A DNA stretch of 58,910 nt from Anaerolineae bacterium (GTDB lineage: Bacteria > Chloroflexota > Anaerolineae > 4572-78 > J111): NCBI GenBank assembly GCA_016931895.1, contig JAFGDY010000065.1, positions 1 to 58,910 on the forward strand, written 5' to 3'. This document shows positions 1 through 58,910 of this stretch, piece by piece (positions within the stretch are counted from its first letter, which is position 1; the number at the start of each line of letters is the position of its first letter). The position numbers were made by a program, and so were the translations under genes. The notes beneath the pieces were generated by a model that was given only the letters and a program-made list of their open reading frames with translations, was not told the origin of the DNA and searched no databases.

Positions 1-8
1 TCAAGCCT

Positions 9-32
9 CCTATGGTCAATTTGAACCATAGG
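9..32. promoter_or_regulatory. 8-bp inverted repeat ahead of the FHA gene
   Basis: CCTATGGT (9-16) and ACCATAGG (25-32) are perfect inverted complements separated by 8 bases, about 20 bases before the first possible start of the FHA gene. The position suits an operator, but no flanking promoter elements are clear and the window begins here. The role is inferred only. Confidence 0.3.
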
Positions 33-52
33 TTATCACAAAATGCTTAGCT

Positions 53-1708
53 TTGGAAGACCCTTTTTTAGCATTGAACAGCCCTGGCATGTCAGGGGGA
101 GTAGACAACTTAGGGGCAACCTATATCGCTGGGGCCGGTCTGGGCGCTTCAACTGCCGCCGGTTTTAGTTTGGTGATGCAGCAAGGGCCACAGCCCGGCC
201 AAATTTTTCCTCTGGTCGGCGGTACCCAAACCATTGGTCGCGCTCCCGACAATCAAATTCACATTGCGGATGTCACCATTTCCAAACAGCACGCCGGTCT
301 AACGGTGCAGCCGAATGGAGTTTTTATCAAAGATATGGGGTCTTCCAACGGCACTTTTGTCAACGGGCAGCAGATTACCAACGTAACACCGCTCAAATCC
401 GGGGATACGCTCCAAATAGGCACAAATGTGACTCTGGGCGTGCAAGGGCCAGGCGGGGCAATGCCGGTTCAATCCGCAGCAGGTGATCGGAGGAGCGGCG
501 GCCTGGGGATGATAGTGGCCGTGGTTATTCTGTTGGCCGCTATCGGCTTTGGGGGAGCGATCTGGTTTATGTGGCCGTTGTCCCAATTTAGCAGTAGCCA
601 GGCAGAGGCAACGATTCCACTTCCCCTTGAAACTACCCTCCCCCCTGCTCCTACGCCTACAGTCACACCTACATCTGTACCCCAGGCCACAATCACATTC
701 AACCTAGATAAAGATACGGTGCAGTTGGGGCAATGCGCCACCTTGCGCTGGAAGGTGACGCATGCCAAAGAAGTTCGTCTGGATGGCGAAAAAGTATCGG
801 CTGAAGGTAGTCATAAAGTTTGCCCTCAAGAAGACACCACCATCTATCGTCTAACTGCCCTCTCACTTGAGGGGGAAACCGAGGAACAAGCTATCACCTT
901 GAATGTGCCGCCCACCCCTTTACCACCACCGGGCGTTGAAATTGAATTTACCGCCCATCAGAGTACGGTTGAATTTGGTGACTGTACCACCTTGCACTGG
1001 CAGGTCAAAAACGCCAACGAAGTGCGTCGAGAAACCAAAAAAGTAGGGCTGACCGGTAGCGAACAAGTTTGCCCCCAGGAACCGAACAGTACTTACACTT
1101 TGTTGGTACAAACGCTTGAAGGTGAAAATATTGAGCGCGTGGTGACCATCAACGTACCCCCAACCCCTGTGCCCACAGCTCTCCCCACCAGCACGCCTAA
1201 ACCCCAAAATCCGGTAATTGATAAGTTTATGGCCGATCAGAATGCGCTGAACCAGGGCAGTTGCACCACCTTACGTTGGCAAGTGCGTAACGCCCAAACC
1301 GTGCGACTGGACGGCAATGCAGTGGCCAATCAAGGCAGTCAACAGGTGTGCCCTACGGCCTCTGCCAACACCTACAATTTGGTAGCTACCGGGGGTGGAG
1401 GCAGCGTACAATCATCTTTAACCCTGGTTATCAATACCCCCACGCCTACGCCGGTTATCGTCTATGTCCAACCAACCCCCGCGCCGCAGCCGGTATCGGT
1501 GAGCGCGTGTGTTGTGGTTGATAATGACGGCTGTTACGTTTATCACTGGAATATCCAAGGGGTGCAAACATTACATTTTAACGGGCAGGGAATAACCTCG
1601 CCGGGCCAGAGTGGTCAACATTGCACATTTTTCCCGGAGGCCGTTTTACGTATTACGCACCGCGATGGCCGCGTTGAAGAAATTAGAAACTGGTCTCCCT
1701 GCTATTAA
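53..1708 (+). CDS. FHA-domain membrane protein with cysteine-paired extracellular repeats
   Basis: Residues about 39-130 form an FHA domain (IGR at 61-63, SKQHA at 77-81, SSNGTFVNG at 97-105), a phosphothreonine-binding module expected in the cytoplasm. One membrane segment (152-173) follows, then a Pro/Thr-rich stalk and three beta-type repeats of about 73 residues (213-285, 296-368, 388-460). Each repeat has a TLRW/TLHW core and a conserved cysteine pair (C228/C257, C311/C340, C404/C433). A degenerate fourth copy (481-540) ends the protein. The repeats are probably extracellular, with disulphides. The start is uncertain: TTG at 53 or ATG at 89, neither with a clear ribosome site; an ATG at 43 lies out of frame before a T6 run. 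The gene precedes a kinase by 14 bases and probably shares its operon; its FHA domain could bind the autophosphorylated kinase. Confidence 0.8.
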   Translation: MEDPFLALNSPGMSGGVDNLGATYIAGAGLGASTAAGFSLVMQQGPQPGQIFPLVGGTQTIGRAPDNQIHIADVTISKQHAGLTVQPNGVFIKDMGSSNGTFVNGQQITNVTPLKSGDTLQIGTNVTLGVQGPGGAMPVQSAAGDRRSGGLGMIVAVVILLAAIGFGGAIWFMWPLSQFSSSQAEATIPLPLETTLPPAPTPTVTPTSVPQATITFNLDKDTVQLGQCATLRWKVTHAKEVRLDGEKVSAEGSHKVCPQEDTTIYRLTALSLEGETEEQAITLNVPPTPLPPPGVEIEFTAHQSTVEFGDCTTLHWQVKNANEVRRETKKVGLTGSEQVCPQEPNSTYTLLVQTLEGENIERVVTINVPPTPVPTALPTSTPKPQNPVIDKFMADQNALNQGSCTTLRWQVRNAQTVRLDGNAVANQGSQQVCPTASANTYNLVATGGGGSVQSSLTLVINTPTPTPVIVYVQPTPAPQPVSVSACVVVDNDGCYVYHWNIQGVQTLHFNGQGITSPGQSGQHCTFFPEAVLRITHRDGRVEEIRNWSPCY

Positions 1709-1722
1709 GAGGAGGAAAACGA

Positions 1723-4629
1723 ATGATTTTACCCGAAGGCGCCATCTTAGAAAACCGTTACCGCATAGACCAGATGTTGGCCCAGGGGGGGATGGGGGCC
1801 ATTTACCAGGGCTATGATCAGAATCTTAAAATCATGGTAGCCATCAAAGAGAACTTCTTTCAAACCCCCCAATCTCGACGCCAGTTTGAACAAGAAGCCC
1901 TGATTTTGGCCCGGTTGAATCATCCTGGTCTGCCGCGGGTGATTGATCATTTCAGCGCGGCCAATTTGCAATACCTGGTGATGGATTTTGTGGCCGGACA
2001 AGATTTGTGGCAAATGGTCAAACAGCAGGGACACCCATTCCCCGAAGCGCAAGCTGTCCGCTATATCAGCCAGGTGTGTGAAGCAGTGGCCTATTTGCAC
2101 CGGCAAAACCCGCCCGTAATTCACCGCGACATCAAACCCCAAAATATCAAAGTGACGCCTAAAGATCAGGCCATACTGGTTGATTTTGGCATTGCCAAAA
2201 TTGTTGAGGCGGACAGCCGCACTCGTACCGGAGCACGAGGCATTACACCGGGATTTTCGCCGCCGGAACAGTACACCGGTCAAGGCACCACTCACGCTTC
2301 CGATATATACGCCCTCGGCGCAACGCTCTACGCCCTGCTTACCGGGAAAAAACCGCCAGATAGCATTGGTCTGATGACCGGCAAAGTTCGGTTTGAATTG
2401 CCTAATACAATCAACCCCAATCTAAGCCGGCAAGTATCAGAAGCGATCAGGCATGCTATGCAAATTGAGCAGGCCCAAAGGCCGCAGTCGGTGGTTGCCT
2501 GGCAACAGGAGCTGGAATCGCGTTTACCCCCTTCCAATGAACCTATTGCGATTGAGAACATGCCTGTGGCTATGTGGTTGATTGGCCCAAACGGGCAAAA
2601 TTACCAACTCCAACCGGGCAGCGTCATTTTGGGGCGGAGCAAAGATAACGATATTCCGCTTAGTGACCCGGCGGCCTCGCGCCGGCATGCTATGTTAGAG
2701 TTTGATGGACAACATTGCTTTGTTTACGATGAAGGCAGCGCCAACGGCACATTTATTAACGATCGGCGCGTCAACGATGAAGGCCATCCTTTCCATCCGG
2801 GTGATAACCTACGTATCGGCCAGACTACGTTTACCCTCAGCACCACCCCTACTGGCCCCGGAGAGCCGGTGGCTGGTCCGCCTCTAATTGTTGATGACCG
2901 GGCTGAAACGGCCCACATTGGGGTTAAAGTTGTGGATGCTGATCCTACTACTTCAGCCGCCGGTCGTCAGCCCGTAGCCAAACTCACTAACCAAGCCCAA
3001 GCCACAATGGCTCCACCACCGGAGGCTACCTTCGCTCAAACCGGGCCAACGCGCTCCAAACAAGGTATATCGTTGCTGGTCATCGGCCTTATTGTGGTGG
3101 GGGTGGTGGTTATCGGTGGTGTTGTTTCCTTTTTGATAACAAGCCGTATGACGGAATCAAAGCAGAAAAATGTGACGATTGCAGAAGAGACCCTCACCAA
3201 AATTGAAGCTACGCCTACCTCTCAACCATCCCCCGCCAGTAATATTGAGGCCACCACCACGGCCACCTGGCTGGATGAGGATGATGACCGTGACGGTTTG
3301 CTCAACCGCGAAGAAGTGGAATTTGGCACACAGCCCAACGCCAAAGATAGCGACCAAGATGGCCTAAATGATGCCGATGAAATCAGGATTCACCAGACCA
3401 ACCCCCTTAACCCCGATACCGATGGCGACAGCCTGAAAGATGGGATTGAAGTAAACCAGGGCTTAAATCCTATGGACGGGGATACGGACGGCGACGGCCT
3501 CTTTGATGCCAGCGACCCGAACCCGGCGCAAGCGCCTACGGCCACTGTTTTGCCCACCAACACCCCCTCTCCTACGTTACTCCCCTCTGCCACCTTGCCT
3601 CCTGCCAATTTGCCCACCGCCACCCCCCAACCGGTAACACAAACCTCTGGCGCCGCACCGCCCGGCATTTTTCAAGATTTTGAGAGTCAAAACACATGGG
3701 AACGCGGCGACCAGCCCTACGGCGAATTTTATCGTTCCTCAACTCAAACTCACAGCGGTAATTTTGCCGGGCAATTGGATTACAACTTTCCCTCCTCAAC
3801 AGATAACGACTTTGTAGTCTTTTCGCAACGTTGGACCTTATCCGGCAATCCCAATGCCATCTCGGCCTGGGTGTATGGCGATGGGGCTGGTCATTTTCTT
3901 AATGCCTGGATTAAAGATGCCGCCGGTCAAATTTGGGGGATGAGTTTTGGCCAGGTAAAACACACCGGCTGGCAAGAGATGATTGCCTACCTGGATTCCA
4001 ATCAGCCCTGGCCCAGCGGTCACATCAGCGGGCCGGATAACGGCGTAATTGATTACCCCATCAGCTTTCAAGCCCTGGTTCTGGATGACGGCGTTGACAC
4101 CTTTAGCGGTAGCGGTACGCTTTACATAGACAACCTGGCCAGCGTGTCCGATGCCACCGCCCCCACGCCCACTCCAGCCCCGGTCGTATCCGGCGGCGCT
4201 CAAGGCTCCGGCCCGGCAATAGTTTCCAACAATGATTATACCCTAAAAATAGGCAACAAAGAGTTCAACTATGTTGAACCCTGGGGATCGCCCGTTAGCG
4301 GCGATGTTTGCCACGCCCTCAAGTATAACGAATGGGATGACACCCAAGGAATCTACAGCCGCCTCCAACTGGAACTCATTTTAATTAACAATACCCAGCA
4401 AGCAGTAGCCGATGACTGGGGTGGCATTGAATTCATAACCGATTCCGGATATCAAGATTTTTTTTGCCGTTATGAATATGCCGGTTCCGGCCCGCCGCCG
4501 GGCGAGTCTCGTTCTATAACCCTTTTTGGGCTGATGCCCATTAACGACCGGGTGCAATATATTCGCCTTAACAATCTACCTGGCCAAGCGATTGAGCTTT
4601 GTATTACCCACAACGGAAAAGGCTGTTAA
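1723..4629 (+). CDS. Receptor-type Ser/Thr protein kinase with FHA, TSP3 repeats and exported C-terminal domains
   Basis: A 968-residue receptor-like kinase; ATG at 1723 follows a strong AGAGGAGG site. The order is: Hanks-type kinase (12-265; K42, H134-R135-D136, D154-F155-G156, SPPE at 179-182), FHA domain (283-372, with SANGTF), one membrane segment (449-472), calcium-type thrombospondin-3 repeats (518-600, several DxDxDG loops), a Pro/Thr stalk (601-645), a beta-sandwich region resembling carbohydrate-binding modules (about 648-805), and a distinct C-terminal domain with four cysteines. The glycine loop lacks its first glycine (AQGGMG), as in its paralogue downstream, but the catalytic residues are intact. 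Kinase and FHA should be cytoplasmic and everything after 472 outside. That the outer part senses sugar or calcium is inference. Confidence 0.9.
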   Translation: MILPEGAILENRYRIDQMLAQGGMGAIYQGYDQNLKIMVAIKENFFQTPQSRRQFEQEALILARLNHPGLPRVIDHFSAANLQYLVMDFVAGQDLWQMVKQQGHPFPEAQAVRYISQVCEAVAYLHRQNPPVIHRDIKPQNIKVTPKDQAILVDFGIAKIVEADSRTRTGARGITPGFSPPEQYTGQGTTHASDIYALGATLYALLTGKKPPDSIGLMTGKVRFELPNTINPNLSRQVSEAIRHAMQIEQAQRPQSVVAWQQELESRLPPSNEPIAIENMPVAMWLIGPNGQNYQLQPGSVILGRSKDNDIPLSDPAASRRHAMLEFDGQHCFVYDEGSANGTFINDRRVNDEGHPFHPGDNLRIGQTTFTLSTTPTGPGEPVAGPPLIVDDRAETAHIGVKVVDADPTTSAAGRQPVAKLTNQAQATMAPPPEATFAQTGPTRSKQGISLLVIGLIVVGVVVIGGVVSFLITSRMTESKQKNVTIAEETLTKIEATPTSQPSPASNIEATTTATWLDEDDDRDGLLNREEVEFGTQPNAKDSDQDGLNDADEIRIHQTNPLNPDTDGDSLKDGIEVNQGLNPMDGDTDGDGLFDASDPNPAQAPTATVLPTNTPSPTLLPSATLPPANLPTATPQPVTQTSGAAPPGIFQDFESQNTWERGDQPYGEFYRSSTQTHSGNFAGQLDYNFPSSTDNDFVVFSQRWTLSGNPNAISAWVYGDGAGHFLNAWIKDAAGQIWGMSFGQVKHTGWQEMIAYLDSNQPWPSGHISGPDNGVIDYPISFQALVLDDGVDTFSGSGTLYIDNLASVSDATAPTPTPAPVVSGGAQGSGPAIVSNNDYTLKIGNKEFNYVEPWGSPVSGDVCHALKYNEWDDTQGIYSRLQLELILINNTQQAVADDWGGIEFITDSGYQDFFCRYEYAGSGPPPGESRSITLFGLMPINDRVQYIRLNNLPGQAIELCITHNGKGC

Positions 4630-4667
4630 GGCCAGTCAATTTAGAGAAAATCTATCGAGGTCACAAA

Positions 4668-7600
4668 ATGACATTATCCACAGGCGCAACTCTAATCAAT
4701 CGGTATCGTATCGATCGGCTGCTTTCTCAAGGAGGGATGGGGGCGGTTTACCTGGGTTTTGATACCAAACTCAAAATACCAATAGCCATCAAAGAAAACT
4801 TCTTTCAAACTCCCCAGGCTATTCGTCAATTTGAGCAAGAGGCCCTCATCCTGGCCCGCTTGCATCACCCTGGCTTGCCGCGGGTGATACACCATTTTAG
4901 CGAAAATAACCAACAATACCTGGTGATGGATTACATTGAAGGGCAAGACCTTTGGCAGATGATCAAAAAGCAAGGTCGCCCTCTCTCCGAAACGCAGGCG
5001 GTGGGGTATATTCTGCAAGTTTGCCAGGCGGTCAGCTACCTGCATCACCAGAGTCCACCCATTATCCACCGGGATGTCAAACCCCAAAATATTAAAGTAA
5101 CGCCTGATGGGCAAGCCATTTTGGTTGATTTTGGGATTGCCAAAATTGCCACAGGTGATGCCCGCACCCAAACCGGAGCGCGGGTGGCCACACAGGGATT
5201 CTCGCCACCGGAGCAATTTACAGAATTGGGCACCACCCCTGTTTCCGATATTTATTCTTTGGGGGCTACTCTGTATGCCGCACTCACCGGCCAGGAACCG
5301 CCGGATAGCATTAGCCTGTTGGTTAACCGGTCCCAATTTCTTTCCTTGGAAAAGCTCAATGTTAATTTTAGCGCCCCGGTTTCTAGGGCCATTATGCACG
5401 CAATGGAGCCAGAACCGGAAAAACGCCCCTCCTCGGTGTTGGTCTGGCAGCAGGAGTTAGAAGCCATTGGCGAAGCCCCCACCACTCTGGCTAAGGCAGA
5501 CGATGTATCAATTGAGCCAGGTTGGCTGGTTGGCCCCGGCGGGCAAAGTTATCCCCTCAAAACGGGTCGTCTGATTATGGGCCGCGCCAAAAACTGTGAC
5601 ATCCCGGTCAACGACCCGGCAGCCTCACGCCAGCATGCCTCTCTGGAGTTCAACGGTCAACATTGCCTGGTTTACGACAACAATAGCGCCAACGGCACCT
5701 ACATCAATAACCAGCGCGTTGACAGCCGGGGACACCCTTTTGAACCGGGCGACCGGTTACGTATTGGACAAACCACCTTTACCTTGAATACCACCGAACC
5801 AACACCGCCTCCCCCCGGCCAAATTATTGCCCAACCGCTGATAGACGAACAAGCTGAAACCGACTATGTGGCTACCGTACCCGCGCCTGCCCCGGAATCG
5901 AATCAACTGGCCCAAACTCAACTATCTCAATCCCCCCCGTCGGTACTCCCCGCGGCTAATGTTGGTAATTTGGTGGGCAAAACCTTGGGCAAATATCGTA
6001 TTGTGGCCCGGTTAGGCAGCGGAGGTATGGCCGAAGTTTACAAAGCCTACCAACCTGGTCTGGATCGTTATGTGGCCGTTAAAGTGATGCACCAGCATCT
6101 CAGTACGGATAAAGACTTTATTGGCCGTTTTCAACGCGAAGCCCTGGCTACGGGCAAATTAACCCACCCAAACATTGTGCAAGCCCTTGATTTTGATCAA
6201 GATTCAAACATCTACTTTATGGTGATGCAATTTGTTGACGGCCCCACCCTTAAAGACGAAATCCGGGCGCGTTGGGGGCAAGGACGTGGTTTTTCTATGC
6301 CGGAAATTGCCCGTATCTATCTGGCTCTGGGAGATGCCATTGATTACGCCCACAGCAATGGGATGATCCATCGTGATATAAAACCGGCCAATATAATGAT
6401 CAACTCAGAGGGTCAGGTATTACTGACCGATTTTGGCATTGCCCGGCTGCTGGGCGGCGCTCAATACACAATGACCGGTGCAATGACCGGTACGTCCGCT
6501 TATATGTCGCCCGAACAGGGTGAGGGTATGCACGTTGATGAACGCAGCGACATTTATACAATGGGTATTATTTTGTATGAAATGGCGGTAGGTAAAGTTC
6601 CTTTTAAGGGAGAAACGCACATTGCCACAATTATGCAGCACATCAAAGGACCCTTGCCACTACCCGGTCAGGTTAATCCAAACATCACTCCGGCTGTAGA
6701 GCAGGTCATCATTAAAGCGTTGCATAAAAATCCTGATGATCGCTACCAGACATCCGGCAATTTAGCCCTCGCCCTGCGTGATGCCGTTGGTTTGCCCCCG
6801 GATGACTCACTCAGAAAAAACCCTCTACAGCTAACCGCGCCACTTCCCAAAATTGATGATGAACTCGACCCGACAACAGGTACATTCACTCCGGTTTCGG
6901 GGCAAGGTGCGGCCTCAACCGACGCAACCCGGGTCAGGATGGACGGAGAAGCAACAACAACTGACACCTCACCGCGCAAAAGCGGCTTAACCCTGGCGCT
7001 GGTAGGGGGGATGACGATAGTTATTTTGGCTGCGCTGGGTGGTATCATCGCTTTTTTGAGCCTCAGTGGTTCAGACTCAAATACAGATTCCCCCACCGTA
7101 GCAGTCAATCTAACTGCTACGGCCGGCGTTGAAACCACCCAAACTGCCGAGGCTGTGGCTATAGCTCAATTGGATGAAACCAATGCTACGGCTACCGCTT
7201 CCTGGTTGATTGATGATGAGGACCGGGATGGGTTGACCAATGCTGAAGAATTAGAATTGAACACCCTGCCCGATAAACGAGATACGGATCAAGATAATAT
7301 TGACGATCTGGAAGAGATCAACATTTACGATACCAATCCCCTCAAATCCGACACAGATGGCGATGGCTTAAAAGACGGGTTTGAAGTTAGCCAGGGGTTA
7401 GACCCAAACAATCAAGATACAGATGGCGATAGTTTACCTGACGCCCAAGACCCCGACCCGGCCCATACCCCCACGCCCACGCCTACCGAAACTCCCGTAC
7501 CCACCCCCACGCCCCTCCCTACCGATACGCCCACAGCGCCGCCATCTCCTACTGGCGCGCCCTCTCCAACATCAACACCCACAACACCTCCGCCTACCCC

Positions 7601-7991
7601 TACGCCGCTAAACGAAACGGAGCGTCTGGTAGCTGAACTTATTTCCCAGACACCTCCCTTTGGGGGAGACAAAACCGGCCTCATTGTGGTCAATTGTCAT
7701 CCTACTGATTCCCTGGACTGGCATGTGGAAGCGCCCAGAAACGAACACCGGTTGGTAGGTAAGGTTCCCGCTTATCACGACGGCCATTGTGGAATCAGCC
7801 ATGTGGAAGGATTTTACGTTACCCAAAACTATGATTTTGGCTTTAATGCTCATTGGATGGATTCAACCCGGCATTATCTCTTTTCAAATTTTCCACCCTC
7901 CCAGATAGGGGTTATTTACTTTGATGAAAAAGGTGAGGCCGAACTGCGAAAGCTTGACGCGCATTTTGAATTTTGCTCATGGTGCGGCTAA
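4668..7991 (+). CDS. Receptor-type Ser/Thr protein kinase with two kinase domains flanking an FHA domain
   Basis: ATG at 4668 is chosen because of the GAGG site at 4657-4660 and because residue 1 then aligns with the start of the preceding paralogue; an upstream in-frame start at 4599 would overlap that gene. The 1107 residues comprise kinase 1 (12-265; K42, HRD 134-136, DFG 154-156), FHA (285-373), a linker, kinase 2 (443-705; canonical GSGGMAEVY loop, K472, HRD 568-570, DFG 588-590, SPE 614-616), a membrane segment (773-797), TSP3 repeats (848-930), a Pro/Thr stalk (933-980) and a C-terminal domain with a CSWCG ending. Both kinase domains keep catalytic residues. Kinase 1 is close to that of the upstream gene, whereas kinase 2 is of ordinary bacterial PknB type, so the architecture probably arose by insertion of a second kinase. 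Confidence 0.9.
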   Translation: MTLSTGATLINRYRIDRLLSQGGMGAVYLGFDTKLKIPIAIKENFFQTPQAIRQFEQEALILARLHHPGLPRVIHHFSENNQQYLVMDYIEGQDLWQMIKKQGRPLSETQAVGYILQVCQAVSYLHHQSPPIIHRDVKPQNIKVTPDGQAILVDFGIAKIATGDARTQTGARVATQGFSPPEQFTELGTTPVSDIYSLGATLYAALTGQEPPDSISLLVNRSQFLSLEKLNVNFSAPVSRAIMHAMEPEPEKRPSSVLVWQQELEAIGEAPTTLAKADDVSIEPGWLVGPGGQSYPLKTGRLIMGRAKNCDIPVNDPAASRQHASLEFNGQHCLVYDNNSANGTYINNQRVDSRGHPFEPGDRLRIGQTTFTLNTTEPTPPPPGQIIAQPLIDEQAETDYVATVPAPAPESNQLAQTQLSQSPPSVLPAANVGNLVGKTLGKYRIVARLGSGGMAEVYKAYQPGLDRYVAVKVMHQHLSTDKDFIGRFQREALATGKLTHPNIVQALDFDQDSNIYFMVMQFVDGPTLKDEIRARWGQGRGFSMPEIARIYLALGDAIDYAHSNGMIHRDIKPANIMINSEGQVLLTDFGIARLLGGAQYTMTGAMTGTSAYMSPEQGEGMHVDERSDIYTMGIILYEMAVGKVPFKGETHIATIMQHIKGPLPLPGQVNPNITPAVEQVIIKALHKNPDDRYQTSGNLALALRDAVGLPPDDSLRKNPLQLTAPLPKIDDELDPTTGTFTPVSGQGAASTDATRVRMDGEATTTDTSPRKSGLTLALVGGMTIVILAALGGIIAFLSLSGSDSNTDSPTVAVNLTATAGVETTQTAEAVAIAQLDETNATATASWLIDDEDRDGLTNAEELELNTLPDKRDTDQDNIDDLEEINIYDTNPLKSDTDGDGLKDGFEVSQGLDPNNQDTDGDSLPDAQDPDPAHTPTPTPTETPVPTPTPLPTDTPTAPPSPTGAPSPTSTPTTPPPTPTPLNETERLVAELISQTPPFGGDKTGLIVVNCHPTDSLDWHVEAPRNEHRLVGKVPAYHDGHCGISHVEGFYVTQNYDFGFNAHWMDSTRHYLFSNFPPSQIGVIYFDEKGEAELRKLDAHFEFCSWCG

Positions 7992-8125
7992 TGAGAAACC
8001 ACTACGGGTATATTCCAAATGTATAAACGACATTCAGAAAGTTATGTAACCCTTGTAATGAATGAGCCTAACTTGTTAACATAATTCATCCGATTGCCCT
8101 GTTTGTTTGTCAACTTCCCCAAATA

Positions 8126-8153
8126 TTGCCCGCCGCCACATTTGTGGTATAAT
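8126..8153 (+). promoter_or_regulatory. Sigma-70-type promoter of the LexA-box gene
   Basis: TTGCCC (8126-8131) and a perfect TATAAT (8148-8153) are separated by 16 bases and point at the gene starting at 8198. The expected transcription start falls inside the adjoining CGAAC-N4-GTTCG palindrome. Confidence 0.7.
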
Positions 8154-8154
8154 A

Positions 8155-8168
8155 CGAACATCAGTTCG
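8155..8168. promoter_or_regulatory. LexA/SOS-type operator (CGAACATCAGTTCG)
   Basis: A perfect palindrome with CGAAC and GTTCG half-sites and a 4-base spacer matches the Gram-positive type LexA (DinR) consensus CGAAC-N4-GTTCG. It begins two bases after the -10 hexamer, over the predicted transcription start, where a bound repressor would block initiation. No lexA gene is in the window, so the regulator is inferred. Confidence 0.65.
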
Positions 8169-8197
8169 CTTGAAATTGCTTCCGGCTGAAATAAAAG

Positions 8198-8914
8198 ATG
8201 CTCATTTACCCCACCGACCGCATCCTGGTCGCTATAATGAACAACAAAACAGATTGGCAGCAGGTGCTGGACGAAGGCTGGTACCGCATTCCGGTGAAAA
8301 ACGCGCCGGAAGGAACGCCCCGTTTTGACTGGCTGGCGTTTTATTTCACCAAAACCTTTGCTGCCGATAAATGGGCCATTCACTACTACGCCCGGATCGA
8401 GGGCCACGAACTGATGACGCGCCAAGACCTCATCCCTGCCCAACCCAATCACAAACGGGCCAACAACTGGTATTACAAACTCCAGCTTGGCCCGCTGCAA
8501 CATAAAATACCGCCAATTGTGTCAAGCAACTGGCGGCGGATTACGTTTATTGCCACCACCGGCGACCGCTTTGAGGCCGCCGAGGAGATCAACGATTTAT
8601 TTGAAAACGAGTCACCTGCCGGATGGTTGTATGTGACCTTGAAAGAAATGGGCATCCACGCCGAGCGGAATTTCCCCCTCAAAGAGGGAGGCGTGAATTA
8701 TGTGGCCGACCTGGCCGTGCCCGCCGGTAACAAACAATGGCTGCCCGTTATCTTCACTTCACTCAAAGACATAACCCCCGATGCGGATGTGCTTTATCTC
8801 CCCCCCGATAACCCCCTTGAAGAAAATCTCAAAATCGTCCGGCAAGCGCGGCTGGCGCTAAAAAAGCCCTCCGGCCAAACTCAGTCGGGTAGTTCAAAAT
8901 ACACCGCGGGATAA
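8198..8914 (+). CDS. Hypothetical protein, probably DNA-damage inducible
   Basis: 238 residues, no signal peptide or membrane segment, so probably cytoplasmic. The N-terminal part (DRILVAIMNN, then EGWYRIPVK) looks like a conserved module I associate with unnamed proteins of Chloroflexota and cyanobacteria, which supports the start at 8198 over ATG 8239. The C-terminal half (about 150-200; GIHAERNF, YVADLAVP, WLPVIF) has a beta-strand rhythm faintly like restriction-endonuclease folds, but I cannot place a full PD-(D/E)XK motif. The upstream LexA-type box suggests a role in DNA-damage responses. The 3' end overlaps the convergent frameshifted gene by 86 bases. Function unknown. Confidence 0.75.
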   Translation: MLIYPTDRILVAIMNNKTDWQQVLDEGWYRIPVKNAPEGTPRFDWLAFYFTKTFAADKWAIHYYARIEGHELMTRQDLIPAQPNHKRANNWYYKLQLGPLQHKIPPIVSSNWRRITFIATTGDRFEAAEEINDLFENESPAGWLYVTLKEMGIHAERNFPLKEGGVNYVADLAVPAGNKQWLPVIFTSLKDITPDADVLYLPPDNPLEENLKIVRQARLALKKPSGQTQSGSSKYTAG

Positions 8915-9313
8915 CCTCCGCCAACTCGTCCGACTGCCCCTCAACGTTGGCCACCTGCACCGTGATCATCAGCATACATTTTCCCTCAAAGGGCGGGGCG
9001 TTATTTTCATTTTGCGCCTTAACCAAGGCCCAGGCATCTTTGTTTACAGGCACCACCGAAGTTCGCAGGCCATTCCAGGTGAGATTTTGGGATAGCGGCA
9101 AGCCTCCAGAGACATTGCCCCACCACAAGGCCGCCTCGGTAGCTTTAACGAAACTCCCGTTGCCTGCGCCGATACTGCCCCTGCTGTCGCCGTCAAATCC
9201 GGCGGGCCAAATCTATAGGCCATGATAGGGCCTAAGGAAAACATCAAACCGGTACACACCAGGGCTGCCCCAATGATGAGGGCAAAGGCTATTTTTTGTT
9301 TGTGGTTAGACAT
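8829..9313 (-). pseudogene. Membrane-anchored hypothetical protein, frameshifted; last gene of the glp operon
   Basis: ATG at 9313 has a strong GGAGGG site and overlaps the end of glpC by 8 bases, so it is translationally coupled. The first frame gives a cytoplasmic start (MSNHKQK), a membrane helix (about residues 8-28) and a short outer stretch. It then loses coherence near a CCCC run at 9178-9181. Adding one base there joins it to a second open frame (ending at 8829) that reads GNGSFVKATEAALWWG and onward to a coherent 100-residue domain. One missing base therefore explains the break: sequencing error or a recent mutation. The family is not recognised. The 3' end overlaps the convergent gene at 8198-8914. 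Confidence 0.55.
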
Positions 9314-10592
9314 CCCACCCTCCTTTCCCATAAGCCAGGCCATAGGCTTGCGCCAGCAGTTCCACCGGATGGATCATTTTAACCCCGGTCGCGTGGGCAA
9401 TCTGCCAGCGGCACGTCTCGCTATCGCAAATCGCCACGGCCGAACCTGACTGTTTGATCTGGTCAAACAAGGGCCGGCCTACATCCATGGCAATCTGGTA
9501 TTTCTCCTTTTTGTAGCCATACGTCCCGGCAATGCCGCAGCAATCAGCCTGCACGTGTTTGATAATGACCCCGGGAATCAACTCCATCAGGTCAATGGCG
9601 GGCAAACCCATATTGTGCGCCCGAAGCTGGCAGGGAAGGTGATAAGGCAGGCTGACCGGCAACGGCTGAAAATCGGTTTTCAGTTGACCGGCCTCGGCCA
9701 GTTCCAGCAGAAATTCGGAAATGTCGTAGGTTTGGTGGGCCACCAGCCGGGCGTCTTCGGTATCAATGTCCAAGATATGGCGGTAGTCTGATTTGAGGCT
9801 AAGGGTGCAACTGGTAGAGGCGCCCACAATCTTATACCCTTGCCGGGCGTACTTCACCAGCGATTTGATATTTTTACAGGCATTTTTCCGGGCTGCGTCA
9901 AACTCGGCATTGGAGAGCATGGGCAGGCCGCAGCAAACCTGTTTGGGCACAATCACCTCAAAGCCGTTGTGTTCCAGCACGGCCACGGCGGCTTTACCCA
10001 CATGCGGCTCGTAATAGTTGGCGCTGCAACCGTGAAAAAATACCACTTTTTTATCAGACACCAGTCGCCGGCCCGATTTTTGATGAACGCCCCGGTACCA
10101 CCCCCGAAACGTTTCCCAAGAAAAAAGCGGCATGGGGGCATGCCGGTGAATGCCCATCACTTGCTCGGTCAGCCAGCGAATGAAGGGATTGGTAAACATG
10201 AAGTTGGCCAGGGGGGCAAACGGACTGCCTAACATCCCTAACAATTCCGAACGCCCCAGCAGCCGGTTGCGCCAGGGAATGGATTTGCGCCGATACAGTT
10301 TGGCTCGGGCCTTGGCGTTCATCTCCATCACCTTCACCCCGTGCGGGCAAACCATAGTGCAAACGCCGCAGCCGCTACAATAATCCAAACTCTCATCCAC
10401 CGAAATTTCGTGCGGGCTGCGAAATCGCTGCGCCTGCGGCCCCACAAACTTAGGGCCGGGAAAAAGATCGGTCACGCGATGCACCGGGCAGTGAGAGGTG
10501 CAAATATTGCACTTGATACATAAATCGGCGGTATATTGCGCCTGCTCCCAGATAGAGAGGTTGAAATCATCCTGGATATTTTCAATGCTCAT
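9306..10592 (-). CDS. glpC: Anaerobic glycerol-3-phosphate dehydrogenase subunit C
   Basis: 428 residues. Two ferredoxin-type [4Fe-4S] motifs lie at the N-terminus (C25-x2-C28-x2-C31-x3-C35 and C72-x2-C75-x2-C78-x3-C82), followed by two CCG domains (VCCGLPML and DCCGIAGTYG). This is the standard GlpC build: the iron-sulphur subunit that passes electrons from the GlpAB dehydrogenase to the quinone pool at the membrane. Its ATG overlaps the glpB stop as ATGA, indicating coupled translation. Gene order glpA-glpB-glpC matches the classical operon. Confidence 0.93.
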   Translation of the reverse strand: MSIENIQDDFNLSIWEQAQYTADLCIKCNICTSHCPVHRVTDLFPGPKFVGPQAQRFRSPHEISVDESLDYCSGCGVCTMVCPHGVKVMEMNAKARAKLYRRKSIPWRNRLLGRSELLGMLGSPFAPLANFMFTNPFIRWLTEQVMGIHRHAPMPLFSWETFRGWYRGVHQKSGRRLVSDKKVVFFHGCSANYYEPHVGKAAVAVLEHNGFEVIVPKQVCCGLPMLSNAEFDAARKNACKNIKSLVKYARQGYKIVGASTSCTLSLKSDYRHILDIDTEDARLVAHQTYDISEFLLELAEAGQLKTDFQPLPVSLPYHLPCQLRAHNMGLPAIDLMELIPGVIIKHVQADCCGIAGTYGYKKEKYQIAMDVGRPLFDQIKQSGSAVAICDSETCRWQIAHATGVKMIHPVELLAQAYGLAYGKGGWDV

Positions 10593-11875
10593 AAAGAAGG
10601 CTCACTGTAACTCAAAATTTGTTTCACCACGGCGGCTGCCGTAGCCAGGGCCACCCCGCCGCCGGTGCGGCCGGCTATCCAATTTGCGCCGGCCAGCAAC
10701 GCGCCCGCCACAAATAAATTCTCGGCCAAAGGCGCACCGTCTTCAGCAACCGGATTGAGCCGTCGGTTGGCCCGCACCCCGTAATCAAAAACCGGCTGGC
10801 CCTGCGGCGACAGGAACTGCGGCGCAAACCATTGGTGGCGGTCCGGGTTGGCCCGCACCGGCAGGCCAAAAATCGGCTCCCACATCCGGCCTTGATCGTC
10901 GGTTTGCAGGCCGCCGCCAAAGATGCCGCCCGTGGCCAACACATAGTTTTCGGCCGCAAGTGGTTTCAAACGGCTGGCCGTTTCCAGCCGGATTTGCCTG
11001 ACCCGCCCGTTTTCAATTATTCCATCAACCACTTTACCGCCAATGAGCAACCGCCCCCCGGCCTCCAGGAAAACTTTTTGCAAAGCTTCAAATAAACGGC
11101 GGCCCGGCGCCGATGGCGGCAAGGTGCTGATTTCAAAAACAGGTTTGCCCAGGCGCTGCTGCAAATCGGCCAGCACATCGGCGTGTTGGGCTAACCCCAA
11201 AACCGCCGGAAAACCAATCCGGCCATAACCCCGGCCTTTATTTTTGACAGCCCTGACCACCTGCTGCCGGAACTGGGGCTGCTCAAAAGCGGCGGCCAAC
11301 TCAAGGGGGGTGACGTTCATTTTGCCCGCCACGGGAGCGGGCGCGTCAAGGGTTAGCGCCGCCGCCTGCACTCCCAATTTTTGCTCGTTCAGGTTTTGAG
11401 TCATCAACGCCGGATAAAAATCGCGCAACTCTTTGAAGCCCACAATGAGCATCCGGCCCCTGACATTCAGGTCGCCATTGGCCATCGAGGCCGGAGCCAG
11501 GCAGGTGGGATGCACGGCCCCGACCGCGCCGGGCAACAGCCAATTCCGGTCAACAACGCCCCGGTAATCCAGCTTCCCCCGGACCAACTCCAAAAACGCA
11601 GTTAGCCCGGCCCGAATATTATCCGGGCCGGCCAGATGGTAAGGGTGTTCCGGCTTTTCGGCCAAAAAGTCGCTCAATTTAGCCAAAGGGTTATCCACCG
11701 GCGCCGGCGAATCCGCCGGTTGAAAGCCTAACACGTCCATTGCGCCGGAAGATAACAACAACGCTCCCATGCCCTGGGCCACCAAAAGCACTTTTTTATT
11801 GGCCCGGGCCAATTGGCAGGCCGCGGTCAGGCCGGTCAGGCCCGCGCCAATCACAATTGTTTCGTACTTGCTCAT
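10589..11875 (-). CDS. glpB: Anaerobic glycerol-3-phosphate dehydrogenase subunit B
   Basis: Flavoprotein of the GlpB type. The N-terminus reads MSKYETIVIGAGLTGLTAA, a dinucleotide-binding Rossmann fold (GAGLTG). The ATG at 11875 is preferred over a TTG at 11899 because of the AGAAAGG site about 10 bases upstream. The C-terminus ends in a GlpB-like second FAD contact region (AGRTGGGVALATA). The subunit works with GlpA and GlpC to oxidise glycerol-3-phosphate to dihydroxyacetone phosphate in anaerobic or microaerobic respiration. It lies 62 bases after glpA and overlaps glpC by 4. Confidence 0.9.
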   Translation of the reverse strand: MSKYETIVIGAGLTGLTAACQLARANKKVLLVAQGMGALLLSSGAMDVLGFQPADSPAPVDNPLAKLSDFLAEKPEHPYHLAGPDNIRAGLTAFLELVRGKLDYRGVVDRNWLLPGAVGAVHPTCLAPASMANGDLNVRGRMLIVGFKELRDFYPALMTQNLNEQKLGVQAAALTLDAPAPVAGKMNVTPLELAAAFEQPQFRQQVVRAVKNKGRGYGRIGFPAVLGLAQHADVLADLQQRLGKPVFEISTLPPSAPGRRLFEALQKVFLEAGGRLLIGGKVVDGIIENGRVRQIRLETASRLKPLAAENYVLATGGIFGGGLQTDDQGRMWEPIFGLPVRANPDRHQWFAPQFLSPQGQPVFDYGVRANRRLNPVAEDGAPLAENLFVAGALLAGANWIAGRTGGGVALATAAAVVKQILSYSEPSL

Positions 11876-11937
11876 ATCCTTTGGCCTTTCTGTTAGCAAC
11901 GAACAACAAAGGGCACACGACGAAACCGCGCCCCGCG

Positions 11938-13551
11938 TCAGGGCAGTTCAAAATAGCCTTCGGTCTCTATCTCGCCCACGCGACCTTCAGCCCACCGCCT
12001 CAAATTTAGGGGCAATTTATCCAAACCCAGCAACCCCTGATAAATGCCCTGGTCTAACTGCGCCTGGCGCAAATTTTGGCCCCACAACACGGGCAACATT
12101 CCCTTCCACCGTTCCTGCAAAAAATCAAGCAGGGCCTGGTTGACCTGTTGCGCCGGAAGGTTTTTTTGCTCCTGCAAAATACCCGCCGCCCGGTAAGCGC
12201 AGAAACCGCCCTGACACGGGCCCATCCCCACCCGCAAATCGCGGCGCAGGTCATTGATAATGTTTTGCTCATGGCGGGCCAGGCCGGCCTCAATTTGGGG
12301 CCGGGTGACCAACTCACATTCGCAAATAAGTTGCTCTTCTATTCCGGCTTTTTCCACCTTTTCCAAACGGCTTCCCAGCCGGTGGAACGCGCGCCTGCCC
12401 GGGGGAGAAAGAATGGTGTCGGCGGTGCGGCCGGCACGTTTGGTGTTGAGTTTTTGGCACACCAGGTCAACCGTTTCCGCGGCCATCAAACGATAGGTGG
12501 TCCATTTACCGCCGGTAATGGTGACAAAATTATCCACCCCATCGCGGGGGGCATGGTCTAACAGGGCGTGGCCGCGCGTGAGCGAGCGCATATCTTGGCC
12601 CACATTTTGTTCCTGGTACAGGGGGCGCACCCCGGCCCAGGCCCGCAGGGGGCGGAACCGTTTGAGAGAGGGGATCAAGGCCGCGCCGTTATCCAGCATC
12701 TTCCGCACTTCCCAATCCTCAATGGCGTAACAATCCGGGTTGGGCACGCTCACCGAGGTGGTGCCAATAACGGCCACCGTGCCAACGGGCACCAAAATAT
12801 CGCCGTCTCCGACGGGCCGGCAGCGATGAATAATGGTGTTCACCAGCCGGTAGTTCATGGCCACCAACGTGCCCTTGCTGGAATGCACCGTCACCCGGCA
12901 ACCGGCCAGGGCCGCCACCCGGCCGGCCCATGGGCCGGCGGCGTTCACCAGCAGATCGCACGCCACCCTCATTTCTTCGCCGGTAACAGTGTTTTTGACC
13001 GTCGCCCCGGTCGCCCGGTCCTGTTCAACCGTAACCCCCACTACTTCGTGGTACAGCAAAATTTCCGCGCCGTATGCCGCCGCCGCCTCAACCAGGGTTT
13101 GACAGGTTTCCCAGGTTTCCACGCTGGCATCGGGCGTTAAAAAACTCCGCCTAATTTGAGGATTAAGCAGCGGCTCCCGGCGCAGGGCCTCGGCCACAGA
13201 AATTTCCTCGATGGGAATGCCGACTTCCTGGCATGTTTGATAGAGCGCCTCGGCGTAATCCGGCGGGTCTTCCGGCGTGACCACAAAAATATGGCCGCAA
13301 TCCTCGATACAGTGGGGCAGGATTTTGCGTAAAATAAAATTTTCCCGAATGCACTCCCGGGCCGTTGCGGCGTCTTTGACCGCATACCTGGCCCCACTGT
13401 GCAGCAGGCCGTGGAACCGGCCAGAGGTGCCATTAGATAATCCGCCCCGTTCTAACAAAATACACTTGAAGCCCCGTTGAGCCAGGTCAAAGAGAACGCC
13501 GCAGCCGGTCACGCCGCCGCCAATAACCAGCACTTCTGTTGATTTTTTCAT
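11938..13551 (-). CDS. glpA: Anaerobic glycerol-3-phosphate dehydrogenase subunit A
   Basis: 537 residues from ATG 13551 (an in-frame TTG two codons earlier is less likely). The N-terminal FAD site reads VLVIGGGVTGCG, followed by the DAO-family TSGRFHGLLHSGARY motif typical of GlpA/GlpD. The C-terminus carries a BFD-like [2Fe-2S] domain (CECE, then GPCQGGFC), which separates GlpA from the aerobic GlpD. It is the catalytic subunit of the GlpABC complex and the first gene of the operon. The 90 bases upstream show no convincing promoter. Confidence 0.93.
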   Translation of the reverse strand: MKKSTEVLVIGGGVTGCGVLFDLAQRGFKCILLERGGLSNGTSGRFHGLLHSGARYAVKDAATARECIRENFILRKILPHCIEDCGHIFVVTPEDPPDYAEALYQTCQEVGIPIEEISVAEALRREPLLNPQIRRSFLTPDASVETWETCQTLVEAAAAYGAEILLYHEVVGVTVEQDRATGATVKNTVTGEEMRVACDLLVNAAGPWAGRVAALAGCRVTVHSSKGTLVAMNYRLVNTIIHRCRPVGDGDILVPVGTVAVIGTTSVSVPNPDCYAIEDWEVRKMLDNGAALIPSLKRFRPLRAWAGVRPLYQEQNVGQDMRSLTRGHALLDHAPRDGVDNFVTITGGKWTTYRLMAAETVDLVCQKLNTKRAGRTADTILSPPGRRAFHRLGSRLEKVEKAGIEEQLICECELVTRPQIEAGLARHEQNIINDLRRDLRVGMGPCQGGFCAYRAAGILQEQKNLPAQQVNQALLDFLQERWKGMLPVLWGQNLRQAQLDQGIYQGLLGLDKLPLNLRRWAEGRVGEIETEGYFELP

Positions 13552-13640
13552 CAGCAAACCCCAATTCTTTCGCCAAAAAAAGAAAAGCCATTACGGGCCA
13601 CAGTGGCTCATTTTACACCCAAGGTGAATTTTTTCCTACT

Positions 13641-13990
13641 TTATCGCTCACCCCCAGGAGACGACAAATTGACGTTAGTAAAACGGCCATCCGGCGCAAT
13701 CAAAACAACGCCCAATAAGGACGACGCCATAGGTTCAACAGCAGAATCATAGTTGACCCCCACCTGCAAATCGTACAAGCCAGGAGGCAGATTGGCCCTG
13801 GCCAGGGGACAACGGCTTTGGACAATGGCTTTGGGTGTGTCCACTTCAGCGACAAAACCAGGAGCCAGAGTACAAGTCAACCACTGCCGTTTTCCGCCAA
13901 CGGCGGTTGCGCCCGGCGGATAAACGCCCCGGGTAGGCGCCAGGCCCACCAACAATTGAGGCGCTGGCGAGGCCAAATTCTGCCAGAAGA
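13641..13990 (-). pseudogene. Detached C-terminal part of the glycosyltransferase, out of frame
   Basis: In the next frame after the stop of the membrane glycosyltransferase, an open stretch begins SGNLTLFWQNLASPAP and continues as a compact beta-rich domain of about 110 residues ending SSPGGER. Inserting one base near 13996-14000 (within the GGCC before the TCAGCGGC stretch) fuses it to the glycosyltransferase as YNL-A-LSGNLTLFWQ. It has no convincing start or ribosome site of its own, so it is best read as the separated C-terminal domain. Confidence 0.5.
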
Positions 13991-13993
13991 GGG

Positions 13994-15772
13994 TCAGGTT
14001 GCCGCTGAGGCCAGGTTGTAGCCAAAGGTGGTAAAAACGTCGGGCCGGCTGTTGGCCTGGCGGTCAACGCGATGTTCAATGGGGTTACGATAAACCAACA
14101 CGTAATCCAACCCTTGTAACCTCAGACGATACGCGGGTATTTGGTGCCGGTAAAAATATCGCCACTGCTCCGGCCATTGCAAATTTCGCTGCACCAGGTT
14201 GTAATAATAAACAAAATAATCGGCCTGCATAATGCCGCCCACAGAACTATTCAGGCAGAAAACCCGGCTCACCGAAAAAGGGCGGAACATGCTGCAAAAT
14301 CGCTCCACCACCACCCGCGCCGATCCCGCCTCCGGTTGTTGGTTCAGGTAAGCGGCGGCCTCGTTGAGGCCCTCGCCCCAGCCAATAATGGTCATCAAAC
14401 GCGCCGCGCCGGGCATGCCGCCAAACAACGGGTTGTAATAGGTGAGGTAGTAGGGGTAGTGGGCCAGCGCCCACCAGCCCTGGACGAGCACAATGAGGCC
14501 GCTCAACAGCCAAACATTCCAGGAACGGGCCAAACGTTGGGCAAGCAACGCTCTTAATTGCTCCAGCAGCCGGAGCAGGCCCAGCGCGGCAAACACGTCA
14601 AGCATCACAAAACCCGGCAAAAAGTAGCGCACCATTTTTTTGTTGGAGAGGGTCACCAACAACCATAAAAAAGCCACAAACAACAACAAAGCCAGTTCCA
14701 CCCGGCGCGTTTTCACCAAATAACGCCAAGCGCGCCTTCGCCAAAAGGCGCAGCCAAACACCGCCAGCCCGCCCGCCAGGCCCGCTACTTCAAACGGCGT
14801 GGCCCGCAACAGCCATCCCACCGGATAAAATAAAAGGCCGGGGTCTTTGGAAACTGCGCCCAAAAAATAGTGGGTGTGGCCCTCTTCGGCCAGCGTTGTG
14901 CTGGCGTCAAAGATAACTTTGACCACCTGGACGGGGATCACCCACATAGCCGGGAAAAAGGCCATAAAGGTTAAACCGGCTCCCAGCCCCCAACAAACCG
15001 TTTCAACCGACAGCCGCCGGATGTTCCTGACGGACCCTTTTTGTTCCAACCAACGGTAATACCAGGTAAACCCGGCCAGGATAAGCACGTAAGGCGGCAG
15101 CAGCCAACTGACCTGTTTGCTCAGTAAAGCCAATCCCCCCAACCCCGCCGACAGCCCCAACCAGGGCCAGGGCCAATTTTTTAACCAGTAACCCGTGAGC
15201 GCAAGCACGGAAAGGGCCATGAACGCCGCCGTCAGGGCATCATGGTGCAGTACGCGGGAAAGAGCGATGTGGAAAGGGTGCAACGCCACCAACAGCGCGG
15301 CGACCACGGCAACGCCATCATTGAACAATCGCTGCAAGAATATGTAAAAAAAGAACACAAAGAGCGTCCCGGCCACCGCCAGGGGGAAGCGGATGGAGGG
15401 AATGAGGGCCGGGTCTAAGGGATAGGTGGGCAGTTCTTGCAGAAATGCGCTTAAATCCAGCAGTGTGTTCGCCTGCCGGTAATGGAGCAGCAAGCCCAGG
15501 CTGCCGGCCCACATGGTGGTGACGCCGGGATAACCAATTTGCAGGGTACAGCCCAGGCCGCTGGTGGCAAATTCGCGGCCCCATTCTACCGCCGGACATT
15601 CCTGCCCCGGAAACAATAACCCCAGCAAAAACCAGCGCGAGCGATCAAGCCAGCGGGGTTCGTCAAAAGTGATAAAGCCGTCCAGGGCCGGCAGGCGGGC
15701 CGATAAGGCTAAGGCAAAAAGAGTAAGAGAGACGGCCCCCTGTTTTAAAAAAGCAGTTTTTTGGAAATTCAT
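13994..15772 (-). CDS. Polytopic glycosyltransferase of GT-C (family 39-like) type, probably C-terminally truncated by frameshift
   Basis: 592 residues with about ten membrane helices. The first periplasmic loop has the DE motif typical of dolichol/polyprenyl-phosphate mannosyltransferase-like enzymes (FITFDEPRW, about residues 34-42), and GYPGVTTMW follows. Such enzymes move a sugar from a lipid-phosphate carrier to an acceptor outside the membrane. A soluble tail begins near residue 470 and is cut by an early stop: the tail continues in another frame to 13641. The ribosome site is weak; a perfect inverted repeat spans the stop of the preceding gene and may affect coupling. Substrate unknown. 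Confidence 0.8.
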   Translation of the reverse strand: MNFQKTAFLKQGAVSLTLFALALSARLPALDGFITFDEPRWLDRSRWFLLGLLFPGQECPAVEWGREFATSGLGCTLQIGYPGVTTMWAGSLGLLLHYRQANTLLDLSAFLQELPTYPLDPALIPSIRFPLAVAGTLFVFFFYIFLQRLFNDGVAVVAALLVALHPFHIALSRVLHHDALTAAFMALSVLALTGYWLKNWPWPWLGLSAGLGGLALLSKQVSWLLPPYVLILAGFTWYYRWLEQKGSVRNIRRLSVETVCWGLGAGLTFMAFFPAMWVIPVQVVKVIFDASTTLAEEGHTHYFLGAVSKDPGLLFYPVGWLLRATPFEVAGLAGGLAVFGCAFWRRRAWRYLVKTRRVELALLLFVAFLWLLVTLSNKKMVRYFLPGFVMLDVFAALGLLRLLEQLRALLAQRLARSWNVWLLSGLIVLVQGWWALAHYPYYLTYYNPLFGGMPGAARLMTIIGWGEGLNEAAAYLNQQPEAGSARVVVERFCSMFRPFSVSRVFCLNSSVGGIMQADYFVYYYNLVQRNLQWPEQWRYFYRHQIPAYRLRLQGLDYVLVYRNPIEHRVDRQANSRPDVFTTFGYNLASAAT

Positions 15773-15782
15773 TATCTTGCCA

Positions 15783-15815
15783 AGAGCCTAAAGGTTTTGA
15801 AAATCTTTAGGCTCT
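15783..15815. repeat. Perfect 11-bp inverted repeat across a stop codon
   Basis: AGAGCCTAAAG (15783-15793) and CTTTAGGCTCT (15805-15815) are exact inverted complements with an 11-base loop. The hairpin contains the last codons and stop of the membrane protein at 15788 and ends about 10 bases before the next ATG. It has no following T-run, so it does not look like an intrinsic terminator. Confidence 0.7.
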
Positions 15816-16519
15816 GGATAAACTCTTGTCGTCCAAAACACCATCGCCAGGTGAATAATCCAGAGCCAGCATAGATTGGGGCGGTAATAAAAGATAGCAG
15901 AGGTCAAAATCAAAATAATGATGGTCAACAAAAATGGCGGGGTTTGCGCCAACCGTTTTTTTTGCCGCCGGGCCAGCAGCGCCATCTCCAGGATAGCCCA
16001 CGCTGCGCCCAGCACAAGGCCCAGGTAACGGTCGCCGGTGATCAGGCCAAACAGCGCCCAATAAAAAGCCCAATGGAGGGTGCAGTAGACGGTGTCAAGC
16101 GCAGAGGTTTGAACCGGCTGCGGCCTGATCCCATAATGAGCCAATGCCCAGGTAAGGCCACCCCAAATAAACAGGGCCATCAGGCCGGCCCCCAACACCG
16201 GCCCGCCATCAGCCAGGTTGTCCAGCAGCATCAAGGCAACGGCTTTGGGCAAACCGGCCACCGGCGAGCTTTGGTTGGCCCGCGAGGCAAAATTTTCAAA
16301 ACCTTGCAAGCCCAACATCCTGGCCGGAAACAGGCCAAAAACCAGGGCCAAATAGGGCAATCCGACAAAATAAAAAAATTCAGCGGTGCGAGCAGGCCAC
16401 CGCTGCGCCAACTTTGGCCAGGTTTGAGGCTTTGGTTGTTTATTTTTGAGCCACCACCAGCCGGTCGGCAAGGCCAGTGATAGTAAAGCCAAGCCGCCCG
16501 CCCACCATTGTTGGGGCAT
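15788..16519 (-). CDS. Hypothetical polytopic membrane protein
   Basis: 243 residues and about six hydrophobic segments with short loops; no motif I recognise. The ATG at 16519 overlaps the stop of the histidine kinase as TGATG, so the two are translationally coupled and probably act together. An in-frame TTG one codon earlier (16522) is possible. The final codons lie inside a perfect hairpin. It might be a membrane partner of the kinase or of the glycosyltransferase downstream; the sequence does not decide. Confidence 0.7.
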   Translation of the reverse strand: MPQQWWAGGLALLSLALPTGWWWLKNKQPKPQTWPKLAQRWPARTAEFFYFVGLPYLALVFGLFPARMLGLQGFENFASRANQSSPVAGLPKAVALMLLDNLADGGPVLGAGLMALFIWGGLTWALAHYGIRPQPVQTSALDTVYCTLHWAFYWALFGLITGDRYLGLVLGAAWAILEMALLARRQKKRLAQTPPFLLTIIILILTSAIFYYRPNLCWLWIIHLAMVFWTTRVYPEPKDFQNL

Positions 16520-18252
16520 CAACCGGTGCGCTCCGCAGCCTGCTCAAAAGGAATTTGCACTCTAACGGCAGTGCCTCGTCCCGGAGCGGATTCCAGCGAG
16601 CAACGTCCCCCCACGGCCTGGGACCGTTCCTCAATGTTGATCAAACCCAAACTGGTGCGTTGATCGTAAGTGGACTTGGTGGCGTCCACGTCAAAGCCAA
16701 CGCCGTTATCCCTTATCTCCACAAACAAGGAGCCGCGTTGGGCAAACAGATTAATATTGACCTTGGTGGCCTGGGAGTGTTTTTTAGCATTGCCAATCGC
16801 TTCTTCAATGATGGCAAAAACAACTCCCTCAGCTTCCGAACCCAATTGCCCGTTATAGCCCTGGTTGGTCAGGGTAACGTCAAAGATTTCGTTGGTGCGC
16901 AGTCGCTCCACATATTGCTCCAGCGCGGCCAACAAACCCTGGGTTTCCAAAATAACCGGGCGCATGGTAAAGAGCATGGTTCTGATCTCGTGGGTGGTGC
17001 TTTGGGCAATTTCTTCAACTTTAACAATTTCCTCGTAAGCTTTGTCTACATCTTTGTTTTGCAGCACCATTTTAATAAAGTTGAGACGCATGGCCATGGC
17101 GGCAATGGACTGGGTAGGGCCGTCGTGCAGGTCCCGGGCCAACTTGCGGCGGGCTTCGGCCTCTTTTTCCAAAATGCGCTGCTGCTCAAGTTGCAGGTCC
17201 TCAAAAAGCTGGGCGTTTTGCAGGGCAATAATGGCCTGGCTGCAAAAAGTAGCCAGGAGCGCGGCATGGTCTTCGGTGTAAAAATCGGGTTTGGTGGTGC
17301 AAAAAAGGACCACGCCATAAGTGGTAAAACCCGCCCGCAACGGCGCGCAAATGGCCGAGCGGATGCCGGGGGTTGAAGCAAACGAAGTCAACCCTTTATC
17401 CTGATTTGCCCGGTGGGTAATCTTGACCTCGGCGGTGTGAATGGCCCGGCCAATCAAACCTTCCTCGCCGCTTACCTTCCGCCCTTCATCCCGGCGGGCG
17501 ATGTTGTGTCCCGCTACCAGGGTCAACTGATTGCCATCCCCCTCTCCTTCAAAGAGCAGCACCATGCCTACCGTGGTTTCGTCTTCCACCCCTGTTTCGG
17601 CCATCGCCGAAAAGGCCAGGTCAATCATGGCCCGCAACACCTGGCGGTAGTTGAGGGTGGAGCTTAAGGTTAAAGCCATCTCGGAAACCAACCGGCCTCG
17701 CTCATTGCTAAGACGCAGGCGTTCCAATTCCGCTTCATTACTGCGTTCTATCGCTTCCACCCGCCGCCGGACAAACAGGCCGGGTATAGCGCCGGCCGTA
17801 AACAGAACCAGGGCCGCGATACCAATGGTGGATACGGCTTCAATCAATTCTGCCCGTTTAACCTCGCCGCCGGTCAAAATAGGGGCCAGGGTGATGCCAT
17901 AACTTAACACAATAGGAAAGGCGCTCAAAAGACCGGCCTCGGTATCCCAACGCACCCCGGCCATAATCACGGGGAGCAGCATGAGGGGCAACAAAAGGGG
18001 CGCCAGCGCGTGTAACATCACCAACAGGGCAATGGCAATGGCCACGTCTAAAATAGCCGCCCCTATCGCCAGCCAATTTGGATAATAATTGGCCCACAAC
18101 AGGCCCACGTAAATGCCGTTCAGGGCAAAACCGACGGCAACCAGGATGAGCAATTGCAGAAAATAAGGCGACGGCTCGGCGGTAAACAATGCTTCCACCA
18201 GCACAAACGCAGCCACCAAAAACAGCCACAGCCACCTGAGATTAGACACCAA
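16519..18252 (-). CDS. Membrane sensor histidine kinase, NarL/DegS type, with GAF domain
   Basis: Five or six N-terminal membrane helices (about 5-155 counted from TTG 18252), a coiled stretch (165-195), a GAF domain (about 200-340), then the HisKA_3 dimerisation region with phospho-acceptor H376 in LARDLHDGPTQS and an HATPase domain ending in DNGVGFD and GLINIEERSQAVGG. It would autophosphorylate on H376 and pass phosphate to a LuxR-type response regulator, which is not adjacent. The true start is probably upstream: a perfect promoter (18330-18358) and an AGGAGG site (18310-18315) place initiation near 18300-18306, where the in-frame codons are ATC ATC GTC. The reading frame is open from there to TTG 18252, adding about 17 residues. 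Confidence 0.88.
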   Translation of the reverse strand: MVSNLRWLWLFLVAAFVLVEALFTAEPSPYFLQLLILVAVGFALNGIYVGLLWANYYPNWLAIGAAILDVAIAIALLVMLHALAPLLLPLMLLPVIMAGVRWDTEAGLLSAFPIVLSYGITLAPILTGGEVKRAELIEAVSTIGIAALVLFTAGAIPGLFVRRRVEAIERSNEAELERLRLSNERGRLVSEMALTLSSTLNYRQVLRAMIDLAFSAMAETGVEDETTVGMVLLFEGEGDGNQLTLVAGHNIARRDEGRKVSGEEGLIGRAIHTAEVKITHRANQDKGLTSFASTPGIRSAICAPLRAGFTTYGVVLFCTTKPDFYTEDHAALLATFCSQAIIALQNAQLFEDLQLEQQRILEKEAEARRKLARDLHDGPTQSIAAMAMRLNFIKMVLQNKDVDKAYEEIVKVEEIAQSTTHEIRTMLFTMRPVILETQGLLAALEQYVERLRTNEIFDVTLTNQGYNGQLGSEAEGVVFAIIEEAIGNAKKHSQATKVNINLFAQRGSLFVEIRDNGVGFDVDATKSTYDQRTSLGLINIEERSQAVGGRCSLESAPGRGTAVRVQIPFEQAAERTG

Positions 18253-18309
18253 CCAATCCAGGGCCAGGGGATTTAACGGTTTGCTTTCAGTTGACTCGAC
18301 GATGATGGG

Positions 18310-18315
18310 CCTCCT
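18310..18315 (-). promoter_or_regulatory. Strong ribosome-binding site AGGAGG with no canonical start codon
   Basis: A perfect AGGAGG on the minus strand lies 6 bases before an in-frame ATC (18303-18301) and 3 before another (18306-18304). No ATG, GTG or TTG is in range. The first ordinary start in frame is TTG 18252, 57 bases further on. Confidence 0.6.
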
Positions 18316-18329
18316 GTATCTTTGCCATC

Positions 18330-18358
18330 ATTATATTACAAATTGCTTTTCTCTGCAA
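18330..18358 (-). promoter_or_regulatory. Promoter of the histidine kinase operon
   Basis: On the minus strand TTGCAG (18358-18353) and a perfect TATAAT (18335-18330) are separated by 17 bases. Transcription would begin near 18323, only some 8 bases before the AGGAGG site. Confidence 0.75.
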
Positions 18359-18456
18359 CGAATTTTCCAACAAGTTCACGCTTTTTGTGCTCACCCGGGA
18401 TTTGTGGCATGATGCTGCCATTATGTTTGCGCCACCACTCTTCCTGGAGGTATGGA

Positions 18457-19320
18457 ATGAAAATTGCTAAAGCCGTTATTACAGCGGCAGGCCCCAAGCA
18501 ACGCACCCTGCCCCTGCAAACCCTCATTGACCGCGACGGCGCCGAAAAGTCGGTGCTGGGCATTATTATTGAAGAAGCGCTCAGGGCAGGCGTCGAAGAA
18601 ATCTGTATTGTGGTCCAGCCCGGCGATGAAACATCCTATCTTAAAGTGGCCGGGGACCATGCCGGGCGGCTGTATTTTGTGCCTCAACCGAACCCCCTGG
18701 GCTACGGCCACGCCGTTTACTGCGCCAAAGACTTTGTGGGCGCGGACCCTTTTTTGCACCTGGTTGGCGATCACCTGTATGTCAGCCGCGCCAACGAAGG
18801 CTGCGCCCAACACCTGGTGAAAGTGGCCGAAGCCGAAACATGCGCCGTATCGGCCGTGCATGCCACCCGAGAGAGTCTCCTGCCCTATTATGGCGCCGTT
18901 GGCGGGCGGCGTGTGCCGGGCCGGGCCGACCTTTACCAGGTTGAAACCGTTATCGAAAAAGCCACGCCCACCATCGCCGAGCAGCGCTTGATTGTGCCCG
19001 GGCTGCGGGCCGGCCATTACCTGTGCTTTTTTGGCATGCACGTTTTGACCCCCACCATTTTTGATCTCCTGCAAATGCAAATTGGCGCGGCGGGAAAACA
19101 AGGCCCGGTTACGCTCTCCGACGCCCTGGCCGAATTACCCCGGCGCGAACAATACCTGGCCCTGGAAAAACACGACTGGCGCTACGACGTGGGCGTAAAA
19201 TATGGCCTGTTGACCGCCCAATTGGCCCTGGCCTTGAGCGGCCGGGACCGAGACGAAGTGCTGGCCAAGTTACTGGAACTACTGGCCTTGCGCGAACTTG
19301 GCGCTGCCAAAGATGAATAA
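18457..19320 (+). CDS. Sugar-nucleotide nucleotidyltransferase (GalU/RmlA-like)
   Basis: 287 residues from ATG 18457, chosen for its GGAGG site; earlier in-frame starts lie in the promoter region of the divergent gene. The opening [19 protein letters not shown] fits the sugar-phosphate nucleotidyltransferase fold, but the usual GxGTR signature is altered to [20 protein letters not shown] and [10 protein letters not shown] supply the substrate and metal-binding strand seen in UTP:glucose-1-phosphate uridylyltransferases. It probably makes an NDP-sugar. The next gene, 88 bases on, also has a pyrophosphorylase domain, so both may serve one sugar-activation pathway. Exact substrate unknown. Confidence 0.8.
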
Positions 19321-19408
19321 AAATCTCAACGCAAAGGACGCCAAGAAGATGAGGAATTTGCTGAACTTGTCCCTTTTTTTAGCCAAACCGCCAAGTCGAG
19401 GATGACTC

Positions 19409-22400
19409 ATGAGTGAACTCATCAACATTATCACGGCCACAGACCCGGAAACCCGCAACCGCTCCCTGGATACCTTTTGCCGGGCCGCCTCCCTGAACGA
19501 ACTCCTGGACGAATGTGCGGTATTGGAACATTTCCGGTGCGGCAGCGACAACCTTTACCAGCAGGTGCGCGCCCTCTTTTTTCTCTACGCCATCCATCGT
19601 TTTCACCTTCCCTTAAAAGCGGGGCTGTCAAGCAAGGGTTTAGTGCCTTTTGATGGCTATACGAATCTTTTGAAACGCCGTTTTGAAGAAGCCATTGAAA
19701 TATTTTTGGCCACCCAAGCCGCTGACGGGCCAAACGACGGCATCTCCAGCGCCCTGGCCGCCTCTTATCATGGCCTGGGCTTCCAAACCCTGGCCAACCA
19801 GGTGCGCCGCAGCGTGCGCTCGGTGTGGGGCAACCAGTGGATGTTCCGCCTGGGCCATCCCGCCGACCAACCCCTACGGGTCCGGCCCGAACTTTTCCAA
19901 CGCTCTGTCGCTACGCCGTTGTTTCCCCTGCTCAAAGAAACTACCCCCGTGCGCATGGACCTGACCCACAGCGGCTGGAGCGACATCTTCTTTCTGGGCA
20001 TGGATTTTCCCGAAGGGGCGCGGGTGCTGAATGTGTCTATTGACCTGTGCGTCCGGGATGCTAACGGGACCAACGTCCCGCAGCCACCGGTGGAAGCCTA
20101 TTTTCGCGTTATTGACCAGCCCATTCTGCGCCTTGTCAGCGTTGACCTGGGAGCCACTGCCGAAATCACCACCCTGGCCGAAGTGTTTGATTTTGCCCGG
20201 GATTACCTGGGCCTGCTAAAAGCAGCGGTGATTGCCGCCGGCATTGTACCGCCGGGCATGGAGGGCGCGGAGCAGCCCCTGGCCGATCTGCTGGCCCGGC
20301 TGGTCAGGCCCGGCTATGGTCTGGAGCTGGTCAGCCGGGTCAACGATATTCCCAAGGGGTCGCGGCTGGCGGTCTCTACCAGCCTGTTGGCCTGCCTGAT
20401 TAGCGTTTGCATGCGGGCCACGGGCCAAACCCAATCCCTCACCGGGCCGTTGGCCGAAGCGGAACGTCGCCTGGTGGCGGCGCGGGCCATCCTGGGCGAG
20501 TGGCTGGGCGGTTCGGGTGGCGGCTGGCAGGACTCCGGCGGGGTTTGGCCCGGCATGAAACTGATCTACGGCGTAAACGCAGCCGAAGGCGACCCCGAAT
20601 TTGGCATTAGCCGGGGGCGGCTTTTGCCCGATCATAAAATTTTCACCCTGGACGAAATTTCGGCGGAGACGCGCCAGAAACTGCAAGACAGCCTGGTGTT
20701 GGTGCACGGCGGTATGGCCCAGGATGTCGGCCCTATCCTGGAAATGGTCACCGAAAAATATTTGCTGCGCTCGGAAGCGGAGTGGCAGGGCCGCCAGGAA
20801 GCCATTCGCATTCTGGATGAGGTGGTGGCGCTGCTACAGCAGGGCCGGGTGCAAAAAATTGGAGCCGCCACCCAGCACAACTTTTTTGGCCCCATCCAAA
20901 CCATCATCCCCTGGGCCAGCAATTTGTATACCGAAACCCTGGTGGAGCGGGTCAAGGCCGAGTTTGGCGATGATTTTTGGGGATTTTGGATGTTGGGCGG
21001 CATGTCCGGCGGGGGAATGGGCTTTATTTTCAACCCCAAAAAGAAGCTGCTGGCCCAAGAACAACTGCCCAACATTATGCATAACACCAAACGCCAGCTT
21101 GAAATGGCCGTGCCCTTTGGCATGGCCCCTGTAGTTTACAATTTTGCCATCAATGAGCGCGGCACTTTTGCCCATTTACTGACCAACGAGGCCGCTCTCA
21201 TGCCGCCGGGTTATTACACGCTGACCGTGCCCGGCCTGTTGCGTCTGGAACCGCGCCAGTTGTCTAATTTCCGGCGGGCCGAGTTAGACCGCTTTGGCCG
21301 GGCCTGCCGCACCGAACCCAGCCACGCGGGCATGGTGCAGCACCTCTTCGACCGCCTGCTACCCCACGCCGGTCAAGAGGAAGCCCGCGAGCAGAGCCTG
21401 GCGGCGTTGCTGGACAAATACGGTTTTGACCGGGTGCAGCACGAGCAAATCCGGGCCGATTTGCGCAGCGGGCGCATTGGCCTGGCCCAAAACCGGCTGC
21501 CCGTGAGCAGCAAAATTGAAGATGCCCGCCCCGAGGATGTGTACGACGCCACCCCGGGTTTGCCCAACTCGTTTCGCAGTATCGGCCTGGACGCCCTGGC
21601 CGAAGGCGCGCTGGCCGTGGTCTCCCTGGCCGGCGGCGCGGGCAGCCGCTGGACCAAGGGCGCGGGCGTGGTAAAGGCGCTCAACCCGTTTTGCAAATTG
21701 GGGGGGCGGCACCGCACCTTCATCGAAGTTCACCTGGCCAAAAGTCGCCGCGCCGGCCGCCTGTGCGGCGCGCCGCTGCCGCACGTCGTCACGACCAGCT
21801 ATCTGACGCACGACCCGATTGCGGCCTACCTGCAAGCCGAAAATAATTACGGCTACCCCGGCCCGCTGCTGCTTTCGCCCGGCCGCATCATCGGGCTGCG
21901 CCTGGTGCCAATGGCCCGCGACCTGCGCTTTGCCTGGGAAGAGATGCCCCAACAACTGCTGGACGAGCAGGCCCAAAAAGTGCTGGACAGCCTGCATACG
22001 GCGCTCATTGGTTGGGCGCAGCAAATGGGCGAAGGCAGCGATTACACCGACAACCTGCCGCTGCAATGCCTGCACCCGGTTGGGCACTGGTACGAGGTGC
22101 CCAATCTTTTCCGCAACGGGGTGCTGGCCCGGCTGCTGGATGAACGGCCCCAGTTGAAATACCTGCTGGTACACAATATTGACACCCTGGGCGCAGACGT
22201 TGACCCGGCCCTGCTGGGCTATCACATCGAGCAAGGGGCGACCCTGACCACGGAAGTGATCACCCGCCGCATCGAGGACCGGGGCGGGGGGCTGGCTCGA
22301 CTTGACGGCCATTTGCGCCTGATTGAGGGCCTGGCTCTGCCCCGCGAGGAGATTGAGTTTGAGCTGTCTTACTACAATTCCAGCACCACCTGGGTTGACC

Positions 22401-22735
22401 TGGACCGGCTGCTGGCGGTATTTGGCTTGGCCAGAACCGACCTGACCCACGCCGACAAGGTGGCCGCAGCTGTGCGTAAACTGGCCGCCCGCATGCCGAC
22501 CTACATCACCCTGAAGGACGTAAAAAAACGTTGGGGCAAGGGCCAGGAAGACATTTATCCCGTTACCCAATTTGAAAAATTGTGGGGCGATATGACCGCT
22601 TTGCCGGAATTGGGCCATCGTTTTGTGGTCGTCCCCCGCCGACGGGGCCAACAACTCAAAGAAGTGGCCCAACTCGACGGCTGGCTGCGAGACGGCTCGG
22701 CAGCGTATTTAGAATCATTGTGTGAGTGGGGGTAA
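19409..22735 (+). CDS. Fused GHMP-type sugar kinase and UDPGP-type nucleotide-sugar pyrophosphorylase
   Basis: 1108 residues. About 185-560 resemble the fucokinase branch of GHMP kinases: HSGWSDIFF near the start, [12 protein letters not shown] (314-325) in place of the PxGSGLGTSS ATP loop, GGGWQDSGG (371-379), and [10 protein letters not shown] (530-539) in the C-terminal lobe. About 725-1095 resemble the eukaryotic-type UDP-glucose pyrophosphorylase family: LAGGAGSRW (740-748) as the nucleotide loop and [13 protein letters not shown] further on. Residues 1-180 are unassigned. A kinase making sugar-1-phosphate and a transferase activating it would form a salvage route like plant and Bacteroides FKP, but FKP has the two parts in the opposite order. 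The kinase ATP loop is degenerate, so activity is uncertain. ATG 19409 has a GAGGA site. Confidence 0.72.
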
Positions 22736-22758
22736 AGCGAGATTTCCAACCAACGGAT

Positions 22759-23532
22759 TTAGTAGGTCTTCTGAAAAATCACTTCCCAAGAATAATGCCC
22801 GCCGCAGTAATAAGAGTCATTCTCTCGCTTCCAAACACATTCCAACTCATTGGCGCAATATCCGGCCTGGATCATCTGCTCGTTGGGAATGGTGGTCATA
22901 AATGAACTAAAAGGAAAGCTAATCTCGCTGGTGTAGATGGCTCCCTGGGTATCACCCTTGACCATCATTTGCATGGTATTTGACCAGAGGTCTATTTCGG
23001 CTTTGCCTACTCCTTTGGTTCCCGTCACCGTTTCCACATTATTCCAGGAATCGCCAACAATAATGTTGTTGAGCGGGTTTCCGGCTGCGTCCAACACCGT
23101 GATAAAAATGGTGTGCATCCCCTTGGCGCAACCACTATTCAAGGCCAGCGGCCACAGCCGCCACGAAACGATGCGGAAATCAACGGTGGGGCTGGGCGCA
23201 ACGGTGGGTCCGGGCGTAGCGGTAGGATTGGATGGAGTCGGGCTGGGGGTAGGCGTGGCCGGAAGAGGGGAGGGGGCAACGGTGGGTCCGGGCGTGGCCG
23301 TAGCGGTAGGGAAAGGTGTGGAGGTAGGGCTGGGTGTTCCGGTGGTGGGGGTCAGGATGCTGGTAGGGGTATTGGTGAGGGTTGCGGTATGGGTGGGCAC
23401 CGGACTGGGAGTCTTGGTGGGGGTGGGGATCAAAGTGGGGGTGGGCGTGGCCAAAAACAAGGCTATTTGGTTACAGCCTGCCAGCAGGCTGCTGAGAATC
23501 AGGAGGATGAGCCAGTGCTTAAAGGATTTCAT
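22759..23532 (-). CDS. Lipoprotein with Pro/Thr-rich stalk
   Basis: Signal peptide with lipobox LLAGC (cleavage before about C20), so anchored to the outer face of the membrane. A long Pro/Thr/Ser stalk (about 27-116) contains two copies of [13 protein letters not shown]-like sequence, encoded by near-identical DNA repeats. A globular C-terminal domain (about 117-257) with five or six cysteines follows; I do not recognise it. The start overlaps the MFS gene by 14 bases, so it is in the dehydrogenase-transporter operon. It could be a surface receptor or a binding protein, but there is no direct evidence. Confidence 0.8.
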
Positions 23533-24781
23533 CTCCTGCGCTCTGCTTAGAAAATTTTACTGTTTCAGGGGCTGAAGCAGTGATAGGGTCTGCCCAATTT
23601 TTGACATGATTTTTTTGGACCACTACATAGGCCAGCGTGCATAAAACCCCAACCAGGGGAGTCAAAACCAACGACAAAAGTCCGGTGGTGAGAGAAAATT
23701 GATCGGCCAGAAAACCCGTCACCGAAGCGCCAATGCCGCCGGTGGCCCAACCCAGTCCCATCACCAGAGCCGTAGCCATTCCTACCCGGCTGGGCCAGGC
23801 ATCTTGGGCCATGACCAACCCCACTGGAAAACTTGCCCCCAGCAATACGCCCATCACGCCGGCCAGGGCCATTTGCCCGGCCCCCGTGGTCGACAAAAAT
23901 AACCAGTGGACCGGGGCCAGCAGCAGCAGGCTCAAAGCCAGCACCTGCCAGCGGCCAATGCGGTCGGACAGGGTGCCGCCGGTCAAACTGCCAACGCCAA
24001 TGAACACGAGCATCACGGATAACATCTGTCCGCCGTAGGCCAATGTATGACCCTCACTCCTGAGCCACTCGGGCAGGTAGGTGACCAGGGTTATTTGAAA
24101 CCAGGTGCGCGACATAACGGCCATCACCACCAAAATCAGGCCAAGCAAAGCGCCGTTCTCTATCTTCTGGGGCCGGTTGGGTTGGCTTTGCGCCGGCCAG
24201 GGAGACGGTTGGGCCTGGGCCGAGGAAGTTTTGGGGATTAATTGGCGATACAAGAATAGGCTAAACAGCAAAGCCACCGGAATCAAAATCACGGTGCCCT
24301 GTATCCCCAACCAGGTCAGGCCCAGGGTAATCCACAGCGGACTCAAAGCGGTGCCCAGGTTGCCGCCCACCGAAAAAACAGAGACAGAGGTGCCGCGCTT
24401 TTCTCTTTTGCCGTCGGTCAGGGCGATGGTGGCCCCCGCCGGGTGGAAAGCAGCTGACCCCAGGGCGCCCAGCGCCGCCAGCAGAACCAGGGAGGGGTAA
24501 TTCCAGGCAAAACCCACCAGGCCCATGGTCAAACCAATCCAGGCCAGGCTAAAAACGGTCAATTGGCGCGAACCCCACCGGTCGCTGAGATACCCAAAAA
24601 AGGGCTGGGTGAGGGTGCCGCACGTCCCTGCCACCAGGGTCACGATGCCCACCTGGGTATAGGTGAGGCCTATGGTGGTGATAAATAGCGGAAAGACAAC
24701 CGGCAGAAAGTTGTTGCACAACTCGATGACCAGATGCGCCCCAACAATGAGCCAGGCCAAGCGCGTTAGGTGCGAAAACAT
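23519..24781 (-). CDS. Major facilitator superfamily transporter, fosmidomycin-resistance (Fsr)-like
   Basis: 420 residues with 12 predicted membrane helices in two halves. The inter-helix motif [11 protein letters not shown] after helix 2 is the MFS signature; [11 protein letters not shown] after helix 4 resembles the corresponding motif of the Fsr drug exporters. It is therefore more likely an exporter than a sugar importer, but the substrate is unknown. It starts one base after the dehydrogenase stop, showing translational coupling, and its end overlaps the lipoprotein gene. Confidence 0.88.
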
Positions 24782-24782
24782 A

Positions 24783-26108
24783 TCAGCGGCCTATTTGCCC
24801 AATATCGCCCTGGTGATTGACCACGTAAAGTTCGCCTGCTTCATCCTGGCCAAAAGAACTGATATTAAAGCTGCCCGGCGGAAACAGGGGGGCCTGCGCC
24901 CAATTGCCGTCAGCTTCCTGGCGCAGCCCCCATATAATGCCGCTACAGTAATCGCCATAAAAATAAATGCCAGATAAGGCGGGAAATTGAGAGCCGCGAT
25001 AAACATAACCACCCGTCACCGAACAGCCTTGCCCGTGATCATACTCAACCAGGGGCAGTACGACCTCCAGGCTGGCCGGATTGCACGCGGCAGGCTTGAA
25101 GCAGTGCAAACCCTCCATCAAACGCCAACCGTAATTTTGTCCACCCGGCGTGCCGGCCACTTCCACATTTACTTCTTCATAATTGTTTTGACCCACATCG
25201 GCAATGTACATGTCGCCCGTGGCCCGGTCAAAGGAAAAGCGCCACGGATTGCGCCAGCCCAAGGACCAAATTTCGGGCCGGGCCTCATCGCGGTCCACAA
25301 AGGGGTTGTCCGCAGGCACGCCGTAGGGGGCAGCGTGGTCAACATCAAGGCGTAAGATTTTGCCCAGCAAAGTGTTTAGATTTTGGCCGTTGTCGTGAGG
25401 GTCATTGGCCGCGCCGCCATCGCCCATGCCCACGTAAAGATAACCAGCGGGGCCAAAGGCAAGCTGCCCGCCGTTGTGGTTGCCGTAAGGTTGGGCAATG
25501 GTCAACAGGATTTCAGCGCTGCCTGGGTCGGCGACGTCGAGATTAGCCGAGACGCGATAACGGGCCAGGGTAGTATCGCCTGTTTTATTGGTGTAGTTGA
25601 CAAAAAAGAGGCCATTGCTGGCATAATTGGGGTGAAAAGCCACACTGAGCAGCCCCTGCTCATTGGCATCAGAACCAACGATGGAAACGATGTCCAAAAA
25701 AGGCGTTGGCTTGACCTGCCCATCCTCGATGATCAAAATCCGGCCTGCCTGCTCAACCACAAAAAGCCGTCCGCGACCATCCCCGGCGTTAGTCAAAAAC
25801 GTGGGCCTGGTGAATCCGTCGGCAATAGGAATGATCCGAATAGCCAGCGAGTCCAGGGGTGGCGCGGGCGGCTGGGGTGGAGTTTCTGAAGCTAGAGGCT
25901 CTGTGGTTTCTGGTACAGGCGTGGGTTGGATTTCCAGGGTGTCGTTGGCCGACGCTGGAGTGGGTGAGGGTAGGGGGGGCAGGGTTGGAGGGGATGGCGC
26001 GGTGAGGGTAGGGGGGACGATCGTTGGGGGTGGTGTTGGGGCGTCTGCCTGGAAAAATTGACAGGCAGATAACAAGGCCAGGCTGATTAAAATCAAAAAG
26101 ACTCGCAT
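24783..26108 (-). CDS. PQQ-dependent sugar dehydrogenase-like lipoprotein (GSDH/sorbosone dehydrogenase family)
   Basis: 441 residues from ATG 26108 (GAGGAG site 10 bases upstream; an ATG at 26135 would add an implausible N-terminus). Lipobox LLSAC, a Pro/Thr-rich stalk to about residue 85, then a six-bladed propeller of the soluble glucose-dehydrogenase type: RPTFLTNAGDGRGRLFVVEQ, EQGLLSVAFHPNY, YVGMGDGGAANDP, GKILRLDVD and SLGWRNPWRFSFD. These proteins oxidise aldose sugars with PQQ outside the membrane, though many homologues have lost or changed activity. It heads a three-gene operon with its own promoter. Confidence 0.88.
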   Translation of the reverse strand: MRVFLILISLALLSACQFFQADAPTPPPTIVPPTLTAPSPPTLPPLPSPTPASANDTLEIQPTPVPETTEPLASETPPQPPAPPLDSLAIRIIPIADGFTRPTFLTNAGDGRGRLFVVEQAGRILIIEDGQVKPTPFLDIVSIVGSDANEQGLLSVAFHPNYASNGLFFVNYTNKTGDTTLARYRVSANLDVADPGSAEILLTIAQPYGNHNGGQLAFGPAGYLYVGMGDGGAANDPHDNGQNLNTLLGKILRLDVDHAAPYGVPADNPFVDRDEARPEIWSLGWRNPWRFSFDRATGDMYIADVGQNNYEEVNVEVAGTPGGQNYGWRLMEGLHCFKPAACNPASLEVVLPLVEYDHGQGCSVTGGYVYRGSQFPALSGIYFYGDYCSGIIWGLRQEADGNWAQAPLFPPGSFNISSFGQDEAGELYVVNHQGDIGQIGR

Positions 26109-26144
26109 CTGTTTTTCACTCCTCATTGAAGACACATAGGGGTA

Positions 26145-26173
26145 ATTGTATCACGCTTACCTCATTGTGACAA
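26145..26173 (-). promoter_or_regulatory. Promoter of the sugar-dehydrogenase operon with overlapping palindrome
   Basis: On the minus strand TTGTCA (26173-26168) and TACAAT (26150-26145) are 17 bases apart. The -35 hexamer is embedded in CATTGTGACAATG (26163-26175), a palindrome around a central G, suggesting a repressor operator. Confidence 0.65.
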
Positions 26174-26236
26174 TGAACTGAGCGAAGACGGGAGTGTCCC
26201 CATTTTCAGGCCAGCGGATAGGGATAGAACAATTAA

Positions 26237-26962
26237 TTATTCGGCTTCATCGTTTTGGGCAAAGTAATGGCTCACATAACGCCGCCCCCAGACCTCAATC
26301 CGCCGGGCCTGGCTGAAACCAATAATCACTATCAGCACCACCCCGGCGATGACTAAAGCCAACCATTGCAGGGGCAACTCAACGGCGCTGTGGCCGGTCC
26401 AAACAATGAACACGGTAAACAGGCCACGACTGGTAAGAATGGCCAGGGCAAAAAGGCTTAGCCGTAATTTGCTCAAGCCGGCAATAAAATAAGGCACATC
26501 GCCAAAGGGAATGAGCAAAATAATCCACCACGTCCAAAAGGAGTTGATATGAGCAACCCGGGTCCAATAATCCAACTCCTCCGCGCCAATGCGTTTTTCC
26601 AACCAGGGCCGGCCCAAACGACGGCCCAACCAGGCCGCCAGCGTGCCGCCGGCCACCATGCCCCCCACTGTAATAATTGAGCCAGGGATAAAGCCAAACA
26701 ATACACCCCCCAACACCTGCACCGGATAACCGGGGATTGGCGCCACCACAATCTGGACAACATTGAGCACAAAAAAGACCAGGGGGGCTAAAGGTCCCAT
26801 TTGCTCAATCCACACCCGGAGAGTCTCTGAATTTGCACCTACCCGGGACAGCGGTTTCCACAAAGCCACCAGCACAATAATCACGGCCAAACCGCCCAGC
26901 CAGGGCAGCCATTTTTTATTGAGGATTTTGGGTTTCAGACTTTTGATGGGGTATCCTTTCAC
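26237..26962 (-). CDS. TVP38/TMEM64 (DedA-superfamily, VTT domain) membrane protein
   Basis: 241 residues, five or six membrane helices. The VTT/SNARE-associated core is visible: APIPGYPVQVLGGVLFG (a conserved re-entrant motif), GTLAAWLGRRLGRPW, and FGDVPYFIAGLS. Members are thought to move lipids or act in envelope homeostasis. The start is GTG 26962, 14 bases after the membrane-ATPase stop; the ribosome site is weak. It is the last gene of the six-gene directon. Confidence 0.88.
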   Translation of the reverse strand: MKGYPIKSLKPKILNKKWLPWLGGLAVIIVLVALWKPLSRVGANSETLRVWIEQMGPLAPLVFFVLNVVQIVVAPIPGYPVQVLGGVLFGFIPGSIITVGGMVAGGTLAAWLGRRLGRPWLEKRIGAEELDYWTRVAHINSFWTWWIILLIPFGDVPYFIAGLSKLRLSLFALAILTSRGLFTVFIVWTGHSAVELPLQWLALVIAGVVLIVIIGFSQARRIEVWGRRYVSHYFAQNDEAE

Positions 26963-26976
26963 TAAATCAACAGACT

Positions 26977-29715
26977 TTATAGCGCTCGTTCTACCAACCA
27001 GCGCCGCACCAGGGGCACCTCAACGCTATAGCCATCTCTAGTGTGGGTCAAAATCCGGCGGCGGACAAGCCGGGCCAGGGCCGGGTGAGCGGGCAGGGTC
27101 AGCGGCTCGCCAGCGTGGGCGACCTGGCGCAGCAGCGGTTGGCCGTCTGGGCCGGCCATTTCGTGCCAGATGTTGCGGAAGTAAGGTTCGCCCTGGTCCA
27201 ACGCCCGCAGCAGCGCCGTTTCAAACAGAGATAGATCAACGTGAAGGGTAGCGCGGGCATTACTTTCTTCCACCACCGCCGAGCAGACCAGTTGTAGCAG
27301 ATAGGGGTGGCAATGGGTTTGGCGCATCATTTCGCTGACCACGTTATCGGCGTAGGCCAATTTGAAATCAGCCTGCAAATCAGGCCGGCGGATAAGTTCT
27401 TCGGCCTCATCGGGATAGAGGTAGCCAATGGACAGAGGTTTGACATTGATAAAATATGACGACCAGGCCGGGCCTAATTCATCCAGGGTTTGCACCCCGG
27501 CAAAAAGCAGGGCCAGCCGGGTTTGGTGCTGGATCAGGTAGCGCAACTCGTCAAAAACCTGCTCGTTTAGCCGCCCGCCTTCAACGGCCTCGCCTAACTT
27601 TTCAAATTCGTCAAAGGTCAGCAGCAGGTTAAAATCTTGCAAAGCGGGCAGGGCCGCATCTTCCAGCCATTCGGCAAAAGTTTCAAAAGGGGAGTCATCA
27701 AAGGCGGCCCGCTGGGGCAGGCCGACCATCAGCCGGTAAGGTCGGGCATCCCGGCTGATGGCGCGGGCGATACTGTAAAGAAAGGCCGCCGTATTTTGGG
27801 TGGCGGTGGGGCGTTGCAGGTCAAGAAAAACCGGCAGCGTATTGCCGGGCAGCAGGGCCGGGAGTTGCAACAAAAAGGAGGTTTTGCCCATGCGCCGGGG
27901 GCCATGCAAAACCAGGGTAGGGCGGTGACGCTCCAGCAGGGCATTGATCACGGCCTCGCGTAATTCGCGACGGCCTTTAAAAAGTTCCTGGCGCGACAAT
28001 TGCAGGGGCGTGCCGGGTTGATAGGGATTTTCAATGGTGGCGGCCCCGGCATTGGCCGAAACAGCTTCTAACTCGTTGAGCAACACCTGCTGCCACCGGT
28101 CAATCACCGGCTGCCAGCGCTGACCGGCCTGCGGCCCCAGTGAGGGCAACCGGCGGCGCAATGTGTCCAGGCCGTCCAGGGCCTCGCGATACCCCAAACG
28201 ACGACTGTAAAGATTGTCTGCCCCCAGCGTGGCCCGCACGCCGCCGGCAATGGCCAGCAAACGGGGGACGATTTCATGAGCGCCTTGCGCCAGGGCCAGC
28301 ATCACTTCATCGGCCAACCAGTCTAACTCGTGGGGGGCATCTGCAATCATGGCCGGCGTGGCGCAGTTGGTGAGTGTTTCTACGGCGTAAGTCAAGCGGG
28401 ACTGGGTGGCGGCCCAATCCTGCCGAAAAGAGCGGGCAATGAATTTGGCCTCTTGCAACCCCGCCTGCCGGTTGGCCCGCAAAGCCAGCAGTAAAAGCTG
28501 GTCTAACATGGGCAGGGGGTAAAAAATGAGATCATCCCAATAAATGGGCGTGCGGCGCAATTTGGCTAAAGCCTGGCCCGGACTACGCAAAGCCTGGCGA
28601 TACGCCCACCAACTCAAAAACGCTTCCACCGGGTAAATGAGCAAGCGCACGTAACCATAAAACCCAATGAGCAGGGCAATGACAACCAGCAGCAGGCTAT
28701 TCGCACCTAATGGTTCACTCAGCGAAGCGGAAAACAGCCAGGCCAAACCACCCATCGCCAAGATTGCCGACAGGCCATTGCCCACCCGCATAGACATTAC
28801 TCCGCCCGCGGCGGCCAGTACGGCCCAAAAAACGATGAGGGTGACGGTATTGATTACCGTCGTCACCCCCACGGTCACCCCTCCGGCCACGCCGCCCAGC
28901 AAACCCAGTAGTAGGCTGTCAAAAATAACCCACTTGAGCGAACCGGGGCTGAGACGGCGCTCTTCAATCAGCATTTCCAGGCCAAAGGCCAAACTCAGGG
29001 CCAGGCCGCCAAGCAGACCGATGGCAGCGCCAATGGTCACTTTACTCTCAAGGCTAAGGCTGGTACTGCCGGTGAGACCAACAATCAGGGTGAGGACGAC
29101 GAGCGCGACCACGATAACCACGGTAAAAATAACGCCCACCACCGCCCGCCCCCAATAGTTGATGGTCCACAAGTCCATGGTGCGCTGCCGGAGATGATCA
29201 AACAAAGAGCTGACCATTCCTACCGCAATGCCGCTGGTGATCACAAAAGCCAGGCTAAAAACAACCCCACCCAGGGCCGCCACCAGCGCTACACCCATGG
29301 TCAGGCCCAGTAAAATCCCGCCCACTACACTGAGCACCACGCCAAAGGTGGCATCGCCTACCATGCTGCCGGCCAGGCCCAGCGTTAAACCGGCAGACAT
29401 ACCTAACGCCAGCCCAAAGGCCATGTCTACCCAGGTAGGGCCGGCCGGTAAATTGGGAATGGCCCTGATGACAATGAGCAAAGCACTCCCCCCCACGCCC
29501 GCCAAAAACCACAGGGAGATTTGCAGCCCCAAAAAACGACGCGCTTGAGCATTGCGGACAGCCAGCCAGAGTTGTCGGGTGAAGCCGGCGTGGTAAGCCA
29601 GGCCAGGTTGAAGCGTTTGCACATACCTCTCCACTTTGGCCGGTTGGAAGAGACTCCAACGCACCAATTGCAGCATATCCTGGAAAAAACGTTTGAGGGG
29701 AGTCAGGTCAATCAT
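26977..29715 (-). CDS. Polytopic membrane protein with C-terminal STAND-type ATPase domain
   Basis: 912 residues. About residues 60-400 are a dense block of some ten membrane helices rich in Gly/Leu/Val; a helical cytoplasmic linker follows (400-580), then a P-loop ATPase with Walker A GPRRMGKTS (605-613, K611), Walker B LLLTFDEFE (about 690) and a winged-helix-like C-terminus. ATG 29715 is preferred because it overlaps the preceding kinase stop (AATGATTGA), giving tight coupling; an earlier GTG-type start would extend further into that gene. The ATPase resembles the one fused to the neighbouring kinase (shared RRMGK core and an NPF/NPY-type lead-in). A membrane effector or channel gated by the ATPase module is possible, but that is inference. 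Confidence 0.82.
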   Translation of the reverse strand: MIDLTPLKRFFQDMLQLVRWSLFQPAKVERYVQTLQPGLAYHAGFTRQLWLAVRNAQARRFLGLQISLWFLAGVGGSALLIVIRAIPNLPAGPTWVDMAFGLALGMSAGLTLGLAGSMVGDATFGVVLSVVGGILLGLTMGVALVAALGGVVFSLAFVITSGIAVGMVSSLFDHLRQRTMDLWTINYWGRAVVGVIFTVVIVVALVVLTLIVGLTGSTSLSLESKVTIGAAIGLLGGLALSLAFGLEMLIEERRLSPGSLKWVIFDSLLLGLLGGVAGGVTVGVTTVINTVTLIVFWAVLAAAGGVMSMRVGNGLSAILAMGGLAWLFSASLSEPLGANSLLLVVIALLIGFYGYVRLLIYPVEAFLSWWAYRQALRSPGQALAKLRRTPIYWDDLIFYPLPMLDQLLLLALRANRQAGLQEAKFIARSFRQDWAATQSRLTYAVETLTNCATPAMIADAPHELDWLADEVMLALAQGAHEIVPRLLAIAGGVRATLGADNLYSRRLGYREALDGLDTLRRRLPSLGPQAGQRWQPVIDRWQQVLLNELEAVSANAGAATIENPYQPGTPLQLSRQELFKGRRELREAVINALLERHRPTLVLHGPRRMGKTSFLLQLPALLPGNTLPVFLDLQRPTATQNTAAFLYSIARAISRDARPYRLMVGLPQRAAFDDSPFETFAEWLEDAALPALQDFNLLLTFDEFEKLGEAVEGGRLNEQVFDELRYLIQHQTRLALLFAGVQTLDELGPAWSSYFINVKPLSIGYLYPDEAEELIRRPDLQADFKLAYADNVVSEMMRQTHCHPYLLQLVCSAVVEESNARATLHVDLSLFETALLRALDQGEPYFRNIWHEMAGPDGQPLLRQVAHAGEPLTLPAHPALARLVRRRILTHTRDGYSVEVPLVRRWLVERAL

Positions 29716-31594
29716 TTTCAACCAAATACCCACCCCCAATCATTTCGGCAAACAACTCGCTGAAGGGCTGCCCCTGGCGCACCACCCCCCGGCGTTCCAG
29801 GGCTGCCAGCCGCATCGGGTCCAGATTGGACGCCCCTGACGTGGCTGTTTGCTGCAAAATGGCTTGCTCGTCCGGGGTTAATTTGCGCCAGAGGTGCTGA
29901 AAATGAGGTTGGCATTGCAGCCACAACTCCTGACGCAGTTGGGCATAATCAACCCGGTCTTTGGCTTGGGCTTCCCAAAGATGGCTGGCAACCATTTGGG
30001 TAAAAAAAGGATGCCCCCCGGCCATTCGTTCAATAAACTCCAGGTCTTCTGCGCTGGCCGTCATATTCTCCGTGATTAACACCTGCCAGGTTTCCGGAGC
30101 CAACAAACCCAGCCAATGTTGGGCAAAGATGTTGTAAAAGGGAGAGGTCAGGCCGCCCGTAGCGCACAAGTCGGCCAGGGGCTGCGCCGACGCCGTAATC
30201 ATAGCCATCTGGCCCATCGAACCGCAGGCCCGCCAATCTTCCAGCACATCGTTGAATTCGTCGGCGCGCTGGGTCAGGTTTTCTACTTCATCCAGGCACA
30301 GCAACAAACGGATGCCCTCCGCCTGCAACTCCTCCAGGGCAAAGTCAAACGCCATCAGGTCGCCATCCTCGCTGGCGGGCCAGGGTTCGCGCCACACCTG
30401 GGTTAGTTCGCGGCGGAGCACGCGCATCAGGCCGGCCCAGGTATGGCCGTAGGCTTTCATTAAATCCAAATAAATAATGATGAATTTGAGACCGGCCGGC
30501 AGGAGGTGGCCGGCATACGTTTTGAAATAGTTCAAGAGCGATGATTTGCCCATCCGCCGCTCAGCCACAATGGAAATGGATTGCGCCGTACGGCCCCCCA
30601 CGCGATTAACCATGGCCTTCAGTTCCCCCTGGCGCCCATAAAACAGATTAGCAGACACCGCGCCGCCGTAGAAAAAGGGATTCTGAATCCGGGCCGGGCC
30701 GGCAGATTTGGCCAACGTAGCTTTGGCCAACCGGGGCGTTTGCACCGAGGCAATGTAGGTTTTGGTGGCCGGTTGGCTGCTCAGGCGGGCCAGGGCTTCG
30801 GCCAGAGCGGCCCCGGTTTGAAAACGTGCGGAGGTCTCTTTGGCCAGGGCTTGCAGGATTATTTTTTCCAGGGCGGGAGACACCTGGGCCAAGGTGGATG
30901 GCGACGGCGGCGTTTGGTAAACGTGAGCGTGCAAAATTTGCGGCGTATTTCCCTGAAAGGGCGGCTGCCCGGCAACCATGTGGTAAAGCACCACGCCCAG
31001 GCTGTACAGATCGGCTCGCCCGTCAATTCTTTCCGCCCCCGCAGCCTGTTCGGGCGACATATAGAGGGGCGTGCCCACCGTGTGCCCGGCCTGGGTCAAG
31101 GCCGGGGCGTCCAGAGCCAAGGCCACGCCAAAATCGGTCAACAGGGCCTGGTTGTCGCCGGTCAATAGAATATTTGACGGCTTGACATCCCGGTGGATCA
31201 CGCCCTGCTGATGGGCATAGTGCAGGGCGTCGGCCATTTGCCAGGCAATGTCGGCGGCGGTGGTCTCGTCTAAACGCTCCACCTGGGCCAGCCGGTCGGC
31301 CAGGGATTGACCTTCCACCAGGGGCATGGCCAGGTAAGCATAGCCGCCGGCCCGGCCCACATCCAACACCCGCACAATGGCCGGGTGATTGAGCCGGGCG
31401 GCAGTGCGGGCTTCGCGCTCAAAACGGGCCAGCATTTCTTTATTCGTTTGGGGCGATGGCATCAGCACTTTGAGGGCGACCACTTCATTTTGAAGATTAC
31501 GGGCGCGATAGACAGTGGCAATACCCCCGCTGCCAAGCATATCTTCAATTTGGTAGGGGCCAAGTTTTTGGCCTGATAGAACTGCCGTGCTCAC
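29708..31594 (-). CDS. Ser/Thr protein kinase fused to a STAND-type ATPase
   Basis: 628 residues from GTG 31594 (GGAG site in CGGAGAAATAACA; the longer frame would run into the preceding gene). Kinase domain 14-270: GSGGIATVY loop, K42, H134-R135-D136, D154-F155-G156, YMSPE at 178-182. After a linker, an ATPase (about 305-610) has P-loop AERRMGKSS (344-352, K350) and Walker B LLLCLDEVE (430-438). No membrane segment, so it is cytoplasmic. The gene is sandwiched between a FabL-like reductase (19 bases) and the membrane ATPase (8-base overlap). The combination suggests a signalling pair in which the kinase-ATPase interacts with or phosphorylates the membrane ATPase. Confidence 0.87.
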   Translation of the reverse strand: MSTAVLSGQKLGPYQIEDMLGSGGIATVYRARNLQNEVVALKVLMPSPQTNKEMLARFEREARTAARLNHPAIVRVLDVGRAGGYAYLAMPLVEGQSLADRLAQVERLDETTAADIAWQMADALHYAHQQGVIHRDVKPSNILLTGDNQALLTDFGVALALDAPALTQAGHTVGTPLYMSPEQAAGAERIDGRADLYSLGVVLYHMVAGQPPFQGNTPQILHAHVYQTPPSPSTLAQVSPALEKIILQALAKETSARFQTGAALAEALARLSSQPATKTYIASVQTPRLAKATLAKSAGPARIQNPFFYGGAVSANLFYGRQGELKAMVNRVGGRTAQSISIVAERRMGKSSLLNYFKTYAGHLLPAGLKFIIIYLDLMKAYGHTWAGLMRVLRRELTQVWREPWPASEDGDLMAFDFALEELQAEGIRLLLCLDEVENLTQRADEFNDVLEDWRACGSMGQMAMITASAQPLADLCATGGLTSPFYNIFAQHWLGLLAPETWQVLITENMTASAEDLEFIERMAGGHPFFTQMVASHLWEAQAKDRVDYAQLRQELWLQCQPHFQHLWRKLTPDEQAILQQTATSGASNLDPMRLAALERRGVVRQGQPFSELFAEMIGGGYLVEND

Positions 31595-31613
31595 TGTTAT
31601 TTCTCCGCGTTTC

Positions 31614-32384
31614 TCAATGCAATAACAATCCATATCCCCCATCCACCGTAATCGTCTGGCCAACAATCATTCCGGCGGCATCGGAGCAGAGGAAAGCGAC
31701 AACCTGGGCAATTTCCTCCGGCGTTACCAGGCGGCGGGTGGGGGAATGGCCGGCGGCATAACTAAACACTTCTTGCAGGTCTACCGGGAAAGCGGCCACA
31801 GCCCCGGTTTCAACCAAACCCGGCGATACTGCATTGACGACAATGCCCTTGGGGGCCAGGTCAACGGCCAGGTAGCGGGTCAAAGCATCTACCACGGCTT
31901 TGGATAGGCCAATGGCGCCGTAATGGGGCAATACGCGCACCCCGCCGGGACTGGTGATATTGATAATGCGGCCCCAACCGGCCTTTTCCATGTGCGGCAC
32001 CAAACGTCGCGCCAGACGCAAGATGGAACGGGCGTTAACGTCCATGGTCCAATCCCAATGTTTGTCGTTAACTTCCAAAATGTCGCGGGGGGTGCCGCTG
32101 GCGGCGTTGCCCACAAAAATATCGCACCCGCCAAAGGCGGCCTCGCTCTCAGTAACCAGAAAATCAATCTGGTCGGCTACGGCCAGGTTGGCTTTAACGG
32201 CAATGGCTCGCCGCGCCATGGCCCTAATGGCCGCCGCCACTTCCTCGGCGGCGCTCCTTTTGCGCAAGTAGTGAACCACAATATCCGCGCCGCGTCCGGC
32301 CAATTCCAGAGCAATGGCCCGGCCAATGCCGCGCGAAGAGCCGGTGACCAGGGCTACTTTGCCGGTCAAAAAATTTTCCGTCAA
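31614..32384 (-). CDS. Short-chain reductase, FabL-like (enoyl-ACP reductase III type)
   Basis: 256 residues from TTG 32384, chosen for its GGAG site 7 bases upstream and because earlier starts overlap the SH3 gene. NADPH site TGSSRGIG (14-21), S145 in NITSPGG, and Y155-x6-K162 (YGAIGLSK). The six-residue Tyr-Lys spacing is that of enoyl-ACP reductases of the FabL type, not the YxxxK of ordinary FabG-like enzymes, and ALTRYLAVDLAPK with VVNAVSPG follow as in FabL. It would reduce the enoyl-ACP double bond in fatty acid synthesis. Alternative: another SDR with the same spacing. Its place in a signalling/envelope operon is unusual. Confidence 0.8.
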   Translation of the reverse strand: MTENFLTGKVALVTGSSRGIGRAIALELAGRGADIVVHYLRKRSAAEEVAAAIRAMARRAIAVKANLAVADQIDFLVTESEAAFGGCDIFVGNAASGTPRDILEVNDKHWDWTMDVNARSILRLARRLVPHMEKAGWGRIINITSPGGVRVLPHYGAIGLSKAVVDALTRYLAVDLAPKGIVVNAVSPGLVETGAVAAFPVDLQEVFSYAAGHSPTRRLVTPEEIAQVVAFLCSDAAGMIVGQTITVDGGYGLLLH

Positions 32385-32398
32385 CTTTTTACTCCACT

Positions 32399-33154
32399 TC
32401 AGGGATTGGCCGATAAATCGCAGCCGGTCACGCCCCGGCCCGGCCACTCGCCAAAACTGCCGGTCCAAACGATGTCGCCGCTGGCAAAATATTGCATCGC
32501 CTGTGCAAAGGGCAAAGACTCTGTCCCATTTTCAAATCTGGCCACGGGATTCTCGTAAATCAGTTGAAACGAACCGCCGGTATATTTGAACAAAACGTTA
32601 TCGCCCCGGAACACAAAATCGCCGGAGTGGGGGCCGATCACGTTACCTTCAACCACCTCTGGTAGCAGGTTATTCAAACCGGCGTGGGAGGCGCAGGTAT
32701 TTGCGTTGGCGTGATGGACCACCAGCGGAATTTGGGTTAAAACTTCATTGACTTTGGGCTGACCGGCATCGTAAGCCAACGGGGGCGCTTCAACCACGGA
32801 CAAAGCCGACCCGTCGCCGTTTATCTTGACCGCCTCCGGATTGGCCGCCAGCCAGGCCAGGTCGCCGGATTCGGTTTCTACCTGCAACCAGGAACCGTCT
32901 TCGTTGCGGCCAACGGCCGTAACCTCAGATCCAGCCGGTAAAGTGCCCACCACCGGATAGCTGGTTCCCGGCCCTTCGTGTAAATTGACCGGTGCCAACG
33001 TCTGTACGGTCCGGCTTGTTCTATTACCAATACTTAAAAATAGGGCCAGAACCAGGGCAATGACCACTAAAATAGCCACCACAATCAGAATGTTGCGGTT
33101 GGTATTGCTGCGGCGCTTGGCCTGACGCCTGGTAGATTTTTTTTGTTTAGCCAT
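32399..33154 (-). CDS. Membrane-anchored SH3b-domain protein
   Basis: 251 residues; a very basic N-terminal tail (MAKQKKSTRRQAKRR), one membrane helix (about 22-43) and an outer region. The bacterial SH3 fold is at about 50-112 (LHEGPGTSYPVVGTLPAG, then GSWLQVE). A further domain with three cysteines (about 145-251) is not recognised. Bacterial SH3 domains often bind cell-wall or protein partners. The ribosome site CGGAGGG is strong; the gene starts 20 bases after the glycosyltransferase fusion stop. Confidence 0.82.
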   Translation of the reverse strand: MAKQKKSTRRQAKRRSNTNRNILIVVAILVVIALVLALFLSIGNRTSRTVQTLAPVNLHEGPGTSYPVVGTLPAGSEVTAVGRNEDGSWLQVETESGDLAWLAANPEAVKINGDGSALSVVEAPPLAYDAGQPKVNEVLTQIPLVVHHANANTCASHAGLNNLLPEVVEGNVIGPHSGDFVFRGDNVLFKYTGGSFQLIYENPVARFENGTESLPFAQAMQYFASGDIVWTGSFGEWPGRGVTGCDLSANP

Positions 33155-33174
33155 GATTTCCCTCCGGTAAATTT

Positions 33175-36100
33175 TTATTCTTCTATTTGCACTGCAAAAA
33201 TGTGAACCTGGTGCGTGTCAACGTCGGTCACATAGAGTCGCCCGGGGTCGGGGTCAAAATAAAGGCCCACCGGCGCGGCCAGTTGAATCGGGCCGATAGT
33301 TTGCCACTGATCCAACAGCTCGCCGTTGGGGGCGTAACGTAGCAGGGCATGGCTCTGGGACTCGGTCATAAAAATGGAGCCATCGGGGCCAAAGGCCAGG
33401 TGCGGGCCGTTGTAGGCATAAGCCGGGGGGATAGCCCATTGGCCCCAAAAATTGCCCACCGCGTCCACGCGCTGAATACGATTATTCATGGCCTCGGTGA
33501 CAAAGTAAGTGCCCTGGGGATCGCGCAGCACGTCAACGGGTTCGTTGAATTGGCCGGGGCCGTCACCCCACTGGCCCATCGTGCCGGTCACAGTCCCATC
33601 GGGGGCAAAAAAGGTCAGGCGGGCACTGCCGGTATCGGCTACGGCCAGGGTATCATCGGCAAAAACCGTCATTCCGCGCGGGTGGAAGAAATAGGCGGAC
33701 GGCCCGCCAAAGCGTTCCATGAAATTACCCGCCGCGTCGTAACGATAAATCCACTGCAAGGTCGAGTCCAGCACCAAGATTTCATCCCGGCTGTTGACCC
33801 CCACGGCCAAAGGTTCTTCAAAAGGAAATTCGTCGCCAGTGAGGGCCTGGATAAAGGTTCCCTGCGGGTTTAGAATCTGCACCCACCGATTGGCCGTATC
33901 GGCGACCACCAGGTGGCCGTTGGCCAAAACGGCCACGTCGCGCGGTTCAAAAAATAGGGCAAGTTCTTCGGCGTCGCCCAAGGTGTCCAGCCAATGTAGG
34001 CTCAAGGGCGCTGTTTCCACCTCCACCACCGACACCAATCTTTCCGGCTCGCGGCCCAAGGGCGGCCAGAGGTACCGGCCAGGGATGGCGCTAAAATCGC
34101 CGTTGGGCAATCCCCAGTAGAGGTGAATCCGGGAGCGGTCCTCATTATCTTTGTAGCGCACCAAAATGTCGTGCAAGCCCTGTTCCAGGGTGATGGCCGC
34201 CTCAGCGTATTGATTGGGAGCAGGCGTGTCCACCAACAATTGGCCATCAAGAAATAACTGGGCTTCCGACACCGCCCGCAAACCCAACCGGTAGAGGCCG
34301 CTCTGGGGCACGTCCAACCAGCCAACCCACTCGACCGTGTAGGGCCGGCTAAGGGGGATAAAATGGAAATAGGTATCCAGGAAGGGGTCAATCCGCTGCA
34401 AAGCCGGTTGACCTTCCCAACGGTCGTTGGCGTAAAATGATCCCAGCAGGCCATGATTGCCAATAGCCGGAACGTAAAGCGCCCATTGCGGAATCAGGGT
34501 TTCTTCCTTGGCCGGGGGCTGCCAGTAGAGGGCCACTTGTCCCGGCGCGCCTACCACCCGCAGGCTAAAGGTATGGTTACCCTGGGGCAGCACCAGACCG
34601 GCCATTTGTTCAGCCTGGCCTTCCAGCACCAGGTAATCATCAATTTCCAGCCGGGCCGGGCCGGGCGTGGTTAACCGGAAATTATAAAGGCCGTAATACG
34701 GCGCGTAGAGGATGCCGCGCCACTCGGCCCCAAAACTATCCGCCGGCGGGCTATCGGCGGGCCAGTTGGCCTTAACAGACAAAGCGCGGCCGGACTGGAG
34801 TGGCGTGAGGCCAGGCCCCGGCCCATCAACCAGGAATGACGCGGCGGGAGCGGGCCAATAATTCAATTCCAGTCCCTGGATGGCGGCCAGGTCGGCCGGT
34901 TGCAGTTCGCCAATGTAAACGACCGGCGGGCCGGTATCCTGTTCGTCCCGCCCCATGGCGGCATAAAATTTGCCGTGGGGATAGAGTTCCTGGGCCTGGT
35001 TAAAAATCCACACGTCATCAGGATGGATGAAGAGCGTCACCGGGCGGTTGGGGCTGAAGCGAAGGGGCAAGGCATCGGGCAGGGCCAAAGCGCGCCGGTC
35101 CGTGGCTTCAGGCGCCAGGAATTCCAGGGCCGGGTGATTGGCCAGGAAAGGGGACATTAAATAGGTCTGGTTTGGCCCCAACTCGGTCATTTTTTGCCCC
35201 ACGATTGTTTCGGGGCTGGAAAAGGCGTTCCACGAGGCGAAGTTGTGGGCCTGGCGCGCAAAGTAGGTATAGGCGTTGGCCAGCAGAATGAAGCCAAACA
35301 AAATTGCCGCCGGGCCAAACAGCCAGATTTTGGGCAGCGGCCGCAGCGATTCTTCCGCTTCCCGGCCCAGAACGGCCAGGGACAGCCCGCTAAAGTAGAT
35401 TACGGCCGGCAGCACGGCGATGGAGCGCAACGATTGCGGCGCTTCAAAATCCACACTAAAAATACCGCCGGACAAAGCAAGAGGGATCAGCAGAAGAAAA
35501 AAAATGTTAGCCGGGTAACGAGGCCGGGCCAGGACCAGGCCAAACCCCAAAACAAAAAATACGGCCATGGCCGGATCGAGCATGGGCGCGCCGGGCAGGT
35601 TGTGGCGGCCGTTTTTATCGCCCTGATAGTTGAACATGAAGAGATGTTGGGCGGCGCTGTGCTCCAATGCCTGCCCCAGATTGGCCTGGTCGCGTTTTTT
35701 GAAAATAGAAATTTGGCGGGTGCGATACCAAAAAGAGTCGGGTTGATCCAGGGCAAATTTTGCTACCGGCATGACCACCAGCCAGGCCGCCACCAGCACC
35801 AGTAAAAGACGGGTCAACTGGGGCAACCAACCACCATTTTGCAGCGTGCTCACCAACCAACGCCACCACAGTAGTATGCCCAACACGGCCCACACCACTA
35901 AAGTCGCCACATAGAGACGGAAAGCCGTGTAAAAGACCATGCCCAACCCAAGCGTCAACCCGGCCCACAAGGCATCGCGTAACCGGCCGCGCTGGAGCAG
36001 GCGGATCAAAAAGAAGAGGCTCAAAAATTCAAAAAAGGGGGTATCAATGCCCGTCATCGCGATCCGGCTGAAGTTGACGTGCCAGCGGGCCACGGCCAGC

Positions 36101-36936
36101 AAAAAGGCCAGCAGCAGGCCAAAACGCGGCCCCCACAATTGGCGGCCAAAAAGATAGGCGGCCAGAACTCCCCCCAGGCCAAACAGCACGCTCACCAGCC
36201 GCATGGCGTAAATGGTATCGCCCACCCAGTGGAGCGCCGCTGCATAAAGCATCAATAAATGACCGGTAATGTTAATAGGCGCATAAAGAACAGGGCGATA
36301 ACTTGGCTCTTGCAGCATCCGGCGAGCTTGCAGCCCCGCTTCAGCTTCGTCAAACCAGATACCAAAAGGCTGGCTACCAAAATTATACAGCCGCAGCACC
36401 AGGGCCAGGAGCACAACCAAAAGCAGCCCCAAGGCTATGGCCCGCCGGGGAAATAAATAATGCAGTTCAACACGCCAGGAATCCCCCCGCGTGAGCAGGA
36501 GCACCCCGCCGATGAGCAAAACCAGGCTGCCCAGGTAAAGCCACCACGCCGGCAAAAGGCCGTCGTCGTTGCCAAAAAAGTTAAAGGCAATAAAAGAAAC
36601 CCCTACTGCCAGCACAATGAGCCAACTGCCAACATACCACCGCCAGCCCGCGCGGAGATTCAGCAGGGAGGCGCCACTATGCTCCGTCTCCGGTTCTGGC
36701 GTCTGGAACGTGGGCAGGCGATAGACCAAAGCCCGGATAACCAGGATAACGGCGATGCCGTAAAGCAGCACCCCGTCCCACAATGAATCTTGGCTGAAGA
36801 AATACTGCCCGATGGCTCCCGCCGCCACTCCCAACAAAGCCAAAGCCAAACGGCCAATGGTGCGGCGCGCCCGTAGGCGGGGCTGTCCTGCCGCCTGGGT
36901 TGGTTCAGTTGCGGCAAATGTTGATGGATTAAGCAT
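33175..36936 (-). CDS. GT-C glycosyltransferase fused to PA14-like domains and an NHL propeller
   Basis: 1253 residues from ATG 36936. The N-terminal half (to about 560) has some thirteen membrane helices and the GT39/83-type acidic loop motif FGIWFDEAEAGLQARRM. Past it come an outer region, two PA14-like beta domains (GAEWRGILYAPYYGLYNFR; GSFYANDRWEGQP with GWLDVPQSGLYRLGLRA), then about six NHL blades (PRDVAVLANGHLVVADTAN, HPRGMTVFADDTLAVADTG, EPVDVLRDPQGTYFVTEA and others) to the C-terminus. The enzyme part should add a lipid-linked sugar outside the membrane, and the tail could bind carbohydrate or substrate protein. I know of no standard family with this full order. It is the first gene of the directon, behind a promoter whose start falls at the ATG. 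Confidence 0.85.
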   Translation of the reverse strand: MLNPSTFAATEPTQAAGQPRLRARRTIGRLALALLGVAAGAIGQYFFSQDSLWDGVLLYGIAVILVIRALVYRLPTFQTPEPETEHSGASLLNLRAGWRWYVGSWLIVLAVGVSFIAFNFFGNDDGLLPAWWLYLGSLVLLIGGVLLLTRGDSWRVELHYLFPRRAIALGLLLVVLLALVLRLYNFGSQPFGIWFDEAEAGLQARRMLQEPSYRPVLYAPINITGHLLMLYAAALHWVGDTIYAMRLVSVLFGLGGVLAAYLFGRQLWGPRFGLLLAFLLAVARWHVNFSRIAMTGIDTPFFEFLSLFFLIRLLQRGRLRDALWAGLTLGLGMVFYTAFRLYVATLVVWAVLGILLWWRWLVSTLQNGGWLPQLTRLLLVLVAAWLVVMPVAKFALDQPDSFWYRTRQISIFKKRDQANLGQALEHSAAQHLFMFNYQGDKNGRHNLPGAPMLDPAMAVFFVLGFGLVLARPRYPANIFFLLLIPLALSGGIFSVDFEAPQSLRSIAVLPAVIYFSGLSLAVLGREAEESLRPLPKIWLFGPAAILFGFILLANAYTYFARQAHNFASWNAFSSPETIVGQKMTELGPNQTYLMSPFLANHPALEFLAPEATDRRALALPDALPLRFSPNRPVTLFIHPDDVWIFNQAQELYPHGKFYAAMGRDEQDTGPPVVYIGELQPADLAAIQGLELNYWPAPAASFLVDGPGPGLTPLQSGRALSVKANWPADSPPADSFGAEWRGILYAPYYGLYNFRLTTPGPARLEIDDYLVLEGQAEQMAGLVLPQGNHTFSLRVVGAPGQVALYWQPPAKEETLIPQWALYVPAIGNHGLLGSFYANDRWEGQPALQRIDPFLDTYFHFIPLSRPYTVEWVGWLDVPQSGLYRLGLRAVSEAQLFLDGQLLVDTPAPNQYAEAAITLEQGLHDILVRYKDNEDRSRIHLYWGLPNGDFSAIPGRYLWPPLGREPERLVSVVEVETAPLSLHWLDTLGDAEELALFFEPRDVAVLANGHLVVADTANRWVQILNPQGTFIQALTGDEFPFEEPLAVGVNSRDEILVLDSTLQWIYRYDAAGNFMERFGGPSAYFFHPRGMTVFADDTLAVADTGSARLTFFAPDGTVTGTMGQWGDGPGQFNEPVDVLRDPQGTYFVTEAMNNRIQRVDAVGNFWGQWAIPPAYAYNGPHLAFGPDGSIFMTESQSHALLRYAPNGELLDQWQTIGPIQLAAPVGLYFDPDPGRLYVTDVDTHQVHIFAVQIEE

Positions 36937-36943
36937 AAGCCCT

Positions 36944-36972
36944 ATTATACCGAAGCCTGGAACTTTCCCCAA
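36944..36972 (-). promoter_or_regulatory. Promoter predicting a leaderless mRNA
   Basis: On the minus strand TTGGGG (36972-36967), a 17-base spacer and a perfect TATAAT (36949-36944). The ATG at 36936 is only 7 bases after the -10, so transcription should start at or next to the A of the ATG; no ribosome site is present. Confidence 0.7.
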
Positions 36973-37074
36973 GTATTACGGTCAATAAATTGAATCCGCA
37001 AACTTGCCCCGGAATTGTCGCGTCTCTGTCACACCCCTGTCATAAAAGTTGGTTACACTCAAGGGTGAAAATCT

Positions 37075-37174
37075 GTAGGGACAGGATATATGAAGATTAA
37101 ATCATTATGTCGGTAATCGTAGGGACAGCGCCTTGTGCCTGTCCCCTGGGACGACCACAAGGGTACGCCCCTAC
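37075..37174. repeat. GTAGGGAC...CCCTAC palindromic repeat, one full and one partial copy
   Basis: A 57-base element at 37118-37174 begins CGTAGGGACAG and ends ACGCCCCTAC, so its ends are inverted. Inside, GGGACAG (37122-37128) pairs with CTGTCCC (37139-37145), and CCTTGTG (37131-37137) pairs with CACAAGG (37156-37162). The partial copy GTAGGGACAGG lies at 37075-37085. This resembles dispersed small palindromes seen in many Chloroflexota and cyanobacterial genomes. It separates the divergent directon from the SIMPL gene. Confidence 0.6.
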
Positions 37175-37200
37175 AGAGGTCATTTATAGAGGAGCGTTAT

Positions 37201-37959
37201 ATGATGAAGACAAAAATTGCAGGTATTTTAATAGCGGTGTTGGCGGCAACTTTCTTTTTGACCGCCTGGACGGAAAAGCAGGCCAATCCCACCGAACCGC
37301 GTGTGATCACCGTTACCGGCGAGGCCGAGGTGCGGGTTGTGCCTGATGAGGTGGTGCTGACCCTGGGCGTCGAAACCTGGGACAAAAACCTGCACACGGC
37401 CAAACAGCAAAATGATGAACGGGTGAAGGCGGTCTTGGCCCTGGCGCAACAGTACGGGATCGAGTCAAAATACATTCAAACAGAACACCTCAGCCTTGAA
37501 CCACGTTACGACGATTATTACGAACGAAAAAAATTGATTGGCTATTTTGTGCGTAAAACCATTGTCATCACCCTCAAGGACCTCTCCAAATTTGAAGACC
37601 TGTTGACCGGCGCCCTGGAGGCTGGAGTTAATTACGTGCATGGGGTTCAATTTCAAACTACAGAACTGCGAAAACATCGGGATGAAGCCCGCAGCCTGGC
37701 CATCAAGGCGGCCCAGGAGAAAGCGATAGCCTTAGCCGGGGATTTGGGGCAGCGCGTGGGCCAACCCCGCACCATTCATGAGGAACAAGCCGGCTGGTGG
37801 TCGTGGTACAACGCCTGGTGGGGGTCTTCCCGAAGTGACACTCTAACCCAGAATGTGATTCAAGACGCCGGTGGCGGCGTTTATACCAATTACGATAGCC
37901 TGGCTCCCGGTCAGATTACGGTTAAGGCCAGGGTATCGGTTACTTTTGAACTTGCATAG
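37201..37959 (+). CDS. SIMPL-domain (DUF541) exported protein
   Basis: 252 residues. ATG 37201 has a GAGGAG site 6 bases upstream; the longer open frame begins in the palindromic repeat. An N-terminal hydrophobic segment (about 5-22) acts as signal or anchor. The SIMPL domain is clear: RVITVTGEAEVRVVPDEVVL, then the coiled NDERVKAVLALAQQYGIE, and the closing ITVKARVSVTFEL strand. Members form oligomeric periplasmic assemblies, with unknown enzymatic role. A Trp-rich patch (GWWSWYNAWWG, about 197-207) is unusual. It lies 9 bases before a zinc-ribbon membrane protein and probably shares its transcript. Confidence 0.85.
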   Translation: MMKTKIAGILIAVLAATFFLTAWTEKQANPTEPRVITVTGEAEVRVVPDEVVLTLGVETWDKNLHTAKQQNDERVKAVLALAQQYGIESKYIQTEHLSLEPRYDDYYERKKLIGYFVRKTIVITLKDLSKFEDLLTGALEAGVNYVHGVQFQTTELRKHRDEARSLAIKAAQEKAIALAGDLGQRVGQPRTIHEEQAGWWSWYNAWWGSSRSDTLTQNVIQDAGGGVYTNYDSLAPGQITVKARVSVTFELA

Positions 37960-37968
37960 GAGGGCAAT

Positions 37969-39438
37969 ATGACCAAGATTTCCTTTGGCCGTTTACTCAT
38001 CAGCGGGGTATTGTTGGTTATCCTCATCGGCCTGCTTATAACTTACTTTGCCGTGGTCAACACCCTGCCCACTCAAATCTATACCGACGCGCAACAAGAA
38101 TATCTTAACTACAATTACAGCCGGAGCGTGTCACAAAAAGCGCCAGTGTTGAACATTGTCCAGCAGGGCGACCAAGCAGCAGCGATGCTCCCCATCCAAG
38201 ACAGCCGGGTGCGAGCCACCCTGGCCGCCCGCTACGAAGAGCAGGAAGGGGTCAGCGTGACCGTTTACGACCTTGACTTTCAGGGAGAATACCACCTGGT
38301 TCATACCGGCTCCGCCACCAACACCATTGAGCTATTCTTTCCTTTTCCCAACAACCTTGAAACGTTGCACGAGGTCCGTTTTTTGGTGGACGATGAAGAA
38401 CCAGCCAACGCCAGCTATACCACGCGCGGCATCAGTTGGCAGGTCACTTTGCCGCCAGGCGAGGAACACCAGGTTATCATCAGCTATCAGGCCGATGGGG
38501 CCAACCGTTTCAGCTACGGCCTGCCGCAGGACCAGCGGGTCAACGTGGATATTGTGGTCACCGTTCTGGGCCTGCCGGGCAGCGAAGTGCCGCGCGCCTT
38601 CCTCCCCACCACCAGCAGCAAAGTAACCAACGAGGGTGAGATTTTCAACTGGCAATACCCCGGCCTGATTGCCGACCGCGACATACAACTAATCCTGCCC
38701 ACCCGTCTGAGTTTTACCCAGCGCGTGGCCCAGTTGCAGGACGATTTCTCTATTCTGGCCGGATTGGCTCCATTTCTGGTTGGCATTTTCCTGGTCACCC
38801 TGTTTGGCGTCCTCCGCCAGAGCCGGGTTCAGTTGCGGTCAGAGGGGTATCTTTTGATAGGCTGCGGGTTGGCCCTTTTTTATCCTCTACTGACCTTTTT
38901 GAGCGGTCTGGTGGGCGCAACCCTGGCGGCTATCCTGGCCTTGCTGCTCGTCAGCAGCCTGCTGCTGTTCTTCTTGGGCCTGGCCGTTGGTTGGCGTAAA
39001 ATCTGGTGGCGGGTGAGCTTGCTGTTGTTCATCTTCCTGGGTATTTTTTCGCTGGGGATGTTGACTCCCTGGCGGGGATTGTTGTTGACTATGGGGGGGC
39101 TGTTGTTGGTAGGTATTTTTATGTTGCTCTACGCCCGCCGCCCGCCCCCCGCAGAAGATATAGAATTGGCCCTACCGTCTGAAAAGGAGGCATTAATAAA
39201 ACCTGAATCTCCCTTACCCTTGACCAAACCAGAACCAGTCTCACCCCCGGCTAAAGAACCACCCACCCGCCATTGCCCTTACTGCGCCCGCGCCCTGGCC
39301 GATGACTACCACTTTTGCCCCGGCTGCGGCCACGAGACCGCGTCCCTGCGCCGCTGCCCCCACTGCGCGCAGGCGCAGTTTGTCCCGCCGGAACTGGAAC
39401 AGGTTTATTGCCTGCACTGCGGGCAAAAAATCAATTAA
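37969..39438 (+). CDS. Membrane protein with extracellular domain and C-terminal double zinc ribbon
   Basis: 489 residues, AGGAGG site directly upstream. A first helix (about 10-30) leads to an outer beta-rich domain (35-255), then a block of about five membrane helices (258-390), a Pro-rich linker and a cytoplasmic tail with two zinc-ribbon knuckle pairs (CPYC/CPGC, CPHC/CLHC). Double zinc ribbons commonly serve protein-protein contact. The outer domain is unrecognised. Cotranscription with the SIMPL gene suggests an envelope function. Confidence 0.78.
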   Translation: MTKISFGRLLISGVLLVILIGLLITYFAVVNTLPTQIYTDAQQEYLNYNYSRSVSQKAPVLNIVQQGDQAAAMLPIQDSRVRATLAARYEEQEGVSVTVYDLDFQGEYHLVHTGSATNTIELFFPFPNNLETLHEVRFLVDDEEPANASYTTRGISWQVTLPPGEEHQVIISYQADGANRFSYGLPQDQRVNVDIVVTVLGLPGSEVPRAFLPTTSSKVTNEGEIFNWQYPGLIADRDIQLILPTRLSFTQRVAQLQDDFSILAGLAPFLVGIFLVTLFGVLRQSRVQLRSEGYLLIGCGLALFYPLLTFLSGLVGATLAAILALLLVSSLLLFFLGLAVGWRKIWWRVSLLLFIFLGIFSLGMLTPWRGLLLTMGGLLLVGIFMLLYARRPPPAEDIELALPSEKEALIKPESPLPLTKPEPVSPPAKEPPTRHCPYCARALADDYHFCPGCGHETASLRRCPHCAQAQFVPPELEQVYCLHCGQKIN

Positions 39439-39486
39439 GGGAATTGGCTCAGGGGTGAAACGAGTGCGGACCGGCCAAGATGGGGG

Positions 39487-40671
39487 TCAGCCAATCACGC
39501 CCAATTCGCGCCCAACGCGAGTAAAAATGTCCAGGCCCTGGTCCAAATCTTCCTGGCTATGCCCGGCAGAGATCATCACCCGGATGCGGGCCTGGCCCAT
39601 GGGCACGGTGGGGTAAGCAATAGCCGTGGCAAACACGCCTTCTTCAAAGAGGCGACGGCTGAATGTTTGGGTCAGTTCTTCCGCTTTAAGCATCACGGGC
39701 GTGATGGGCGTAACGCTCCGGCCAAGGTCAAAACCCAGGGCTTGCATTTTTTCTTTGAAGTAGCGGGTATTCTGCCATAGGCGGTCTACCAGGGCGGTGC
39801 TTTCTTCCAGAATGTTGACCGCGGCCAGGCAGGCCGCCGTATCCGGCACGGTCATAGCCGAGGAGAAGAGGAAAGGGCGACCGCGCTGGCGCAGCCATTC
39901 CACAATAACGGCTTTTCCGGCCACGTAGCCACCCACCACGCCAAAGGCTTTAGACATAGTGCCCACTTCCACGTCTACCCGGCCTTGCAGGTTGAAATGA
40001 TGCACAATGCCCCGCCCGCCGCGACCCATAACGCCCTCGCCGTGCGCGTCGTCAACCATGATCATGCAATTGAATTCGTCGGCCAAGTCGGCCAGGGCCG
40101 GCAGGGGGGCAAGGTCGCCGTCCATGCTGAACACACCATCGCTAATGATGATGGCCCGGTTGTATTGGCCGCGTTTCTCCGCCAGTAAGTCCCGCAGAGC
40201 GGCGGCGTTGTTGTGCGGGTAGCGGACGATGTCCGCCCGGCTCAGGCGGCAGCCGTCAATGATGCTGGCATGGTTGAGCTCGTCGGAAAAAATGGCGTCG
40301 CCCCGGCCCACCAGGGCGGCAATGACGGCCAGATTGGCCGAAAAACCGGATTGCAGGGCAATGGCCGCTTCCGCTTCTTTGAACTCGGCCAAGCGTTTTT
40401 CCAGTTCAAGGTGCAAGCTCAAGGTCCCGGCGATGCTGCGCACAGCCCCCGGCCCCACCCCCAGATCATCAATGGCCGCTTTGGCGGCCCGGGCCAGCCG
40501 GGAATCGTTGGCCAGGCCCAGGTAATTGTTGGAGCAAAAGTTCAGGGTTTGGCGGCCGTCCACCGTCAGCCAGGCGCCCTGGGGCGAGGCAATAGTGCGG
40601 ATGGTATTGTACAGCTTTTTCTCGCGCAGTTCGCGCAAAGCATTGTCCAGCCAGGCTAATTTATCGGTCAT
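39487..40671 (-). CDS. kbl: Glycine C-acetyltransferase (2-amino-3-ketobutyrate CoA ligase)
   Basis: 394 residues, the usual length. A PLP-dependent alpha-oxoamine synthase: [51 protein letters not shown], and the PLP lysine in [12 protein letters not shown] are all present. It cleaves 2-amino-3-ketobutyrate with CoA into glycine and acetyl-CoA in threonine breakdown; threonine dehydrogenase is not in this window. It follows NDH-2 by 19 bases with a CAGGAG site. Closely related family members (serine palmitoyltransferase, KAPA synthase) are less likely given the RSIAGT and DGVFSMDGD sequences. Confidence 0.9.
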
Positions 40672-40690
40672 AAGGAATCTCCTGAAAATA

Positions 40691-41992
40691 TTACTTGCTA
40701 ATCATAATCGGAAAAGGGTCGGACCCCGTAATCAAACGCGCCCCACGTTTGCGAGTGAAATAACTCCAGGCCCATTGAAATAGGACCAATAGCTTATTGT
40801 CAAACTCAATCAGATACCAAATGTGGACAAAAATCCAGGCCAGCCAGGCCACAAATCCAGAAAATCTGAACATTCCCAACTCGGCTACCGCTGCATTCCG
40901 GCCAATAACGGCCAGGTTGCCTTTGTTAACATACCGAAAATCAGGCAAACGTTTACCTTCAAGCCTGGCCCTAATCAAATTAGCTACATATCGCCCCTGT
41001 TGCATTGCCACTGGCGCAACTCCAGGCAAGGGCTGGCCATTTTGATGCGCAAAGTGGGCCAAGTCGCCAACCACAAAAATATCAGGCTGGCCGACGATGG
41101 ACAAATTGGGTTCAACCAGCACCCGCCCGGAACGGTCCAATTCAACGCCGATGCGTTGGGCCAACACTTGCCCCAACGCTGAAGCCCGCATGCCCGCCGC
41201 CCACACAATAGTATGAGCTTGAATTTGTTCTTCCTGGTCATTGTGACGCAGGATAACGGTATTATCCCTAATATCGGTCACCAGGGTATTGCAACGCACG
41301 GTCACCCCCAGGCGGTTGAGGGCTGCTTCAGCTTTGGCCGACAAATCTGCCGGATAGGTGGGCAATACTCGCTCCATTCCCTCTATCACCAAAATATCAG
41401 CTTGGGCCGGGTTGATATGTCGAAAGTCTTCTTTTAAAGTCATATGAGCCAACTCACCCAATGCTCCGGCCAATTCCAGTCCCGTTGGCCCGCCCCCAAC
41501 TACCACAAATCGCATCCACGCCTGGCGTTGTTGCTGGGCTGGTTCTCGCTCTGCGGCTTCAAAGGCTAACAGAATACGCCGTCGAATATTCAGGGCATCT
41601 TCAATACTTTTTAGGCCCGGTGCAATTTCGGCCCACTCCTCATGCCCAAAGTAGTGATGGCTAACACCTGTGGCTACAATCAGAGTATCGTAATGCAATT
41701 TTCCATCTCGTAAAATTACCTGGCGGTATTGGGCATCAATGTCAATCACTTCGGCATTTAACACGGTGATATTTTTTTGACGACGCAGCACCGCGCGGAG
41801 TGGCGAACAAATATCTCCCGGGGATAATCCGCCCGTGGCTACTTGATACAAGAGCGGCTGGAAGAGATGGAAATTACGTTTATCTATTAGGGTCACTTTT
41901 ACTGGCGTATGACGCAAACTTTGAGCCGCATACAACCCGCCAAACCCTCCACCAATGATGACCACATGGCGCAGTGAATCTTGGTTATCCAT
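40691..41992 (-). CDS. ndh: Type II NADH dehydrogenase (NDH-2)
   Basis: 433 residues from ATG 41992 (GGGGAAA site; the longer frame is upstream leader). Two dinucleotide folds, [17 protein letters not shown] for FAD and [19 protein letters not shown] for NADH, with [11 protein letters not shown] and [12 protein letters not shown]-terminal membrane helix ([15 protein letters not shown]) anchors it to the membrane. NDH-2 moves electrons from NADH to quinone without pumping. It shares a transcript with kbl, whose pathway produces NADH. Confidence 0.9.
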
Positions 41993-42059
41993 AAGTTTTC
42001 CCCAAAAGCATGTGGCGAAAGCCAATAATATCACCCCTAATTCCACTGAACATGTTTCT

Positions 42060-42088
42060 ATTTTGAATGAAGACGGGCCAGATGTCAA
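42060..42088 (-). promoter_or_regulatory. Promoter of the NDH-2/kbl operon
   Basis: On the minus strand, perfect TTGACA (42088-42083), a 17-base spacer and CAAAAT (42065-42060), leaving a leader of about 60 bases before ATG 41992. Confidence 0.6.
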
Positions 42089-42115
42089 GAGTGGCAGGCA
42101 AGGTTATTAAACAGA

Positions 42116-42144
42116 TTGAAAAGTCGGGATAGATATGCTAGAAT
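42116..42144 (+). promoter_or_regulatory. Promoter of the sugar isomerase gene
   Basis: TTGAAA (42116-42121), a 17-base spacer and TAGAAT (42139-42144), about 95 bases before ATG 42240 and divergent from the NDH-2 promoter. Confidence 0.65.
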
Positions 42145-42239
42145 GAGCGAGCTGCCAAACAAAAAGATGATTGGTGATGATCCCAATTTCCTTACGTTAT
42201 ACGGCTGCCCGCAATAGGCTGTCTAAAAGGAGAACAAAT

Positions 42240-43001
42240 ATGGTCAATCTATCAGTTTGTATTGAGATGTTCTGGCTCAATCAACCGCCGGAAGAACGCA
42301 TCCGGCGGGTCAAGGCGGTGGGGTACCAGGCCTTTGAGTTTTGGAGCTGGCAAAACAAAGACCTGGCCAAAATTCGCGCGGCTAAAGAGGAAACGGGCCT
42401 GCGCCTGGCCGCATGCTGCTTTGAACCAAACTTCTGTTTGGTCAATCGGGAGGATGACCAGGTTTTTGTTGACGGCGTGGTTGAATCGGCGGCGGTGGCC
42501 CGCTCATTGGACTGCCACACCCTGATTGTGACCACGGGCAACGTGCTGGCCGATGAAACCTTTGCCATCACGCGCCGCCGGGTGGTCCGAAAGTTAAAAA
42601 AAATGGCTAAAACGGCGGAAGATCAGGGAGTAGTTTTGGTGCTTGAACCGCTCAATCCGCTGGTAGACCATCCCGGCTATTGGCTATCCAAAATGTCGCA
42701 AGCCATGGACCTGATTCAAGAAGTGGATTCCCCGGCGTTAAAGATTTTGGACGACCTGTATCACCAACAAGTGACCGAGGGCAATTTGATTGCCAATCTT
42801 ACCCTTTATGCCCCCTGGATCGGCCATTTTCACGCGGCAGGAGTGCCCGGTCGCCACGAGTTGGTTGGCGGCGAGCTTGATTACCGCCATATCTTTGCCG
42901 CCATCAAGCAAACCGGCTACAGCGGCTACGTTGGTTTGGAGTTTTCGCCGGTGGCTGGCGACGAAGCCGTCCTAAAACAGGCCCTGGCCTTGAACGTTTA
43001 G
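42240..43001 (+). CDS. Hydroxypyruvate isomerase-like TIM-barrel protein
   Basis: 253 residues from ATG 42240 (AAAGGAG site at 42226-42232; the longer frame overlaps the leader). Xylose-isomerase-like TIM barrel with metal-site pieces VLEPLN, ILDDLYH, HFHAAGVPGRHEL and GLEFSP. The closing GRHEL-x3-ELDY segment is typical of hydroxypyruvate isomerase and the related OtnI sugar-acid isomerases. It would interconvert hydroxypyruvate and tartronate semialdehyde or a similar pair. No glyoxylate or tartronate genes are beside it, so the exact substrate remains open. Confidence 0.8.
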   Translation: MVNLSVCIEMFWLNQPPEERIRRVKAVGYQAFEFWSWQNKDLAKIRAAKEETGLRLAACCFEPNFCLVNREDDQVFVDGVVESAAVARSLDCHTLIVTTGNVLADETFAITRRRVVRKLKKMAKTAEDQGVVLVLEPLNPLVDHPGYWLSKMSQAMDLIQEVDSPALKILDDLYHQQVTEGNLIANLTLYAPWIGHFHAAGVPGRHELVGGELDYRHIFAAIKQTGYSGYVGLEFSPVAGDEAVLKQALALNV

Positions 43002-43028
43002 CGGCTTGATGACAGTCACCATTTTCAT

Positions 43029-44153
43029 TTAACCAGCGCCGCGACGCTGTTCCCGGCGCTGGTGCTGGGTGTGGATCTCTTCCACATGGGCCGCTTTTTC
43101 AGCAATGGCAGCTTTTAGCCAATACTCACCCTTCTCCGCCGTGCCCAGGCTGCCTGCGCCATACGCGCCGGTTTGGGTGTCGTCGTCCCAGGGCGGATTG
43201 GCTATCAACGCACCGCCTTCCACCCAATCCATATAATAGGAGGGCGTGGTCACAAAATCCGTTTCATCCACCGCCCGCTCCAGGCGCACCAAATCTGGGC
43301 GCAAGTGTAACATAAGCGATGTTTCCAGCTCTCCGGCATGCCCCATCCCCCCCAGGGCAGATTGGCGATGCTGCGCCAGCGCCGCTACCCCCTCTGGCCC
43401 CGACAGGTAAAGCCAGGCCGTGGCGCAGAAGATGCGCCGGTGCCGCTCCCCGGCATACTTGACCACGTTGACCAGGAACGAACAATTCCCTCCGTGGCCG
43501 CTTAACAGGTAAAAACGGTTAAAACCGCGCCGGGCCAGCGTCTCAATGACGCCCAGCCAGAAATCCTCAAAGGCCCGTCCCCCGGCGTTCAGCGTGCCCG
43601 CAAAGGTGGCCCGGTGCGTGCTGACGCCATAAGGCATCACCGGCAGCGTTACGGCCCGGGTAGGCGCAGCCGCCGCAGTTTGGCGGGCAATGGCCTGGAT
43701 GATGAGCGTATCGGTGGAGAGGGGCAGGTGATACCCATGCTGTTCGGTGTGGCCAATAGGGATAATGACCACTTTGTCGCGTTCGGCGTCGGCAGGCAGG
43801 AGGGGCTGAGGCTGCCGTTGACCGGGATGAGGCAGGACCAACCGGCTGGGGCCTAAACCCAGGTCAACCCCCGGCGGGGTTAAGGCATAAACCCGGCTAA
43901 AGCCATCGTCGCGCAGGCTGTCTAACAAGTTGGCCAGGTAACGGCCCAGCAGCTCATCCGCCACGGGCAAACCACTGCTTGCCCAGCCAAAAGGAAACGC
44001 GGGCAAAAGCCCAACCTGGCCAGGCTGCCCCAACGCCTCGGCCAAACGATCCAGGTCATAGCCAGGCCCCAACGGCAAAATAAGGGGAATATCGCGGGGC
44101 AAGTGGGCCACTTCCGGCCAGGTCAATTCATCATAAGTTAAAAATTTGGTCAT
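43029..44153 (-). CDS. Creatininase-family amidohydrolase with a degenerate N-terminal repeat
   Basis: 374 residues, longer than the usual 240-260. The complete metal site is in the C-terminal part: IGHTEQHGYHLPLSTD supplies E137, H139 and D148; SGHGGN and GHAGELETSLML supply the rest. The first 100 residues parallel the opening of the same family (LTYDELTWPEVAHLPRD, VGLLPAFPFGWASSG, DGFSRVYALTPPG) but lack the metal ligands, so they look like a decayed partial duplicate. Members hydrolyse cyclic amides such as creatinine or act on formamide-type substrates. ATG overlaps the S9 peptidase stop by 4 bases. Confidence 0.82.
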   Translation of the reverse strand: MTKFLTYDELTWPEVAHLPRDIPLILPLGPGYDLDRLAEALGQPGQVGLLPAFPFGWASSGLPVADELLGRYLANLLDSLRDDGFSRVYALTPPGVDLGLGPSRLVLPHPGQRQPQPLLPADAERDKVVIIPIGHTEQHGYHLPLSTDTLIIQAIARQTAAAAPTRAVTLPVMPYGVSTHRATFAGTLNAGGRAFEDFWLGVIETLARRGFNRFYLLSGHGGNCSFLVNVVKYAGERHRRIFCATAWLYLSGPEGVAALAQHRQSALGGMGHAGELETSLMLHLRPDLVRLERAVDETDFVTTPSYYMDWVEGGALIANPPWDDDTQTGAYGAGSLGTAEKGEYWLKAAIAEKAAHVEEIHTQHQRREQRRGAG

Positions 44154-46003
44154 GGCAGTAGATACCAGTCTAAAAAGCGTTCAATCCGGGTGTAGGCATC
44201 CAGTTGATTGGCGCGGCGCAATAAGCCATGGGCCTCGTTGGCGTAAGTTTTGTATTCAAAAGTTTTGCCGTAACGCTTGAGCGCCTCCACCCATTCTTCT
44301 GAAGCCTCCGGCGCAACCACCTTGTCCAATAAGCCGTGCAGAATGAACATCGGCTTTTTGACGTTTTGCACATCGTACAGGGGCGACCCCTCAAGGTAGA
44401 CCTGGCGATTTTGGGCTGGATGGCCCAGAAAGGTTTCAATATACAGCCGCAACTCCCGCTTGCATTGCGCCCACGAGCTGATGAGATTGGCGTCGCCGTA
44501 TTTGGCAATGCCGCAGGCAAACAGGTATTCCGGGTCGCGGGAGAGGCAGCAGATGGTCAGATAACCACCATAGCTCGGCCCCATAATGGCCAGCCGGGCG
44601 GGGTCAAGGCCGGGCAGGCTGCGCAGGTATTTGGCCCCGTAAAGACAGTCCTGCATATCGCCCTGGCCCCAATCGTTGTAATTGGCCCGCTCAAAGTCTA
44701 CGCCGTAGCCGGTGGAGCCGCGATAGTTGGGGGCCAGAAAAGTGTAACCTTTGGCCACCAGGTATTGGGCCAGGATGTCCCATTCAAGCAGGTATTGGGC
44801 CGACGGCCCGCCATGCGGGTATAAAATGGCCGCGCCGTTGGGCTGAGGAGGGTGGTAGAGAAACGCGGGAATTTCCAGGCCATCGTTACTCTGATACGCC
44901 ACCCTTTTGGGCAGCACCAGTTCATTGCCGGCCAGCGTTGGTGATTGGGAGAAGGTCAGGGGCTTGACCTGGCCGGCCGCCAGGTCAAGCCGGTAAATAT
45001 CGGGCGGTTGGAGAGGGCTTTCATACTCAAAAGTAAGAAATGAACCATCCGGCGACCAGCGCGGGTACGAATGGACGCCCGGCCCGCTGCGTAAATCGGT
45101 CACCCGGCCTGTGTTCACTTCAACCAGGGCCAGATCAATGGCCCCGCCGCGATTGACGGTGCAGGCAATGTGTTTCCCGTCCGGCGACCAGGCCGGGTCC
45201 GATATATCGTAACCAAGTTTGGTCAATTGGCGCAGCCCTTCTTCGTTGGGCCGGATCAGCCACAGATCGTCATAACCGGCCTGTTGCGAGATAAAGGCCA
45301 GCCATTGCCCATCCGGCGACCAGCGCGGCAGCCACATCCGCACTTTGGGCCGGCCATGCAGCAGGCGAATCTGGTCATTGGCCAGGTCAATCAGGCGCAG
45401 GTCAAGCCGGTTCAGGTCGTCAAAGGGCTGAAAAATAAAGGCAACCATGGTCCCATCGGGCGAAGGCTGGGCGTGCCAATGATTACCGTCGCCAGAATTG
45501 GTGAGGGCGCGTGGCCAACCTCCGGCCCGGTCGGTCAGCACCAGTTGGTCGGCCTCGTACCGTTCCACCGACACGATCAGGCCGTAACTATCCGGCATCC
45601 ATTTGGGCGCGCTCGCGCCGGTAGCAAAATCGGTGATTTTCTGCGGCAGTCCGCCGGCGGCCGGGGCCAGGTAGACATGGTTGTCTTTGGTGAAAGCCAG
45701 CCAGCGGCCATCCGGCGACCACTGCGGCACATCACCTTCCCAATAGGCCACCAGAGCGCGGTCGGTAGAAATCCGCTGCGGCCAGCCGCCGGATACGGCC
45801 AGGGTGTAAACATCAGAAAGCGTTTCACCGTCTTTGATAAAAGCGATGGTCTGGCCATCCGGCGAAAGAGCGTGGTGGCGGATGCGCTCAATAGAGGTAA
45901 TGAGCGATAGGCTCCAACCGGGGGGCGGTTTCATATCCGGGCGCGCCAGTGAGGGCCAGCCGCGATGTTCATATTTTTCGGTGAGCTTAGCCGGTTTGTC
46001 CAT
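44150..46003 (-). CDS. S9-family peptidase (prolyl oligopeptidase/acylaminoacyl peptidase type)
   Basis: 617 residues, no signal peptide, so probably cytoplasmic. The N-terminal half is a propeller of TolB/PD40 blades (repeated WSPDG motifs); the C-terminal half is an alpha/beta hydrolase with nucleophile serine in MGPSYGGYLT, an aspartate region LHGLLDKVVAPE and histidine in NEAHGLLR. It would remove residues or dipeptides from short peptides. Start overlaps the M20 amidohydrolase by 17 bases and the end overlaps the creatininase by 4. Confidence 0.88.
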   Translation of the reverse strand: MDKPAKLTEKYEHRGWPSLARPDMKPPPGWSLSLITSIERIRHHALSPDGQTIAFIKDGETLSDVYTLAVSGGWPQRISTDRALVAYWEGDVPQWSPDGRWLAFTKDNHVYLAPAAGGLPQKITDFATGASAPKWMPDSYGLIVSVERYEADQLVLTDRAGGWPRALTNSGDGNHWHAQPSPDGTMVAFIFQPFDDLNRLDLRLIDLANDQIRLLHGRPKVRMWLPRWSPDGQWLAFISQQAGYDDLWLIRPNEEGLRQLTKLGYDISDPAWSPDGKHIACTVNRGGAIDLALVEVNTGRVTDLRSGPGVHSYPRWSPDGSFLTFEYESPLQPPDIYRLDLAAGQVKPLTFSQSPTLAGNELVLPKRVAYQSNDGLEIPAFLYHPPQPNGAAILYPHGGPSAQYLLEWDILAQYLVAKGYTFLAPNYRGSTGYGVDFERANYNDWGQGDMQDCLYGAKYLRSLPGLDPARLAIMGPSYGGYLTICCLSRDPEYLFACGIAKYGDANLISSWAQCKRELRLYIETFLGHPAQNRQVYLEGSPLYDVQNVKKPMFILHGLLDKVVAPEASEEWVEALKRYGKTFEYKTYANEAHGLLRRANQLDAYTRIERFLDWYLLP

Positions 46004-47165
46004 TTTGTTTTCCTTGCCGCAGAAAGCGCAGGGCTGTTTCGGTTAGAATGGCCACGCCAACGGGCAAAGCGCCTTCGTCAATGTCAAACCGGGGGTTGTG
46101 ACTATAACGCATATCGCCCTCAATAAGCGCGCCCAAATCAAACATTGCGCCGGGGATTGCTTTGGAAAAACAGCTAAAATCCTCCGCGCCCAGTTCTTTG
46201 GCCATGGGCAAAACATGTTCCGGGCCAAGCAGATCGGCGGCCACGCTCTTGATCAGGGCAACTACCTGGGGATGATTCAACATGGGCGGCACGCCTATCT
46301 CAAATTCCAGTTCATAATTACCGCCCAACGAGTGGGACAGCTCAAAGGCGCGTTTGATTTCGGCATGAATTTGTTTTTGTATTTTCACATCGGTGTAACG
46401 TAAGGTGCCGGTAATATCCACCCGGGTGGGGATGACATTTTCGGTGGACCCGCCGTGCAAGGAGCCAATGCTGACCACCGCCGGATTGAACGGAGCCAGG
46501 CGGCGGGAGACAATGCCGTTGAGCGCCAGAATAATGTGAGCCGAAATATAAAAGGGGTCAATCACTTCGTGGGGATAGGCCCCGTGCCCCCCCTTGCCGA
46601 TGATCCAGCCAAACCAGGAATCCACTCCCCCGGAAGCCGGGCCGGCGTCAACCCGAATACTGCCCACCGGAGTGGTAGGATCAACGTGCAAGGCAATCAC
46701 TGCATCCATCCCTTCTAAGACCCCCTCCTGGATCATCCGCATCGCCCCGCTGAAACCTTCCTCGTCGGCCACTTCTTCGGAGGGCTGGAACAAAAACCGG
46801 ACCATGCCCGGAAACTGCTCGGTTGACAGTAAAGCCGCCACGCCAAGCGCCATGGCTGTGTGCGCGTCGTGACCGCAGGCGTGCATGACTCCCGAATTTT
46901 GGGAAGCGTAAGCTACTTCATTGGCCTCTTGAATAGGCAGGGCATCCATATCGGCGCGGATAGCAATCGCCGGCTGGCCAAAACCACTATCGGCCACCAC
47001 CCCGGTCCGGCCTACCCCCCGCCGGACCCGGTACCCCATCTTATCCAATTCTTCGGCCACCCGGGTTGAGGTGCGAATCTCCTCAAAACCCAGTTCCGGG
47101 TGGGCATGAAAGTCACGTCGCCAATCAGTTAACTGCGCCTGCATGGCCTTAGCTTTAGTAAACAT
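45987..47165 (-). CDS. M20D amidohydrolase/carboxypeptidase (N-acyl-amino acid amidohydrolase family)
   Basis: 392 residues with a CAGGAG site. Family motifs are RRDFHAHPELGFEE, IAIRADMDALPI, MHACGHDAHTAMALG and the acidic FLFQPSEE, giving the metal ligands and general base. The dimerisation domain lies at about 180-295. It removes N-acyl groups from amino acids or cleaves dipeptide-like amides. It has a promoter of its own in the 125-base gap before it and is coupled to the S9 gene downstream. Confidence 0.9.
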   Translation of the reverse strand: MFTKAKAMQAQLTDWRRDFHAHPELGFEEIRTSTRVAEELDKMGYRVRRGVGRTGVVADSGFGQPAIAIRADMDALPIQEANEVAYASQNSGVMHACGHDAHTAMALGVAALLSTEQFPGMVRFLFQPSEEVADEEGFSGAMRMIQEGVLEGMDAVIALHVDPTTPVGSIRVDAGPASGGVDSWFGWIIGKGGHGAYPHEVIDPFYISAHIILALNGIVSRRLAPFNPAVVSIGSLHGGSTENVIPTRVDITGTLRYTDVKIQKQIHAEIKRAFELSHSLGGNYELEFEIGVPPMLNHPQVVALIKSVAADLLGPEHVLPMAKELGAEDFSCFSKAIPGAMFDLGALIEGDMRYSHNPRFDIDEGALPVGVAILTETALRFLRQGKQNGQTG

Positions 47166-47217
47166 AGGAATCTCCTGAAAGTGAATTTGGTAATTTAAAC
47201 TTTATCCGTATTCACTC

Positions 47218-47246
47218 AGGATAATCCAGAAAAGGGTTCTGGTCAA
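47218..47246 (-). promoter_or_regulatory. Promoter of the M20D gene with an inverted repeat in its spacer
   Basis: On the minus strand TTGACC (47246-47241), 17-base spacer, TATCCT (47223-47218). CCAGAA (47226-47231) and TTCTGG (47237-47242) form an exact inverted repeat between and touching the hexamers, a plausible operator. Confidence 0.5.
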
Positions 47247-47290
47247 GAGGATATGGGCAAAGTGGAGACACTCCAGAAGTGTGGCGGCCC

Positions 47291-48700
47291 CTACTTGACC
47301 AATTCTTTTTCAGCCGCGGCCAGCAGCATGGCCAATTCTTTTTCCTGCGCTTCAGCCAATGGCGGCACGTGATGTTCACGCAAGAGGCGTTCGGCTTCGG
47401 CCTGGGCGCGTTCGGCCATGCCCTGCCGGCCGCCCTGCTCCCAGGTATTCCACGAGTCGCGCTCGGCCAGGCGGGTCAGCAGCATTTCCCCGGCTCGCAG
47501 GTATTTAACAGTGTGCAGTTGGGCCATGAAGTTGCGGGTAGAGCGCATGACTTCGGCAATTTCGTCCACGGCCAGGGCTTCGGCAGTGACGCTAAAACCA
47601 CGACGCAGGCGCAAAATACCGGCCGCAAATTCGTTGTCCAGCACCATCTGGGCATAAGACCCCATCACGCCGGCCTCCATCTCGCCAATGCCTGAAAGTT
47701 CGTCGGCGCCGGCCAGGGCCGGAATCACCGCGCCTATCGCCCGCTCAAAACCGTTTTGCACATCGCAGGTGTGCGCATTGGTAGAAAAACCGTACACGTT
47801 CACCGGCAGCCCATAATGGTGGCCAAGTTGCACCGTGCCCGCCGAGAGCAGGCCCAGCTCAACCCCTCCCCACACGGCCAGGGCTGTGCGCGGTTCCATC
47901 ATGGCCAGCCGGCCGCAGTAAATCATCGGCAGGCCGGGGCGGACGAGTTGGGCCAACACCAGGGCAAAAAGTATCTCGGCATTTTGTTGGGCAATGGCCC
48001 CGGCTATTGAGAACGGCGCGGTCATTCCGGCAGTGGGGCAGGGTAGAGGACCAAAGGTAATGCCCATCCGGGCGATCTCAATGATTGCTTCGGCTTCGTG
48101 GTCAGGGATGGTCAGCGGGCTGACCGGCGACAGGGATAGGGTCAACACCTGGGCCGGGTGGCCAATGACCTCGGCCATTTTAACCGCATAACGCACTTCG
48201 GCGGCATATTGGATGCCCGGCCCTTGCAACGGTTTGACGGTATGGGGGAGGGCGTGGCGATACATTGAGAGCGACATCACCGGGCCGGGCACGTCGCAGG
48301 GGGTAAAAAAGGGGGTGATGGTATGGCAGTTGTCCAGCGCATCCAGCAGGCGGGTGGCGTTTTGCACATCCTGGATGGTGGCCGGGCGGCGAGTGCTGCC
48401 GGCGGCGTCGTACACCTCCCGCGCGCCGCCCAGGTTGTGGAAAGACAGCGCGCCGTCGCCTAACGTTCTGCTGATTCCGTTACGGCCTAATAAAGTGGGT
48501 CTTTTACCGGCCTGAACAATACATTTTTCCACCAGGTCGGGGGGTAGGAGGACGCGCTGATCCTGCACGGCGGCCCCGGCCCCGGTGAGAATTTCGCGGC
48601 TCTGAGGCTCGGTTAAAATTACGCCGGTTTCGCCCAAAATACGCAATGTGGCCTGATGGATGGCTTCAATATCTTGAAGTGACAAAAGGTTAAGGTTCAT
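47291..48700 (-). CDS. MttB-family methyltransferase (non-pyrrolysine)
   Basis: 469 residues from ATG 48700 (GGAGAA site; the longer frame is leader). Trimethylamine methyltransferase superfamily: LHQ-type N-terminus (QATLRILGETGVIL), TIQDVQNATRLLDALDN, TAGMTAPFSIAGAIAQQNAE and SYAQMVLDNEF. The frame has no internal amber codon, so it is of the non-Pyl type like MtgB, which demethylates quaternary amines such as glycine betaine with a corrinoid protein. No corrinoid protein gene is nearby. Its neighbours hydrolyse peptides and amides, suggesting a nitrogen-compound utilisation cluster. Confidence 0.85.
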   Translation of the reverse strand: MNLNLLSLQDIEAIHQATLRILGETGVILTEPQSREILTGAGAAVQDQRVLLPPDLVEKCIVQAGKRPTLLGRNGISRTLGDGALSFHNLGGAREVYDAAGSTRRPATIQDVQNATRLLDALDNCHTITPFFTPCDVPGPVMSLSMYRHALPHTVKPLQGPGIQYAAEVRYAVKMAEVIGHPAQVLTLSLSPVSPLTIPDHEAEAIIEIARMGITFGPLPCPTAGMTAPFSIAGAIAQQNAEILFALVLAQLVRPGLPMIYCGRLAMMEPRTALAVWGGVELGLLSAGTVQLGHHYGLPVNVYGFSTNAHTCDVQNGFERAIGAVIPALAGADELSGIGEMEAGVMGSYAQMVLDNEFAAGILRLRRGFSVTAEALAVDEIAEVMRSTRNFMAQLHTVKYLRAGEMLLTRLAERDSWNTWEQGGRQGMAERAQAEAERLLREHHVPPLAEAQEKELAMLLAAAEKELVK

Positions 48701-48773
48701 GGGTTCTCCGTAGAAAATGCAAATGGATAAACGCAAATCACAAATGAATGGCCAATAAGAGACACACGCTGCG

Positions 48774-50558
48774 TTAGGGATTTTCCAACGCAGCAGCCAA
48801 AAATGAGACGCGGCGGAGTTCTGAGTCCAGCAGATTCTCAAGTTTAAGGAAAACGTGCCCTTCGTCGGGGTAGCATAACAACTCTACTTTACGACCCAGG
48901 GCTTGCAATTTTTGGGCGGCGGCCACCGCTTCGCTTGGCGGGCAGCGGGGATCATGCTCGCCGCAAATTAATTGCACCGGCGCTTTGATCTGCTCCAGGA
49001 AAAAGAAGGGCGAATGTTGGTGCCACCGCTCGTAATTTTCCCGGGGATCGCCCATGTTTTCCAGGTCCCAATATTGCAGATCGGGGCGAGAATTTTGATG
49101 GGCGGTGAACCAATTAAGAAACGGCGCCACCGCCGATCCCGCCGCCCATAGCTCAGGAAATTGGGTCAGGCAGGTCATGGTCAGGTAGCCGCCGTGGCTG
49201 CGGCCGGTCACGGCAATGCGGGCCGGGTCGGCCAGACCCTCGCGGGCCAGGTAAAGGGCGGCGGCGGCGCAATCCTGCGTGTCAATGCCGCCCAGGTCAA
49301 AACGGTTGGCCGTTTGCCAGGCTCGGCCGTAGCCGGTGGAGCCGCGATAATTGGGGGCCAGCACCACCCAGCCCCGGCCGGCCAGGTGGGCCATCAAGGG
49401 AAACCACATCACCGAAACATGCCAGTTTGGCCCGCCGTGAATAACCACCACCGCCGGGCTGAAGGCATTAGAGTTTTCAGGCCGGTAAAGCAACGCCGGA
49501 ATCCGGGCGCCATCAAGGCCGGGATAATAAATCTCTTCAGGGATAATAAAGGATTCGCCGGGCAGGGTAGCGGGCCAGGAGCGGGTTAACGGGCAAAACC
49601 GATTGTCGGCCAGGGTAAAACGCCACAAATCGTTGGGCCAACGCGGACTGTTGAAGGTCAGGACAATCTGGCGGCCGTCCGGCGTAAAGGTGGGGCGGGC
49701 ATGAACACCCTCCCCTAATTGATGATAAACTATTTTTTCGCCCGGCTGCCGCACAGCCAGCCGGGTCAGCGCGCCGTGGCGATGCAGGTAAGCCAACCCG
49801 CCAGCGGCAGACCATGCCGGAGAAATATCGTCGCCGCTGCCGCCACTGGCCCATTCCACCACGCCGCCGGCCAGGTGATAAAATCCAAGGTCGTACCAGC
49901 CATGCGGGTCGGCGCAGAAGGCCAGGCGTTGGCTGTCGGGCGACCAGGCCGGGTGCATGGCGTTGAGCAACACGCCGTCTTCAACCAGTTGAGTGGTTGT
50001 ACCGTCAACCATTGAGACAAGGAAGATGGTATGGTCCTGGCCGCGCCAGTCCACTTCCACGGCCAGCCAGCGCCCATTTGGCGACCAGCGCACGTCCCAG
50101 GCCGGACGGCCCGCATCCAACACCAACTGCATGTCGCCGCCGTCAGCCGGGAGGGTGTAAACGCTGAAATGGCCGGGCCGGTCGGCGAGCAGGGCAATGC
50201 GGGCGCCATCCGGCGACCAGGCAAAGTGGGGCAAGAGGGCGCAGCCAATATTCGGCGTGAGATCGGCCTGCCGCTTTTGGGTCAGGTTAAAGATAAAGAG
50301 GTGGAAATTTTCACCGCCGTCAAAATCGGCGGCGTAAGCCAGACGAGTGCCGTTGGGGGAGTAGCGGGGCGCAAATTTTGCGCCCGGCCCGTTTGAAATC
50401 TGGCGCGGCGCAACGGTTCCGTCAATTGGCGCTTCGTAAATTTCCCAACGGCCGGTTGGGTTCCAGGCAAAAGCAACTTTAGTTCCATCCGGCGATAAGT
50501 CAAAGCCGTAGTCGGGGTCTACGCCCGGAGTGCATAACAATTGTTTGAGAGGGAGCAT
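48774..50558 (-). CDS. S9-family peptidase, second copy
   Basis: 594 residues; TolB/PD40 propeller (LSPDGTKVAFAW, YSPNGTRLAYAAD, WSPDSQRLAFCA) followed by an alpha/beta hydrolase with nucleophile in VTGRSHGGYLTM, aspartate near GEHDPRCPPSE and histidine in DEGHVFLKLEN. It has the same build as the S9 gene at 44150 but is clearly diverged. First gene of the minus-strand cluster; no obvious ribosome site or promoter is visible before ATG 50558. Confidence 0.87.
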   Translation of the reverse strand: MLPLKQLLCTPGVDPDYGFDLSPDGTKVAFAWNPTGRWEIYEAPIDGTVAPRQISNGPGAKFAPRYSPNGTRLAYAADFDGGENFHLFIFNLTQKRQADLTPNIGCALLPHFAWSPDGARIALLADRPGHFSVYTLPADGGDMQLVLDAGRPAWDVRWSPNGRWLAVEVDWRGQDHTIFLVSMVDGTTTQLVEDGVLLNAMHPAWSPDSQRLAFCADPHGWYDLGFYHLAGGVVEWASGGSGDDISPAWSAAGGLAYLHRHGALTRLAVRQPGEKIVYHQLGEGVHARPTFTPDGRQIVLTFNSPRWPNDLWRFTLADNRFCPLTRSWPATLPGESFIIPEEIYYPGLDGARIPALLYRPENSNAFSPAVVVIHGGPNWHVSVMWFPLMAHLAGRGWVVLAPNYRGSTGYGRAWQTANRFDLGGIDTQDCAAAALYLAREGLADPARIAVTGRSHGGYLTMTCLTQFPELWAAGSAVAPFLNWFTAHQNSRPDLQYWDLENMGDPRENYERWHQHSPFFFLEQIKAPVQLICGEHDPRCPPSEAVAAAQKLQALGRKVELLCYPDEGHVFLKLENLLDSELRRVSFLAAALENP

Positions 50559-50732
50559 TGTTGTTTTTAGATGGCAATACTTTGTTTACGCAGCCAGTCT
50601 GCCAGTATTTCGGTTAGTTTGATTTTAGTGGAAACAAAAACACAGTCTCAGCTTATCATAAAAACGGTCATCCCGCAAAGGACTGCCAGGGATGATGGGC
50701 GCAGTGATGCCTAATCAACTACAACGCTATAA

Positions 50733-50773
50733 TTCTTGACACTTTCTTGATATTCCCCCTTATTTTCTTGACA
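50733..50773 (+). promoter_or_regulatory. Three phased TTCTTGA(C/T)A direct repeats upstream of the potassium transporter
   Basis: TTCTTGACA (50733-50741), TTCTTGATA (50744-50752) and TTCTTGACA (50765-50773) begin 11 and 21 bases apart, one and two helical turns. Each contains a -35-like TTGACA/TTGATA. No single -10 hexamer stands at 16-18 bases from any of them; TATAAG lies at 50800-50805. They may be stacked regulator sites on one DNA face or alternative -35 elements. They sit in the 300-base divergent gap between the S9 peptidase and the transporter. Confidence 0.5.
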
Positions 50774-50859
50774 CATCATTTATATGTTTTTTGGTATGGT
50801 ATAAGAAACAAGGGAAAGAAGACCCCTTGTAAATCTTATCCATGGGGGTTATACACCTG

Positions 50860-52758
50860 ATGTATCTCTCACAAGTTAAGCGCCTGCTCATTGGCGACCC
50901 TATCCCTAACAGCCACGAGCTGCACGAGCGGCTGGACAAAGTGCGGGCGCTGGCCGTTTTTGCTTCAGATCCCATCAGCAGTAACGCCTACGCTACCGAA
51001 GCCATCATGAGCATTCTGATTTTGTTGGGCAGCGGCGCGTTGGCTATGACCTTGCCGCTGGCCATGGGCATTGCCGCCCTGGTTTTGACCGTTATCTTCA
51101 GTTATATTCAAACCATTATCCACTACCCGGAAGGAGGCGGGGCTTACACCGTGGCCAAAGATAATCTGGGCACCATGCCTTCTCTAATTGCCGCTGCCGC
51201 CCTGCTCACCGACTACGTTCTTACTGTCTCGGTATCAGTTTCAGCCGGGGTGCGGGCTTTCACCTCGGCTTTTCCCCAGTATTATGATTATCGCCTGCTA
51301 CTGACTTTATTAATCATCCTGGTGATCACCTGGGTCAACCTGCGGGGGGTGCGAGAAAGCGGTACCATTTTTGCTCTGCCTACTTACGCCTTTGTCATCG
51401 GCGTGCTGGTGGTGATAGTGATTGGGCTGGCGCGCTACTTTGAATTGTTTGGGGCTGCGCCCATAAACATAGTCACCACCACCGTGCCGCCGGTCAGCGA
51501 CTTCATCGGATTTGCGTATGCTTGGTTGCTGCTACGAGCCTTTGCCGCCGGCACAACCGCCCTGACCGGCATCGAAGCCATCAGTAACGGGGTGCAGGCT
51601 TTTAAGCCCCCAGAGTCGAAAAATGGGGCCCAGACCATGGTGGCCATGGGCATCATGGCGATGTCGCTCTTCATCGGCATTTCATTCCTGGCAACCCATT
51701 TACACCTGATTCCCCGTGAAACAGAGAGTATCCTGTCACAACTGGCTCGCGCAGTTACCGGCGGCGGTTTTCTATATTATTGGGTGCAATTATTTACCAT
51801 GCTCATCCTGGTGCTGGCCGCCAATACCGCGTATCAGGATTTTCCCCGCTTGAGCGCGTTTCTGTCTCGGGACGGTTTTATGCCCCGCTGGATGCAAAAC
51901 CGGGGCGACCGGCTGGTTTACAGCGCCGGGATTGTTGTGTTGGCCTCGCTGGCCGCCATCATCGCCATTGCCTTTGACGCCGACGAAATTCGGATGCTGC
52001 CCCTGTATGCCCTGGGCGTAATGACCAGTTTTACCCTATCCCAGGCCGGGATGTTCCGCTTGATGGGGAAAGTGGCCAAAGTTCCGCCGGGCGAGCAGGT
52101 TCACACCGGCAGTACCACCATCCATTACGAAGGCGGCTGGTGGTGGAAACGCGGCCTCAACGCGATTGGTTCGGTAGTAACCTTTGTGGTGTTAATCATT
52201 CTGATTGTCACCAAATTTATTGAAGGGGCCTGGATTGTGGTGCTGGCTATACCGCTCATTATCTGGTTGTTCATTTCCATCAAACATCACTACGACGGCG
52301 TGGCCGAAGCCCTGAGCACTCGTAATTTTTCCCTCAAGGATATGCATGAGGTGGCCGATATGGTCATTATCCCGATTGGGGACGTCCACCTGGGCACCCT
52401 GCGCGCCCTGCGTTATGCCAAACGTTTTTCAAATAACGTATACGCGGTCAGCATTGTCACCAGCCCGCAAAACAAAGAATACCTGAAACGTCGTTGGCAG
52501 CGCTTCCCGGAGATTACGGATGGGATTAACCTGGTGCAGATCACCTATGATTTCCGCGACGTGCTGACGCCCCTGGTAAATTACATCGGGCAGGCTGTGG
52601 CCGAACATCCCCAACAACTTATCACCGTCGTTGTGCCGGAGTTTATTCCCACCACGGCGATTGCCCGGCTATTACACAACCAGACCGCCAATATGCTCCG
52701 CTTGCGCCTGCGTGGTTATCCGGGTGTGGTGATTATTGACGTCCCCTATCATATTTAA
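50860..52758 (+). CDS. KimA-like potassium/amino-acid permease (APC superfamily)
   Basis: 632 residues from ATG 50860: the resulting MYLSQVKRLLIGDPI start resembles Bacillus KimA; an ATG at 50842 is the alternative. Twelve membrane helices (about 40-500) with FASDPISSNAYATE in helix 1, YPEGGGAYTVAKDNLG, and TDYVLTVSVSVSAGVRAFTSAFP, which are characteristic of the KimA (YdaO) H+/K+ symporters. A cytoplasmic C-terminal domain follows. Standing directly before the kdp genes, it probably imports K+. An amino-acid substrate cannot be excluded. Confidence 0.85.
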   Translation: MYLSQVKRLLIGDPIPNSHELHERLDKVRALAVFASDPISSNAYATEAIMSILILLGSGALAMTLPLAMGIAALVLTVIFSYIQTIIHYPEGGGAYTVAKDNLGTMPSLIAAAALLTDYVLTVSVSVSAGVRAFTSAFPQYYDYRLLLTLLIILVITWVNLRGVRESGTIFALPTYAFVIGVLVVIVIGLARYFELFGAAPINIVTTTVPPVSDFIGFAYAWLLLRAFAAGTTALTGIEAISNGVQAFKPPESKNGAQTMVAMGIMAMSLFIGISFLATHLHLIPRETESILSQLARAVTGGGFLYYWVQLFTMLILVLAANTAYQDFPRLSAFLSRDGFMPRWMQNRGDRLVYSAGIVVLASLAAIIAIAFDADEIRMLPLYALGVMTSFTLSQAGMFRLMGKVAKVPPGEQVHTGSTTIHYEGGWWWKRGLNAIGSVVTFVVLIILIVTKFIEGAWIVVLAIPLIIWLFISIKHHYDGVAEALSTRNFSLKDMHEVADMVIIPIGDVHLGTLRALRYAKRFSNNVYAVSIVTSPQNKEYLKRRWQRFPEITDGINLVQITYDFRDVLTPLVNYIGQAVAEHPQQLITVVVPEFIPTTAIARLLHNQTANMLRLRLRGYPGVVIIDVPYHI

Positions 52759-52777
52759 TGAATGAGGAGCTGGTTTG

Positions 52778-52957
52778 ATGACCCACCATTACAATGCGCT
52801 TGAGGTTTTGGAGCTGATTTTAGTCGTATGGATAATCGGTCCGGTAGTCGTGCTTATCTGGTTAGCCAGCCGGACCCTGGTTGATTTTTTAAAGCGGTTA
52901 CTGCGATCCGATGAGTATGGACAGGATACCCAGAAATCGGAAAACAACACCCAATAA
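52778..52957 (+). CDS. Small single-span membrane protein
   Basis: 59 residues from ATG 52778 with a GAGGAG site 8 bases upstream. One hydrophobic helix (about 9-32, LILVVWIIGPVVVLIWL) and a charged tail. It lies 19 bases after the KimA-like gene. Not recognised; could be an accessory of the K+ transporter. Confidence 0.65.
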   Translation: MTHHYNALEVLELILVVWIIGPVVVLIWLASRTLVDFLKRLLRSDEYGQDTQKSENNTQ

Positions 52958-52981
52958 AGATGTTTAGATTAGGGGTCAACT

Positions 52982-53482
52982 ATGAAGCGAATGTTCTATA
53001 TTACCTTAACGATTTTCGTGTTTGTGGGGCTTTTGGCCTGGGTCAGAACGTTGTCGCCAGACCCAGCCTATCCAGAAGAGGCATTAACTTCAGATATTTG
53101 CACTTTCATTGACCATAGAATCACCAACTCTGCCAGCGCCAATCTGGGGACCATCAAAAATGTTGTTGTAGACATGAAAGACGGCCATCCGATTTATGTT
53201 GTTGTTTCTTTTGACGACCCGGCGTTTAAGGGTAAAACGGCAATGATACCCCATAAGAATAAGATTGTGCCCATTCCCTGGGAGAAATTGACCTTTGGGC
53301 CGGCACAGGGGGCAATATTGCTGGAGGCCGATGAGACAATGCTGGCTAACTCGCCCCAGCTTGATAACCCCTCGCAGGGGATCGGCCCGAATTTAGATGC
53401 CGAAATTCAGCAATATTGGGTTAAGGCAGAAGAGGGGGAACCATGCTGTCCTTGCCGGTGGTGCCCTGTCTGGTGGAATTAA
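52982..53482 (+). CDS. Exported PRC-barrel-like protein with a Cys/Trp-rich tail
   Basis: 166 residues. An N-terminal hydrophobic segment (5-23) acts as signal or anchor. A PRC-barrel-like fold occupies about 38-125: LGTIKNVVVDMKDGHPIYVV, then HKNKIVPIPWEKL. The tail ends CCPCRWCPVWW, four cysteines in seven residues, which may bind metal or form disulphides. Located between the KimA-like gene and kdp; role unknown. Confidence 0.7.
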   Translation: MKRMFYITLTIFVFVGLLAWVRTLSPDPAYPEEALTSDICTFIDHRITNSASANLGTIKNVVVDMKDGHPIYVVVSFDDPAFKGKTAMIPHKNKIVPIPWEKLTFGPAQGAILLEADETMLANSPQLDNPSQGIGPNLDAEIQQYWVKAEEGEPCCPCRWCPVWWN

Positions 53483-53500
53483 CCTGATAGGAATTGATTG

Positions 53501-53593
53501 ATGATTGATTTAATCTATCTCAGCATCACCTTACTTTTCTTCCTGATTAGTATTGGCTTTGTGCTGGGCGCTCAACACCTGATGGAGGAATAA
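53501..53593 (+). CDS. 30-residue membrane peptide ahead of kdpF
   Basis: ATG 53501 to TAA 53593: one helix (MIDLIYLSITLLFFLISIG) and a short polar end. An AGGA lies upstream. Similar small peptides precede kdpF in other bacteria as I recall. Its own last codons (GGAGGA) form the ribosome site of kdpF, so the two are coupled. Function unknown. Confidence 0.6.
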   Translation: MIDLIYLSITLLFFLISIGFVLGAQHLMEE

Positions 53594-53594
53594 C

Positions 53595-53684
53595 GTGGCA
53601 ATTTTATATGGCATTGCAGGGTTTATTGCCATTGCCCTGTTGGTTTACCTGCTGGTGATGTTGGTGAGGGGAGAAAAATTCTAA
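53595..53684 (+). CDS. kdpF: Potassium-transporting ATPase subunit KdpF
   Basis: 29 residues from GTG 53595, with GGAGGA five bases upstream. A single helix (about 2-22) and a C-terminal RGEKF matching the usual KdpF ending PEKF/GEKF. It stabilises the Kdp complex in the membrane. Its TAA overlaps the kdpA ATG (TAATG), a classical kdpFA junction. Confidence 0.85.
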   Translation: MAILYGIAGFIAIALLVYLLVMLVRGEKF

Positions 53685-55438
53685 TGACCAGTAGTGGCTG
53701 GCTGCAAATTGGTTTTTATCTACTCATGCTTCTGCTGATGGTGAAACCGTTGGGCACGTATATGGCCTGCGTGTATAGCGGTGATTGTACCCCCTTGGAC
53801 CGGCTGCTTGGGCCGGTTGAACGATTACTTTACCGGCTGGCCGGGGTGAATCCTCAACAAGAGATGGATTGGAAAATTTACGCCCTGGCGATGCTGCTGC
53901 TCAATGGGCTGGGTTTTCTGGCGCTCTATCTGATTTTACGCCTGCAAAACCTGCTGCCGTTAAACCCGCAACACCTGGGGCCGGTAGAGGCCCACACCGC
54001 CCTGAACATTGCCATCAGTTTTGCCACCAACACCAACTGGCAAAATTACGGCGGCGAAACCACACTGGGCTACCTACCCCAAATGCTGGGGCTAACCGTG
54101 CAAAACTTTGTATCGGCGGCCACCGGAATGGCTGTGCTGGTCGCCTTGATTCGAGGGTTATCGCGACAATCTGCCCAAGCTATCGGGAATTTCTGGGTGG
54201 ATCTGACTCGCACTATCCTCTACATCCTGCTACCCCTGTCACTGGCCCTATCCCTGCTATTGGTTTCGCAGGGCGTCGTACAAACCTTCCAGGCCGCCCA
54301 GACTGTCCCGTTACTGCAACCCACCACCGATACCGGCGGCAATCTTGTCACCGAGCAGGTATTGGCCGTTGGCCTGGCAGCCTCGCAAATTGCCATCAAA
54401 CAGTTAGGCACCAACGGCGGCGGCTTCTTTAACACCAACTCGGCTCATCCGTTTGAAAACCCCACCCTGCTCTCCAACTTTTTTGAAATGCTGGCCATTT
54501 TGCTCATTCCGGCGGCATTATGTTACACCTTTGGTCAGATGGTGGGTGATACCCGCCAGGGCTGGGCGATTTTGATTTTTATGAACCTTTTCTTTATTCC
54601 CTTATTGGCTCTCAACGTTAGCGCCGAGTACGGCGGCAATCCCATTTTAACCACCCTGGGCATTGACCAAGCAGCCACCGACCTGCAACCCGGCGGTAAT
54701 ATGGAAGGCAAAGAGGTGCGTTTTGGCGTGGCCAACTCGGCCCTGTGGGCTACGGCGACCACCGCCGCCTCCAATGGCTCGGTCAACTCAATGCACGATT
54801 CCTACACCCCCCTGGGCGGGCTGGTTGAACTATTCTTGATGCAACTGGGCGAAGTTATCTATGGCGGAGTTGGCTCCGGCCTGTATGGTTTGCTGGTTTT
54901 TGCCATTGTGGCTGTATTTGTGGCCGGGCTAATGGTGGGCCGCACCCCGGAATATTTGGGTAAAAAAATTGAAGTGTTTGAAATGAAAATGGCCGCTATT
55001 GCCATCCTTATCCCGCCAATGATGGTCCTGCTGGGCACCGCCGCTGCCTTGACGACCGGCTACGGGTCAAGCGGTATTCAAAACAGCGGGCCGCATGGTT
55101 TTAGCGAAATTTTGTACGCTTACAGTTCGCAGGGCAACAACAACGGCAGCGCTTTTGCCGGCTACGGAGCTAACACCCCCTTCGTCAACATCACTGGTGG
55201 GCTGGCCATGCTCTTTGCTCGCTACTGGGTGGCCCTGCCTGCCCTGGCCATTGCCGGGTCGCTGGCACGCAAAAAGAAAGTGCCACCCAGTTCCGGCACG
55301 CTGCCTACCCACACCCCCCTGTTCATTGGTTGGCTGGCAGCAGTGGTGTTGATTGTTGGCGCACTCAGTTTTCTCCCGGCGCTGGCCCTGGGGCCAATTG
55401 TAGAGCAGTTGTTGCTCTATCAGGGAGTCGTTTTTTAG
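53684..55438 (+). CDS. kdpA: Potassium-transporting ATPase subunit A
   Basis: 584 residues, complete. The potassium-channel-like subunit with four pore loops: TNTNWQNYGGE, TNGGGFFNTNSAHPFENPT, NSMHDSYTPLGG and FAGYGANTPF all present. It selects K+ and passes it toward the KdpB canal. Ten or so membrane helices. The inserted 72-residue gene and two palindromic repeats, not kdpB, directly follow. Confidence 0.95.
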   Translation: MTSSGWLQIGFYLLMLLLMVKPLGTYMACVYSGDCTPLDRLLGPVERLLYRLAGVNPQQEMDWKIYALAMLLLNGLGFLALYLILRLQNLLPLNPQHLGPVEAHTALNIAISFATNTNWQNYGGETTLGYLPQMLGLTVQNFVSAATGMAVLVALIRGLSRQSAQAIGNFWVDLTRTILYILLPLSLALSLLLVSQGVVQTFQAAQTVPLLQPTTDTGGNLVTEQVLAVGLAASQIAIKQLGTNGGGFFNTNSAHPFENPTLLSNFFEMLAILLIPAALCYTFGQMVGDTRQGWAILIFMNLFFIPLLALNVSAEYGGNPILTTLGIDQAATDLQPGGNMEGKEVRFGVANSALWATATTAASNGSVNSMHDSYTPLGGLVELFLMQLGEVIYGGVGSGLYGLLVFAIVAVFVAGLMVGRTPEYLGKKIEVFEMKMAAIAILIPPMMVLLGTAAALTTGYGSSGIQNSGPHGFSEILYAYSSQGNNNGSAFAGYGANTPFVNITGGLAMLFARYWVALPALAIAGSLARKKKVPPSSGTLPTHTPLFIGWLAAVVLIVGALSFLPALALGPIVEQLLLYQGVVF

Positions 55439-55452
55439 GACAAGCGAACTTG

Positions 55453-55671
55453 ATGATACCAAAGGATTCAATTATTCGGGCCGTTAGTCTCATGCTCTTG
55501 GGCTTTGGTTTGTTTCAAATCATCGCTTCGCTCATCGCAGTTATTTTTTTAGTGCTAACCGGACACTGGAGCAATCATGTCTCCCAGATTGCGGCGATTG
55601 CTTTCTGGCTAACCCTGCCTATCACGTATCTGGTCTGGAAAAAATACTTTGGGGAGAAGTTCTCGTCCTGA
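55453..55671 (+). CDS. Small two-helix membrane protein inside the kdp operon
   Basis: ATG 55453, 72 residues, two hydrophobic helices (about 9-33 and 46-62) and a basic end (WKKYFGEKF). It occupies the kdpA-kdpB gap, where most operons have nothing, and its stop is 2 bases before the first palindromic repeat. No ribosome site stands out. The EKF ending recalls KdpF but the protein is longer. Unrecognised. Confidence 0.6.
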   Translation: MIPKDSIIRAVSLMLLGFGLFQIIASLIAVIFLVLTGHWSNHVSQIAAIAFWLTLPITYLVWKKYFGEKFSS

Positions 55672-55673
55672 AA

Positions 55674-55719
55674 GGAGTCCAGAGCTTGCTCTGGCATTTC
55701 AAAGCAAACTTTGGACTCC
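55674..55719 (+). repeat. Cruciform repeat, copy 1
   Basis: 46 bases, with GGAGTCC at one end and GGACTCC at the other. First hairpin CCAGAGC-TT-GCTCTGG is perfect; the second (CAAAG...CTTTG) is imperfect. Followed by AAACGCT, as in copy 2. Confidence 0.8.
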
Positions 55720-55742
55720 AAACGCTATTTTTAGAAGGAGCA

Positions 55743-55789
55743 GGAGTCCAGAGCTTGCTCTGGCATTTCCAAAGCAAGCTTTGGACTCC
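55743..55789 (+). repeat. Cruciform repeat, copy 2
   Basis: 47 bases: outer GGAGT/ACTCC arms enclosing two perfect hairpins, CCAGAGC-TT-GCTCTGG and CCAAAGC-AA-GCTTTGG. Direct repeat of copy 1, 69 bases downstream. Lies 38 bases before the kdpB start. Confidence 0.85.
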
Positions 55790-55826
55790 AAACGCTCCAA
55801 ACGCCTATTTTCACGGGGGTTTAACC

Positions 55827-56543
55827 ATGTCATCAACTCAAAAACAAACTAACCTAAAACGCCAACTTTACCAACGGGCGCTGCTTGGCTCTTTCATCAA
55901 GCTCGACCCGCGCCAACAAATCCGCAACCCGGTCATGTTCATCGTCGAGGTCGGCAGTGTTTTGCTGACCGCTCTCTTTGGCTGGACGCTCATCAACGGC
56001 CCTATCGAGAGTGACTCCACTGCCTTTATGGGCGCAGTGGCGCTCTGGCTCTGCTTTACGGCGCTGTTTGCCAACTTTGCCGAGGCGCTGGCCGAAGGGC
56101 GGGGCAAAGCCCAGGCCCAGGCGCTGCGCCAGACCCGGCAGAAAACCAGAGCCAAAAGACTCGCCAAAGCAGACAGAAATGCGCCCCAGGAACCAACCAC
56201 CTCCACAGAATTACGCCAGGGCGACCTGGTGCTGGTAGAAGCCAGGGACATCATCCCCGCCGACGGCGAGGTTATCGAAGGCGTGGCCCTGGTTGATGAA
56301 AGCGCCGTCACGGGCGAGAGCGCGCCGGTCATCCGCGAGTCCGGCGGCGACCGCAGCGCCGTGACCGGCGGCACCCGCGTTACCTCCGACTGGATTATCG
56401 TCAAAATCACCGCCAATCCCGGCGAGGGCTTTCTGGACCGGATGATTGGCCTGGTAGAAGGGGCCAGGCGCCAGAAACGCCCAACGAGATTGCCCTCAAC
56501 ATTCTGCTGGCCGGCTTTACGATTATTTTTCTGGTGGTGGTAG
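55827..56543 (+). CDS. kdpB: Potassium-transporting ATPase subunit B, N-terminal part (frameshifted)
   Basis: Starts [19 protein letters not shown] at ATG 55827; the first membrane helices and actuator domain with [11 protein letters not shown] (TGES motif) are intact. The frame breaks at AAA (56475-56477): it reads [12 protein letters not shown] where KdpB should read [13 protein letters not shown]. One extra A there restores the family sequence and joins this part to the next. With the base added the protein would have 695 residues, normal for KdpB (E. coli 682). Either an assembly homopolymer error or a real lesion that would abolish Kdp function. Confidence 0.85.
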
Positions 56544-57913
56544 CCACGCTGCTGCCCTTCTCCATTTACAGCGTCAGGGCCGTGGGACAGGGCCAACCGA
56601 TTACCATCACCGTGCTGGTGGCCCTGCTGGTCTGCCTAATTCCGACCACCATCGGCGGTTTGTTGAGCGCCATCGGCATTGCCGGGATGGACCGGCTGAT
56701 TCGACGCAACATCATCGCCCTGTCGGGCCGGGCGGTGGAGGCTGCCGGCGACGTGGACGTGTTGTTGCTGGACAAGACCGGCACCATCACTCTGGGCAAT
56801 CGTCAGGCGGTTGAGTTTATTTCGCTGAATGGTACTGACGTCCGAGAGGTAGCCGAACTTTCGCAACTGGCCTCGCTGGCCGATGAAACGCCTGAAGGTC
56901 GCAGCATTGTGGTGCTGGCCAAACAGGAATATGGCCTGCGTGGGCAAAAGGCCGGTCGGAATGAAGTCGCCTACGGGGCACGCTTTGTGCCCTTTAGCGC
57001 CCAAAGCCGCATGAGCGGCGTAGACCTGAACGGAACCAGCATCCGTAAAGGCGCTGCTGACGCCATTGCCGCCTACGCTCTTGAAAATAACTACACTCCA
57101 CCCCCGGAAATGAAAGCCATAGTTGAACGCATTGCCCACGACGGCGGTACGCCGTTGGTAGTGGCCCGCAACGGTGAGGTGGTTGGTATAATTCATTTAA
57201 AGGATGTACTGAAAGGCGGCATCAAAGAACGCTTCAGCCATCTGCGGAAAATGGGCATTCAAACAGTGATGATCACCGGGGACAACCCGCTCACTGCCGC
57301 CGCTATTGCCGCTGAGGCGGGGGTAGATAACTTTCTGGCCGAAGCCACGCCTGAGGCCAAACTGAAGCTTATTAGAGAATACCAGGCCGGAGGCCGACTG
57401 ATCGCCATGACCGGCGATGGCACCAATGACGCCCCGGCCCTGGCTCAGGCCGACGTGGCCGTGGCCATGAACACCGGCACCCAACCGGCCCGTGAAGCGG
57501 CTAATATGATCGATCTGGATAGCAACCCGACCAAGCTCATCGAGATTGTGGAAATCGGTAAGCAGTTGTTGATGACCCGCGGCGCGTTGACCACTTTTAG
57601 CATTGCCAATGACATAGCCAAATATTTTGCCATCATTCCGGCAGCTTTTGCGGCTACCTATCCCATTTTGGACAGCCTGAACATTATGCGGTTGGCTACA
57701 CCACAAAGCGCCGTCCTATCGGCGGTTATTTTTAATGCCCTCATCATTATTGCCCTGGTCCCGCTGGCGCTGCGGGGAGTGCCCTATCGTCCGGTAGGCG
57801 CGACGCAACTGCTGCGCAATAACCTGCTTATTTATGGCGGCGGCGGTCTGATTGCGCCTTTTATCGGCATCAAACTGATTGATATGATTTTGGTAGGACT
57901 GGGATTAGTATAG
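56534..57913 (+). CDS. kdpB: Potassium-transporting ATPase subunit B, C-terminal part (frameshifted)
   Basis: Second part of kdpB in the +1-related frame; the open frame can begin at GTG 56534 but true coding continues from 56478. It holds the phosphorylation site DKTGTIT, the nucleotide domain (FSAQSRMSG), [20 protein letters not shown], and the last helices. KdpB hydrolyses ATP to drive K+ uptake through KdpA. No ribosome site precedes 56534, arguing that it is not an independent gene. Confidence 0.87.
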
Positions 57914-57982
57914 CTGATAGCCGATAGCCGTTAGCAGGTAGCAAGTAGCAAAAAGCTAACCGCTAACTGCTAACCGCTAACG
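57911..57982. repeat. Heptad repeats TAGCNNN and their inverted set between kdpB and kdpC
   Basis: Six consecutive heptads of form TAGCNNN run from 57911 (the kdpB stop TAG is the first) to 57952. After a few A residues, four heptads of form GCTAACN follow (57955-57982), the inverse complement of the first type (GTTAGC). RNA from this stretch can fold into long, slipped hairpins. GAGG (57981-57984) at the end serves as kdpC ribosome site. Confidence 0.8.
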
Positions 57983-57995
57983 AGGAAACAATCAA

Positions 57996-58568
57996 ATGCA
58001 CACTCAACTTAAACCGGCAATTGTGTTATTGACCTTATTTACTCTCGTCACTGGCCTGCTTTATCCTTGGACCGTAACCGCATTGGCTCAACTTATTTTT
58101 CCACATCAGGCCAACGGCAGTTTGATTGTCAAAAATGGGCGGCTGGTTGGCTCAGAACTCATCGGCCAGCCGTTTGATGCCCCCCAATATTTCTGGGGCC
58201 GACCTTCGGCTACTCAGCCGTTCCCTTACAATGCAGCCGCTTCCTCCGGCTCCAATCTAGGGCCAACCAGCGCTATCTTAATGGCCAATGTGCAGGCGCG
58301 TCTCAACGCGCTGCGGGCTGTCGACCCGAACAACAACGCCCCTGCGCCGGTCGACCTGGTCACAGCCTCGGCCAGCGGGCTGGACCCGCATATCAGCGTA
58401 GCCGCGGCCCGCTATCAGGCGACGCGAGTGGCCCAGGTCAGAGGGCTTGATCTGGCAGAAGTCAACCGCCTGATTAATAAGCACACCGCAGGCCGCACCT
58501 TCGGCCTGTTGGGCGAGCCGCGAGTCAATGTGCTGCTTTTGAATCTGGCCCTGGATGGGTTAAAATAA
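57996..58568 (+). CDS. kdpC: Potassium-transporting ATPase subunit C
   Basis: 190 residues, complete. One N-terminal helix (8-30, [15 protein letters not shown]), then the outer domain with [20 protein letters not shown] and the family motif [15 protein letters not shown]. KdpC is the chaperone-like subunit that aids K+ binding in the complex. The first 12 bases of its leader derive from the heptad repeat. kdpD/kdpE regulators are not in the window. Confidence 0.94.
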
Positions 58569-58577
58569 AAGAAAAAG

Positions 58578-58624
58578 GGAGTCCAAAGCTTGCTTTGGCA
58601 AAACCAGAGCAAGCTCTGGACACC
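58578..58624 (-). repeat. Cruciform repeat, copy 3, inverted
   Basis: 47 bases: CCAAAGC-TT-GCTTTGG, then CCAGAGC-AA-GCTCTGG, with GGAGTCC at one end and GGACACC at the other. It is the reverse complement arrangement of copies 1 and 2, with CAAAA in place of the central spacer. It lies 9 bases after kdpC. Confidence 0.85.
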
Positions 58625-58669
58625 GCGACAACTCCTACCTCGCTTTGGCAAAACGGGCAGGTGCATCTT

Positions 58670-58843
58670 ATGCTTAAAAAACATCGCAATACACCAGTAC
58701 ATTTATTTTTAGACAACACAGGCTATTTTGTAACCGGCGCTATTTATCAAAAACGCTATCTATTAAAAGACCCTGAAATCAAAGACAATTTACTTGATTT
58801 AATACAAACCTACTTCACCCAATATATACTAAACGCACGCTGA
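58670..58843 (+). pseudogene. Truncated REP-associated tyrosine transposase (RAYT, Y1_Tnp family)
   Basis: 57 residues from ATG 58670. The sequence HLFLDNTGYFVTGAIYQKR and LLKDPEIKDNLLDLIQTYF resembles the N-terminus of RAYT proteins, where HLYLDNTxYFIT precedes the HUH motif. The HUH and catalytic tyrosine regions are missing; translation stops at 58843 and I see no continuation in other frames before the window ends. It lies 46 bases after a cruciform repeat, just as RAYT genes are flanked by the palindromes they mobilise. Called a remnant, not an active enzyme. Confidence 0.55.
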
Positions 58844-58880
58844 AATTTCCAATTTGTCCTAACCGGAAAATGGGGTATGC

Positions 58881-58909
58881 TCTGGTTCAAAATACAGAGG
58901 TGAACCAGA
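58881..58909. repeat. 9-bp inverted repeat at the window end
   Basis: TCTGGTTCA (58881-58889) and TGAACCAGA (58901-58909) are perfect inverted complements with an 11-base spacer. Cause unknown; the window ends one base later. Confidence 0.5.
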
Positions 58910-58910
58910 A

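Follow-up and report, generated by a model that had tools for sequence, protein, structure and literature searches.

Three consecutive open reading frames on the forward strand occupy the left end of contig C65 in a draft genome of 320 contigs (G000); positions are given in the window, by which we mean the whole stretch of 58,910 nucleotides that was analysed (Table 1). The first-pass annotation described three successive genes in which a cytoplasmic FHA domain, with or without a kinase, is joined through a single membrane helix (TM) to outer domains, and most of this plan was borne out. Pfam recovered the FHA domain in all three products (E-values of 3.4e-21 in P1, 7e-18 in P2 and 2e-17 in P3), each protein contains one strong hydrophobic helix, and the TSP3 calcium loops were matched by Pfam in both kinase proteins, P2 and P3. 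Likewise, no PASTA family was found among the Pfam matches of the trio, as had been claimed. The kinase was present in P2 and P3 as described, but P3 contains two kinases, the second of which had been missed. P3 likely starts at ATG 4668 rather than at TTG 4599, and P2 and P3 thus do not overlap; with the likely starts, the gaps are about 15 bases between P1 and P2 and about 39 bases between P2 and P3. The genome encodes 47 FHA and 53 kinase domains, and since both are so common their mere presence is unremarkable. A 238-aa open reading frame without a Pfam or NCBIfam match follows the trio at 8198-8914 (+), and a promoter-like site at 8126-8153 suggests that it is a separate unit. The window also contains a further K2-type kinase gene (652 aa) at 29711-31666 (-), and about seven kinases and about 11 FHA domains are clustered on another contig of the same genome (C289, 36 kb; L044, L045).

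Table 1. Features of the three-gene locus and of related gene clusters.
Feature	Location	Strand	Basis or remark
P1-P3 open reading frames as first called	53-1708, 1723-4629, 4599-7991	+	consecutive
Repeat end, probably mobile-element end; contig break	1-87	.	exact copies at the ends of C63 and C110
P1: FHA-TM-three Ig-like repeats-C-terminal Cys domain	89-1708	+	Pfam, TM prediction, Ig-like model
P1 ATYIAG, variant of linker Thr motif, Asp at -5	116-133	+	resembles inter-FHA linker of G004 homologue
P1 FHA	197-436	+	Pfam FHA
P1 membrane helix	512-568 (residues 154-172)	+	hydrophobic helix
P1 three Ig-like repeats	689-1438	+	Ig-like model
P1 C-terminal Cys domain	1472-1705	+	
P2: K1 kinase-FHA-TM-TSP3 stalk-CBM/FlaA-like jelly roll-CT2	1723-4629	+	domain matches, homologues
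P2 kinase K1	1759-2532	+	VAIK, HRDIKPQN, DFG present
P2 FHA	2593-2838	+	residues R, S, R, H, S, N, G
P2 linker ETAHIG, candidate phosphothreonine site	2905-2922	+	aligned to ETAYVP/ETTYAP/ETMLTP of homologues
P2 membrane helix	3067-3123 (residues 449-467)	+	hydrophobic helix
P2 TSP3 calcium-loop stalk	3280-3492	+	related to stalks of K2-family kinases
P2 jelly-roll domain (FLA), FlaA/CBM11-like	3658-4152 (residues 646-810)	+	sequence and model matches
P2 C-terminal domain CT2	4210-4626	+	also present in kinase-less FHA receptors
P3: K1 kinase-FHA-K2 kinase-TM-TSP3-stalk-CT3	4668-7991	+	domain matches; open from TTG 4599
P3 kinase K1	4695-5477	+	IAIK, HRDVKPQN, DFG present
P3 FHA	5541-5786	+	residues R, S, R, H, S, N, G
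P3 linker ETDYVA, candidate phosphothreonine site	5856-5873	+	position as in homologues
P3 kinase K2, PknB-like	5982-6773 (residues 462-725)	+	VAVK, HRDIKPAN, DFG present
P3 K2 Thr-rich activation loop	6468-6503	+	
P3 membrane helix	6993-7049 (residues 799-817)	+	hydrophobic helix
P3 TSP3 stalk	7215-7367	+	Pfam TSP3
P3 outer domain CT3, nearly orphan	7608-7988	+	weak partial matches
A, B, C in row	G004:C361		
A-B and convergent propeller ORF cut by contig end	G001:C9		
C-A	own C230		
A-B (cut)	G016:C265		
A and two further receptors	own C150		

The flanks of C63, C110 and the window part company at base 88. Because the preceding bases are repeated exactly at the ends of these two other contigs, host sequence begins at about position 88 and the likely start of P1 is the ATG at 89; the reading frame itself is open from TTG 53, and P1 is without an obvious ribosome-binding site. 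The N-terminal residues of P1, SGGVDNLGATYIAGAG, are similar to the linker SGSVADLGPTYIPQQG connecting a pair of FHA domains in the homologue from G004, which suggests that a mobile element may have cut the P1 gene. Judging from this similarity and from the contig ends, P1 may be truncated at its 5' end, a possible remnant of a longer gene with two FHA domains. We also considered joining contig C230 (C-A in Table 1) to the left end of the window as a five-gene locus, but did not adopt this arrangement, since the two sequences do not overlap and this end of the window is a repeat.

The residues of the FHA binding site (R, S, K or R, H, S, N and G) were kept in the alignment of P1, P2 and P3. 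The first-pass annotation had named a lack of the Arg, Ser, His and Asn residues, together with single occurrence of the genes in relatives, as grounds for giving up its proposal; these residues are intact in all three proteins. The catalytic Lys, HRD and DFG are also intact in both K1 domains and in K2, all of which were matched by Pfam Pkinase. Such FHA residues can be lost, as illustrated by two relatives with a K1-FHA kinase, L072 (G006) and L073 (G010), in which they are gone. The kinase of L072 (2527-10203) is part of a 2559-aa open reading frame and that of L073 lies at 9139-10722.

Outside the membrane, the cysteine-paired repeats that had been noted in P1 were found to be Ig-like by predicted structure, in a bead model with a mean pLDDT of 75.5 in which the arrangement is uncertain. 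The carbohydrate-module-like fold ascribed to P2 was recovered as well, the best structural matches being FlaA1 (Z 15.1) and CBM11 (Z 12.6-12.8). The 323-residue model that includes this domain has a mean pLDDT of 80 over the whole model, and the CBM11 match extends over about 145 residues, in agreement with a jelly-roll fold; the domain matches FlaA by sequence too (E about 1e-7). The fold is no proof of sugar binding, because it is common to non-lectins such as FlaA and the meprin MAM domain. For CT3 of P3, only weak partial matches were obtained in 150 genomes. The outer halves plausibly sense or bind something extracellular, for which a polysaccharide is a plausible candidate.

The second, PknB-like kinase in P3 sits between the FHA domain and the membrane helix, and P3 is the sole dual-kinase open reading frame among the kinase domains of its genome. 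No other was found in 12 family genomes or among the two scored candidates per genome in 396 class genomes, and a search of the available literature for Chloroflexota FHA kinases or for tandem kinase domains gave nothing useful. Matches to P3 in the 12 family genomes covered either K1-FHA (residues ~16-488) or K2-TM-TSP3 (~445-1006), never both. In the kinase tree, the second kinase of P3 clusters with the K2-TM-TSP3 kinases encoded on G005:C807 (97/84); K1 falls in a clade of K1-FHA kinases (98/87), a family separate from K2. By sequence, K1-FHA and K2-TM-TSP3 are thus separate protein families in the relatives. The solitary occurrence of the fusion in a draft assembly of many contigs could be taken to mean that two genes were fused by an assembly artefact. 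We consider this very improbable, since the reading frame is open across the junction between K1-FHA and K2, the joint falls within a linker, and the neighbouring P2 is built alike, with K1-FHA placed before a K2-family stalk. We regard the dual-kinase P3 as a locally unique receptor.

Sequence comparison indicates that P2, too, has a K2-family outer half (TM, TSP3 and jelly roll). Its residues 430-816 match a kinase of G005:C807 at 57%, the jelly rolls of P2 and this kinase (L087) share 70% identity, and the stalk is 60% identical to that of the next kinase along the same contig. Tandem pairs of K2-TM-TSP3 kinases, one member of which has a jelly roll, are found on G005:C807 and on G002:C384. 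A simple tandem duplication giving P2 and P3 is insufficient as an explanation, because K1 of P2 groups with G002.C201 in the tree despite the similar stalks. In the simplest reading of these patterns, a tandem K2-TM-TSP3 pair would have gained K1-FHA modules, after which P3 kept K2 and P2 lost it, with the order of events presumed.

By its relatives, which are metagenome-assembled genomes of Anaerolineae and Ardenticatenaceae, the genome belongs to an uncultured bacterium of the Chloroflexota. None of the 80 relatives that were searched had the exact trio of one FHA-only receptor and two FHA kinases. The suggestion that the trio is conserved as a unit was consequently dropped. Gene order and module combinations vary among the relatives; related clusters of modules do occur in four genomes (G000, G001, G004 and G016). 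Recurring modules in these clusters, listed in Table 1, are FHA-TM-CBM-like, FHA-TM-Ig and K1-FHA-TM-propeller, with A denoting FHA-TM-MID-FLA-CT2, B FHA-TM-Ig and C K1-FHA-TM-propeller. In G019 (L078, 4116-5921), an FHA-TM-Ig x3-CT2 protein unites outer modules, Ig and CT2, that belong to two neighbouring receptors elsewhere. Outer modules have thus been swapped between kinase-bearing and kinase-less FHA receptors.

These data bear on the question of whether the three receptors signal to each other at all. They could be independent paralogs of a large receptor-kinase expansion, brought together by tandem duplication and module shuffling. The large numbers of FHA and kinase domains in the genome agree with such an origin, as do the differing orders and combinations in the relatives and the lone K1-FHA kinases of G005 and G009. 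We nevertheless hold it to be rather unlikely, since kinase-less FHA receptors repeatedly adjoin each other and K1-FHA kinases in several genomes, and since a single FHA protein of G019 contains both the Ig and the CT2 modules as a fusion. Our preferred interpretation, held with moderate confidence, is a locally rewired, FHA-coupled receptor-kinase cluster that brings known parts into an unusual combination; phosphorylation, the ligands of the FHA and outer domains, and the order of any cascade are what we infer from the sequences.

A possible ligand for the FHA domains was suggested by reading the cytoplasmic linkers, from which we defined a motif with Asp or Glu at most three residues before a Thr that is followed by [MYVI][VILM]; ETMVPG and EPTMMG are examples of the strict form. 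The cytoplasmic linkers of FHA membrane proteins contained 28 such motifs in the first set against 2.5 expected. In a second set of proteins, for which the motif was fixed beforehand, there were 21 against 1.5 expected, an enrichment of about 14-fold, although these sites comprise 16 distinct 7-mers owing to orthologues, and some genomes belong to both sets, so that the independent events are fewer than the counts. The outer stalks contained one motif against 4.5 expected, replacement of Thr by Ser, Ala, Pro, Gly or Gln in the motif reduced the count to 0-1, and 319 unrelated proteins showed no enrichment (125 against 114). Kinases without an FHA domain also carry the motif (9 against 1.7), and it may thus be a signature of kinase substrates instead of an FHA ligand. 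The strict motif is absent from P1, P2 and P3, which have only the variants ATYIAG, ETAHIG and ETDYVA, respectively; those of P2 and P3 occupy the position of ETAYVP, ETTYAP or ETMLTP in the homologues. For the wider family, the motif provides an indirect but clear reason to expect coupling between FHA domains and phosphothreonine.

The variant threonines lie on the N-terminal side of the FHA domain in P1 and about 20-30 residues after it in P2 and P3. Each FHA domain might accordingly bind a phosphothreonine of the linker in its own chain and so regulate itself, without any relay, much like GarA/OdhI; in GarA the ETTS site is N-terminal to the FHA domain of the same protein (PMC12321487). This seems improbable to us, because several FHA membrane proteins without the motif are found beside a small motif-bearing neighbor (for example L201, L204, L210 and L223), an arrangement that suits binding in trans. 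More broadly, a long FHA-TM-Ig protein adjoins a small FHA-TM protein of about 196 aa, in either order, in many genera (L049 at 2839-5458 on contig C268 of the same genome; L184, L197, L200-L204, L206, L210 and L223). The Thr motif is mostly near the N-terminus of the small member (e.g. EPTMMG) and mostly missing from the long one. Based on these sequence patterns, the pair is a good candidate for a reader and its ligand. As for the trio itself, the proposed three-component relay, in which FHA domains read the phosphothreonines of neighbors, is consistent with the intact residues, the recurring clusters and the linker motif, but coupling in cis, between identical receptors or with other FHA proteins of the genome would fit equally well.

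The cytoplasmic Hanks kinase, disordered juxtamembrane linker, single membrane helix and outer sensor resemble those of the PASTA-type receptor kinases PknB, StkP and PrkC. PASTA kinases are indeed the best-scoring family for K2 of P3. P3 exceeds the NCBIfam cut-off for this family, its best stretch being residues 464-852, and the match covers K2 to TM only. The trio differs from them in having TSP3 stalks that bear jelly-roll or orphan outer domains in place of PASTA domains, an FHA domain within the kinase chain in P2 and P3, and two kinases in P3. Phosphorylation of a juxtamembrane Thr is known in StkP (PMC12077195), and juxtamembrane phosphosites of PknB have been described in connection with FhaA (cited in PMC12077195). 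For PknQ and MupFHA, the genes are near each other and the conserved Arg and Ser are needed (PMC4238996). In both mycobacterial pairs an FHA protein binds the phosphorylated kinase, whereas in the trio the kinases carry FHA domains themselves, each of the three proteins is a receptor that has outer domains, and the model presumes binding. GarA and OdhI share an acidic-Thr site N-terminal to FHA, but they are soluble metabolic regulators of actinobacteria and the motif is only loosely similar. Finally, the jelly roll of P2 has its fold in common with flagellar sheath proteins of the FlaA type and CBM11-type modules, but is here attached to a receptor kinase.

We hypothesize that the cytoplasmic halves of these co-directional single-pass receptors write phosphothreonine through K1 and K2 and read it through FHA. 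Clustering of the receptors by a ligand would allow the flexible cytoplasmic linkers to be phosphorylated on threonine by K1 and K2, and the FHA domain of the same or a neighboring receptor could then bind the linker phosphothreonine, gathering kinase-bearing and kinase-less receptors into one signaling patch. Such a patch would parallel PknB with FhaA and PknQ with MupFHA in the mycobacteria. P3 would have arisen when a K1-FHA module was joined ahead of a K2-TM-TSP3 receptor kinase, potentially enabling a two-step kinase cascade within a single chain, and P2 would follow the same plan minus K2. More tentatively, and with somewhat less than even confidence, we propose that the Chloroflexota use a phosphothreonine wiring code, in which Hanks kinases write the linker Thr motif, the FHA domains of clustered receptors read it, and sensors, readers and writers are freely recombined, with P3 as a two-kinase cascade in one receptor.

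If FHA domains do couple receptors through a common motif, this would represent a bacterial receptor network with interchangeable sensors, kinases and readers, and the Thr motif opens the idea of coupling to testing with short peptides. The dual-kinase receptor would be an unusual instance of a possible kinase cascade inside one bacterial chain.
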